DNA from: Apostichopus japonicus
Lineage: Eukaryota > Echinodermata > Holothuroidea > Aspidochirotida > Stichopodidae
Reading direction: 5' to 3'
DNA length: 64,000 nucleotides
Assembly (NCBI RefSeq): GCF_037975245.1
Contig: NC_092574.1
Coordinates: 10,751,213-10,815,212, forward strand
The notes beneath the pieces are model-generated. The model made no database searches. It saw nothing but the letters and a program-made list of their open reading frames with translations, and was not told where the DNA came from. The position numbers and the translations under genes were made by a program. Shown one piece after another: positions 1 through 64,000 of the stretch; the stretch's first letter is position 1, and every line of letters starts with the position of its first letter.

Positions 1-655
1 TTCACAAAAAAATTGTCAGCTCAACCCCAGTGGTCGGGTTCGGACCCCAGACCCCCTGAAAAATAACCCCCCGGACGGGGTAATTTCACCCCATCTAGCC
101 CATGGACCAAACTTTGTCAGAAGGAAGTAGTATGGCTGTACATTACAAAAAAGGCAAAACTGACAAATTTCCTGGTTGGGAAGGGGTTGTCAGACCCCCC
201 ACTAGGTCACCCCAGTCGGGTTGATTTCACCCCATCTAGCCCATGGACCAAACTTTGTCAAAAGGAAGTAGTATTGATGTACATTACAAAAAGTGTAAAA
301 CTGACAAAATTCCTGGTCGGGAAGGGGTTGTCAGACCCCCCCACTAAGTCACCCCCAGTAGGGTTGATTTCATCCCATCTAGCCCATGGACCAAACTTTG
401 TCAAAAGGAAGTAGTATTGATGTACATTACAAAAAGTGTAAAACTGGCAAAATTCCTAGTCGGGAAGGTGTTGTCAGACCCCCACAAAGGTCACCCTCAC
501 CCAACCCCAAAAGGCGAGTTGATTTCACCCCTTCTAGCCCATAGACCAAATTTTGTCAAAAGAAGGTAATATGTCTGTACGTTAAAAAAAAGGAATATCT
601 GACAAAATTGCTGTTCGGAAGGGGTTGTCAGACCCCTACAAAGAGCCCCTACCCA
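1..655 (+). repeat. Left arm: ~142-bp tandem repeat, about 4 units
   Basis: TCTAGCCCATGGACCAAA recurs (with small changes) near 94, 235, 378 and 533. Units carry TGACAAA and GTTGTCAGACCCCC segments. Confidence 0.9.
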
Positions 656-2794
656 GTGTCTTTTACCCATGAACTGAGATGATAAAAATATAAACATAAT
701 TATTACAAAAATAAATATTTAATGATTATATTTATGAGAGGAGATATTCTATGTAATTCAAAAGAGCCTTCAATATGGCCTGCCTTTCTTAATTGCTTCA
801 TCTTTTTTGGTGACAAGCGGTCCAAAGTTGCTAGGCAAGGAAGTGACTGAAACACAATGATGCTCCTGTTTTTGGTCAGTTTAAAACATTTTGATTTTTT
901 TTTACTATAGCACCTAAGTAAAAATTATGGGTAGGCATCCCTGGCCTAATAAACATACTGATATAGATGAGAATCTTGTGGGAGGAGTTTCTCCTGCCTT
1001 TTGCTGGAAATGTTTTAATTCATAAGACAATACATTGACCCTCTTTGTCTTATGTCTGTATTACTGTACAACCTTGCCCACATCCTGTTATGTGACCATA
1101 GTTGGTCCTCCACTTTCACCAAATTGCTCTATTCCCATGTTTTATTCATGTAAAAAATAAGACCTGCTATAGTTAATGGCCTGCAACCCAGTTATCTGCT
1201 TGGTCCCATAATATATGGTGTTACAGCAGAGGTGGAACAAAAAAATATTGGGGACCCTTTGGCATATTAGATATCGTTATTGGAACATTCTTCTAATTTC
1301 TGAAGCCCTTTTCAAATAGTTATAGATATGACAGGTATATAATTGGTTAATCAAAGAAGTTTATTTGGGGGGGGGGGGAGGCTTGACCACTCAATTATAT
1401 TATCGAAGCTGCCCCCCCCCTTCCCCTGCTTCAGCTGTTTTTGTGTTACGAATGCATACTTTCCTTGTGCAATTGTTTTCATTTCATTTTTGGCATTTCC
1501 TTAAATATATATGTATCCTATGGGTTAGATTTCTATAGTAGCTCACATTGTACTATTGCAACCAATAATTAAGTACTCATATTGTTTCTTTTTAAACCTA
1601 CAATTGGTAACATATGCCAGTATAAAGATTATTTGGTTGAAATCAAGGAATATTTACAAAATCTGGAAGTTTAATTTGATTTACATCATAGGTGAAAAGG
1701 CAGTATTCCCCCCCCCCCCCAAAAAAAAAAATAAAAAAAAACCAAGAGCATATTTCAACTATTTGATCTGTATTTAGTGTCTGATTTAGGGGGTGTTGTG
1801 GCGGGTGTACCCTTCCCCTTTCAGACCACCCCAAAAAAGTTGTGTTCCAGACAAGAATGCTGGAAAATAAGTGCATTATTCAAATCGTGCAGACACTACT
1901 TGTCTGAAAAATCAGATATCTGGATTTCCCTTTATTTTTATATCTAATAATTTTCACATTTTGAACCCAAATTTGGCAAATCAATCTTGATCGGGGCTTC
2001 ATAACTGCGGTTTATCTGTCAAAAATCCTGTAACTGGTAAGCTTTACCTTAGCAATTTGTTTACAAATCACACTTTACTTAAAATATTTGCAGAAGAGGT
2101 GGATTGATAAGATGGACACAACAGAATTATGCAAGTGACCTGATGGTGAACAATGACAGAGACGTACTGTATCATAGGAACTAATCAAAAAGACATAGAC
2201 TTTTAAGAATAACCATTTGTATTTTAAAACCTTTAAATCGCATTGTGCCCAATAACAGAAGGGCCTTAAAACTGAGTGAGGCCACATTCGCCATGTTTGT
2301 TCAAATGCAATGTTTGGTGGGGTTCTAGCTGTAACTATTTCCTCTTTTGTGGATGGTATTTCCTAAATTAAATTATCTTGTTAAATAATAATTATTATAG
2401 TTTTCCATGACTGTTTGTCATATTGAAGACACAAGTATGGTAATTTCCAGTCCAAACAACCATGTTGAACAAGCAAACTTATTCTACCAACATGAACTGG
2501 GACTGGTCCTGTTGAAAGCATGTTGTTATTTTCTACATTTTTCATGCAAAGGAATCTGCTTTACAAGTGTAAAAACTTTTCATATTTAACATTTGTTCCT
2601 GGTTCTACATGTATCCATTTCTTGCTTTTACGGTATATATTATGTTACACAAATACAAAAGTGGCCCATGTGACCAGAATGGGTACATCTTTGCTTTCAG
2701 ACCATTTGGTAAGTTTTTCCATGTTTTATAATACAATGTCTTGAATACTTTCTTTAAACAAAATTCTGGTCTATGATTAGATTGCGTGAATTGA
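656..2794. other. Centre of the inverted-repeat element, no gene seen
   Basis: AT-rich sequence with homopolymer runs (G near 1366-1379, C near 1414, C then A near 1711-1740). Only short chance frames are present. No transposase motif was recognised. Confidence 0.6.
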
Positions 2795-3765
2795 ATTGGC
2801 TGGGTGGGGGCACCTTTTGGGGGGTCCAAAAACCCCTTCCCGACCAGCAATTTTGTCAGATTTTCCTTTATTTTAATGTACAGACATACTAATTCCTTTC
2901 GACAAAGTTAAGTCTGTGGGCTAAGATGGGGTGAAATCAACCCGCCTTTTGGAGTGGGTGAGGGTGACATTTGTTAGGGTCTGACAACACCTCCCCGACT
3001 GGGAATTTTGTCAGTTTTACTTTTTGTAATGTACATCCATACTACTAACTTTTGACAAAGTTTGGTTTTGCCAAAGTTTGGTCCATGGGCTAGATGGGGT
3101 GAAATCAACCCGACTGGGGGTGACCTAGTGGGGGGTCTGACAACCCCTTCCCGACCAGGAATTTTGTCAGTTTTGCCTTTTTTGTAATGTACAGCCATAC
3201 TACTTCCTTCTGACAAAGTTTGGTCCATGGGCTAGATAGGGTGAAATTAACCCGACTGGGGGTGACTTAGTGGGGGGTCTGACAACCCTTTCCCAACCAG
3301 GAATTTTGTCAGTTTTGCCTTTTTTGTAATGTACAGCCATACTACTTCCTTCTGACAAAGTTTGGTCCATGGGCTAGATGGGGTGAAATCAAATCTTTTG
3401 GGGGGTGGGTCAGGATAAACTTTGTGGGGGTCTGACATCACCTTCCCGACCAACAAGTTTGTCAGTTTTTCCATTTTTGTAACATACTACCATGCTACTT
3501 CCTTTTGCCAAAGTTTGGTCCATGGGCTAGATGGGGTGAAATCAACCCGACTGGGGGTGACTTAGTGGGGGGTCTGACAACCCCTTCCCGACCAACAAGT
3601 TTGTCAGTTTTGCCTTTTTTGTAATGTACAACCATACTACTTCCTTCTGACAAAGTTTGGTCCATGGGCTAGATGGGGTGAAATTAACCCGCCCGGGGGG
3701 TCTTTTTCAGGGGGTCTGGGGTCCGAACCCGACCACTGGGGTTGAGCTGACAATTTTTTTGTGAA
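2795..3765 (-). repeat. Right arm: inverted ~142-bp tandem repeat, about 6 units
   Basis: This is the reverse complement of the left arm. TTTGGTCCATGGGCTAGA recurs near 3060, 3202, 3344, 3500 and 3640, with a diverged copy near 2908. It has more units than the left arm, so the arms have changed copy number independently. Confidence 0.9.
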
Positions 3766-4024
3766 TGACCTAGATGGTCTAAGTAACTTTAAGGGGTCAA
3801 ACCTTCTGGGCTAAATGGGGTGAAATCATATGGGACAGGCTCTTGGCTTAACTCATACACAAGATGCAAACCAAATTTCATTACGGATGCAGTCCGTCTA
3901 GCTATTCATTTCGAGAGAAAAAAGTAAAAACTACTTTCGGTCATATATAGTAACAAATTGTGACATGGTTAGACAGGCGCCTTGCGACGAATTTGCCAAG
4001 GGAGGGGCAAAGCTTGTTCCCAAA

Positions 4025-4143
4025 CTTTCTAATTGTAGCGCCACCATAAGTTGGCTCGAAGCGCAAAAGAAAATTTTGGCCGAAAATGCCCCCCAGATCG
4101 CTGGAAATGGCACTTCCAAGGCCTTGTAAGTTGCATCTAAGCA
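4025..4143 (+). repeat. Diverged copy of the MITE hairpin core
   Basis: It contains AGCGCCACCATAAGTTGGCT and, 30 bp on, CCCCAGATCGCTGGAAATGG, then GGCCTTGTAAGTTGCAT. This matches the module seen at 31.1, 31.9, 40.75, 41.1 and 63.1 kb. A C-rich stretch ending in a reversed catgggcggcgatc (4290-4305) resembles a MITE end. No matching left end was found. Confidence 0.7.
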
Positions 4144-4824
4144 TTTTCTATTCTGAAATTACTTCGATATCATAAAAAAATACAAAACATATGCTTAAAA
4201 AAAACTATGCCATCAAATATTGGGGGGGGTATTAGATACTATATCCCCCACCTAAAATATCGGGGGGACATGTCCCCCCCCGTCCCCCCCATGATCGCCG
4301 CCCATGATTGTTAATATTAGTGTTTACAAGGGTCCAAAAATCAGGAACCGAGTACCCGAGAGCTATTACCCATCGGGTATCTGGGTATCCGGGTACCCGG
4401 GGAAAAAATTACCCTTGTGTATCGCGATTTACAAGAAACTACATATTGGGTGCTATACTAAATGAATTATATTCTCCTCTGACAATGTTTTCATGTCCAA
4501 ATAGGTGTAAGATAAGGTATGAAACCTTCCTCAACAATTTATATTTACTTTTGTTTCTGTCATTAACTTGTTAATAAATTAACATCACTACTAACATCGC
4601 AATGCAGCCGCTACTTATGCTTGCTCTCCCATATAAATATCCAATTTAGCTCTTAAACAGTTTGAAATACTACTATCTATTATGCAAGCCCAGGGTTTGC
4701 ACAGTTAGCCACACAATTGCGTGATTCCCACAATATGATCACATTTGGAATAAACGTTTAGTTAAAAACCACTTGCAATTATTATTTTTTAGTTATCCTG
4801 TTTATACCCGTGCAAACACTATAA

Positions 4825-5068
4825 GGAGATATTGCCACACTGGCCAGAGTCCTTAGTACATAAGATGTTTGGCGATATTGCTTTGTATTCCCTCCTAATT
4901 TCAATTTGATTGAGTTGCACTATCGAGGACAATGCCTTTGGATAATGGTACTGGGGGGAAGTGGTGTTCTGGGTAGGCCTATAATTAATCCTACCCAGAT
5001 GTGGCAGGGACTCTCTCTAGGAGGGCATATTGAGGGACACTTTACCATTACAGAAGGTATTGTGCCTG
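4825..5068 (+). repeat. 240-bp direct repeat, copy 1
   Basis: Nearly identical to 7313-7553 (GATATTGCCACACTGGCCAG at the start, TACCATTACAGAA near the end). The two copies bracket the degenerate array at 6.36-7.12 kb. Confidence 0.9.
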
Positions 5069-6195
5069 AGCGAAAAGAGACTCCAAAGTCTTTAAAGGAG
5101 CATTTTGTGTTGGTTTTCAATATTTGGTACTCCTTTTTTATCCCATAACAATGTTGCTTATTAGCTTGACTTGTCCTGTTTCAGGTCCAATAATATTACA
5201 ACAAACATTGTCAATTTTACATTTTTGGAACTTTGACTTTGACCCAAATCACATCAAGTTTTCATATCAAATTCTTGCAATCTGTGCGATCCAATCCATT
5301 GCATGTATTGTTAGCACTTACTGTAAGGCTCAAAACCTAAGTACTTCGAACTATCATGATCGATCAACCAAAACTCATTAAAATATGTCCTCAAACTTTG
5401 CATGTTGCACTAAATAGATTAACATGTAACAAGACTCTAGTTTCTGGGTTCTTTCATTACAGCTCAAAGTCATATGGTGTTGCTTATTTGTGTTAATTAA
5501 TTTTTAATAACAAATAACTAGTGCAAGGTATCCCAGGGATTCCATAGGGCTTGTAACTCAAAATGTAAATGAACTGTACAATAGAGAGGGCTATTTCCAG
5601 TTGTTATGTAATCATTTTAAAGATCAATAGCACAATTACATTATGCAAGGTTTACCATTAGTATGGTGAAATTTATATCTTCTAGTTCAATATAAGGGGA
5701 GGGAGGGAGGAATACCTTAAAAAATATATGTTTAATCTATGTTGCATATTTATAGCTGATTTGGAGGTATACTGTACAGAAAGTCCAAATGTATCTCTCA
5801 ACTACCTATCCTCCTTTAAAGCTAAATTTAGGTCACAATGAGGCCACATGTTCTGTGAAAAAAACATAATACATGCAGGGGAGGGGGGGGGTATGCTCTG
5901 TGACAAAAAAACATAATACATGCAGGGGAGGGGGGAGGAGGATAATACATGGACAACTTTTATAAATGTTTAACATGTTGCTCTTGCAATTCAGGAGAGT
6001 ACAAAAATAAAGGGTCACTGAAGGACAGTATACAGGAAAAATGAGGTAATGAGACCATAATTCCTTTATGTTAATTCTGTGACAACAGACAAAAACAGAA
6101 TACTGCAGTGTTCTCTTTTTATGGTACTTTAGAATGTAGTCAGGGTTGAGGATCCAGACTTGGGGAAAGACCCATTTTTTCACTTGTTCTTTTGT
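5069..6195. other. No gene recognised
   Basis: AT-rich. A 50-bp G-rich segment is duplicated near 5865-5940 (ACATAATACATGCAGGGGAG twice). Confidence 0.5.
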
Positions 6196-6200
6196 AAATT

Positions 6201-6290
6201 AATTTACTTTCTTTGTAAAGCGCTTTGAGCAGTAACTTTTGTTTACTGATTTGGCGCTATATAAGTCTCATTATTATTATTATTACTAAA
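6201..6290 (+). mobile_element. SINE/LINE 3' tail fragment
   Basis: TTGTAAAGCGCTTTGAGCAG followed by GGCGCTATATAAGT and an (ATT)n tail. This arrangement is common at the 3' ends of retroposons in invertebrate genomes. Only the tail is recognisable. Confidence 0.6.
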
Positions 6291-6359
6291 GGGGAGCTCA
6301 TTAGAGCCTTAACATGAGAGCAGTGAAGGTTAATCAACAGTTGGGGTGATCAATACAAA

Positions 6360-7120
6360 ACATGTTTGGAGATACTCTCACACTAGTGTCTCAATACATA
6401 AAATGTAAAGTGATATTGTCACACCGGTATGTGTCTCAATGAATTACTATTCATGATCACAATTTGGCCATGTTCTCAATACATGACTTGCATGAGGATA
6501 TTGTACAAATTTAATGATCACACTGGCTTTTGTCTCTCTTTACTGTCAGTCTACAGAACATGTTTGAAGATACCGGGACAATGAACTGTGTTCAAAACAT
6601 GAATAAAAATATTGTCACACTGGCCCGTGTCAATACATTTAACTTCAGTGTTGTCATTCTGGCCTTTGTCTTTAAGAACAACATGTGAGGAGATATCATC
6701 ATAATGGTCATTGTCTAAATACATGGATGGAGATATTGTCACATTTGCCAATTCTCAACACTGGCATGTGTCTCAACACATTAAAATTATAATGACATTC
6801 TATTATCTCAATACACTCACATGTATCAGAGATAAATTGTCACAATGGTTTAATTGTCTCTATACACTAACATGCATATTGATACTGCCACACTGGCCAG
6901 TGTTTGAATACAACATGTATGGAGGTATTTTAACACTGACCTGTAACTCAATGCGCGTCTCTACAATACTGTCACAATGGCCATTGTATCTAACATGTAT
7001 CCATCCTTGGGTATGTTGTCACACTGAGCTTTGTCTCTAAACATAACCTGTACAGAGGTGCTGTCACACCGGCCAGTGTCTCAACACATGCATAGCAGGT
7101 ACAGCAATAGGACCATTATC
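6360..7120 (+). repeat. Degenerate ~55-60-bp tandem array
   Basis: GATATTGTCACACTGGCCAG-like and GTGTCTCAATACAT-like words alternate a dozen or more times with drift. The same words occur at the start of the flanking 240-bp repeats, so those repeats are probably part of the same unit family. Confidence 0.75.
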
Positions 7121-7129
7121 ACAAGTGTT

Positions 7130-7291
7130 GTTTTTTTGTTATTTCTCATTTCCTAATTTTTGTTAAGGTTGCTAGCTTTGTTAAACATTTATTATTTGTC
7201 TTTCTAGTACCCTGTGTATATATGCTTAATTATACTTAACTATGTATTTGTACTTGCATGCATACACAAAATAAATCAAATCAAATCAGTG
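7130..7291 (+). mobile_element. Possible non-LTR retroposon 3' tail
   Basis: T-rich stretch ending AAATAAATCAAATCAAATCA, a short-repeat tail typical of some LINEs. No coding part was found. Confidence 0.35.
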
Positions 7292-7312
7292 CCTAAATAG
7301 GTAGAATGTAAG

Positions 7313-7553
7313 AAGATATTGCCACACTGGCCAGAGTCCTTAGTACATAAGATGTTTGGCGATATTGCTTTGTATTCCCTCCTAATTTCAATTTGATTGA
7401 ATTGCACTATCAAGGAAAATGCATTCAGATAATGGTACTGGGGGAAGTGGTGTTCTGGGTAGGCCTATAATTTGTCCTACCCAGATGTGGCAGGGACTCT
7501 CTCTAGGAGGGCAGATTGAGGGACACTTTACCATTACAGAAGTATTGTGCCTG
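7313..7553 (+). repeat. 240-bp direct repeat, copy 2
   Basis: Second copy of 4825-5068, about 2.49 kb downstream in the same orientation, with small substitutions and one-base indels. Confidence 0.9.
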
Positions 7554-9170
7554 GAAAATTCTTGGTAATTTGACAATCAACCTCAAAAAGCTGCTTTAAC
7601 ATATTTCAGTGATGGACTTTGCTCCTTCACATGATATTTATGCAGTGTAAGAAAATGAAAAGTTGATGACCAGTGCAATGTACAAGTCCTAACAGAAATT
7701 GGAAAAGCAAATGTACTTAAATGCCTATTATTCTTAATTTTCTTGCAATGATAAAATATCTGGTAAAACTTCATTTGATTTCAAGAATTAACATGACATT
7801 TATTGGGAGGATTAACAGTAAAAGGACTGCTAAGCATTGACAAGTTATAATTAACCTTCATCTCAATTAAGTCTTAATCCATAGTAAACAAAGCAATAAT
7901 GGAGGACCATTCAAGTTACTTCCTGTTTGATTCAGTCTTAGACAGCAGATTTACACCATATAGTTTAAAGTGGTCCATTGTAGTGTGAACTAATATCCCG
8001 CCACACCCACTCACCCCCTAGCTGGATCCGCCCTGATATAGTGACAATGTTTATGCATTAAATGGAAACTTAACAATTTCAGGCATTATACTGTATGCAA
8101 CTGTCATTAGACATATATCAGAGACATGTAAATCAAGTCAAGGATCCTATACAACTGATAATTTGGTGAGGAACTGAATTTAGTAAACATACACATTAGC
8201 AAAGTGGCAGAAGATATACTTCAGTATGCTATAGGCCTCTACCAAATTTATTTCTTGCTTTCCCTATTGTTCAAGTGTTTATATTTTCAAGCACTCAAAA
8301 AAAATATGTTACAAACATTCAAATGCTAAAATCCACAAGTTAGACTAACAACTTACATTTAATGATTAGAATATCACATAGGTTTGCTATGTCTTGTTTT
8401 TTGCATAAAAGGCAAAAAATAACCAGTTAGCAGCTTTTAATGAAACCCTTCCATACAGTACTTGCAAATATAAAATATAGCTCAAAGCATTCCCTAAATT
8501 ATCGGGGTACTAATTATGGCTAACCTCAAAGTAGAACTAAGTTTAAGCTGGGAGGCACTTTATTGCAAAACACAGAATGGAATATTTTAACCATACTGAA
8601 GTACATTTAAAGCGATTTGAAAGAACAAAATGTAAAACGTGGAAAGTTTCTTATATACTTATTCAGTTAATTTTCATTTATTTGCTTTTCATTGTTTTAA
8701 TTGCTATTTTTATTTATTATTATTATTTTATTTATTTAATTAATTATTTGTTATTTATTTATTACTATTTTTTTTGGGGGGGGGGGCAGGTTGTCTGAAC
8801 CCCAAGAATCCCCTGTTTGTACAGGTATGTTATGTACTGTCTCATGTAGTATTTTGAAACAACTGAATAATAACAATGATTAAACACTACTCCAATCCTT
8901 GAAGAAACTTTATCAATTAAGAAGGAATTGGATCAATGAATCAATTTGTTGTTGATACTACCTTTACCAAATCCTGCACCCATAGTTCTGAAGGTTATTT
9001 TTCCATTTTGAAGAAGATTACTGATAGCTTTACAAATGATTTGTAAATTATTAACTACAGGAAAAAAGTTAAAAACTCATACAGTTGTAATTCTTCCCTC
9101 CTATAAGGATAACACTATTGATACTGCTTTGCAGTTCACATAGACCCTGTATACTTTCCAACTGATTTAA
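7554..9170. other. No gene recognised
   Basis: AT-rich unique-looking sequence. 8680-8772 is a TTTATTTA-rich tract followed by a poly-G run. Confidence 0.5.
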
Positions 9171-9174
9171 TCCA

Positions 9175-9545
9175 AAATACTGTGCCCCCCCCCCCCCCAA
9201 GGTCCACATCTCTGCAAATACTAAATTCAAATGATTCAATTAGCACTGGGAAATGACCAATAAACATTGCAACATCTTACATCAAGGGCCTTATAAAATC
9301 CAAAACATTCCAAAAGGGGAGGTGGACACCCTACCCCCCCCCCCCTTGGACCACTCCCCCAAGTTTCCCTACCTGCAGATATTAACTTCAAATATGCAAT
9401 GACTTGTACTGAGAGAGAACCAGTAAATATTGCATCTAATTGCTACAAAAATTCCAAACATTTCTTAAAGGGGAAAGGGGGAACCCTTTGTCCACTACCC
9501 CCCCCCCCTGGCCCCACTCTCAGACACCAAATTTTACTACCAACA
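9175..9545. repeat. Degenerate ~160-bp repeat with poly-C runs
   Basis: Three diverged units share AAT..CAAATA.TGCAAT, ACATTCCAAAAGGGG and a C run (near 9184, 9335, 9498). Confidence 0.5.
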
Positions 9546-12500
9546 GCTTCCCAAATGACCCACTTAAGCAACAAAGACATCTCTTCAACCCTTTCCATGT
9601 AATTTACCATGAAGTTTTCCCATTTCTAGTTACTAAATCAACTGTAATTATAATTTTTCTACAGTAGGGTGTGATTATATAACTTCTCTGTATGTGTGGA
9701 TATATTATGACTTTTACCTCTCCCTGACTTCTGTAGCTCTCACCTCCCCCATTTATTTTGGTTTCTAACTAGGCCATACACAACAGTCAGTCTCATCATC
9801 TATAGCGTCCCCCCCCCCCACCTGGAAAAATATGTACGCCCCAGTAGGAAAACTACATGAAAAAATTGTAAGCATTGCTTGACAGAGCTGGGAATTAAAC
9901 TGATACCTCATTTTCTACTTCCCTTACCAATATTTTTAAATTCAGTTTGTCATACAATTTTGTTGCTATAAAATAATGTACAGATTTACTACATGCTAGT
10001 GAGTTCATTCTAAAATCCTGCATATTGGTGAAATGTGAAACCTATAACACCAACATCTATCTTGATCACATTTTCTATTGCATAAATATTTGTACTTTGT
10101 CAATCAATTTCAACATATCCACTCTGGGACATGTTGAAAAAGTGTAATTAAATTCTACAAGTTGCATATGAAATTGTGTGAGTAGATTAATAAATTGTAA
10201 AGGTCCATTCCCAAATGTTGTTTATGACAAATAGCACTCAGTTATTCAGCAGAATGTACTAAGACACTTTTAATTTTAAGCTGATGTTTTGCTTTGATAT
10301 GTCACAATAATAGAGCATTTTTGTGCAATTCAGAATACTCAATCTTCTAGCCTTTATAGGTATGTTCATTTAAGCTATGCTCAATGTCATGAATGCATTT
10401 TTAATGAATTAAGTGCTGAAGTCAACTCCTCAGTGTAGTTCTCATTGGTAATGTTACCTTCTTTATTATAAACTTCTTTACACTGCCCAAAATCTTTTGC
10501 CTTCATATCAACACTAAATCAACCTAGTATTAAATGCAGCCTTTTTCCTTCACAGATTTTGTGTGACCTTGCAAACTGGAGGCAATACAGTCATATTATG
10601 AATTTTATTCAATTAGTCAATGTATAGATAAACTTAGACATCCAAAAGTTGAAAGCTTGAAAAATCCATAGATATGGTATGTATAGCTTTCTGAATATAG
10701 CACAATGTTACTTATGAGCAATTGTTTCAAAACCCATTTTACAAGGTGTTAAATGGTTGAGAAATGCACCTAAAATCTGAACACACAAAGTCCCTGTAAC
10801 CTCCCGCAAAAGCCTTTCAAATGGTTTGACTATACACCACTCAAATGCCACCACTCTTGGCAAAACATTTTCAGGTGAATTCATGTCCATACTACTTGAT
10901 TATTTGTGCATGCATCAATAACAATTAAAGGTGACTTACCAGAGTATATCTATAGCCAATTGTGGGTAGTCAGCCATTCATAATTGATGACCAATGGAAT
11001 TCTCAGTTTGTAACAAATTTCTGCCACGGCTGTGTAATACAAACAAACATTTTTCAATGCAATATCCATAACTATATTCTCAGTGATGTACATACAAAAT
11101 TATATTCCAATGATGCATACAGTTTTTGTAATAATGCAAGACCCCTAAATGTTAAGTCCTTTGCCTACTGTAACAAATTACTGAAGTATTATACTAAATA
11201 AACAATAATAGTTTGCTGTTACTGGCTTGGTGATCAATGGTTTTCCCTGCTCAATGAAACATACTTGAGTTAATAAAGCAAACTATTGTTTTATGCAATA
11301 TTGTGCTCTGTACTTCTGCAAACAAAATATTCAAGTTAAGTAGCCAGACATATGAAAAAGAATTGGTAATTACTTGATGAAGAGATTCTTGGCCCCACAA
11401 AATTAACCATTTGGAGGTAAGAAAATATGAATTACTTAAAATGATAAATTGATGAATCTCTGCAAATCATTGGAGCTCCCTATTAATCAAAGTGCCTACT
11501 TCGCCAAAGTGTTCAATAGGCCTTATTACATACTTAATAAAGATAAGAGGAACACTCACCATCACAGATTCAAAATGATCCCATACTTTCTTGTATATTT
11601 TTCGTGGCAGTTCCATGCAATTAGTGTACAAATTACACTAATCTTTTCCTCAATTACCAGTGCCCGAGGTTTTCGAGTTACGATTTGTATTGAAGAACCG
11701 ATGTATTTATAAATGCCTTAGTTAAAGCCTACATTCTGGAAATTTAATTGATTATATTTGCAAGCTATGTTACTAGTTACAAATAAATCATGACCAGTTG
11801 TATCATTGTTGAATGTGTATCATTCGTTTACCAACCTAAGCCAAGTGCAGACATGATGCAGGCCTATATATGGCGAGGACAAAAAAGTGTTGAAAATACC
11901 ACACTAGTGTCTAGGATATACATCAAATGTAACATGTTACAGTAATGACATTACTTCTATCTCTTTACTGCACACCAATGCCAGTTCTCACCAATTACCG
12001 ATTCAGGATAAACATTTTTTCTCTGCTGTATGGATCTATCAAACAATGACTTTTGGAAAGCACTTGATATAAAGTTGCTAAAGAAGTTATAACACTTTGC
12101 GTTGTAACTTGAAAATTTACCAGATCACTCTAGGCATGGTAGAGCATAGGTGCTAAGGTTGTGGGGAGACAGGTAAGCAAGGATGCAGAGTAAATACATC
12201 CTTTTCCCTCTGTCATTATTCCAACAGCACAATTTCTACACTGCATTGAAAGCAATAGTTTGGGGCAGATTAGAACTGCACAAGGCAAAATGGTGGCAGT
12301 AATTAAGAACCTGCCCAAGTTCAGTCAAGCGTGAAGGTCAATTGTATGGAGGTGTGTGAACAGGCATTAACAAAGAGGGGTTGTCAGAGAGATGTTTCAG
12401 CCTGATAGTTGCATTGAAAATGTACAGTGTCCTTACGGGGTACTGAATTTGTTCCCCGTAAGGAATGTGTACCCTGTAAGTAATGCTGATACTCGTATAG

Positions 12501-12618
12501 TACCCCATAAGGTATCAAACTTGAACACACCCATGCACACGCACACACACACGCCATCACCATCACATAGATTCCTTCGGCCTTTGGCAAGGAATCAATA
12601 AATTGTTAAATATCCTAC
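9546..12618. other. No gene recognised
   Basis: AT-rich. A 60-codon minus-strand frame at 10708-10890 and another at 12130-12318 have no recognisable motifs or convincing splice context. It may be intronic to the gene implied by the 12.6-17 kb candidates. Confidence 0.4.
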
Positions 12619-12714
12619 CTGTAGTGAAGGATTTGTGTAATCTCTTCAATTGGTTTTCCCAAGACTCTGTATCAGATTCCATATCACTTTCACAGTCCTC
12701 CTCATATGGATCAA
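12619..12714 (-). CDS. Candidate exon of an unidentified gene, acidic/Ser-rich (copy b)
   Basis: The candidate is 96 bp between acceptor GTTCCAG and donor GTAGGA. It enters with two bases and leaves with one. It encodes DPYEEDCESDMESDTESWEN followed by QLKRLHKSFTT. It aligns with the candidate at 16875-16972 in both DNA and protein (TGAGGA, TGTGAAA and GAATCTGA in register), and shares phase and acidic character with 14033-14137. I do not recognise the protein. It could be a cassette exon of a nuclear or scaffold protein. Confidence 0.5.
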
Positions 12715-13059
12715 CTGGAACAAAAAAAATTATAAATGCTATGAATGGTATCTGTTGCAGAATTAGGCATAAACCCAAGAGGTAATTGAATTGCCACTGG
12801 TAGTAGTTTTACTTAAGTGTAATCTTTTTTGGCAAACTGGTATTGAAAAATCCCAATCTGCTCTTCTCTAGCTATGGTGGTTCACACAATATAGCTATCT
12901 CTAGTTGATCTTAGCATCATATGACCAATTCTTCAGCATCAATTTAAGACACAGTACGGTACTTTACTGAGTATTTGCTAGTGTGACTACAACTATGACT
13001 TGAGCAGAAGGAAAAGAAACAGGTCTATGCAGTCATGCTTGTGTGTATGGATGTATATG

Positions 13060-13935
13060 TGTATAAGTAAGTGACATGCATGTGATGCCACTTGTAAACA
13101 TAATAACTTGATACTTAAGGCAAACTTCAGTAGAGCTCATACTAGTTAGGTAGAATACCTTTTGTGAGTACATGGTCCCTATTGCTTTTGGTTGAGGTCA
13201 AAGTTCATCTGAGGTAATAAACTGTTAACCTTTAATCATCTTAATTTGAGACAAACTTCAATGAAATTCATGCTTGAAATGTAGATTATTCATAGTGAGT
13301 ACATACTACATGGTCCCTATTATTTTTCTCAAAGGTCAACAGATGTCAAACACTGACAACCTTGTAAACACCTTATCTTGACAAGACACACTTCAATTGA
13401 GCTCATACTTAGTATGTGTATTCTTTCGAGTGTTTATATGACCCATATTGTTTTATATGGAGGTTAACAGAGGTCAAACATAGAAACCTTGTAAACAATA
13501 TATATCTTAATGAGGTAAAATTCAATTGAGCTTATACAGTACTTGGTGGGTAGGTTACCCATAGTGAGAAGGTAGGTAGGTTTTCTTCTGTGCCAGATGG
13601 CTCATAAGGTTGGTGCTTAAACCTGGTTTCCATGATGCAAGTAAAATTAGAGTGAAACACTCCCCCAATCCATCAATCCCTTGCTAACTAGCCCCTAGCC
13701 GAAGCTAGCGCCCATTTTAGAGATGGGTGGACTGAAGCAAATGGAGTAAAGTGTCTTGCACAAGGATTCAACGTATTGACTATGCCACCTGTGGGACTCA
13801 GACTCACAACCTGTGTGTTAAATGCAAAAGGCACTAAGCCACCATGACCCATAGTGAGTGAATTATTTCTATTAGTTTTTTCGGCAGTCAAAGGTCATGT
13901 GCGGTCAACAGAGGTCCAGCAATGTGTGGGACTGT
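13060..13935 (+). repeat. ~190-bp degenerate tandem repeat
   Basis: Units carry CTTGTAAACA, ACTTCAATTGAGCTCATACT, CCATAGTGAGTACATGGTCC and AGGTCAA(A/C) blocks near 13090, 13225, 13365 and 13490. Array sequence resumes after the SINE at 13847. Related fragments occur near 20790-21010 and 33360-33480. Confidence 0.75.
13569..13846 (-). mobile_element. tRNA-derived SINE with 12-bp target duplication
   Basis: On the minus strand the head reads CATGGTGGCTTAGTGCC (A-box-like) and then GTCTGAGTCCC (B-box-like), as in a tRNA promoter. The body has CCTTGTGCAAGACACTTTAC. ACCCATAGTGAG lies directly on both sides (13557-13568 and 13847-13858). The duplicated bases belong to the host tandem repeat, so the insertion is younger than the array. 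No A-rich tail is evident. Confidence 0.7.
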
Positions 13936-14032
13936 GTGCGTGCCATAATGCAAAAGTGGACCTTTTCCAGATTGGACTTTGTTTGGGGACCCCTGCATAT
14001 GTCACTGGCTTAAGGATAACAATTTTCCTTAC

Positions 14033-14137
14033 CAGGCAACAATGCTTTTTGCCTTGTTGGACAAACTCTCTTTGGGGTTGACCTGGAAGAACATGCTTGG
14101 TCAAGATTGCTACTTTCACTATCTTCATCCAGGGTAC
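14033..14137 (-). CDS. Candidate exon of an unidentified gene, acidic/Ser-rich (copy c)
   Basis: The candidate is 105 bp, with acceptor TTTGCAG and donor GTAAGG, in the same splice phase as the candidates at 12.6 and 16.9 kb. It encodes TLDEDSESSNLDQACSSRST followed by PKRVCPTRQKALLP. The first half is acidic and the second half basic, like its neighbours. Function unknown. Confidence 0.5.
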
Positions 14138-14521
14138 CTGCAAACCAAAATAAAAGAACCATGTACAATTTAATTAATTGTAAGTATGAAATTAATTCTT
14201 TCAACAAGAAATTGATAGGTAGATATTGATGGTTTGGCATATAAGAATTTCAGGTATCCTTTGACTCCATATTCAAGAACATCATATTCACTACAAATAT
14301 TGTATTCTCATAATTAATTTACAACAGTGTGATTTCTTCTGACTAGTAGCCGTAATGGTAGACTTACATGGACTGTACTGTATGTTAATCAGTCCATGTA
14401 CAATATTCAGCCCATAGTCATGTACTGTTGGACACCTCACTAAAGTATGTCATTCAACACATGTGTTGTTTAGAATGATTTAGTACTTAAGCACACTTTT
14501 ATAACTACCCTTTATTTTTTG
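14138..14521. other. No gene recognised
   Basis: AT-rich sequence between a candidate exon and a tiny MITE. Confidence 0.4.
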
Positions 14522-14616
14522 CAGTGGCATAGTGAGGGGAGCAAGGGAACTTTCCCCAAGGCACAGGGTATAGGCCCCCCTGCCCCTCGGTGCTGATAAT
14601 GCTCACTATGCCACTG
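14522..14616. mobile_element. 95-bp MITE with perfect 15-bp terminal inverted repeats
   Basis: Begins CAGTGGCATAGTGAG and ends CTCACTATGCCACTG. The terminal CAGTGGC resembles hAT ends. No clean 8-bp target duplication is visible. Confidence 0.65.
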
Positions 14617-14689
14617 ATCGTACTTGGAGTTTTTGCATGCAAGAAATAATCAAAATTTGCAATATATTGAAGAAAATACAGCAATTACA

Positions 14690-16810
14690 ACAAAATGAAT
14701 GTTGTACATATGACACCCAGCATGTAGCCATCCATGCATGTGCATACTGTAGTAGGACACTTGTCACTGGTCCATCTTATTCCAGGGAGTTCATAAAGTT
14801 ATGGATTTACCACCAGAGAGAAGACATGTACATGAATAAATAGGAGGTGGTGCACATGTGATTTCCTCTATCTCAAACAATATTTTGTGTCACCTTTACA
14901 TATAAGTAACATTGCCATATGAGTAACATATTTAATGAGTAACATTAGGATATTCAAAATTTCCAATACCTCAAAATGTTGAAATTATACAGATCAATGA
15001 ATGGTAAGTAGGACAATCAGCATACAACCATTCACGCATGAGGGTGAGACACTTGTTACTGGTCCATCTTATTTCGGGAAATTATTAGGTAAAGATGATA
15101 AACCTGTCTACAGTAGCTCCTATTGAGGCACTACACTTGTAACCATTGAATGTTTTGTTACATCTTCCATACACTACTTCATATATAGACTAAAGCATTC
15201 CTGCTATATATAGAATGAACATAGACTTGTGTGTGTCATGAACACATGTGGCCTCCACTTCTGAATATTATAAATAGGAAACATTAGGGGGACATCTTAA
15301 ATCCATATTCCTTATATGTTAAAGACATACAGCTAAATGAATACTGTAGTAGGTAGGCCATTCAGCAAGCAGCCATGTACTGTAAGACAAAGTTTGTTAC
15401 TGGTCCATCTTTTGTCAGGGAATTTATAGTTGAGTATGCAAAACGTTTGCCTACATCACTGTAGCCTATATGCCCATGACCTTTGAATACATATTTCATA
15501 CACTACATTCTTTACCCCACAATGTACAATGAACATGGATTTGTGTGTTTGGAAGGGGGGGGGCTACTAAGTAGGAGAGACCCATTGAAGACGAGTGTAC
15601 TTGATTTAGGGATTTTCTTGTACACACATTGCTTTCCACCGTCTTATGTCAAATTAAACATTTTGTGTCAACTTCAACATAGGCAACATTAGGGGGACAT
15701 ATTCATATATGTTGAAGACATGTACAGCTAAATGAACAGTACAGTTAAGACAAAGTTTGTCATTGGACTAGTGTTCAAACGATTATGCATAACAGAAAAT
15801 ACCGATTACCGATTATTTTCTTCAAAATCGTACCGATTCCGATTCCATTTAATTTGAAAATGAGAAAATATCCCGTTTATACGAAATCGGCAGTAAAGTT
15901 TGTGATAGAAACAATTATTGTTGTGATTTTCCTCTGTTTCCTTTTGCTTCTTGTAATACAAGGCTCTTAGATATCCTTTTGTATGTACCAAGTAACCTCT
16001 GGAGTTTCTCGGAAAGAAAAAAAAAGATGCAATAATCGTACCGATTCCGATTAGGTTAATCGTTTGAACACTACATTGGACCATTTTATTTCAGGGAATG
16101 TATAGTTGAAGATGATAAATATTGGCCTAGCTGGCTCTCACTGTAGCCCTTCATGACCTTCGAATACATATTCCATACTACATACCTCACAATGTGCAAT
16201 GGACATGGATTTGTGTGTGTGGAGGGAGAGGGGGCTACTAGGTAGGAAAGACCCATTGAAGACATGGGAACATGTTTTAAGGATTGCCATAAACACTATA
16301 TGTGGCTTTAATGTCTTACAAATTAAATATTTTGTGTCAACTTACACATAGGCAACATTAGGGGACATATATTCATATGTTGAAGACGTGCTATTAGCCA
16401 CTGTGCCCCTGCTTATCTTGAACCCTGGTCCATCTTATTTCAAGGAATTTATAGTTGAGGTTGCTAAACATTTGCCTAGCTCACTGTATCCCTACATGAC
16501 CTTTGGATAAATATTCCATACTACTTAGCTCACAGTGTCCAATGGGCATATAAGTGGAGGGGGGGGGGGTACTAAGTAGGATAGACCTGCATTGGAATCA
16601 TGTGTAACTAGGCTATACCAAAGTTCAAACACAAGCGTTAAAATGCCTCAGAACTCAATTTTTTTATAAGTAAATATTATATGTACTTGCCCAATGTTAA
16701 ATGAATGGTGGTTATGACATTCAGCACACAGCCAAGTACAGTAACACAAAGTTTGTCACTGGACCTGTATTGGGGTACACTTCAATCCAAACATCACAAA
16801 AGACATTTTT
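14690..16810 (+). repeat. ~350-bp degenerate tandem array, about 6 units
   Basis: CACTGGTCCATCTTATTTC-like, ATGACCTTTGAATACAT-like and CAACATTAGGGGGACAT-like blocks recur near 14765, 15060, 15400, 15740/16080, 16430 and 16750. It is interrupted by the hAT MITE at 15769-16073. Confidence 0.75.
15769..16073. mobile_element. hAT-like MITE, 305 bp, perfect 8-bp target duplication
   Basis: Ends are TAGTGTTCAAACGATTA and its exact reverse complement. CATTGGAC flanks both sides (15761-15768, 16074-16081). Subterminal CCGATT words recur on both sides. An 8-bp duplication is the hAT signature. No transposase is encoded. Confidence 0.92.
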
Positions 16811-16874
16811 TGTATATGTACGCAGTTGTCAAACTCATTATCAATCACTACATGAAATATCAAACCTTTCTTAC

Positions 16875-16972
16875 CTGTCAAGGTTTTGTGTGTTGTTTCA
16901 GGAGATGACTACTGTCACAGGAGCTTGTTTCAGATTCTGTAAAATTTTCACAACTTTCCTCATCTTGTGGAA
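16875..16972 (-). pseudogene. Candidate related exon with premature stop (copy a)
   Basis: The candidate is 98 bp between acceptor TTTCAG and donor GTAAGA. In the phase shared with the 12.6- and 14.1-kb candidates it reads PQDEESCENFTESETSSCDS then SHLLKQHTKP, and meets TGA just before the donor. Its length is not compatible with passing on the frame used by the other copies. It is either a decayed copy or a 'poison' exon whose inclusion would truncate the product. Confidence 0.4.
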
Positions 16973-18222
16973 CTGAAAGATATGTGCAAAAGGTCATGAA
17001 GAATTTGTAGCTACAGAGTATACAGTTCATAATTATTTAAGAATGAAACAGATTCAACAGTAAGCTAATGGGGTCTTACTTTACCAAGTGCTGTAACGTT
17101 AGCTAGGTGTTTTGGACTAGTCACTGACCATAACTGTGTGTTATGGTTTATCAAAGGTGGAAGCTGTTTAACCGATCGTCAGCCAAATATATACCCAGAA
17201 TTTGTAGCAAAGTACTGTACCTGTAAAATATATTGTCATATTTTCCGAAAGTATTTTTAACTCATAGAGACAGATATTTTGACTATTTATTTCTTCAATG
17301 TTGTTTACATATTAGACTGTTGAACAGTGGCTTAATAAATTGGACAGATCATTAAATGTTTTGTTTAGTGTATTTTCAATAAAATACTGTTTTTTTGCGT
17401 GCTTTGGGCGCTGTTATTAGACCTCCTAATCAAAGGTTTATTCTATACTAATGAGGTTATATTAATTGTTGCGGTTGGATTAACTAAATCCTTTTGTCTC
17501 GATGATTTGTGTTTCAAGGGTTTTAAGTTTTGTTCTGCTTGAACCTTTTATTTATTTACCATTTTATTAAATAATTACTATACATAATAATTTATGTTTC
17601 ATGGTGTTGCTTCATATTTCTTATTTGTGTCGATGGCCACCAATACTAATGAATGGGTGATCGTGATCTGGTAAATAAGTGAAGTTCCTTATCTGACCGA
17701 AATTCGGGTAAATATCCACGTTTACTAAAACCTCCACAACACAGTCACTGCTGTTTGCACGATTCTTACCCACTTTTACTAGTTTTAACAATAATTTTTT
17801 TCTTACTTAACTGTGTGTAGCACATCTTCATCATGGACAATATCTTGTGATTATATTGTAAAAATGAATTCAGTGATAAAAGACAACAAATTTTGCCAAA
17901 ACTTTACACACACAATACGACAGGACAGACTTCTAAGTAACCATGCTGTTACCAGGACATTTGTACTCAACCCTCCGTATCAGCCAGTGAAAACAAACGA
18001 TAGATACATTCACTAAGTACTATGGTCTAGGTTGATCGCCAGAGCTAAAATACTCTTATTCAGAAGTTTAAACTTCAAGTAATTTCAAATAATTGTGTAG
18101 TTGTTATTTGCTACTAAACACTAATCGTTCAAGTCAAGAAACCTTTTTTTTACTTAGCTATAGAGCCATTATCTGTATGTTATCTACACTATTCAAGAGT
18201 AGAACAACACATTGACATAAAC
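16973..18222. other. No gene recognised
   Basis: AT-rich, no long frame and no recognisable repeat. Upstream exons of the acidic-exon gene could lie here, but none could be supported. Confidence 0.4.
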
Positions 18223-18610
18223 ATGATGCAGCTCAGATTTGCGACCCTTATAACGTCTCAGACCAAGATAAAAAAGAAAAAAATTCAAAGGAAGGCAGCA
18301 CATTTTGTAACTCGTGATTTCCGTAGGCAATCCAGGGTCACTGAGATCTTAAAGACTTTGAAATGGGAACCCCTCATAGAAAGACAGAAAAGGGCCAGAC
18401 TCATGCTTTTTTTATCAAATTATAAATGGCCTAGTTGCAGTCCCAAACGAGAATAATCCCTTCTTGAAACCAGGGAGACAAATTCCTTGCTTTTCATGAT
18501 AGTTTCTATCCTAGGACTATTAAAGTCTGGAATACGCAATCCTTGGCCAATAAGGAGAGCCATATTCTTTGAGGTGCTTAAAACTAGATTGCCCACGTAT
18601 GGTTGTTAGT
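18223..18610 (+). pseudogene. Decayed non-LTR retrotransposon reverse-transcriptase C-terminus
   Basis: The frame from 18223 reads IQRKAAHFVTRDFRRQSRVT, ILKTLKWEPLIERQKRARL and MLFL. After a frame change the typical FYPRTIKVWN end follows near 18510-18540. This is the known C-terminal pattern of Jockey/CR1/RTE-type ORF2 proteins. Stops and frameshifts show it is dead. The catalytic domain is absent. Confidence 0.75.
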
Positions 18611-19110
18611 GTTACTAGCACTGCTGCCCTGAGTAACAACATCCTCGTTGTGATGTACCCGAGAGGGGTTTTAACAAGTACGTAACAGAAACAGAAATAC
18701 AATGTAGATTGGTGTGTGCTCACTGGCAAAAATCTGGTGACTGCTGAAAAGTGACTTCAGCCTGCGCTGCCCATAGACGTTAACTCTAATTAGGCAAGTC
18801 TGATGTAATTCACATATATACCTTAGGCCTAGCCTAATCGTGCATCGTTTTATTGTACATCAACCATGGACTCTAGTGTGGAGGTTTGCGAAAAGTTCCC
18901 ATTTTCATGCAGAAGAGGTTATAGCTCTTACACAGGTTAAATCTCTGACCAAGGTGGCTAAATCCTGACTAGTCCAAAATCACAACGTTGCACCATGGTG
19001 CACACACACAGAAATATTTTCTGAGTTCTCCGTACGCATTGATTTTGCACAGGAATGAGATCTCAAAATAAAATATAGTTCGTTATATACAGTAGATACA
19101 GTCAACCATC

Positions 19111-19764
19111 TCCGTGAGGCGTTGCAAATGTTCAAAGCCCCCAGTCCCAAGCCCCCCACGGTATGGTACTCATACTTCATGAACACCTAGCTTGTACATA
19201 CGAAATTTGGGTCAGGACTTAGTTTGGGTCAAATCCCTATTTTCCTTGGCGCACAGGGCCCGAATCACATGCCAGATATGCCAATTTTGTTTTTGACTTA
19301 TAAAAAAAATGAAACAGCTCCCGTTGACTTTGTGTTAGCTCCGTGGGTGGGGTGTTGCAAATGTTCAAAGCCCCCAGTACCAAGCCCCCCACGGTATGGT
19401 ACTCATACTTCATGAACACCTAGCTGGTACATACGAAATTTGGGTCAGGACTTAGTTTGGATCAAATCCCTATTTTCCTTGGCGCAGAGGGCCCGAATCA
19501 CATGCCAGATATGCCAATTTTGTTTTTGACTTATAAAAAAAATGAAACAGCTCCCATTGACTTTGTGTTAGCTCCGTGCGTGGGGTGTTGCAAATGTTCA
19601 AAGCCCCCAGTCCCAAGCCCCCCACGGTATGGTACTCAAACTTCATGAACACCTAGCTGGTACATACGAAATTTGGGTCAGGACTTAGTTTGGGTCAAAT
19701 CCCTATTTTCCTTGGCGCAGAGGGCCCGAATCACATGCCAGATATGGGAATTTTGTTTTTATCT
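19111..19764 (+). repeat. 233-bp tandem repeat, 2.8 copies
   Basis: GTTGCAAATGTTCAAAGCCC starts copies at 19121, 19354 and 19587, exactly 233 bp apart with few differences. Short frames in each copy are by-products. Confidence 0.95.
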
Positions 19765-21950
19765 ACAGATGTCTGTACTAAGTAATAATGTAGCATGACA
19801 ATGTTACTTTTTTGGTCATTGGAAAAGAGTAGACTTTGGAACACATATCATGAGTCACTAACATAGCAAATTCTTTAACTTTAAGACTCGCGCAAAACGA
19901 AACGTTAAATCTGACCTAGTTTCAAAAGAGGTGTAACAAAAGTCTTGGACACCATCATCAACCCAGAAAATACGCACACAGCTTGCTACTGTACCTTTGG
20001 TAATTAGAGACTAGTGTACAGTCAGTACATACAGCTGTGGTCAATACCTACAGCACAGTGTACAAACGATGCAGCGATGGACATATCTCAGGTCCAGCTA
20101 AAGATAACAAGGTATCACTTTCATTACTGTGTTCATTTTGTAGCTCAACAAGCAGAAAATTTCACTTGCAAGCAACAGAAAGTTTCCTTTTTTAGAGGGG
20201 CGAGTCTTCAATGCCTTTAATTGCCAAAATCTGATGATTAAATCAAAAGATATTTTAATCTCATATAAATACTACTAGACTGGATAAGAGGAGCTTAATT
20301 AGGCGTTAGGTGAGACATTTCTTCAGGTATTTAGGCTTCATTTTGTTTCCTTTAATACTGATGCTACAACAAAAATTGGGGGTTGGGGGCCGGGGGGGGG
20401 CAGAGTAAGACTCAAAACTTATTTTAGATTCAGAATCAATTTACCCCCTTGAGTATTTAAGTTGCAGAAAAGGCAGCTTTTCATCAATGGCATCAAAGGC
20501 AGCTTTACATTATGTCTCATGCTTTACTTATATCTAATGATTGCTGTGTAATGAGATCCCTTTTGCGAATATGATTTGAGGTAATTCTAAAAAATAAGTA
20601 TGTGGAAGCTTGGGGTATAGGAGCACAAGGCCTAGTTTTACTAAGACAATGGTCTCCATACAGGAGAGCAGTGGCAAAATTGTATTCCACGTCATACATT
20701 ATTTTGTCAATCTGGTTATATGTGAAATTTAAAGGTCTTGTTCATATGAAATCTTGAACAATAAAAATTGTAATCTTTGCAGTCATGCTGGCATGTGTAC
20801 CTGGGTGTGTTTATGTGGTCATGCTTAGCAGCTTGTAAACACAATATCTCAAGAATGGAAACTTTGACAGTCCCCATGTTTGATATGTAGGTGGGCTACA
20901 TTGAATAAAAGAACCTGATTGTCTTTAAAGATCAAGGTTTGGGGTCAAAGGATTTACAGAAATCCTTGTAAAAGCAATATCTCAAGAAGAAAAGCTTTCA
21001 GAGATTACAGGTTACCTGTGCTGATGTATTACACTGTTGTACTAAATAGAAGACTAAGACCGTTTTGGTCATCAATCACTCTTTGTAAATGTCTTTGTCT
21101 TTGTAAATATTCTTAATGCCACATCTCTTCCTCAATGCTTTTTGCTAAAATACTTAAATCAAGTGTGTTGTTCATCCTGGCTATAACTTTTTATAACATT
21201 GAAACCACAATGCAATTTTGCATTCTGGTTATACATCTTTCTTAGGACTGTTGTATATATTCCTGTTTCACATGCTGTTATGATGTTTAATTAAAGGTTC
21301 ACCTTTATTGGTATCTTCAATTCCTGTGTCTCTTATCTGTGACAGTGTCGGATTCTGTAATTTAAAATTGTCCAAGAAAGCATGGAAAACGATATTCATA
21401 GAATTTGAAAATATAATAACCTGGTTCTGTTTTTATATGCATACTTCTACTGCATGTTTCAAAGGATTTGGTACTCACGTCACCCTAAGTGCATTTTGCA
21501 CATTACATTGTTTTCAAGCACTAAGTATGACAAACTATAAAGTGTTATGCTCTCAGTACACTTGGTAAAGCATTTTACTACTATTACATGTAGGTCATCA
21601 TTCAAACACTTGATATGAAATAATGTACTGAGTGTTCGCTATATATGCAGTGCAAATGTCCCTTTACCAAAAGACCCTGTTTAATAAAAAGAAATTGCTC
21701 TGCTGTGAATGGAACCCTAATTATAAACCTATTAGCTTAAACCTATAATCCGAAACCAAAATGTCTCCGCCTTGAAGCAGCCAAACAGGCACCATGAACA
21801 GCTTCGGCGCTGCAATGCAACATCAAACAAACAGTCAAAGCATTGTAGAAGAAAATATGTCAGTAAGACATCTCAAATTCTAGCAGGCCTATGTAGTTTT
21901 TCACAAAGGTAGTATGCTATTTTAATATTCTACAGCTCAGTTATTTTCTG
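19765..21950. other. No gene recognised
   Basis: Poly-G run near 20388-20400. 20790-21010 contains words of the 190-bp repeat seen at 13 kb (TTGTAAACACAATATCTCAA, and CTTGTAAAAGCAATATCTCA as a second unit). Confidence 0.5.
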
Positions 21951-21959
21951 TAGTATTTC

Positions 21960-24830
21960 ACACCAAGATAGCAGTCCAAACACTAGGTTGAACTGGTTTT
22001 GCCCACCATGGTTATTCAGACACTTGATATTCCATTCTGGGTGTCACTTACCACATCAAAGACACAGTGGTTCAAACACTTGGTACAAAACACTGAGTGT
22101 TTCGTGTACCATCTTAACCAGACAGTGGGGTTGAGGCTAGTGTCAAGGTGTTTCGGCAACGCAGCTAGTTGAGACTAGTTTCAAGGTGTTTCGACAACGC
22201 CAGCTAGTTGAGACTAGTTTCAAGGTGTTTAGACAACAAAACTTGGTATTGCTTTCTGAGGGTTCAACTGAGATTAGAGTCAAGGTGTTTCTACACACAG
22301 CTAGTTGAGGCTAGTGTCAAGGTGTTTCGACAACAAGACTAATTGGTATTGCATTCTGAGGGTTTCACTGAGATTAGTGTCAAGGTGTTTCGACAACGCA
22401 GCTAGTTGAGGTTAGTTTCAAGGTGTTTCCACAACGCCAGCTAGTTGAGACTAGTTTCAAGGTGTTTCGACAACAAAACTTGGTATTGCTTTCTGAGGGT
22501 TCCACTGAGATTAGTGTCAAAGTGTTTCGACAACACAGCTAGTTGAGGCTAGTGTCAAGGTGTTTCGACAACAAGACTAATTGGTATTGCATTCTGAGGG
22601 TTTCACTGAGATTAGTGTCAAGGTGTTTCAACAACTCAGCTAGTTGAGGCTAGTTTCAAGGTGTTTTGACAACAAAACATGGTATTGCTTTTTGAGGGTT
22701 CCACTGAGATTAGTGTCACTTGAGGTGTTTTGACAACACAGCTAGTTGAGGCTAGTTTCAAGGTGTTTCGACAACAAAACTTGGTATTGCTTTCTGAGGG
22801 TTCAACTAAGATTAGAGTCAAGGTGTTTCGACACACAGCTAGTTGAGGCTAGTGTCAAGGTCTTTCGACAACAAGATTAATTGGTATTGCATTCTGAGGG
22901 TTTCACTGAGATTAGTGTCGAGGTGTTTCGACAACGCAGCTAGTTGAGGTTAGTTTCAAGGTGTTTCAACAACGCAGCTAGTTGAGGCTAGTTTCAAGGT
23001 GTTTTGACAACAAAACATGGTATTGCTTTTTGAGGGTTCCACTGAGATTAGTGTCACTTGAGGTGTTTTGACAACACAGCTAGTTGAGGCTAGTTTCAAG
23101 TTGTTTTGACAACAAGACTTATTGGTATTGCATTCTGAGGGTTTCACTGAGATTAGTGTCCAGGTGTTTCGACAACAAGCCTAATTGGTATTGCATTCTG
23201 AGGGTTTCCCTGAGATTAGTGTCAAGGTGTTTCGACAACACAGCTAGTTGAGGCTAGTGTCAAGGTGTTTCGACAACAAGACTAATTGGTATTGCATTCT
23301 GAGGGTTTCCCTGAGATTAGTGTCAAGGTGTTTCGACAACACCAGCTAGTTGAGACTTATTTCAAGGTGTTTTGACAACAAAACATGGTATTGCTTTCTG
23401 AGGGTTCCCCTGAGATTAGTGTCAAGTTGTTTCGACAACACAGCTAGTTGAGGCTAGTGTCAAGGTGTTTCGACAACAAGACTAATTGGTATTGCATTCT
23501 GAGGGTTTCACTGAGATTAGTGTCAAGGTGTTTCGACAACACAGCCAGTTGAGACTAGTTTCAAGGTGTTTCGACAACACAGCTATATAGTTAAGGCTAG
23601 TGTCAAGGTGTTTCGACTACAAGACTAATTGGTATTGCATTTTTGGGGTTTCACTGAGATAATTGTCACAGAGGTGTTTCGACAACGCAGCTAGTTGAGG
23701 CTATTTCCAAGGTGTTTCGACAACGCCAGCGAGACTAGTTTCAAGGTGTTTAGACAACAAAACTTGGTATTGCATTCTGAGGGTTCCACTGAGATAATAT
23801 CAAGGTGTTTCGACAACACAGCTAGTTGAGGCTAGTGTCAAGGTGTTTCGACAACAAGACTTAGTATTGCATTCTGAGGTTTTCACTGAGATTAGTGTCA
23901 AGGTGTTCGACAACGCAGCTAGTTGAGGCTAGTTTCAAGGTGTTTCGACAACACCAGCTAGTTCAGACTAGTTTCAAGGTGTTTCGACAACAAAACTTGG
24001 TATTGCATTCTGAGGGTTCCACTGAGATATGTGTCAAGGTGTTTCGACAACACAGCTAGTTGAGGCTAATGTCAAGGTGTTTCGACAACAAAACTAATTG
24101 GTATTGCATTCTGAGGGTTTCACTTACTGTACCAGGGCAAAGTGATTCAAACACTTGGAATGCCATGCAGGGTGTTTCGATTACAAGACTTGGTATTGCT
24201 TTCTGAGGGTTCCACTGTGATAAGTGTCAAGGTGTTTCGACAACACAGCTAGTTGAGGCTAGTGTCAAGGTGTTTCGACAACAAAACTTGGTATTGCATT
24301 CTGAGGGTTTCACTGAGATTAGTGTCAAGGTTTTTCGACAACACAGCTAGTTGAGGCTAGTTTCAAGGTGTTTCGACAACAAAACTTGGTATTGCTTTCT
24401 GAGGGTTCTGCTGAGATTAGTGTCAAGGTGTTTCGACAACACAGCTAGTTTAGGCTAGTGTCAAGGTGTTTCGACAACAAAACTTGGTATTGCATTCTGA
24501 GGGTTTCACTGAGATTAGTGTCAAGGTGTTTCGACAACGCAGCTATACAGTAGTTGAGGCTAGTTTCAAGGTGTTTCGACAACAAAACTTGGTATTGCAT
24601 TCTGAGGGTTCACTTACTGTATCAGGACAAAGTGATTCAAACACTTGGAATGCCATGCAGGGTGTTTCAATTACGGCATCACAGACACAGTGATTCAAAC
24701 ACCTGTTACAGCAAACTGAGTGTTTCGTGTACCAACTTTACCTAGGGCCTAGATCTGAGGGTTTCGCTTACCTTAGTGATGCAAACAGTTAGTACCGCAA
24801 ACTCAGTGTTTCGTTTCCATCATTTCTTGA
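21960..24830 (+). repeat. ~100-bp satellite array with GTGTTTCGACAAC core
   Basis: GTCAAGGTGTTTCGACAAC recurs dozens of times, alternating with CAGCTAGTTGAGGCTAGT and TTGGTATTGCATTCTGAGGG blocks. The centre (22.1-24.6 kb) is well homogenised. Both edges (21.96-22.12 and 24.6-24.83 kb) carry diverged relatives with CAAACACTTGGAAT, the usual pattern of unequal exchange acting most on the middle. Confidence 0.95.
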
Positions 24831-24955
24831 CTTGATTTTATGCATTTCGATTTAACAATGCTCTAAAAGTAACTAACAACTTCATCTCTATCCCCAACGC
24901 ATCCCAAAACTCCATAATACGATCAGCGAACTCTAAACGGAAGTGACGTTAGAGG

Positions 24956-25003
24956 TCAACTAGCTGTGTTGTCGAAACACCTTGGAACTAACCTCAGCCG
25001 GTA
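24956..25003 (-). repeat. Isolated inverted copy of the satellite unit
   Basis: CTAGCTGTGTTGTCGAAACA followed by CCTTGGAACTAACCTCAG is the reverse complement of one satellite unit, about 125 bp outside the direct array. Confidence 0.9.
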
Positions 25004-25644
25004 AAATAGGTCCACTTGAAAACTTTATAGCAGGCGACACGCATACTCACAGTGTATAGACTATCGTTTGTGTACACCAAAAAAGTACGAAATTATGAAA
25101 GAAATGGTGCTGGGGATGCTGCAATCGGTCAGAACATGGATATTGTTGTTTGATTTTCCGACTGACCATAAAAGAAGAGGATTTTTTTGGAAGTAGAAAG
25201 AACAAGATGGAGATCTAATGAAAAAAAGTCTGTGTAGCCTAGGCCCATACTAGGCCATAGGCCCTAGTGTAATGCGAGTAATGTACAAGCAATGCGAGAA
25301 TTTTACGTTCAGACTGGTTTCTGTAATTACATGCATGGCTATTCTCTCTCGTTTTACGATCCACAAATTCGATTTCATTATGCCAGCTCTCCTAATCATA
25401 GGCATGGCAGTTTCAGTCGCACATAAAGTTATCCTAATTCCTAGTTATTGTATGCCTAGGCTATGCCTAGCCTAAAAAAGTATCACTTTTAGTTTAATGT
25501 AAAAGGGTGGGCTAGCCTCTAGGCATCACGTAATGCCCTAATCCTTAGTAAAGCCCGAAGCATAAGTTAAGCCTGGGCTTAGTTAGACCTGGACCATTCT
25601 TGCTATTACTACAACTGTTATAGCACATTACATAGTATGGCACA
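25004..25644. other. No gene recognised
   Basis: Short frames only. Many CTAGGCC-type words. Confidence 0.4.
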
Positions 25645-25653
25645 GTATAAGGC

Positions 25654-26932
25654 GGTCACACTAATTAGCGTCAACAGGCCGATTTCACGACAACTCACGA
25701 CAACTCAAGACAACAAGTTTAAAATACCATCAAATACAATTGATGTTATCAGAGTATATCTGGAAACACGTTTAAAACTGACTGGAACCAGCGTGCATAC
25801 ATATTTTTCACGGGAAAAAATGTTTTTGTCGTAAAAATCGCCAACTTTTTCCTAACGTTGAATTGGACGACGTGATGCTATTGCGCTTGCGCAATGACAT
25901 CGGACCGAACCGTTATAATATGGGTGGGTTTGTGCTAGGTTTGGGAACTGCCTTGTGTACAGTGTCGGTAAGGTGGGTTGACATAGTAATAAAGCACCAA
26001 AGTATGGTGAATGAACTCCAAATCAAATTATTTAATGTTTTAAAAGTAATGAATATTTCTTATTGTTTTTCCATTGTAATTTACATATGTGATTATCAAC
26101 TTTACATATGTGATTATCAACTTTACAGAGTCTTGCTTACTATCATTTTGCCTGGTTTTATTATTCTCTCCGTCAAATCATTGAATGTTTTTAAAATAAT
26201 GAATATTTCTTTTTGTTTTTCTATTGTAATTTACATATGTTATTATTAATTTTACAGTCTTGCTAACTATCATTTTGCCTGGTTTTATTATTCTCTTCGT
26301 CAAATCATTGAATGTTTTTAAAATAATGAATATTTCTTTTTGTTTTTCTATTGTAATTTACATATGTTATTATTAATTTTACAGTCTTGCTAACTATCAT
26401 TTTGCCTGGTTTTATTATTCTCTTCGTCAAATCATTGAATGTTTTTAAAATAATGAATATTTCTTATTGTTTTTCCATTGTAATTTACATATGTTATTAT
26501 CAACTTTACAGAGTCTTGCTAACTATTATTTTGTCTGGTTTTATGATTCTCTCTGTGTATTTTATTCTGTATAAGTGTTTGCTTATTTTACATTTGACGT
26601 CTTGTAAAGACATTGACACGAGTGTTTGAGCACCATTCTCGACTTAACAATTGCGCTTATCTGTAGTGTAATGGTGCGGTCCAATGTCATTGCGCAAGCG
26701 CACTAGCATCACGTCGTCCAATTCAACGTTAGGAAAAAGTTGGTGATTTTTACGACAAAAACATTTTTTTCCCGTGAAAAATATGTATGCACGCTGGTTC
26801 CAGTCAGTTTTAAACGTGTTTCCAGATATACTCTGATAACATCAATTGTATTTGATGGTATTTTTAACTTGTTGTCTTGAGTTGTCGTGAGTTGTCGTGA
26901 AATCGGCCTGTTGACGCTAATTAGTGTGACCC
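25654..26932. mobile_element. Foldback/MULE-like element with 9-bp target duplication
   Basis: Long terminal inverted repeats of about 264 bp (25654-25917 and 26667-26932) are nearly identical. GTATAAGGC flanks both sides exactly (25645-25653 and 26933-26941). The interior is a 127-bp tandem repeat. Long arms, internal tandem repeats and a 9-bp duplication fit foldback or Mutator-like elements. No transposase is encoded, so it must rely on one elsewhere. Confidence 0.93.
26024..26560 (+). repeat. 127-bp tandem repeat inside the foldback element, about 4 copies
   Basis: CAAATCATTGAATGTTTTTA starts at 26174, 26301 and 26428, 127 bp apart. A first copy at 26024 contains an extra ~21-bp duplication (TTACATATGTGATTATCAAC twice). 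Confidence 0.92.
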
Positions 26933-26941
26933 GTATAAGGC

Positions 26942-27775
26942 CCAATTAAACTAGGTCTAAGGAAAACAAAGTAGCCTAGGCCTAAACCAGTTAGGCTAGG
27001 TCTATACTCATTGGCAACTTGTGGGTTGTGTACACATACAGGCCTAATTATATAGACCCTTTTAGTATGCCATAAACAAGTGCCCAAATGTTTAAATGAT
27101 CTTGGTTTGTGTTAATTGTCAGCATTGGCCTAGCCTTTTTAGGCTAACATGAATTCAGCCTAATTTTTTCTTCTTCAAAAGTATAGCCTAGGCCTTGGTT
27201 TAATTTGGATGCAGTCAACTATCATTTATCAAAGTTGCATCAGTACCTCTTTATTCCCTTAATTGACACCCACATTGACGATTGAAGTTAAAAAAAATCT
27301 TTTTAAATTATCTTTAGACATTAAATTTTAACTCCCTGAATTTCAGGACTTTTTTTACAAATCAAAGGTGGCATGTGCTCTGAAGAAAAACTCCTAACAT
27401 AAAAAGCCACAGTTAGCAGACTGTGATAAAGACGAACCTGGTGAGTGACTACTAGACTGAAATCCAGTTCCTGCAACCACAGCAATAAAGTCTTTGTTTT
27501 AATCAATACACTTGTGTGTTTGAAACTTTCAAATGGACACTCAATGGCAGTTGGTTAAGATATAAGGTTTTACCTTCATCATGGAGAGTTGAAGGGAATC
27601 TGCCTCATCATCTGAATAATGGACTCAAGGATAGCAACAAATCATGATTGGATAATGATTTTGAGCAAGTAAATATCTGGCAATTGAAAGTTTGTATTAT
27701 TTTTTTACATATTATTTAAGCTGTTTAGCTCACACACAAGCAAATGATCAAGTGACAACAACCGATGCAGTATAT
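26942..27775. other. No gene recognised
   Basis: Contains many TAGGCCTA/TAGCCTAGG words and AT-rich DNA. A 38-bp minus-strand exon-like segment (27574-27611) was considered too weak. Confidence 0.4.
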
Positions 27776-28139
27776 TTAAAGGTATTGAAGACTTGCCCTA
27801 AACCGCATGCCGCGCTCTGAAAAAGTTTACTTTCCGTTGCTTGCAAGTGGAGTTTTTTTTTGTGTCGCTACAAAATGCAGACAGTAATGAAACCTGATAC
27901 CTTGTTATCTTTTATCTAGACCTGAGATGTCCACGCTGCTATGTGCACTGTGTTGTGGGTATTGACTGTGATGTTTGTATTGACTGTACACTAATGTCTA
28001 TTTACAGATGGTAGCAAGCTGTGTGTGTATTTTCTGGGATCAATGGTGGTGTCTAACACTTCTGTTACACCGCATTCGAAACTAGGTCAGATAACCGGCA
28101 TGAGACGTTTCTTTGTGCGGGAGTCTCCACACCCTTTAA
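27776..28139. mobile_element. MITE-like element flanked by TTAA
   Basis: TTAA at 27776-27779 and 28136-28139 flanks imperfect inverted ends AGGTATTGAAGACT and AGTCTCCACACCCT (10 of 14 pairs). TTAA targets are typical of piggyBac-type elements, but the ends are too degenerate to assign a family. Confidence 0.5.
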
Positions 28140-28469
28140 GGAGAAGTATTTATATCCCATTAATAGAGAAAGAATTATGTTTCAATTGGTAGCATGCAAC
28201 TTAAAATTTTGCAAACATTAGATACAATCAAACAATAACAAGGTTCATTTACAAGGTAATCTACTGCCCTTTATTTCACATTAGTCTGTCACATCAGAAG
28301 GTCACAGCTTTCAATAATTATACAAACAAATTCCCTTGATGGGTGCTTCGTTAGATTCCTGCAATTTTCAAGTTTATCAATGTAATAAGTTCTGAATGTG
28401 GCAATGTGGAGAAGCTTTGGGATAATCTGTGAATAAGACTGCCAGACTATCAACAAGATTCCACATCCA

Positions 28470-28990
28470 TGCAACTCCAACTGCTTCCTTCACCTCCTTG
28501 CAAATGTACCACATGTCCAAAAAAAAGTCAGCATTGGTTAATGTAATTAAAATCTGGCTTCCTCCTGAGCTGGCAAATACACATGAATTGTCAAGTACAG
28601 AGGTCAGTGTGAAACCACTGAAAGATCTTCTCAGCTTTCAAGAAAACAAAGACTTGAAGCCAAATTGACAGAGGCCACACTGATACCATTCCACTCTCAT
28701 AAGATGAAGGTATCACACACACTTCATTTTGCTTCTGCAATGCAGTGCCTGGTAGACTGTGAGGGTCACCCAATGGATGTTTTAACAACTGCCTGGTTTA
28801 TAGAACTCTGCAACAGATAATTCATCCTAATGTCAAGTCGTCATCCTGTCATGGCCTTGAGCAAGTTGAACCCACTTCAACACAAAGCAGCTATTGAATT
28901 CTTGTCTAGGTACTGTCAAATCCACATCACCATCATTGCTGGTTCCAGCTACGGTGACCATGATAAAAGAGTACAATGAGGGTTTTTTAA
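28470..28990 (+). pseudogene. P-element/THAP9-like transposase relic
   Basis: With frame changes the segment reads LLSFQENKDLK, then KLTEATLIPFHSHKMKVSHT, then DVLTTAWFIELCNR, a TAA, and FILMSSRHPVMALSKLNPLQ with KAAIEFLSRY. This order (KLT..H..P....KMKV, then TA.FIE..N..F...NSR) is what I know of P-element/THAP9 transposases between the GTP-binding insertion and the C-terminal half. A one-base shift near 28663 and in-frame stops show it is dead. No terminal repeats were found. Confidence 0.6.
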
Positions 28991-29030
28991 TTCACCCAAC
29001 AGAGCTTGCATTCCAGTACCTTTGGGCAGC

Positions 29031-30445
29031 TGAAAAGATATTCAGAAATTGTTATATATGAGTGTGTTTGTAATGCATGCATATGTGTGATTTTCTTGCT
29101 TTACAGAACAGCTCCATTTTGATAAGCTATGTAACGTGGAAACCTGCCAATCATATGTTTGAAATAGGACAGGCTGAAACGATTCTTAAATGAAAAGCTT
29201 AACGACTTCTTGCATTTTTATACATCACTGTTCAGGTAAGGCCAGTAAGGGCAGTATGAAGAATAAGTAACAATTAATAATTATCATTATGGCCATTTGC
29301 TGTCTGCATAATAACAAACTGAATGATGTCATCAGCCCTGTGCTCAGTTGACAACACTGACAAGTAGGCACACTATGTCAGTGTGATCCATGAAACCTTA
29401 TTAAGGACATGACCATATAGTATATATGGTAATGGAAAATACATAAGCTACAACATGCACCAGTATTCAGTTGTTGCAGGGTTTTTTTTTTCTCGACAGA
29501 CCCATTCAATCTGTTGCAACTACTATAGCCTAGTACTACATTCCTGAGAAATTAACACCACAATATCAGTCTTAGGTTTGTCCACAGACTCCCAACTATT
29601 GCTACACTCAAGTATATAGTTTAGTTTAGTAGAAAAAAAGACCAGGAGAGACATTCAAGTCCCCATTAAGGACCCTAAGGCTATATGAGAGGAATAAAAC
29701 TGAGGACATCAAATGTCATACCCAATTACAATGCTTAATGTACTCATCCAAAGTATTCTTAAACCCATTCACACTACTTGCAATTCAACCTTCTCAGGCA
29801 AACCATTCCATCCATTCACAACCCTTGTATAAGTTGTATTAGACTTTAGAGAAAAAGTTATGCCGAATATTAATCCTACTATGTAACTTCTGGAGTTAAA
29901 TACAATGACCTCTGGTACAACTACTTTTTGGCAAACCTGAAAAGATCAGTGAAGCATAAATTGTCATTTTATGTGTAGGCCTACTTTATTTATGGATCGA
30001 AGGATCTATTAATGTAGGCCTGATGCTATAGTTGTGCGTCTGTAATCTAGCCTAGCCAGGACTGTGATGTGTGCTTTTCGTTTGTATGACTAAAGTAGGA
30101 CTAGTAGTATGAGGCGTAAAATAAAACAAGTGTAATGACAGGTTTTCAGCTAGTTTTCTGTGCATTTCAGGTGTGAAGATAAACGTAAATGTCATTAACT
30201 AACGCATACTCTAATTCATTACCTGATATCCATTTTGTTCCTCGTATACCTGTCAAAATCTGACATTCTGAGTCGCTTCGTTTGTTCGCAACGAGCACAG
30301 TGTGCAAAGCTGCTATATATTGTGTGTGGTGTTTTTCGTGTTTCGCGCAACTGGTAACGACAACTGGACCTATTTTGATGCCCATGGTTTGCGTGTGACG
30401 TCACAAATCGCCAGTTGGCCAAACTCTCTCTATATACGGCTCTGC
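29031..30445. other. No gene recognised
   Basis: AT-rich, with short frames only. Confidence 0.4.
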
Positions 30446-30735
30446 TATTTACCACTTTTTACTTCTTCGCGATTATTGACTTTTTTATTGCGCTCTCATC
30501 TACATATTGACATTTGTCACATTTTGTTGGCGATGACACCTATTTATTGTTCGTTTATCTGCAAATTAGCAAGGCCCGGAAAGGTTCATTTCCGGCGATC
30601 TAGGGAGTATCTTTACTCAAAAACATTCTGTACGCTACGCACCAACCTGTGGTGGCACTCCGCTTAGATAATATCGAAAGCGCCCATACAGACCAATCTC
30701 GCCCCCTCTGACCAATACCCCTAGCTCCGCCACTG
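30446..30735 (-). mobile_element. hAT-like MITE, one end missing
   Basis: Reverse-orientation relative of the elements at 41017-41423 and 63086-63444. It ends CTAGCTCCGCCACTG at 30735 and contains the hairpin core and ATCGCGAAGAAG-type segment (reversed). Similarity stops near 30446, so the other terminal repeat is lost. The long frame at 30302-30667 is antisense to it and not a gene. Confidence 0.85.
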
Positions 30736-31003
30736 CAAGAATAGGGTTCGTTAACACAACAACGTGAAGAATACCAGTCAGATATCATCACTGTCACAGT
30801 ATACACCTCGTCTAAGGTTCAAACCCTAGAAGGTGAAATCTTAATATTCTGCCTTTCCTCCTTCCAATCTCCACCAGAGATATCATTTTGATTTTCTGCT
30901 CTTTTCCTTCCACTCCTTGAACAACACCCTGCGTTCCATTTTTGAAGAAAAACTTACCATTAAGACATTGAACACTACTATCGCTTAGCATGCAACTTCC
31001 GAG

Positions 31004-32910
31004 CAGTGGCGGAGATTTCTTGTCAGAAGTGGGGGGGTTGCAGGCCATTGATGAAATAAAAAGTCATAACTACTGGCTCACTATCTAAGTGGAGCGCCAC
31101 CATAAGTTGGCGCAAAGTGCACAAGAATTTTTTGGCAAATATTGCCTCCCAGATTGCAGTAAATGGCACTGCCCAGGCCTTGAAAAGCTGCATTTAACCA
31201 GGGGCGTATGCAGGATTTTCTAACCCGGGGGCGCGTATTACTATCTAAGCGGAGCGCCACCATTGGTTGCAGCGCAGCGTACAAGCAAATTTCTGGTTTT
31301 GGTACCCCCAGATCACCGGAAATGGCACTTCTCGGGCTTGAAACTGACCAACCATATGTACACTTTTGCCTGAGAACCAAGTTTTTTCCAAAAACTTTTT
31401 TTTCTCATCTATAACCTTTTTGAAGATTGTCACCAGTCACACATCATGTTCGACTTCATCACATATCCTGTGGATCATTGCTTTTGTAGGTGATTCTTCA
31501 TCGCGGCCCACAATATCCGTCAGCCCCACTGTTCAGAATTTGAAAATTCACAATTCTCGTGAATAAAATCACTTCAAAACATACCCATAATGTTGCACAA
31601 AATATCATCTATGGACAACCGATATAGATAAACCTCCTTCAAACCCTAACAGACGGGTCAAAATTGCACGAATATGAAGAAGTATGATGAAGAATGTTGG
31701 TTAGGGAATTTTCGAAAATTCAGACGGCTACTAAAAAAATTCGTTGAAGGAAATAAAAATATACCAGATATTTCCGAAACCGAACACTTCACACATGGAC
31801 AGTTTTGAGCATGGGCGCAGATCAGTCTTGGATAATGGTGGGGACGTGTGTCTGTTCTATGACACTATCTAAGCGGAGCGCGACCATGGGTTCGCGAGTA
31901 GCGTACGATTTTTTGGGCAAATATACCTCCCAGATCGCCGGAAATAACACTTCCCAGACCTAATGATGCTCCTAAACCTCCTTAAGTTTTAGATCTCATG
32001 GCTTAGAAATTTAGTTTGGAGAAATTTATGGGCGTCTGCAGAAAGAAAATCAGGGGACAAATAATCCAAGTAGACTTTTGTATATACGATGGGTCTGGGG
32101 TCCTCTCCCAGAAAACAAATATAGACTGCACAAATGCGATTTCCGTCCTATATTTAACAACTGTGGATAAAATACAATAAAATGAGAACTGCTGCATGTC
32201 ATTTGCACAATGCTGGATCAAACTGCGCCAAAGTTCAATACAGGGGAACTTGAAATGCGGCTATTGGTCAAGACAAATTGGTGGGGACACGGTATATCAT
32301 GTCCCCACTACTGAAAAGGTTGGCGGGGACGCGTCCCGCTGTCCTCACCAGGATCTGCGCCCATGGTTTGGAGGCTGTTTATCGTGGAACGCCATTTTCA
32401 TGCTCACTGATATGATGTGATATCTGCTGTATGCTTTACAAATTCGAATAATTTTGTCACTGTTCCTCTTTCTCTTCCTGTTTTCTTGCCGTATTTTCTA
32501 CTCCATCCTTTTCTCTCTTTCTTCTTTTTCTTTTCCTTCCTTCAGCTCGTTGAAGTTGGCAAGTGTATACAGTTCCAAAGCTATTGTGGGGTGAAGTTAG
32601 CGCTATGAGCTACAAGTTCCAATGTGCAAGGTGGGAGAAAGGGGCTAGAAATAATGTGTGGGTCAATTCTAACTCGGTTTTCGGTCGTTAATTGTTGATG
32701 TAGCCTACCAGGTAAAAGGTTGAAATGACTTTAACAATTTCAAATTTAATAATTTGATTTATTATGCCATTTGGAGCACATAACATAGGCTATAACAGAA
32801 CATTACTGGCAAAAACTAGGGGGGGTTGATTGTGTGGGCCAACCCCCCTCTTCAAAAAGTGGGGGGTTAAACCCCCCCCCCCAACCCCCCCCCCTGTTTC
32901 TCCGCCACTG
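31004..32910 (+). mobile_element. hAT-like element, 1.9 kb, perfect 8-bp target duplication, with nested insert
   Basis: Begins CAGTGGCGGAGA, ends TCTCCGCCACTG, and CTTCCGAG flanks both sides (30996-31003, 32911-32918). It contains two hairpin cores (about 31082-31200 and 31237-31350) and another MITE at 31810-32365. No transposase frame. A similar unoccupied sequence (ACAACTTCCGAGGAACAA) lies at 33038-33055. Confidence 0.9.
31810..32365 (+). mobile_element. Nested hAT-like MITE, 556 bp
   Basis: Perfect 14-bp terminal inverted repeats CATGGGCGCAGATC / GATCTGCGCCCATG. Flanks GTTTTGAG and GTTTGGAG match at 7 of 8 bases, as expected for a slightly aged 8-bp duplication. A hairpin core lies at 31865-31965. 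Confidence 0.85.
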
Positions 32911-32955
32911 CTTCCGAGGAACAACACAAAACCGGAAAACATGAATAACAAAGGT

Positions 32956-33150
32956 TTCATTTGACTGCTTTGAAATCACGTATCACTGGCAACATGCGTC
33001 GAGCGCCCTCTTTAATCGCTGCTATTGCTTGAAATACAACTTCCGAGGAACAATAGAGAGCGAAAAACTTTTTGGAAGATCAAAAGTTTGAGACTGCTTT
33101 GTTCTTCCAAAAAGTTTGCCAGTGATACGTGATTTCAAAACAGTCAAATC
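32956..33150. repeat. Inverted repeat with nested hairpin
   Basis: ATTTGACTGCTTTGAAATCA and the following CGTATCACTGGCAA reappear inverted at about 33113-33147 with one mismatch in 34. Inside, AAACTTTTTGGAAGA (about 33065) pairs with TCTTCCAAAAAGTTT (about 33102-33116). It could be a tiny palindromic element. Confidence 0.75.
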
Positions 33151-33690
33151 CGTAGCAATTACGTAGCACAGATTGTATCTTTCTTCACAGAAAGTATTGA
33201 TGTTGTAGATCTGTACTATGGAGACTTCGACAGCAATCATAGTTCTAGTGGCGAGTGAAATTTGACTAGTAGATTTTTAGTCACGGTCGCCAAATAGCGA
33301 GTACTTTAATAAAATATTTGTAGCGGCATGAAAACCGCTAAGACATCATTTCTCATGGTAGAAAGCATGGATACTTTTTTTACATGGTATATGGAGTTGT
33401 CATATTGAGTACAAGAATCTGTTGCTTGTGAGGTCAAATCTCATTTGAGGTCACCAGAGGTCAAACTCTAAAACCCTTTACGCTTGGAATCGTGGATACT
33501 TCTCGTACTTGCTTTTGGTGGAGATGTGTATTGCCACGTACAGTATACTGACCTGTGTTTATCATGCCATTGTGTAATTGTACATCCAAATAGTGGTTCG
33601 GGCAATTTATATTGTAACAGCTACTTCTGGTTAACAAGCAGAAGTGTATTGCATTGAAGTCATCGAAACCTCAATACATTTTGCATTCTG
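33151..33690. other. No gene recognised
   Basis: Contains a fragment of the 190-bp repeat family (about 33360-33480, with GAGGTCAAATCTCATTTGAG and CCAGAGGTCAAACTC). Confidence 0.4.
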
Positions 33691-34480
33691 TTTACTAGTA
33701 ATTTCCATTCTTTATTTCACTATATTTTATGCATCAAATGGAGCTTAAAATTACAAAGAATTCCACTCTAAACTTGAGGAAGTCCACCATTGAGCCTTAG
33801 GAATCCTTATAAAGGGAGTTTCCCAAAATTTTATTTTCAGTCAAAATTCTACAATTTTGTCGGGGTATAGCCTGATGATTTTTCAAATTTTGGCCAAAAA
33901 TCGTGACTTTTTTAGTTATCCTAAAAATGATGTAAATGGGGCAGACAGCTCTACCTTGTTTATATCAGACAAAATTATGTGCCAATTCACTCACATTTGA
34001 AAGAAAAGGCCATGTTTACTATTAATTTCTATTCTTTATTTTGACTATATTAATGCAGAAATATAACTTAAAATTACAAAGAATTCCACTCTAAACTTGA
34101 GGAAATCCACCATTGAGCCCTAGGAATTATTATTAAGTATCCTTAAAGAGTTACCGGAAATTTCATTTTCAGTCAAAATTTTACAATTTTGTAAGAGTAT
34201 AGCCTTATGATTTTTCATATTCTGGCCAAAAATCGTGACTTTTTCAGTCATTCAATAAATGATGTAAATGGGGCAGACAGCTCTACCTTGTATATATCAG
34301 ACAAAATTATGTGCTAATTAATTCACATTTGAAGGAAAAGGCCATGTTTACTATTAATTTCCATTCTTTATTTCACAAAATTTATGCATGAAATGGAGCT
34401 TAAAATTACAAGGAATCCACTTTAAGAAAATCCATTCTTGAGCTTCAGAAATCCATAACCAGCATCCTTACAGAGATCAA
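33691..34480 (+). repeat. ~325-bp tandem repeat, 2.4 copies
   Basis: TTTACTA.TAATTTC.ATTCTT starts at 33691, 34015 and 34347. GGGGCAGACAGCTCTACCTT is conserved in the first two copies. Confidence 0.9.
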
Positions 34481-34599
34481 AAGAGATTTAAAAAAAAATG
34501 ACAATATTGGTAAGCTAAGTATGAATCTTTGTATTACAGCTTCTGCTACACACAAGCATAAGTAGTTTTACTATTAGTTGGGACAATTTTCTAAACTGT

Positions 34600-34745
34600 C
34601 CTCCCATGTCATGCTTCAAAGCACTCGTACTGGCAGTATTCGACAGTTCCTAACCTTTATCTGAGTCTAATGCTACTACCTCTCTAAACTGTCCTCCCAT
34701 ATCATGCTTCAAAGCACTCGTGATAACAGTGTAAACAGTTTCTCA
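34600..34745 (+). repeat. ~93-bp tandem duplication
   Basis: TCTAAACTGTCCTCCCAT and ATCATGCTTCAAAGCACTCG occur twice in succession. Confidence 0.85.
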
Positions 34746-35554
34746 CCTTAACTTGGTAGAAACATGATATTCATACTGCTCATACTGACAAATACATGAT
34801 GTGCAAGTTTCCAGCAGGACATGGACAGTACAGAATAGAAATAAATTGTCTCACCTGTTTTAAGCAATTAACTGAATATTCATGACAAGTTAAAGAAACC
34901 TATTATATTGGAGACAGTTTGTCTCGCATGTGATTACAAGTATTAAAGCCACACATTAAAATGACTAGTCTACAATGAAACTTGAGTATGCTTAACCATA
35001 ATTGAACACTAACTCTCTGATTATGCTTGATATGAATATGATAAGATAATATGAATATTCGTTTTGGCTAATGAATATGCAGTTTCCACACCTCATTTTT
35101 ATACATATGACATTTTATACAGCGTAGCTCCTTTTAATTACAACTTATAATCTTACCGAATGTTCTCATATTTGCATATATTTAGCCTAACCTTGCATCT
35201 TCATAAGTGAAATACCAGAAGTGAAAAACAGTATTCACATACATGTTTATGATTCATTGACGTATATTGAATACTGTAATGTAATCCTGACACCTTGAGA
35301 CTTGCCGTTGTCTCAGGGACTAAAGAAAGATCTTGATGGTACAAATGTGTCCCTTTAATACTAAAGTAACAAACAGTATACTTTAATTGTACATAAATTT
35401 CGATTCACGGTCACCGTCACTGCAACATAACCTTAAAATTTAAAAAGGTATTGTAATATATTATTATTCAATTGACATACATTAAGCTATACAGTTTTTG
35501 TCTCCCTCTGTTACAACTATAGTAATTAGTTTCCAAAGACTTGTTTTCTGCTTG
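34746..35554. other. No gene recognised
   Basis: AT-rich sequence leading into the minisatellite. Confidence 0.4.
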
Positions 35555-36372
35555 CACCCACTCTCTACTTGCACCCACTCTCTACTTGCACCCACTCTCT
35601 ACTTTCGCCCACTCTCTACTTTCGCCCACTCTCTACTTTCGCCCACTCTCTACTTTCGCCCACTCTCTACTTTCGCCCACTCTCTACTTTCGCCCACTCT
35701 CTACTTTCGCCCACTCTCTACTTTCGCCCACTCTCTACTTTCGCCCACTCTCTACTTTCGCCCACTCTCTACTTTCGCCCACTCTCTACTTTCGCCCACT
35801 CTCTACTTTCGCCCACTCTCTACTTTCGCCCACTCTCTACTTTCGCCCACTCTCTACTTTCGCCCACTCTCTACTTTCGCCCCCTCTCTACTTTTGCCCA
35901 CTCTCTACTTTTGCCCACTCTCTACTTTCGCCCACTCTACTTTCGCCCACTCTCTACTTTCGCCCACTCTCTACTTTCGCCCACTCTCTACTTTCGCCCA
36001 CTCTCTACTTTCGCCCACTCTCTACTTTTGCCCACTCTCTACTTTTGCCCACTCTCTACTTTCGCCCACTCTCTACTTTTGCCCACTCTCTACTTTCGCC
36101 CCCTCTACTTTCACCCACTCTCTACTTTCACCCACTCTCTACTTTCGCCCCCTCTACTTTCACCCACTCTCTACTTTCACCCACTCTCTACTTTTGCCCA
36201 CTCTCTACTTTTGCCCACTCTCTACTTTTGCCCACTCTCTACTTTTGCCCACTCTCTACTTTCACCCCCTCTACTTTCACCCACTCTCTACTTTCACCCA
36301 CTCTCTACTTTCACCCCCTCTCTACTTGCACACACTCTCTACTTTCACTCACTTTATACTTTCACGCACTCA
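35555..36372 (+). repeat. 17-bp pyrimidine-rich minisatellite, about 48 copies
   Basis: The unit CTTTCGCCCACTCTCTA recurs with period 17. Variants CTTGCACCC at the 5' edge, and CTTTTGCCC, CTTTCACCC and shortened units toward the 3' edge, form blocks. As 17 is not a multiple of 3 and the unit has no stop in any frame, all three forward frames stay open (353, 305 and 284 codons). These are almost certainly not proteins. The strand has very few purines, so the DNA is prone to triplex formation. Confidence 0.97.
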
Positions 36373-38317
36373 GTTCTTTCGCCTCCTCCTTCAGGTGGGA
36401 TCCAAACGGAACTGCAGAGATGATGTTCTCCCTTCAGCAAATTCAAAACCAAGGCTAAAAGAAAATGTCAACAGACCTCTACACAACTCCAACCAAGTGA
36501 TCTTTATAGTGCAACATAAGCTGAAAACTAAAATACTGGACATGTGTCCAGTGCTATGATCGTTATTCCTTTAATGTAGCGTAGCATTACATGGTGTTCT
36601 GGGAACTGGGTAGCTTCAAATTAAAATTGGGACAGTGTCGTCACACTTATTTATCCATGTTCTTCAAAAAAAAATCACAAAAAAAATCCGCAACAATGGT
36701 TTATCATGTTTCTAAAAACACTCCAGTAATCTCTGAAACATTAAATCCTACAAGTAGAATATTCGCTCTTTTTGAAACATTAAATCCTACAAGTTGAATA
36801 TTTGCTCTTTTTGAAAAAAATTTATATATATATTTTGAATAAAAAACAATTAACTTTTCAACTTAACCAATTTCACACTAAGCAGTAAAGATAAGAAGAC
36901 AGAAGAAGAAGAAGAAAGGCTTTATACAAACACATATACATACTACATACGTACTGGACTGCTAATGTTTCACGTTGAATCCCATGTATGTATGCACATT
37001 CACCTATCTTTAGATATAAAACAAAGTACAAACTGTGGTACATTGATAGTCCTCTGGCAACAAACTAATTAACCATGGTAACGGAATCTCCTACCATCCA
37101 TGCAATCCCCCCATCCCCAAATACTTCAAACTCCAATGCCTACCTAGAACCCTACCTCCAAACCACCAACTCCCTCCCCCCCCCCCCTCACCTCACCCTA
37201 AACTCCTAACCATTCCATTATCGTGATGCCATTCCCAAATTGATAAATTCTCTATCAAATTTGTCCTGAAGCACACAACATACTAATGTCAGCAAATTGT
37301 CACAAATAGCTTAGAGCATTTCCTCACCCCATAACTTAATTTTGGAAGTTCTTTCCCAGCATCCCATCCCATCCTCCCTCCCTCCCCCTCCAATCACTGA
37401 CACATTTCTTCAGCTAGCTCCAACTATTGCAGGTACTTACTGCTCGGACACTAACATCCTTAGAAACATTGCATTATGAAAATTAAAAATAAATTTATCA
37501 TATTAGAAATAACAGTTAAGAAAACACTTGGGGAGTATTTCACTTTTTTCTTTTACAAAGAAATCCTTCAAACTTGACAGGCAGCTTTTAAAAGTCCTGA
37601 TTAGGAAGTAAAGTTGTTACCAAGACGGGCTCGAATATCTGACTCCCATGACATCGTTTAATGATTTCATTGTCTATTCACGTTTACGACACAGCTTATC
37701 ACACACATGGTACGGATTCTATTTCTGAGATATAGTTGTTTGTTCTCTGTGCATGTACAACACCAAGACTGTGGTTCATGATGTAACCTCTTCTCATAAT
37801 TTAAAATAAAAACTACCCATGGCATGATTCCTCCCACCATCCCCCCCCCCCCCCCTTGTTTGATCGAATAACAGATTTCCGTTTTCGGGTTGTTAGGTTC
37901 TTTTTTAGGATGATGGCTAAAAGTGGGGCGGACAACAATATTTGTGGAGTATCAAGACATTTTAAAATAGTACCTGCTAGTCACATACATAGACACATAC
38001 ATTTTTAATGTGAGGGCGGGGAAGAGGGATTCAAAATACTCATTCTGTCAGTTCTACACTAAACAATGTAAAACTCCCCCAACTGTTGTAGGGCAGGTAG
38101 GCCGTGTTTCCACCCCAATTACCCCAGGCCTGTCTGCGCTTGCCGCTGGTAGCAAATTAAACTTATTTTTTCTGAAGTCAACCTGTAGAGTTATTTAACG
38201 TGCAGCACCACCCCTCCACCACCCACCACCGTATGCTTGAGGGGGTGATTGGGTCGGTGGATGAAGAAAACACATTATCCAATCAGAACGAGTAGCTCCT
38301 CCTGCACTGTACCAGGT
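36373..38317. other. Downstream flank of the MICU gene, no other gene seen
   Basis: Includes the probable MICU 3' UTR (38317 down to about 38000) and C-rich runs near 37170 and 37840. ACATTAAATCCTACAAGT is duplicated near 36740 and 36780. Confidence 0.5.
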
Positions 38318-38392
38318 CTACTGAGACTGCTTGAGTTCGTGCTTGACACAGGTCTTGAATCCAGCCCAACCCACCGGCTGCTTCAGGTGTTC
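38318..38392 (-). CDS. MICU3: MICU gene last exon with stop codon
   Basis: The exon is 75 bp, with acceptor TACTCAG, and ends in TAG at 38320-38318. It encodes EHLKQPVGWAGFKTCVKHEL and KQSQ. FKTCVKHEL lines up with the C-terminal MICU segment that holds the dimer-forming cysteine. A possible polyadenylation signal ATTAAA lies near 38003-38008. Confidence 0.9.
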   Translation of the reverse strand, partial: EHLKQPVGWAGFKTCVKHELKQSQ

Positions 38393-41300
38393 CTGAGTAA
38401 TAAAAAAGACAAAGATTTTTATTAAAATTAAAATTTTAACCAAAATTAAAGCATCTGGTCCCCATGTCTGAGGTCCCCACCCCTCCCCCATCTCACCCAC
38501 CCACTTCAGATAATTAATTCAGTTGTGCTTTACCAGTAACAATTGTAGCAATTGCCCCAAATCGAAAGTGACACCATTTTCAAGACAACGATTCCATGAT
38601 GTATTTTCTTCAGTACAAGAATGACCTTTAGCCCAGATAAAGCTAGACCTAGGTGTTACAGTATCAGATAAATATGTCAGAAAACACAGCAGAATGAAAA
38701 TACAGAATAGATAATATTTGCAAGCAGGTAACTTGATTCTTCATTTTGTTTCGCAGAGTGAAATAAACAAAATTCTGATGGGTTTCAAACATCTGTTGGT
38801 GATTCAACTATTAAATTTAACAAAATATACCATGTTAATCAATTAATTGATTGGTTGATGGATTGACATGCCTAGATATGTTGCAAGACCAACATATGTG
38901 ACACAAACCAAACCGTTGGGTGAATTGTCTACCGTATGTTACTGGATTAATCGCTACAAATGTTTTTTTTGGGGGGTGTGGGGGACAGGGGGTGGGGACA
39001 GGACCTGGTGATAGACCCCTTCACTACAATTTGGGCAGTTTTGACAAAGTGAACCTGTGATATCACAACTATGCCCAAACTGTTTAACATTTTGGAGGAT
39101 TTGGGGTATTTTCCAAATTTCCTTCTACCCAAAAGTCAGATGAATTTATGCTTGAATGTATTTGTATTCTAATTTTAGCCTTTCTTGATTTTAAATTTTC
39201 TGGTTATTAACAATAATAAAAAAAACGTCTGAAGCATTGCTTTAATAAATAAAAGAACCAACCATCTATGCACCCTACCCACCCACCCCCCTCCCCCACC
39301 CCTGCCCTAATTATGGCTACGTTACCCGGAATCCTCGGTGAGCTCTGTTTTTCATTGCACCCATAAACTCTCTCTGTAGTAATTTACCGTCACCTGAGTA
39401 GTAATAAAAGAAATCTCATTTCCTAACACATGGTTCTACATGCTCAGGCACACAAACAGACAGACTAACTATGAAATAATAAACACGTATATCTTATTCA
39501 TCAAACATTGATGTCAAATAAAAGAGGTGCCTTTTTCTTTTTTTTTCTCTTTATTCTTGAAAAGGATAAATGGCAACTCCAAATTCTTACATGTAGAAGT
39601 CTGATGTTAGTCTGTGGTGTAGTATTTCCCACCAAGACACTTGTTTTGACATACACAGAGATACAGTTATTGCAATGACATCACTAGTTATCTTCTAGTC
39701 TGTATCATCTTCCCAAACCTAGAATCTCATAATTATAGCCACTTGCTCAACAACAAAAATGACAGTGCATAAAATATCTAACTTGCTAAAATCAAATTCA
39801 ATCTTGCATTTTGACTTGAATTAATACCATCTTTTTGTCTATTGTGCAAACAATGAAATCTACAGCCATTTAGCCAGACAAATAAGTCTGAATTTCGAGG
39901 CCTGAATCTTCATCTAACATGATGAAGGGTAAGGTGGTTTAAGATAGCGTGTGGTGGGTAAGGGGAAAGAGACAATGAGGAGGGTTGAAGTGGGGTGAAA
40001 GTTAGAATTGTACATGAAGGGTTGTGTCAGACCTGTGCAGAGAGAGGTGGAAGTAAAGTGAGGTGCGGGTAGTAGAGAGAGGTAGCTGGTTAGTGGTATG
40101 TGTTTGAGTGGTATGTGTTTGAGTGGTGTGCAACGGGGACAAGACAGAACAGGGTGAATGTTTTCCAGCAAAGGGCAATGGTGGAAGTAGGTGCAGCAGT
40201 ATGAGGTTGGTCAGCGATGTGGGGTGAAGTGGCTCTGAATAATAATCAAAGCAGCAAGTTGCAGGACGAGATAAGTTGACCACTTAGGCTGACATAAGTT
40301 GCAAATGTGGAGTGAGGTGGGTTTCAGAAGGATAAAGTGGTACTGTTGTTGTGTGAGGTGGGTTTGAGACACAGCATGAGATTAAGTGTTGTTTGAGGTG
40401 GGTTTGAGGCATGGAATGAGGTTGATCTTGAGTGAGGTGGGTTTGAGGCATGGAATGAGATGGATGTTCTGTGTGGTGTGTTTGAGGCATGGAATGTGAT
40501 TGGTGTTGTGTGAGGTGGGTTTGAGACACGGCATGAGATTAAGTGTTGTGTGAGGTGGGTTGAGGCACAGAAAGAGATTGGTATTGTGTGAAGTGGGTTT
40601 GAGGCATGGAATGAGGTTGATCTTGTGTGTGGTGGTGGGTTTGAGGCATTGAACGAGGTTGATCTTATGTGAGGTGGGTTTGAGGCATGGAATAAGGCAG
40701 GCGCGGCGGAACGGAAAAATTATTGGGGGGGCTAATGTGTGGAGACTATCTAAGCGGAGCGCCACCATCGGTTGGCGCGGAGCGTACACGAAAAAAAATT
40801 TGGTTTTTTCAAACCCCCAGATGGCCGGAAACGGCACTTCCCGAGTGTTTTATGCTGCGAATACCTAGCCCTAAAATATGGGTCTCAAGCCTGCAATTTC
40901 TCAGATTGCACGTAAAAGTCTGTAAAAACATTGTAATTTGTATATTCGATGGTGTTTTAAGAGAGTAGCTATTACTCGTAGTGTACTCGCAAAGACGTTT
41001 TTGAGCGTAGTAAGGGCAGTGGCGGAGCTAGGGGTATTGGTCAGGGGGGGCAAGAATGGAGTCTGTAGGGGCGCTTTCGACACTATCTAAGCGGAGCGCC
41101 ACCACAGGCTGGCGCGGAGCGTACAGAAAATTTTTGAGTAAAGTTACTCCCTAGATTGCAGGAAATGACCCTTTCCGGGCCTTGCTAATTTGCAGATAAA
41201 CGGAGAATAAATAGGTGTCGTCGCCATTTTGTCGGAAAATTACACCAACAGAATATGACAAATGTCAATAGGTACTGTATATTAGAGCGCAATAAAATAG

Positions 41301-44300
41301 TCAATAATCGCGAATAAGTTAAAAGTAGTGAAAAGCTGAAAAGGGTGCCAGCAGTCCATTTGAGTCCGTCAGGAGGGGGGGGGGATCCGCCCCCTGACTG
41401 TATATATGGACGCTCCGCCACTAAGTAAGGGGATGTTGGAGAACTGGCTGAAATGAGGCAAGTCATTGGCCTAAGACGAAGTTGTGTTACGCTTACCGGT
41501 ACTCACACTCACTGCTTCCACTTTTCACGGGGCGTGAAGACGCGGTTGGGGTGACAATGTGGTCTATAGCCAGGGGACGGGCTGAGGGACCAGGGTCCCC
41601 CAGCAATTACTAAAATTATTACACCTATAAAGTATATGTGTGCATCGGACAGATCGACAAGTATGCATTGAAAAATGGGCAGATGCACGTTTCGGAGCCT
41701 TGGTAAATATTGGGGGGGCTTATCATGCATTTGCCCCCTCAACTTTTTCATTGGGGGGGCTGAGCCCCCCCAAGCCCCCCCGGTTCCGCCGCCACTGGAA
41801 TGAGGTTGATCTTGTCTGTGGTGGGTTTGAGGCATGGAATAAAATGGATGTTCTGTGAGGTGGGTTTGAGATATGTAGGGTTATAGATTTGAAGAAGGAA
41901 TAGCCCATTGGTGACAACAGTCAGGATACAAGAGCAATGTGGGACAAAGCGGGCCTTAAAATATGGCAACAGAATACGAAAATATTCTTAAAATATTAAT
42001 GTTAATGTCTAGGTTACCCAAACTGAGATTGAATAAAGTCTAACTTACCGTCTTGGTCAAAAATCTGAAAGACTGTGTGTACTACATGATCAGCAAGTTG
42101 ATGGCCGGTAGTGACCAGAACAGCTCTCCTAAATTCATCTGTAAGATAAGAAAATTGAAAAACAAAAGTGGATTCATACATTGTAATCTGTTGTGATAGG
42201 TTTTCATTAATGTAGATGGAATTTATTACAGTACAGATGGAAGAAATAAAAAGAAGAATCATTATGAGACTGCATAGCATAGTTAGGAATAACAAACATT
42301 TGATATTAATACTGAATGAGAAAGAAATGTGTGAGAGTTTTCAGGTCCTTGGAAAGTTATATTCCAAATCAAAATTACTTCAGCCTACATATGATTTCAT
42401 AGTGTGAATATTCATAACAAGTTGAGTCATTTACATACCTCCAGACAATGACTGGGTAGTATATTGCATACATCCTCAGAACATTTATTAAGAATTGATT
42501 TCATACTATGAATATTCATAACAAGTTGAGTCATTTACATACCCCCAGACAATGACTGGGTAGTATATTGCATACATCCTCAGACCATTTATTAAGAGTT
42601 AATTTCATACTATGAATATATTCATAACAAGTTTAGTCATTTACATACCCTCGGACATTGGTTGATCAGCAAACGAGTACATCCTCAGGACAATTTCAAA
42701 GTCATCCAAGTTGTTGACAAACTGGAAAAAGTCTTTGAACTGCTCAAACGTTATACCCTGCAGCAATAGTAAAGAAACAAAGAAAATATTGAAATCCATA
42801 TTGAAAGAATATTACAAAGATTGCCATAACTCTTAAATATCTTTAAGATTCCTTTGCTTGTTTATGACTCAGGTTTTTAATACCAACTTTGTTCGAATCT
42901 TGCTCTGTGTCAATAATGCCATCATTAACACTGCCTATTAAGTCTGCAAAAGTGGCGGAGTATTTTAGCTCTTAACATCAGACAGTAAATTAGTCGGTGC
43001 ATGACACTGACATCTTTAGCCCAGAGTATTCTATGCAAATAAAGCTAAGCCTAAAACTCATCAGTTTTTTGAAAAAACTTTTACGGACAGTTGTTATCTG
43101 TAGTATCTCATCACATTCGTGCCATTACCTGACACCAACTCTTTGGGCTCATATCTTGGAACTGTAAGAGTTGAGTAAAACTGAAAACATAAACCAAACT
43201 GGATGCTTTTGAAGGAGTATAACAAACCTTTTCTTCCTGGGTCCTCTCCCGCACCATGTCCAGGTAATCTTCTATCTCCTCGTCGTCCAGGTTGGTGTAC
43301 TTGAAGATGGCCTTGGCAAACTCCACCTCGGAGATGGTCGGCATTCCTTTCGACTGTTCTTGAAAGTGCAGAAGTTGTTAATGGAATCAATATAATGACA
43401 GCATTTTGTATTTATAACTGAGCCAAAACCTGATCGATCGTGCTGAAAAAAATTTGGTGGCTGTTTAAATTATCAAACAATTGTTATTTTGTCAAAAAAT
43501 TGAGCCCTCCTCTCAAAGCAATGGCTGCTTTGTTTGCTTTGTCCATTTCACTTATTAAGTAATAAAGCCGCCTACATTAATTACTACAGTAATTAAGTCC
43601 CATATCCTTTGAAATGAGCAGTGTACAATCACAGGAAGTGTTCCTCGGTAACTACCCTCTAGTATGCTTACAATCAACTCATAATTACCCCCCCCCCCCC
43701 AACCATCCTCATCACTCACATATGGAAACAATTTTCACCACTGAATCAAACATACAAGAACTTTCATCTTCAAAATTGTGCTCCAAATTTATGGTTAAAA
43801 AGTATTCAATTGATTTGGTATGAAAAAGGATATCTCCAACTCGAGAACTTCTGACTGCAGGTTATCCATAAAACTGAAAACAGAAAATAAACAATTAGAA
43901 AATGTTAGCACCAGCCCATGAATAATCCCCTACAACCCCCCCCCCCCATTCACCCAACCACCCATTCCTCCATACACCTATAAGAATGATGAGTATGATT
44001 ATTACAAAACTCCTCCTTTCCTGCCCTCCCCACACCTTCCCTTCCCCTACACATTCCATATATATCCCTGAGTTGTAGGCATATAACATTTACACCAATA
44101 GCTCACAAGGTAATGTTTCTATTGCTTCAACAGTGAACTAATAGTCAACATGGAACACACTATGAGCTCATGGATATTTTGACTTTTTCCAAGATAAAAT
44201 CTGTTTGCTCTGGAAATGCGGGAAAAGTGTAATGTACTGATTTAATTTTTAACTAACTTACAAGTACAGGATAATTTTAGCTAACGATACTGATTGATTA

Positions 44301-47300
44301 ACAGACCAGCTTGCTTCAGCTGATTGGCCAGATCAATATTCCATTATTCTTAACGTTATAATATCACCAAGGCATACTTTGATACTCTCAATCAGACCAG
44401 ATTATAAGTTTGCATCAGGCTATACTCTTACATGGTGCCTGGGACAGACCTCATACTACACACACGTACCCCCATAATACCCGCCCCTTCCATCACCCCA
44501 GAGTGATACTACAAACCTTGGAGACCAGGCTACACTTACATGCTGTCTCGGACCTCATCTTTGTCACATGTACCCCCATAATACCCCCTACCCCCTCCCC
44601 TCCACCACCCCAGAGTGGTACTACAAACCTTGGAGACCAGGCTACACTTACATGCTGTCTCGGACCTCATCTTTGTCACACGTACCCCCATAATACCCCC
44701 CTCTCCCATCACCTCAGAGTGATACTACAAACCTCGCAAACGTATCGTAGTCGAGAGTGTCCTTTCCTTTGGAGCCGAAGAAGTAACGCAGAAGGGTGGT
44801 TTCCTGAATGTGAAGTTCCTGTACTCATCATGCATACATTGAAGGAATAAAACAAAGATATGCAACGTTGAACAAAATGAAACCCATGTTACAAGATAGG
44901 GTGGTACACTTATATAATTCCCAGAGCAGAAACTAGCCAGTGTCAGTGAAACCCCCTCTCCTTCCATACCAACCACCCCCACCACCAATCAGGACCATTG
45001 TTACTGGTCATGCATCACAAGGGTTGCAATACGATCTTGTGTCATTCATATTGATCAGAATAATTGTTCTGGTTAGAACTGGTTTTGATCCTTAATCAGT
45101 TTGCTTTCTTTGTTTTTTCATTTGGTGCAAGCTACAGTCGGTATAAAGGGGGAACACGATGTGCAAGCTACATCTAATATGTCATTGTATGTTGAAGAAA
45201 GTCTTTAATATATAACTCATCTTGGGAGTGGGTCCATTGAGCTACACACATTTGGTATATATCACTGGTTACTCACCATGATATCGATAGTTAAAAATCA
45301 AATTCAGCCAGGTACAGAAATCAAATCGGTATTAAATCCCTACTTATACTTTAACAAATATAATCTAGTCTTTAAACAAACTTATAAACTCATAGAAAAC
45401 CGAAACATTTTCTGGTTGCAGCATGTGACAGACTGTGTGACACACGTCACAGACTGTGTGACACACGTCACAGACAGTGTGACACAATTATTATACGTCA
45501 GATCATAGTTAGTACCACAGCAAGCATGTTGTTCACTTCACTGCAAATGGAAGGTGAGTCTTTTCATATGGAAGATAACTACTGAAAATGCACATTCTGC
45601 ACTTGATTGTGATGGGTAAGAGAAATTAAAAACTGCAGGGTATATACTCTTTTCATATTGTTAGGAGTAAAGCAGGAGGGAAAAGGGGGTTCATATTCAA
45701 AAATTCTAATTCACAAAACTTATGTTGATGATTGTGGGTGCTATAGTCATATGTATGGTCCACAAAGTTAAAAACAAACTGAAGTGATTTTCACTGCTTC
45801 ATGCATAAATGAACTGTTAAACACACATTAGACGTGTTTCTAGCACATACTATATAAATATCATGTGCTACCTTACTTTAGTTGAGTATAGCAGGATTAG
45901 AACGACAAACAAATTTCTACAGAATCTTCCTATTGATACACCATACTTTAAATTTTCCATTTTTTGCTAACTTCTTGTTTCTTACTCCCCTTCCAATCAC
46001 CATTATACACTCAACACCCAGTCCACCCCCCCCCCCCAACCTCCCCTGACTTAAGCTGCATTGTGGGAATTGGTTGTTATTTGCCACTCAATTATGCCTC
46101 ATCATGAAATGTTCACACATAATTGGACCACGCAACCCCTCCCCCCCCCCACCCCTCTCAATCTAACAATCTAAACTGAGAGATCTACATGGAGCTTACA
46201 ACCAGTTGGCTGCGAAAAATAGTTGCACGGTGATCATTTCGGCACCTTATAGAAAAGGTTGTATCCCAGAAATTAAATGTTATTTCCAATCTTATGTTTT
46301 TGCATGATGTCATCATCATTCACGGTGGTTTTGGTGGACAGACTAACGTAAAAGATTCTGTCCTTGTGCATACTCATCTCTCCTGTGGTATGACATTAAT
46401 AGCAAATACAGTCTTAACATGGGATCAGTGTTATTAAACGTGGTATGATATTAGCATATACAGTCTTAACATGGGATCAGTGTTATTAAACCCAATATGG
46501 CCATGAAGATATAGATTGTACAACTGAAATGTCAAACCTGCAAATCCCCAAACTTGGACATTTATATGCTGTTCAATCAAGTCTGAGAAAGACTATTAGG
46601 GGAGGGAGGGAGGGGAGGGAGGGGAGGGAGGGAGGGAGGGGAGGGAGGGGAGGGAGGGGAGGGGGGAGGGGGAGGGGGAGGGGGAGGGAGGGGGGAGGGA
46701 GGGGAGGGAGGGAGGGGAGGGAGGGGAGGAAGGGGAGGGGATTGTTACATGATTACAAAGGGAGGATCAAAGCATTATACCATTTCTTGCTGCCTTCTCT
46801 AGCTACAATATGAGCGATATCCATCAAAATGTGTTAATTATCGACTAACAAAACCAATATAACTGGATATATAATAGCTATACCTATAGCTAGCTATATT
46901 TGAGCTATAAGTATAGCTGGCTATACACCTGCTATATTATATAGGTGGCTACACATTAGCTATATATTGTTGAATATATGCACTAGCTATACCAATAGCT
47001 GGCCATATATTAAATAGCTATAAAGCTGGAGCCTATAATACACTTGCGACATGCATACTTGGCTACACACCAGCTACATCCATTGATAGCTATAATACAC
47101 TAGCTATAAACAGTCACTTTGCACTAGCCATGATACCCATTATGGCCGGCTACACAATTGAGCGTACAACTCGATCCATTCTACCATTATAGATCCGTGG
47201 CAGACCAGATCATATTTGTCATATATCATTGTATGCTCAATATGGTTTAACTTCCACAAAAATTGAACATCTTTGCAGAAAGTTGATCTCTTTTATTCAA

Positions 47301-50300
47301 ATTTGCATGATTTTTACTAATACTTTCTGAATGTGAGCTTCCATTACTGTTACTATATAAACACCAACTAATACAGAGTCCTTGATTGACCGAACTGTTA
47401 GAACCATCAGTATAATTGATGTCATAAGAGGAGCTATGCTAAATCTCTACATATGAGGAAGTATCAGTCGGTAGGATTTCAGTTGCAACTCCCCCCCCCA
47501 CCCCACACCCTCCTCCACCATCCAAATAAAAAAAAAATCATCTTTTCACCTTCAAACTCACAGACTAATTGTTTTGTTTTAGTATGGTCATTCACCTGGT
47601 CAGCCATAACGTTTCCTGTTAATTTTTGCAGTGGTGAATTATTTAAAATGTGTTAATTGAGACCTGTCACTTATTATAAAGCTACAGTCTATAATCTGCA
47701 GAGGCTAAAAAGGATCTTTTCAGCTGCTTATACACCGGTGTGGCTGCGAAAGCGTGGATTATAAATATTTACCCAAAAGCAATTTTGCCAATTACCTCAT
47801 CCACCTGCACAGCTTGGAAACGTTTCTTGGCCTGTTAGTATATATAATTAGGCATTTCAAAGAGGCCGTAAAATGGGAATTGTATCAAAATGGAATAATC
47901 ATGGAATTTTTCTTTTAAAGAGTGAAAATCAGAGGAGATTAATTAATCTTACACCACACCATTTGCATGATAAAATAGATGATTATCTTGTAGATTTCCT
48001 GCAAATTTTAACAGGTATCAAATTCTCTCTGACCCACACACCTCCCTACCCCCCCAAAAGAAAACCCACCTTCACCCCATGGTAGATTTAATAATAATAA
48101 TTATAGCTACATAAATGAAGTTATTATTTCAGGATAAATCTCATTGTTGTCCCTGTCCCATTTATATTATTCACCCAATCTCCTGCCAACTCCCCCCACA
48201 CTCCCCCACCACCCCCCCCACCAACACCTGTGCTGTGGCCAGGTGGATAATAGGCAGTGGCATTTCAAGCAATGAGGCTTAGCAATCAGGAGGTTCCTGC
48301 TTCGACATCAGGCCGGGTCATAATAAGGCCGGTTTTCATCCAAGAGCAAATCTATGGTTTTCCCATCTGACATAGTTTTCCAATTTGCAAAGATGTCAAA
48401 TTTGAGCTAAAACATTGAATTGGAAGCCACCCTACATGAAACCCATAAACCATTGTGAGCTTCTCCCACATACATGGTCGCTTCAGCATCATAAAAATAA
48501 TGAATCACTCTCCATCCTTGAAGCCATGCCCCCTTTATGCAAGCTGACAAGCTGACAAAATCTCAGTTACCAACAAGACAATGCAGCTTTAACATTTGGA
48601 TAGCAATTCTTATAGCAAACTTGGAGTATTTTACTCCAATAATACACCCTGTTAGATCTTCCATTTTTTTAGTAAGCAACTGAAGGCTATTATGAGCGAG
48701 CAAATCATCAATTTGCATTAATCCTCAATATTTCCTTGCCAATAACTGTATTTACAATTTATCACATTTTTTCTAAAGCAAAGAGAATTATGAAACTTTC
48801 AAGCTCTACAAAATTATTGCATATATTTGAAATCAGCGATCACTCTAATGACCTAGGTTATAAAAGCCAAAAAAACAAAATTGGGATTGTATTGGTTGTT
48901 TGGAATGATACAGCAAACGTTTTTCAATATCATACAAAAATTTACTTAAAAATTATCCAAATGAGTTGTTTCGTTGATAATTCTGTGGGATATCATAACT
49001 CGATTCTTCCAACATACCAATCTCGATCCAGAATTATGCAGGACAGTGGGTATCATTGAGAGAGTAGGATGCGAGCAGACTTTAATTTATTGGAAAGGAA
49101 GTTTGTTTCTGGATTTTTGAATTTGTTTTAACAATGTACCATGTTTATCTGATACTGGCAGTTAGGGTACATTGCATGTTTATTTTGAGTCCTGGAGTGG
49201 GGGAGGGGAGGGGAGGTTATCATTAATAGTCCCACTGTTGGACCTGCCACTGACAACTCTCATTTATAAATAGATTACACTATTTCGATCGGGGAGACCT
49301 GAGCACGACCCCTTTTTTCGAAAATGTCCGCAATACTACCCAAATCTAGAAAGGCAATTCAAATCTGTGGCTTCTTGGAAAAGTAGAATTGACAATAATT
49401 GTTTTCATATTCTATATAGAAACAATAGCTGACCTTTATTATTTGGTTAGTAGATGATATGAAGAAGAATGAGGTTAAAGTTAAGTTCAAGAATTATCAG
49501 TGGGAAACACCACACACACCAACAGTGGCAACTACTGATTTGTTGTGCACGAAATGCCAAAGACATTAAACTCGTTAACACACTTTACATTTCACACGAT
49601 TGGGCGTACAGTAGGAAATGCATGAGGTCGATCTGTCTTGAAATTATGAAAACAACAACAAAACAAAAGTTATATCTTTCAGATCCTAGGTAACATTATG
49701 ACATGTTAGATTTACAAAATGCCAGATACCACTTTTATAAGGCTAGAATAGTCCCCAAATGGAGCAAAAGCATTTTTTCTTAGCTGTTTTAGGGGAAGTT
49801 GTTCCTATCACAATGATATCTGTCATATATTATAAGCCAGAAATGATGGTTGGATTAATGTCACCTTTAATTTAGTTGCAGTACCTCAGTCACCATGAAA
49901 TGTTATTGGTGTGAAGGGACCCGGGTATCATAGTGTTTCTATGAACCCAGTTTAGTTATAGACAATTGATAAAGTGTCAATTATCTATATTAATGTTATT
50001 GGTGTGTAGGGACACGGGTATTGTAGTGTTTCCATGAACCCAGTGTAGTCATAGATAATTGGTAAAGTGTCAATTATCTATAATTATATTATTGGTGTTT
50101 AGGTACCCGGGTGTCAAAGTGTTTCTATGAACCCAGTTTAGTCATAGACAATTGATAAAGGGTAAATTATCTATAATAATGTTATTGGTGTGAAGGTACC
50201 CGGGTATCAAAGTGTTTCTTTTAACCCAGTTTAGTCATAGACAATTGATAAAGTGTGAATTATCTATAATACAGTTATTAGTGTGAAGGTACCCGGGTAT

Positions 50301-53300
50301 CATAGTGCTTCAATGAACCCAGTTTAGTAATAGACAATTGATAAAGTGTAAATTATCTATCATAATGTTATTGGTGTGAAGGTACCCGGGTATTGTAGTG
50401 TTTCTATGAACCCAGTTTAGTCATAGACAATTGATAAAGTGTCAATTATCTATCATAAAGTTATCCGGGTATTGTAGTGTTTCTATAACCCAGTTTAGTC
50501 ATAGCCAGTTGATAAAGTGTCAATTATTTGGCACTTTTTTCACCTTCATTTTCAGTCCACCATTCTTCAATCTATCGTTTGATTTGACCTATATATATGT
50601 TTCTCTTTTATGTCTAAAGTGGATTCCATTTCTAGCAAACATAGATTTAACCCATTTTTTTTCTCTTTTGGTTTCCAAGGAGACTGAAAATAAGTGTCGT
50701 AGGTTGCGATATCTATGTAAGTTTCATTGTTATGTTAATGTCATGTGGTGTCGAGGGTTAAATGTGATAAAATATTCATCCAATCAGGTAGGCATATGTT
50801 AACAAGCTAGGTCGGCCTTTCAGCATTCAGTCAGATAATCTGATTTCTCAGCAATGGCCTCATTTCAAACAGGGCTCTTTCATTTATGTGACATTTCTAA
50901 AGATAATGAAAGAGAGACCCATTCATAAAGAATGAGATCTCATTTAATGGACCTGTAATACTAATGGAGGGTGCAAATAAAGCCAGAATTTAGACAAAAT
51001 TACAAAGTCTAATTTTTTGTTTTGCTTTTTATGTTGAATTTTGGAATCATCCGTTGTGATATAAAAAGTAGAAAACCATATAAAGTTTCCTTTCAGTGAA
51101 AGAATAAAAAATTCACTTCAGAACAAAAAAATAAAAAAATTCACACCTCTCTAAAAACTTCCATTTTCATATGCAACAAAAGTTTCAAAATTTATGAATG
51201 CCTGTTATGCTTCAAAATCATTGCTAATTTCTACACGACTGTGTTTTAAAAGCAACATTGTCAATTTTTACTGTCATGCATAATTCTGTACGGCGTATGG
51301 AATTTTATTATCATCAAGTGTCTTGGTAATTTAGGTACCTTTAAGTAGTGACCCTGAGAATTTGTCATTAATTATCATCACATTTTATACAAATAAGACA
51401 CATTTATAGCCACAACTTTGCACAATTTGATCGAACGTCCTAAGCTATTGACTACTTATTTAAATTTTTACCAGCTAAAAAAGATCACACCAGTTTTAAT
51501 CCTGGTTCAAAACATTATTACAGACTTTATTTAACTGTTGTTTGCAGCCCTCCCCCCCCCCCCACAGCCCCTTTTGAATAATACCTGAAGTACATAAATT
51601 ATTTTTAATTTAAAACTAAACATACACAAATATATATATATAGAAATGGACTTTATGAAAAAGCTTTGAAGCAGTACATGAAAGGAAAGAATTGAGAATT
51701 TTCACACAAAATGGAAGAATAAATTTCTAGGAAGCTAAGCAAGATTCACTTCATTTGGGGAATTTCAACCAAATTTTACTTGAAATTTGAATACCTTTTA
51801 CCAAAATTTAGAGAAAAATAGGTAAGAAGAAAGATGTGTTTAACATGATATGTAAAGAACTTATCTGTAAGAAAAAATTTTAAAAAAAGTTTGTTTCGAC
51901 ATATGGAGGTGAATTCAATGTTTTCATGTATCTTTTAAGTGTGACTACGCATATGAAATTTTCAATATATGATACCGTGAAATGTTTTGTATGTTAAATC
52001 AAGCTGCCTTCATGGGCTTCATGTACATCTAGGGCCTGTGTTGAAGGATGAAAACTAAGGCGGATTGTTTTATGTTCATATGTCATCATTCAACCAACCT
52101 TAAAAATTTGAGTAATTAGTAATGGAACGATTACACTACTACCCAATTTCTCTACAAGGGTGGTTCTAAATGTTCTAATGTACACACATGCACACTATGG
52201 GTCAGTACACATTGTGATCCAGACTAGTGAATAAAATGCAAATGAACACCAGGGTCAGTTAATGTACATACTAGGACAGGAAGGGGCAGGAAAAAAAACA
52301 ACCCACATTTAATGAGACGGAGAGGAAGCCTGTAAATATGAGAAACTACTCCCACCTCATCCTGTTCTGACATTCTTTCCCCTTCCCTCCCCTACCCCCC
52401 CCCCCCACCTCACTCACTCATTCTCTCCCTCTCCTTACCTCCCTTCATTGTCAAAAGTGACTGAAAGAATATATAGCTTGCCACGATCAGCTCTATGATG
52501 TTTTCTACAGACTACTAATAGTGATTGATTTTCTTCTGACAGATTTCGAGATAGTGAAATTCATCCGAAAATGTGGAAGGACCATTTAAAGGTGACAACT
52601 GATACGTTCTTATCTCTCTCCCTACATGTGATGAAATATCACTTCCTTATGACAACAATTCTATTTATTGTAAAACATCATTTTGGATTCATATAGATCA
52701 GTCATAACCAGATTTATCATATGCTGATTTACTTTTAATACATACAGATTATCCCTAATCGGATTACAGGTCCCTTAGCTGGGCTGACGGACTCAGAAAC
52801 AGAGTCTGTCAGAGGCTCTATGTTGGTGGTCAGGGGTACATAATGTCAGTCAGAGGTTATGATAGCAGCCTGTCTGCTAGAATCTCATCAAATGTCATTT
52901 CATACAATCTAGGAACGTAGGCATAGAAAATTGAAGGATACTGCGACTGCCTCAACCGTAAGGTGGTAACGTGGGACTGTTCTAGTATTGAATAGCCGAG
53001 TTGGCATAGGGTGTGAGAATTTTTATCCTACGCTTTCCCTTTAAAGCCAGAAACATTCTTTTCTCTGCACAAGCTGTTTTCAATATCTCTGCAGTCAGAC
53101 TCCTACATTAAGTTTCCTTGTACCTAAAGGTCTGCATGTGGGGCGTACCTGCAAATTTGAAGTCTTGGGAGATCAATTATTCCACAAGGCTGAATCAAAA
53201 CCCTATCCAAATGTCCGTTTTTTCTTCCTGCCTTAATATCCATTCTATAATCGTCGATCTTAATTCCTATACACCCCGATGGCCTTTGTGGCAATGCGTT

Positions 53301-56300
53301 CTCTACAAACTTCATCATTTCACTCCATAAAAATTCAGATGTTAAAAAAAATGTAATGCCTTTTGGAATTTTTTGCATTATGACTGTCACCATCAAAGCT
53401 AACTTAACCAAAACCAAAAACAATAAAAATAAATAAGAAACCATATTGTATAACTTTCTACTTGAGGAAAAAGTATTCACCCATTGAAAGGGGCAACTTT
53501 ACATCACTATTAAATTCTTCATCAAATTTATACCACATCAAAGGGGGGGATGGGAAGTGGGCTGGGGTGGGCCAAGGTGGGCAGGTGAGAGGCTTCCTCT
53601 CGTCTCTATCTCCTCCTCTCCATTAGACATGAGCGGTTGATGATGAAGTTTTGCAAGATGTAAGAAGCAGGTTTTACATTATCAGAAAAATCCTCTGGAA
53701 CCAAAAGGGTCACGCATTAAAGTGCAACAAAATCTTATACGAGAAAAAAAAAAAAGAGTTAACAATAATAATTTTTTTTACCTCAGAGTTCCAGATCTAA
53801 GAAGGGGTGAAACAAAGGAATCAGTAACATTTGAGAAACATTTATGTGAAGAGGGTATAAAAGAATATTTACTACAAAAAAAAAATGGTAAATGACATGA
53901 AGAGGATAGTGGATGTTGGATCTACATGGGGTGTTTTTACCATCGCCAAGTCAACACATGTACACCATAGGTTTTTCTTCTTCTCGTTTTGCAACAATAT
54001 CAGAAAAGTTGTTTTCAACTTTTCATATTGCTTTTGCAAGGTACCATAATTCCATATCTGTCTTTGATAATCATTTACTATTACTGACAAGAATTGATGG
54101 AAGGATTGGCCACAACATTTCTCTCGATTTGATCAATGTAACTCAAAAGATGAAGTCAATACCCATGACTCTCTCTCTCTGTCCAAATTTTGTTCAATGA
54201 GACCTTTCGCTCTAACAATACTTTTTTTCCCTTTAAATCCAACAGGCTCATTTCACTCACAGTAATAGCAAAGATTGCAATTTTTCAAGATATATTTTTC
54301 AACATACTGAAGATGAATATATTGAAAGATGGGCAGGAACTAAATCATATCACTAGCAATTTGCAGCAACACCCCACCCTCTCATACAAAACTGAAAAAT
54401 AATTATTAACCATTAATCCAATGCAGAATACTCTGTTTTGAAATGTTTTCCACAAAATTTCATGTCATGTTTTATTGATTCATTTTCAAATCTTTGAGTG
54501 TGCCGGTTTGGTGCTTTAAATGAGAGGTGGGAATGAAATTGGCCAGACAGGACACAGAAACTTTATACTCGATCAATGTGTCGCAAAAACTTAAGGATGG
54601 CACTCCTGTGATATATTTTCTATCACAAGTAGGACCTTTATACAAACTCCCCCACAGTATCGCACATTTCATAGTTCTGCCACGTTACGACGTTCATTAA
54701 CGGGGATGTGAACAGATCTTCATGCGGGCTACAGAAAAAGATTTGTTCACGGGATGCACTTTGCCCGACAATTATGTAACAAGTTTAGGTTATCAGGTCT
54801 TTTATCCTTCCTTTAACAGTATCCCTCCCTTCCCATCCTCCCTCCCCACTTCCCCAACTTTCCCCACTCCCCCACAAAATGGCAAATCCTTTTCAGAAAG
54901 CAATTCTTCTCTCCAGTGATGATGGGTGTTTTAATGTTGACTTGGCAACGGAAAATAACTAAACGACCACTAGATATGAGGAGTACGGAAAAACTATCTA
55001 CTTTGACAAACAGATGGACGACACAAGAAAAAAAACCACAAGGATGTTCAAACAGACTCGGCTTTGACATGACAACATGAGCGAGAAACTATGGAGAAGG
55101 TTTTTTGGGTATAAGCAGGAAGAATGGAGGCTTGAAATTTCCTCTCATGCAGAGAGGGGCAACAAAAAAATGATCATTCTTTATGAAATGTTGTTGAAAT
55201 TTCTGATCATTTAAGTTTTTAAAAAATTTGTTTAACAGTTAACCATTTAACAAACTATTTTTTCTTTCACTTCCTTCTTTAGTCTTGATATTTTTAAATT
55301 TCCAGCGGACAGACTAAAATCGCAATACACTCACTTTGGAAAAAGAAATATATTCAGCAATACTGAAAAGGTTATAAAACTTATAAATTTGACGGCAAAA
55401 CACAGAAAAGGAAATAAGAGTTTTAAAGAGAGCCCAAAGCCACTGAGAGAGTATAAAATGAAAGAAAATAACAAGAACCAGTTCACAGCAGACTTTCATA
55501 GAACAAAACAAATCGATTAATAACCGATATTAACACATTTGGCAAAAATATTGCGTTTTTTTTTTTTTTTCCTCAACACAAATTAACAGCGAAATCAAGG
55601 CGAAAACTTTTCAAACAAACGAAGTACTAAAAAGTATCAAATGATAGAAAGGAGCACAAAAGGTAACAGTAGTTTTGGAAGAATTCAAGAATTGTGCGAT
55701 CGAGCGAACGCAAAATGAAATTGGTATCGGCACTGTGTGCAAAATGTTGAACAGAAAAGGAAATATAGTTTTGCACCATTTTAAGGCAGCCTATACTCGA
55801 CAACAGGAACTTCAAGTTTGACCAAAAACAAAACCAACAAGTTTTGCACTTAAGTTGCTGAAAATAGGAGGAGTGGTAGATATGAAAGCAAAATTAGAAA
55901 GAGGCAACACCAATGAACAGGAGGGGGTTCTTTTTCCAAAGTGAGAGTAATATTTGCAATTTTTGGTCCGTTCTGATCTGGTCTGTTGTCGGTTGCACTA
56001 CGTACAGAGTCTGGAACATCATAGAACTTGCTCAGGAGACTCACAGAGTCATCTTCGTCTCCGCCTTTGCGGCTAAGAGACTTCTTGCGGAAAATTTCCT
56101 CCATCTGTCATAGCGAGAGAGAAAGAGAGAAACATTTACTGGAATATTAATTGGAACGTTATCAGAAAGAACTTTGTTTACTTTTACTAGTATTCTAGTA
56201 TACAAGTATATACAAGTATAAACTAGTATACAAGTATACTACTGGGTATACATGCTCTACATAGGTATACATGTTTACTACTAGTAAACAAGTATACTAG

Positions 56301-59300
56301 TATACAAGTTTACAAGTATACAAGTATATACAAGTATAAACTAGTATACAAGTAGACTACTGGGTATACATGCTCTACATGGGTATACATGTATACTACT
56401 AGTAAACAAGTATACTAGTTTACAAGTATACAAGTATAAACCAGTATACAAGCTCTACATACTCTAAAGGGTATACCTGTAACTATACTAGTAAACAAGT
56501 ATACTAGTATACAAGTATACAGGTATATACAAGTATAAACTAGTATACAAGTATACTACTGAGTATACATGCTCTACATACTCTACCTGTTCTTTCTCAC
56601 AATGTTAGTGTTTTTATACAACATTCCAGATCAACTCTGAAATAATGATGACAGAGCTCACAATATCAAAGAAAGCTCTCACAAACAACAATTACAACAT
56701 AGTAACACATCACAAATGCATAGGCAAACAGGAAGCAAGTTGGATTTTCTTTTGTTTTGTAAAGTCTAAATTTAAAAGCAGCATATATAGCCATTATTTC
56801 ATAGGTACCCAGAAGATTTTCATTGCAAGTTCAAGGCAAAACTGGATTGTGTTAATTTCACAATTTCAGATATAAATGATAGAATTAAAAGCAGAATCTA
56901 GAAAGTGATCGACCACAACACCACAAACTCACTATAACCAGCTCTCCTGTAACATGTGAGCTTGGCTTAATATTTATTGAACAGTCCACCTCACTCTTGC
57001 TCAACTTCTCCCTCCTTCAACTCTTCCTCATTTGATCCCCCCCCCTCCCCCTCTCCTGGTCCATAAACATTACGCAATATCTACCTACCATCACACAAAG
57101 TCAATCAGACAAGTGTCTTGAAAAGTTGAAAAGTTCAAGAGGACTGTATATAGTCACAAATCTCTTTATTGGTTTGACCTCACAAGCTAAGCATTCCGCA
57201 CACGACACTCTCCTCCCGATTCCAGGTGAGACTGGTGTATTCACCTGTGATCAGAAACTCTGCACACTGCCCTACACCCAATATCACACAGAGTATGTCA
57301 ACCCACCCATCCATCTATACATCTCTCCAGCATACTTGATTCCAGGTAAGTCATGTGATCAAATTCCTAGATATAACATTTTTCACTCATCACTAATCCC
57401 TTACAAAACAAGTTCCAGACTTTCTGACACTTTTGACAACAAACTATTCAAATAGATCAGTCAATTGTGAATTTTTTTTTGTCTTTTCGAAACACCTCTG
57501 CTGAAAACAAAAAAAAACAGACGTGTTCCCAGAGTGGGAGAGTGAGTGAGAAATGTGAGGTGATAGCAGAGAGGAGAAATTCTATCTCTTAAAAGCCCAT
57601 GGTGACAAAGGCTTACAATAGGATACCATACCATCATGTCCACATTACACCATCAACAGTCAGCATGGAGATTAAATCCGTCCCCCCCCCCTCATCCATA
57701 AGAGTTGAGAGTCGGAAGTAACATACCGAAATAAATCTGATACGTGTCGATTACTGCGACACAATTCAATCAACGGATCCATTACACCGGCAAAGAACTT
57801 ATATCTACATTGACTCTGATGAGCCTACCCCCCTGTAGGTAACCTTTGTGTATGCATGCTAGAACAAGAAGAAGGAAGGAAGGAAGGTAGGGGAAAGAAA
57901 AATGGAAAGACAGAGTTTGAGAGCCTTGTGTATCAGACTGCAACGATTCTAAAAGTCCAACTAGAGTAAACAAATTGCAGTGGGTTCCGTGATGAGGAAA
58001 TAAAAATGAAGAGGGGGTGTCTCCACGGATCATACTATGGTACGAAACAAGATTTAAGAACTGCCAATAATTTTTCTTCTTGGTGTTTTTTCTTCTTCGA
58101 GTGGGAACAATAAAACAAAGTTAAAGCATGCTATAACTAGGTAGAGCATGTGCACCCACAGTACATTGTTCTAACATTGTAATTCACTTATTCTTGTTTT
58201 AAATGGAAGCTAACAGAGTGATGGAAGGCATTTGGTGCATATTGCATGATAGTAAACGTTGCAGTCATCATACAAACGTTGCCGTCATCATATATATATA
58301 CCTGTGGCTGTACAGTCAGTTTCATGAATACATCAGCAGCACACACAATTATATTCGGCCACGCACAACTATGGCTATGCAAGTTTCATAATTACATTAA
58401 AAAACGTGGACAATTACTTTGCGGTATCATATCAGAGTAGATGTGTAGCAGTGGACCGTTTTGGTCATCCTTGGATTTAATTTCAGTTTCATACAGTAAC
58501 GCATCAGAAAGGCACTTGTAATTACTTTGAATTGTGATTGCTGTGCGGTCATCATTTTAGCCACTTATGGCTATATTTACAGTCACTTTCATGACAAAGC
58601 ACCAGATACAGACGATTTCATCTGCAATATGACAGTCAACTGCCGGCATCGTTTTTAAAGCTATTTTTACGGTTTTGTACTTTCAATGTCACATAGCACC
58701 TTAGAATACAGACAATTAATCTGAACTATGATATCTGTGCGGTTATCATTTCAGCTGCCTCGGGTTAATTCACAGTCACCTCCAGACGATACCACTTACG
58801 GACAATCTATTCGCGGTACGGTCACAGACGGCATAAAACAGAATCAGGTGAACACATGAAGCAACCAGCGAGTCCCTTTTACCCTGAATGTTAACTCTTA
58901 TTTGTCAGTAGCAAGTCTCGCTCTTTGGCTTCCATGTCATCAATCAATACTTCTACCGAACCACCGACGAGATCGGTCTTGCATGTTCGACTAGACACCG
59001 GCAGAGAAGACCTGACATGCTGACTTTTTTTTTATCTGCAGAGTGTCTGATAAAGATATTTAAGCAGTGTCAATCTAAACATAGCTTATCTCTGTTTGTG
59101 ACATATTTGCTAGTTGTGCCTACCACGTTCTTGACTCATCCCATCGTTAAATAATATCCTTTTAATCCTTCTTTTTTTTTTCCTTCTTCTTCTTTTTCAT
59201 TTTTTTTTAAAACTTGCTATTCCTGCTTTGTCGCGATGCTTGTGTCCTTGCCCTCTGTGCGAGATGTATGAAATCATTTGTTATTTTAAACGGCAATTTA

Positions 59301-62300
59301 AGGGAACCAATGTTCTCCCATAGATTCAGGCCTTTCAATTAAGGAGCATGTAATTCCCAAAGTAATAAAGCATTACTCTTGCTTGTGTGAATGATATTTG
59401 GCTGGCAACGTTCCTTTTCATTTAACATTGCCAAAAATTCTATATTTGTTCATGTTTTTAGGCCTTGAAATATACCATGAATGAAACAAACAGGGACAGT
59501 AATTTGTTCTTTCTCCATGATGCATCCTCCATTGATGCCCTTGCTCCTTGCTCCCACCCCTCACTCACCCCACCTTCTGTCACTAATTGCTTCTTTAAGC
59601 CCGGCATTATCTGATATCATCATCTCTAACACACTATTGCAACATCACCACATTTATTACGTAATAGACACGACAGAACTTAAATTTCCACCTAGCATTC
59701 CCACCCTACATTCACTCCCTTCCCTGGTGGCATGAATAGCCCGTCCCACCCCTTCCCTGCAACTGCTTGCCTGCCCCCCCCCCTCCCATCACCCTGCTTC
59801 CATCACTGGAATTCTGATAAGGTGGTCTCGACATGTACTGAAAATAGTAACAATGGATGTGATCTGTTTTCACATTGTGTTTGTTATTAAACAAAAGGGC
59901 CTCTACGTCTCGTGTTAGAGACGCATTCCAACCATTCAGATGTATAATTAATTTATTCTCACCAGCAGAAATTCCCTCCTGTCAATTCTCTTGTTCCCAT
60001 CTCGATCAAACATCTTGAACGCAATCTCGTATCCAGCCTTGGGTTCTGTCCGAGGGAAGATGGAGAAGTGGAAAGAACATTTATTATAAGTAAGTATTAT
60101 GGATAAAATAGGCATATACATTTGACCATGTACTAGCTGGAAAATATGCAACAGGTTGGTCATACTTGTTGTGAATTGCATGTGACTTTTAACCGGGGGG
60201 GGGGGGGGGTGGGAGGGAGGAAGAAGTGGAAAGAACATTTATTACATGTAGGTATTATGGATAAAATGGGCATATCCATAGCAAAACACTAGCTGGAAAA
60301 TATTCAACAGGTTGGTCATACTCCTTTTAAATGTTTATATTAAATTGAAGGTGACTTTTGGCTGGGGAGGGAGGGAAAAGTGGAAAGAACATTTATTAAA
60401 AGTCAGTATTATGGATAAATGGGCATATACATAGCCATGTACTAGCTGGAAAATAGTCAACAGGTTGGTCATACTCTTTGTAAATGTTTATGTTACATTT
60501 TAGGTGACTTTTGGCCGGGGAGGGAAAGGTGGGATGGGAGCCCTGGAGAAGTGGAAACAACATTTATTACATGTAAGTATTATGGATAAAATGGGCATAT
60601 ACATAACCATGTACTAGCTGGAAAATACTCCACAGGTTGGTGATACTACTTGTAAAAGTTTAAATTACATTGAAGGTGACTATTGGCCATGGGGGGGGGG
60701 GGGGGGGGGGGATGGGTGGGATGGAGAAGGTGAAGGTATAGAGAAAGTGGAGGGAGGTAGTCTCGTTTGCTTGTGTTTTTTCCTATTATATTTTAGGGGG
60801 GGGATGGGGAGTGATGGCAAAAAGTTATCTTAGTTGTTTATTTTCCATCAGCTTTAAATGATCTGCATTTCGTGTTGTACTGCACACCTTTGCATCACTA
60901 TGACCACAACCATCTTATCCTTGATACCCTTGTATCTAACTGAAGTGTGATGTATGTGGTTACAATCATGATTAAGTGAGTTACTGACAGTTTAATCCAA
61001 TAACAGGATTATTCTTCTTCTTTTGGTCCCTTTATTAATTGGTTTTCCTCTCATTTTTTGGGCAAACCTTTGCAGCGTCTGGACAGCAATATCAGAACTT
61101 TTGTTCATGGTTTCAATCACTGTAGGCTAAAAAATTAATTTTGCCATGTACCTCATCGTATAATCCTTTACAATGTCTTGCAAAGTAACTGCAGACTGCA
61201 GCAAAGTTAACACATAATGCTGCTATATGACTAAACACCAACATGAAAAGAACCAGGGAAAACAAGCCATACGACTCTTTGCCTATAGATTGCTCTTTCA
61301 AGATTGTATGGTCAAAGGAAATGACACAGTTGGACTAAACAGAAGTGAGACAACATTCCTTCCATTGAGGAATTGTCCTTGTACAAAGTCTAGGTGAAGA
61401 AATCGATTGCGACAATATAAACTGTTCTGTAAAAGACCAGAACTAAAATTCCAACAAAATATCCATTGCATGGAATCTCTGTTGCGACTGATTACCCGGA
61501 GGGGGGGGGGGGGGAAGAGGTGGTTTATAACAGTGAAAATAGTTTACTACAGAGGTAACTGTTTGAGTCGACTATAGTCAACCTTGAACTTGATCAAGTC
61601 CTATCCCCTACATGGTAATTGTATCAAATTGCTCTCCCTCGACTCTTGCTGGGCTGGAAATTGCGACGGGGATGAGTCAATTAAAGACGTTATGTTTGAT
61701 CTCCATCCAAAATAGAGCAGAGACGGATATTTCTTACGAGGGGTTAAGCATCTATGAAATACCCCCCACGAAATATTTTCATGTTGTCAAAATATTTTCA
61801 TAAACCACTTTCCGCAAAATCAAAGGAACTTTATTCAGAAGGATAAGGGGACAAAAATCGAGAAAGAAAAAAACAACAAAGATTTGTATCGCAAGGAAAA
61901 CTAGGCAACTGTGCTAAGTGGAACAGGAAGAGAATTTTGAAAGATTTCAAAGAAAAACTATTCCCTGATGTTTATTCCTTCAAATGAGGTTGGTTATACA
62001 TTACTAAAAAGGATATGTATAAAGAGTCAACTTCCATAGAAGAAATGTACACAATTTTGTTCCAATATTTGTGTTGAAAGTTTTGACATTCTCAATCATG
62101 GCAAGAGTATGTCAGACACTCAAATTTATCACACACAAGTTGTCAAAAAGCAAATTATCACACACAAATTATCATACCATTACGGAGAAGACATCGTCTC
62201 AAATTCTATCCATATCGCTGCTTTGCACTTCTAGAAATCAGACAGTGTGAGACAATATTCAAGATAATGGAACAGCTTACTTAATAGCCTGAATTTGATG

Positions 62301-63602
62301 ACCTCATGTCACCCCCCCCCCCTGAATAAGACAATGAAAGGGAGTAGAAAGACATAGTCTTTTTATATTTTATAAATCAGATTAAAGCTCACAATTACTA
62401 TGTGACGCACGTTCGTAACGAACCGACGGTAGATCCTTGGGTACTTTGACTCTAAAAAGAAAAATTAAATGACTGAAAGTGGGATGCTAATCCAGCTCTC
62501 ACAGGGCATACCAGACTGGTTTATTCCCTGGGATTTTTTGGTTCTGATTTTTTAGCATAATTGTCAACGAGGTTTAAAAACTGTGAACTCACTTGTCAAA
62601 ATGCACAACAGGAATAAGTACTCTGTATATGAGAGGATACCTGAAAGAGAATAAAGAGAGCAAAATTTTGAATCAAAATGTGATATAAACCTTAACATCA
62701 AACCTTTAAAGCAGCCCCCATTTTTTATGAGTTGAGTGTGACAAATAACTTTCCTGCAATTTGATAATGAAAATGATCTCAATATAATATAGTTCATCAA
62801 GTATATTTTAACTTGTTTTTTGTGCATAATTAACACTGATATAAAAAATAGTGTCTGGGCAACAGAATTTTTCGAATTCCAGAATCACATTTGTGTAACA
62901 TTGACTTAATTGATAACCAAATGAAGATGGTGTACTCTAATTCCAGTAAATGCAGTCATCTTTAGGGTACTTATACTTGGTACATTCCGTGACACTTCAG
63001 ACCAACGACTGCATGACTCCTGACCCCCTGGCCATCTGGTCTCCGGTGGTGTCCAGGCCCTGTAACTCTCAAAAGTCGGTTCCCACAGTGGCGCAGCTAG
63101 GGTTATTGGTCAGGGGGGCGAGAATGGTCTGTAGGGGAGGAGCGCCACCACAGGTTGGCGCGGAGCGTACAGAAATTTTTTGAGTAAAGATACTCCCTAG
63201 ATCGCCGGAAATGACCCTTTCCGGGCCTGGCTAATTTGCAGATAAACAAAGAATAAATAGGTGTCATCGCCAAATTACACAACAAAATGTGACAAATGTC
63301 AATAGGTAGATGAGAGCGCAATAGAAAAGTCAATAATCGCGAATAAGTAAAAAGTGGTAAAAAGCTGAAAAGAGCGCCAGCAGTCCATATGAGTCTGTCA
63401 GGGGGGGCATCTGCCCCCCTGACTGTATGGACGCTCCGCCACTGGTTTCCCAGGTTTAATGGCAAATCCTTTAACTAGGTTCCCTCCTTACCCTGATCCA
63501 TAATGTCTCGAAACAAGTACTTGGTCTTTCTCCTTCTGCTCGGTGTGTTCGCCAGCTTCTTGTCCACCTGTGCCTTCGATAGTAAAAACCGTCCGATGCG
63601 AG
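38318..63602 (-). CDS. MICU3: MICU2/MICU3-type mitochondrial calcium uptake protein, 12 exons, 5' end outside window
   Basis: MICU proteins sit in the mitochondrial intermembrane space and gate the calcium uniporter (MCU) by sensing calcium. Exons, in transcript order: 63492-63602, 62593-62640, 59963-60045, 56045-56104, 47796-47831, 44733-44803, 43834-43873, 43228-43365, 42649-42757, 42049-42138, 39326-39393, 38318-38392. Together they give about 308 codons with every phase closing. Seen in order: SYTEYLFLLCILTKPKAG, a first EF-hand loop DRDGNKRIDRRE, EIFRKK, LRYFFGSKGK, FMDNLQSEVLELE, FQFVNNLDDF, a second EF-hand loop DQDGDGKLLQRE, and FKTCVKHELKQSQ then stop. The C-terminal Cys matches the position known to make the intersubunit disulfide in MICU heterodimers. 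EIFRKK and SYTEYLFLLCILT resemble vertebrate MICU3, but the linker before FFG is short, as in MICU2. It could be an unduplicated MICU2/3 ancestor-type gene. The targeting peptide and first exons are not in the window. Confidence 0.93.
39326..39393 (-). CDS. MICU3: MICU gene exon (EF-hand 2 completed, KNRAHRGFR)
   Basis: The exon is 68 bp, with acceptor TACTCAG and donor GTAACG. It encodes (G)DGKLLQREFMGAMKNRAH and RGFR, finishing loop DQDGDGKLLQRE. The RGFR end matches the family. The intron before it was lengthened by a 40-bp array and nested MITEs. Confidence 0.93.
40290..40697 (+). repeat. ~40-bp tandem array, left part
   Basis: GAGGTGGGTTTGAGGCATGG recurs about ten times with GAATGAGGTTGATCTTGTGT-like spacers. 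The array continues after the inserted elements at 41798-41870. Confidence 0.9.
40698..41797 (+). mobile_element. hAT-like MITE inserted in the array (outer element)
   Basis: Begins CAGGCGCGGCGGAACGG and ends CCGGTTCCGCCGCCACTG (imperfect inverted ends). GAATAAGG (40690-40697) and GAATGAGG (41798-41805) flank it, 7 of 8 alike. They belong to the interrupted array unit. It carries a hairpin core at 40745-40850. Confidence 0.85.
41017..41423 (+). mobile_element. hAT-like MITE nested in the outer element
   Basis: Begins CAGTGGCGGAGCTAGGG and ends CGCTCCGCCACTA. AGTAAGGG flanks both sides exactly (41009-41016, 41424-41431). 407 bp, closely related to the element at 63086-63444, with a hairpin core at about 41085-41190. 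Confidence 0.93.
41798..41870 (+). repeat. ~40-bp tandem array, right part
   Basis: Continuation of 40290-40697 (GTGGGTTTGAGGCATGGAAT), separated by the MITE insertion. Confidence 0.85.
42049..42138 (-). CDS. MICU3: MICU gene exon (start of EF-hand 2)
   Basis: The exon is 90 bp, with acceptor CTTACAG and donor GTAAGT. It encodes (D)EFRRAVLVTTGHQLADHV and VHTVFQIFDQD plus one base. The C-terminal EF-hand loop is split: DQD and the first base of a Gly codon are here, the rest is in the next exon. Confidence 0.96.
42421..42648 (-). repeat. Tandem copies of the exon-9 donor region
   Basis: GTTGAGTCATTTACATACC recurs at 42421 and 42525 and, as GTTTAGTCATTTACATACC, at 42631 in the real exon end. 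Periods are 104 and 106 bp. On the minus strand each copy keeps CTGAGGATGTA and a GGTATGT donor, but the codons between have drifted. Confidence 0.9.
42649..42757 (-). CDS. MICU3: MICU gene exon (FQFVNNLDDF)
   Basis: The exon is 109 bp, with acceptor CTGCAG and donor GTATGT. It encodes GITFEQFKDFFQFVNNLDDF and EIVLRMYSFADQPMSE plus one base. Two decayed copies of its 3' end and donor lie immediately downstream (42421-42630). Confidence 0.96.
43228..43365 (-). CDS. MICU3: MICU gene exon (ISEVEFAKAIFKYTN)
   Basis: The exon is 138 bp, phase 0 at both ends. It starts just after the AC of the U12 intron and ends at donor GTTTGT. It encodes FQEQSKGMPTISEVEFAKAI, FKYTNLDDEE and IEDYLDMVRERTQEEK, the MICU region between the two EF-hands. 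It is noticeably more GC-rich than its surroundings. Confidence 0.95.
43366..43833 (-). other. AT-AC U12-type intron (468 bp)
   Basis: On the minus strand the intron begins ATATCCTTTTT and ends TTCTGCAC. The 5' site is an exact match to the minor-spliceosome AT-AC consensus. A branch-site-like TCCATTAAC (7 of 9 to TTCCTTAAC) places the presumed branch adenosine about 12 nt before the terminal AC, within the U12 spacing rule. Flanking exons join in phase 0 as LELE-FQEQSKG. No polypyrimidine tract is visible before the AC. Confidence 0.88.
43834..43873 (-). CDS. MICU3: MICU gene exon (FMDNLQ), followed by an AT-AC intron
   Basis: The exon is 40 bp, with acceptor TTTTCAG. It encodes (S)FMDNLQSEVLELE. 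The exon must end before ATATCCTT, because no GT at this point keeps the frame with the next exon. Joining at ATATCC restores the family's continuous LE-LEF sequence. Confidence 0.9.
44410..44732 (-). repeat. Tandem copies of the exon-6 donor region
   Basis: ACTACAAACCT (minus AGGTTTGTAGT, the exon-6 donor) recurs at about 44509 and 44621 besides the real site at 44726-44734. Each is followed by CCAGGCTACACTTACATGCT-like and GTACCCCCATAATACCC segments. Spacing is 104-112 bp. Confidence 0.9.
44733..44803 (-). CDS. MICU3: MICU gene exon (FFG motif)
   Basis: The exon is 71 bp, with acceptor CATTCAG and a weak donor GTTTGT. It encodes ETTLLRYFFGSKGKDTLD and YDTFA plus two bases. It corresponds to the TTLLVHFFGKKGK region of MICU proteins. 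The donor end and about 100 bp of the following intron have been copied in tandem downstream (44410-44732). Confidence 0.92.
45419..45487. repeat. 24-bp palindromic tandem repeat
   Basis: GTGACAGACTGTGTGACACA and CACGTCACAGACTGTGTGAC alternate nearly three times. GTGTGACACACGTCACA is close to its own reverse complement, so each unit can form a hairpin. Confidence 0.9.
46595..46740 (+). repeat. GGGA/GGGGA purine tract, G-quadruplex prone
   Basis: About 145 bp of uninterrupted GGGAGGGAGG-type sequence on the plus strand, inside a MICU intron. The MICU transcript carries the C-rich complement. Confidence 0.95.
46855..47150. repeat. TAGCTATA-rich degenerate repeat
   Basis: TAGCTATA, GGCTATACA and TAGCTGGC words recur over 300 bp. 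The core TAGCTA is palindromic. Confidence 0.75.
47796..47831 (-). CDS. MICU3: MICU gene short exon (linker), 36 bp
   Basis: The exon is 36 bp, phase 0 at both ends, with acceptor CTAACAG and donor GTAATT. It encodes AKKRFQAVQVDE and joins in frame to ETTLLRYFFG of the next exon. The sequence is in the family's variable linker, so homology does not prove it. The splice sites and phase do fit. Other exons in the 8-kb intron before it cannot be excluded. Confidence 0.6.
48236..48390 (+). mobile_element. Possible decayed tRNA-derived SINE
   Basis: GTGGCATTTCAAGCAATGAG followed by GAGGTTCCTGCTTCGACATC resembles a tRNA A box and B box at normal spacing. A non-tRNA body (CGGTTTTCATCCAAGAGCAA) follows. 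No target duplication was identified. Confidence 0.4.
49901..50530 (+). repeat. 93-bp tandem repeat, 6.6 copies
   Basis: TGTTATTGGTGTGAAGG starts at 49901, 49994, 50087, 50180, 50273 and 50366, each 93 bp apart. A shortened last unit starts at 50459. Units contain GGTACCCGGGTATC and GACAATTGATAAAGTGTCAA, both partly self-complementary. Confidence 0.95.
56045..56104 (-). CDS. MICU3: MICU gene exon (MEEIFRKK linker)
   Basis: The exon is 60 bp, phase 0 at both ends, with acceptor ATGACAG and donor GTGAGT. It encodes MEEIFRKKSLSRKGGDEDDS. EIFRKK matches vertebrate MICU3. The charged remainder corresponds to the variable linker. The open frame continues past this donor to 55850, but the strong GTGAGT and the match of the next exons favour ending at 56045. 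Confidence 0.85.
56190..56600. repeat. AGTATACTAGTATACAAG-type repeat
   Basis: AAGTATATACAAGTATAAAC and CTACTGGGTATACATGCTCT recur in larger units of about 116-200 bp. The words ACTAGT and GTATAC are palindromic. It lies just upstream of the MEEIFRKK exon in the transcript. Confidence 0.9.
58250..58830. repeat. Ancient degenerate ~110-bp repeat
   Basis: GTGCGGTCATCATTTTAGCC-like and ACAGTCACTTTCATGA-like blocks recur about five times (near 58275, 58420, 58543, 58640, 58738) with heavy drift. Confidence 0.5.
59963..60045 (-). CDS. MICU3: MICU gene exon carrying EF-hand 1
   Basis: The exon is 83 bp, with acceptor GGACAG and donor GTGAGA. It encodes (K)PKAGYEIAFKMF followed by the complete calcium loop DRDGNKRIDRRE and FLL. 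All calcium-ligand positions (1, 3, 5, 12) carry D, D, N, E, so this loop should bind calcium. A tandem repeat of about 160 bp abuts the intron side of its acceptor. Confidence 0.96.
60050..60720. repeat. ~160-bp tandem repeat next to the EF-hand-1 exon, 4 copies
   Basis: AAGTGGAAAGAACATTTATT, ATGGATAAAATGGGCATAT and AACAGGTTGGTCATACT recur near 60066, 60225, 60380 and 60547. G runs lie between units. The first copy starts within a few bases of the exon's acceptor. Confidence 0.92.
60721..62592. other. MICU intron 2, no other gene seen
   Basis: G runs near 60690-60710 and 61500-61514. Short frames only. Confidence 0.5.
62593..62640 (-). CDS. MICU3: MICU gene exon (SYTEYLFLLCILT)
   Basis: The exon is 48 bp, with acceptor CTTTCAG and donor GTGAGT. 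It completes a Gly codon from the previous exon and encodes ILSYTEYLFLLCILT plus the first base of a Lys codon. This hydrophobic segment is among the most conserved MICU3 motifs. Confidence 0.95.
63086..63444 (+). mobile_element. hAT-like MITE, 359 bp, in MICU intron 1
   Basis: Begins CAGTGGCGCAGCTAGGG and ends GACGCTCCGCCACTG. Flanks GGTTCCCA (63078-63085) and GTTTCCCA (63445-63452) differ at one base of eight. The hairpin core is near 63125-63230. The long minus frame here is a by-product shared with the other copies. Confidence 0.92.
63492..63602 (-). CDS. MICU3: MICU gene, first exon visible (partial gene)
   Basis: The exon is 111 bp. It enters with two bases of a split codon after an acceptor ending TTTCCAG and leaves with one base before donor GTAAGG. 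It encodes RIGRFLLSKAQVDKKLANTP and then SRRRKTKYLFRDIMDQ, the stretch just before the SYTEYLFLL segment in MICU proteins. An upstream exon must exist beyond 63602; I see none in the remaining 400 bases. A hAT-like MITE lies 47 bp past its donor. Confidence 0.88.
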
Positions 63603-64000
63603 CTGGAAAGAGAAAAACAAAAGTAGAAAGGATATCGAAGGTTCAAAACAAAACTAGAAAATATCCGGAACTGGAAGAGAGCAATTAAACTGTCATAATA
63701 TTTATAGAGATTAATAAAAATAAGATGGATTTTTTTTTTTTTTTTTTTTTTGGCACCTACATTCCATTTTAAATCTGATGCCTCTCGTTGGCCCACGCAA
63801 AGTTACTCTTTCAAACTCTTCCACATACCCTTCCTTTGACAAAAAAAATATGTCGGATCAATGTAAACGAAGAAACAAATGAATGACAATAACCCATAGA
63901 TCATTCGATTGTAGGAAGAATGTGAAGAACATTTGTTACAAGTGTCACCTAATAATGTGAATGTAATACTATTATTATTATTTTCTTCATTTTAACAATA

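Follow-up and report, generated by a model that had tools for sequence, protein, structure and literature searches.

The window, a 64,000-nucleotide stretch of the Apostichopus japonicus genome (C14:10751213-10815212; 671.6 Mb in 35 contigs searched), contains a minus-strand gene whose exons match human MICU3 between 62640 and 39326. The gene extends upstream past the window, with a further match at C14:10853971-10854081, and its N-terminus falls outside the window. A peptide built from a 40-nt exon and five neighboring exons matched MICU3 with an E value of 2e-54 (187 bits), MICU2 with 142 bits, and MICU1 with 94 bits; by bit score, the gene is closer to MICU2/MICU3 than to MICU1. Homology to human MICU3 and MICU2 (6agi, 6eaz, and others) runs along the tested C-lobe, and MICU3 is the best match. 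EF-hands flank the core at both ends: the C-lobe EF-hand_8 scored 38 bits, over the cut-off, and the N-terminal EF-hand (E = 5e-5) was under the curated cut-off. A separate MICU2 gene was not found with a human MICU2 query, in a search insensitive enough that two exons of the window gene itself reached just E = 0.01 and 0.08. Otherwise the query gave one weak match, on C18 (E = 0.70), that contains a stop.

Nine exons were placed in the window, all on the minus strand. The upstream set comprises GILSYTEYLFLLCILT (62593–62640), beyond which the gene continues out of the window, an EF-hand exon (K)PKAGYEIAFKMFDRDGNKRIDRREFLL (59963–60045), an exon that begins MEEIFRKK (56021–56104; start fixed by its acceptor, 56021 being the last matched base), and ETTLLRYFFGSKGKDTLDYDTFA(S) with donor GTTTGTAGT (44733–44803). 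Next come the 40-nt exon (T)FMDNLQSEVLELE (43834–43873), which has a U2-type acceptor, TTTTCAG, upstream and a U12-type donor downstream, and the exon FQEQSKGMPTISEVEFAKAIFKYTNLDDEEIEDYLDMVRERTQEEK (43228–43365), which has a GT donor at 43227. Downstream are GITFEQFKDFFQFVNNLDDFEIVLRMYSFADQPMSE(D) (42649–42757), (D)EFRRAVLVTTGHQLADHVVHTVFQIFDQD(G) (42049–42138), and an EF-hand exon (G)DGKLLQREFMGAMKNRAHRGFR (39326–39393). Two exons have tandem repeats as close neighbors, at 60062–60688 upstream of the first EF-hand exon and at 44480–44700 downstream of the ETTLL exon. A 104-bp unit present in 2.5 copies (42392–42657) overlaps the 3' end and donor of the GITF exon, and two more diverged copies of that exon end, each with an intact GTATGT, lie in tandem within the next intron.

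Between the 40-nt exon and the next is a 468-nt, phase 0 intron with AT-AC ends (43366–43833, minus strand), identified as the top join of 2195 with a mismatch-free donor. On the minus strand it starts ATATCCTTTTTC and ends TTGATTCCATTAACAACTTCTGCAC. Its 5' splice site, ATATCCTTT, occupies 43825–43833, and its AC 3' splice site occupies 43366–43367. The 40-nt exon ends in LELE and the following exon starts with FQEQ, giving a predicted junction of GAG + TTTCAAGAA for intron ends at 43833 and 43366; TTTCAAGAACAG opens the next coding match, directly after ...TTCCATTAACAACTTCTGCAC. Donors from 43869 to 43734 were combined with acceptor exon starts from 43447 to 43288, with introns of at least 40 nt, and the joined peptides were scored against human MICU3 as printed in the protein alignment. 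Within these ranges, 2195 joins of the two exon regions were in-frame and stop-free. The AT-AC join had the highest score, 142, and the runners-up, which have GA-CA and AG-GC ends and are shifted by one or two bases, scored 139. In the joined peptide, LELE|FQEQSKGM aligns to LEIE|FLSYSNGM of human MICU3 with no gap at the junction.

The U12-type donor consensus is [A/G]TATCCTT, and the U12-type branch consensus is near TTCCTTRAC, about 10–20 nt before the 3' end. Against the donor consensus, ATATCCTTT has no mismatch at +3 to +9; over the same positions, each of the seven other donors that could be placed in the gene differs at four to six bases. The motif occurs just 6 times in 128,000 positions (both window strands), so its occurrence exactly at the donor set by homology is far from chance. 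An AT-AC, U12-type intron in a MICU2/3-like gene had been proposed in a first-pass annotation, and its coordinates, 43366–43833, are exact on the minus strand. The same annotation held that the frame is restored by removing a segment that begins with AT and ends in GCAC, as the join scores bear out, and that the 5' site fits the minor-spliceosome consensus exactly, as it does. Join score, donor, and MICU3 homology all support the proposed intron type and host gene. A second copy of ATATCCTTTTT occurs at 62016 on the minus (sense) strand, in another intron of this gene; it has no evidence of an adjoining exon and is probably a chance occurrence.

Signals at the branch and in snRNA pairing are less distinctive. 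The branch-site-like sequence TCCATTAAC (43377–43385, minus strand) has two mismatches to the consensus TTCCTTAAC, and 12 nt follow the branch A, in keeping with the branch-like sequence about 12 nt before the end that had been noticed earlier. AC sites with such a 9-mer upstream (two mismatches or fewer) make up 127 of 7630 (1.7%), and a 2-mismatch branch 9-mer likewise precedes one of the gene's GT-AG acceptors, that of the exon starting at 42757. Enrichment of the branch consensus was not found on the plus strand, where it gave 77 sites versus a mean of 90 for shuffled consensus sequences among 3955 AC sites, in a control that did not require the branch A and is not strictly matched to the real count. 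The branch motif was therefore not used as independent proof. Pairing with the genome's own snRNAs is possible for the donor over six contiguous Watson-Crick pairs at the 5' end of U11 and over seven with U6atac; for the branch region, the longest stretch paired with U12 is five bases and lies outside the expected register. Duplex energies were unexceptional, being equaled or beaten by 18% (U11), 9% (U6atac), and 38% (U12, branch) of 5000 random stretches from the gene region. According to excerpts of PMC7367187, U12-type introns show a deficit of phase 0. Classification as U12-type thus rests on the donor, ends, frame, and homology, as the branch and snRNA pairing are weak, and on these grounds 43833–43366 is almost certainly a genuine U12-type AT-AC intron in a gene of the MICU2/3 family.

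Other explanations for this junction fit poorly. One is that the exons are joined by a U2-type GT-AG intron and the AT-AC ends are coincidental; five in-frame, stop-free GT-AG joins were found among the 2195, all from the single donor GTTCTCGAG at 43848. Each of them drops at least nine residues present in human MICU3, the best scores 100 versus 142 for the AT-AC join, and GTTCTCGAG has no U2 features apart from GT, which makes this reading very improbable. No GC-AG join occurred among the 2195. Past the AT-AC donor, the next in-frame stop comes at offset 36, well before the first GT at offset 72, and the final 40 nt of the intron contain no AG. Removal of an AT-AC intron by the major spliceosome is known, as for SCN4A intron 21 (excerpts of PMC2831892), but seems equally hard to credit here. 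ATATCCTTT, set apart from the seven other donors, agrees with the U12 consensus throughout +3 to +9, and the donors of U2-type AT-AC introns resemble ATAAG. Least probable of all is an assembly error at a donor that truly reads GTATCC. The AC acceptor and the lack of AG in the last 40 nt fit an AT donor, and even a donor reading GTATCC would be of U12 type. The position, frame, donor, and acceptor of the intron and the homology around it, like the presence of minor snRNA genes, can be read directly from the genome sequence.

The genome has minor snRNA genes over the search cut-off, with scores of 115.9 bits for U12, 104.2 for U6atac, 88.7 for U11, and 72.2 for U4atac, in searches that score best candidates only and report one match per snRNA. 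For CCDC84/CENATAC, four matches exceeded the cut-off; they all lie on C12, and one has an internal stop; human CENATAC protein promotes AT-AN minor introns (excerpts of PMC8280824). Examples of AT-AC U12-type introns in a fly-human table include those of PHB2, STX6, KCMF1, and a T-type calcium channel (excerpts of PMC2831892), and PHB2 was used as a control. In the same genome, a PHB2 exon ends AAYM|ATATCCTTTTC and the next exon follows TTGCCTTGACATCATTTTCTTAC|LGEAI, consistent with an AT-AC intron. This intron is in phase 0 and has a branch 9-mer 14 nt from its end with two mismatches, the same number as in the MICU2/3 intron. The genome therefore likely has at least two AT-AC minor introns, in MICU2/3 and PHB2. 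The MICU2/3 intron resembles known AT-AC U12-type introns in its ATATCCTT donor, in a branch-like site close before the AC end, and in being a minor intron among major ones; it differs in its host, a MICU2/3 uniporter regulator, in its 40-nt upstream exon, and in its 2-mismatch branch motif.

Splicing of this intron would begin with U11 reading the donor ATATCCTTT and U12 recognizing the TCCATTAAC region, with the A named in that motif as the putative branch point. U6atac would then replace U11 at the donor, and the minor spliceosome would join LELE to FQEQ. Retention of the intron places an in-frame stop after ISFFIPNQLNTF, 12 codons in and ahead of the C-terminal part of the regulator. Poor minor splicing would thus be expected to leave a prematurely ended reading frame in the transcript and to reduce the gatekeeper. 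We infer that expression of the MICU2/3 gene depends on minor-spliceosome activity. In rat cardiomyocytes, knockdown of U6atac caused the minor introns of Scn5a and Cacna1c to be kept and both channels to be lowered (excerpts of PMC8767276). By analogy, a similar effect of minor splicing on the MICU2/3 gatekeeper is plausible.

The MICU1 gene of the same genome, on C6, has an intron at the aligned LLKLE|FNKFDPVDG, with the same position, the same phase 0, and no gap around the junction. This intron is 3022 nt long and reads GAG|GTAAATGAC ... TTCTTCCAG|TTC, with GT-AG ends; within its last 40 nt, no 9-mer comes closer to the branch consensus than four mismatches. By these features, the MICU1 intron at LE|F is of U2 type. 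Four further introns coincide between the paralogs in both position and phase: two in phase 0, located after EFLL/EFQQ and before GITF, and two in phase 1, located in the D of DEF/DTF and in the last EF-hand. Introns of the window gene before FMDN and before ETTLL are missing in MICU1, in which one exon spans these sites. Because four more positions are shared with MICU1, the LE|F site was probably present before the duplication. Gene duplication, recurring in different lineages, is described as the origin of MICU genes (excerpts of PMC3567112 and PMC7423614).

We consider it probable, from this comparison of gene structures, that the LE|F intron is older than the split of MICU1 from MICU2/3 and that it became U2-type in MICU1 by conversion. 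Published changes of intron type run mostly from U12 to U2 (excerpts of PMC2831892), and conversion has been proposed to favor phase 0 introns that have a G at −1 (excerpts of PMC7367187); conversion in MICU1 is for these reasons the simplest and likeliest history, with the proviso that the direction of change cannot be fixed from two genes in a single genome. The U12 type in MICU2/3 could instead be derived, either because a shared U2 intron became U12 or because each paralog gained its own intron at the same site. The comparison does cover two paralogs of one genome, and the excerpted text of PMC2831892 gives one U2-to-U12 case in flies and just 5 AT-AC clusters among 79 conversion clusters, which makes conversion of AT-AC to U2 rare. 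Such an origin is nonetheless unlikely, as five intron positions and phases are common to the paralogs, which argues against independent gain, and as the published direction is mostly the reverse. AT-AC introns are also held to be largely unaffected by conversion (excerpts of PMC7367187). Because they rarely convert, the path to the U2-type intron of MICU1 would be expected to lead through a U12-type intermediate with GT-AG ends.

Conversion in MICU1 also has published counterparts. As in the U12-to-U2 conversion pairs of Burge et al. (as cited in excerpts of PMC2831892), the two introns share codon position and phase, and one is U12-type and the other U2-type GT-AG. The present pair differs in that the retained copy is AT-AC, the rarely converting subtype, and in that both members are paralogs within one genome. 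A fuller scenario, which we offer as speculative and rather doubtful as a whole, is that an ancestral MICU had a U12-type intron at LE|F, that the duplicated MICU1 was converted and became free of the minor spliceosome, and that MICU2/3 retained an AT-AC intron just downstream of its 40-nt exon. The activity of the minor spliceosome and of CENATAC might then set the MICU2/3:MICU1 ratio and hence the calcium threshold of the uniporter.

No paper stating that a MICU gene has a minor intron was found among the literature matches listed, and the MICU2/3 AT-AC intron may already be catalogued in an intron database such as U12DB, IAOD, or MIDB. Both subjects are named in PMC10853796, PMC11844187, and PMC8733206; excerpts of the first mention MICU1 only for a microexon and give 3.5% U12-type introns for calcium-binding exons. 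What is new here, on the evidence of the two gene structures, is that MICU1 has a U2-type GT-AG intron at the position and phase homologous to those of the AT-AC intron. With the MICU2/3 intron, the ion-handling genes that have minor introns come to include a regulator of mitochondrial calcium. MICU1 and MICU2/3 offer a natural comparison, identical in site, phase, and last exon codon (GAG) but different in intron type, in which the manner and timing of a change of intron type can be tested.

Two further repeat arrays were observed in the window. A 17-bp minisatellite at 35557–36383 has 49 copies with 94% matches, and three plus-strand frames are open throughout it. A complex satellite at 22130–24614 consists of many copies of units of about 38–100 bp.
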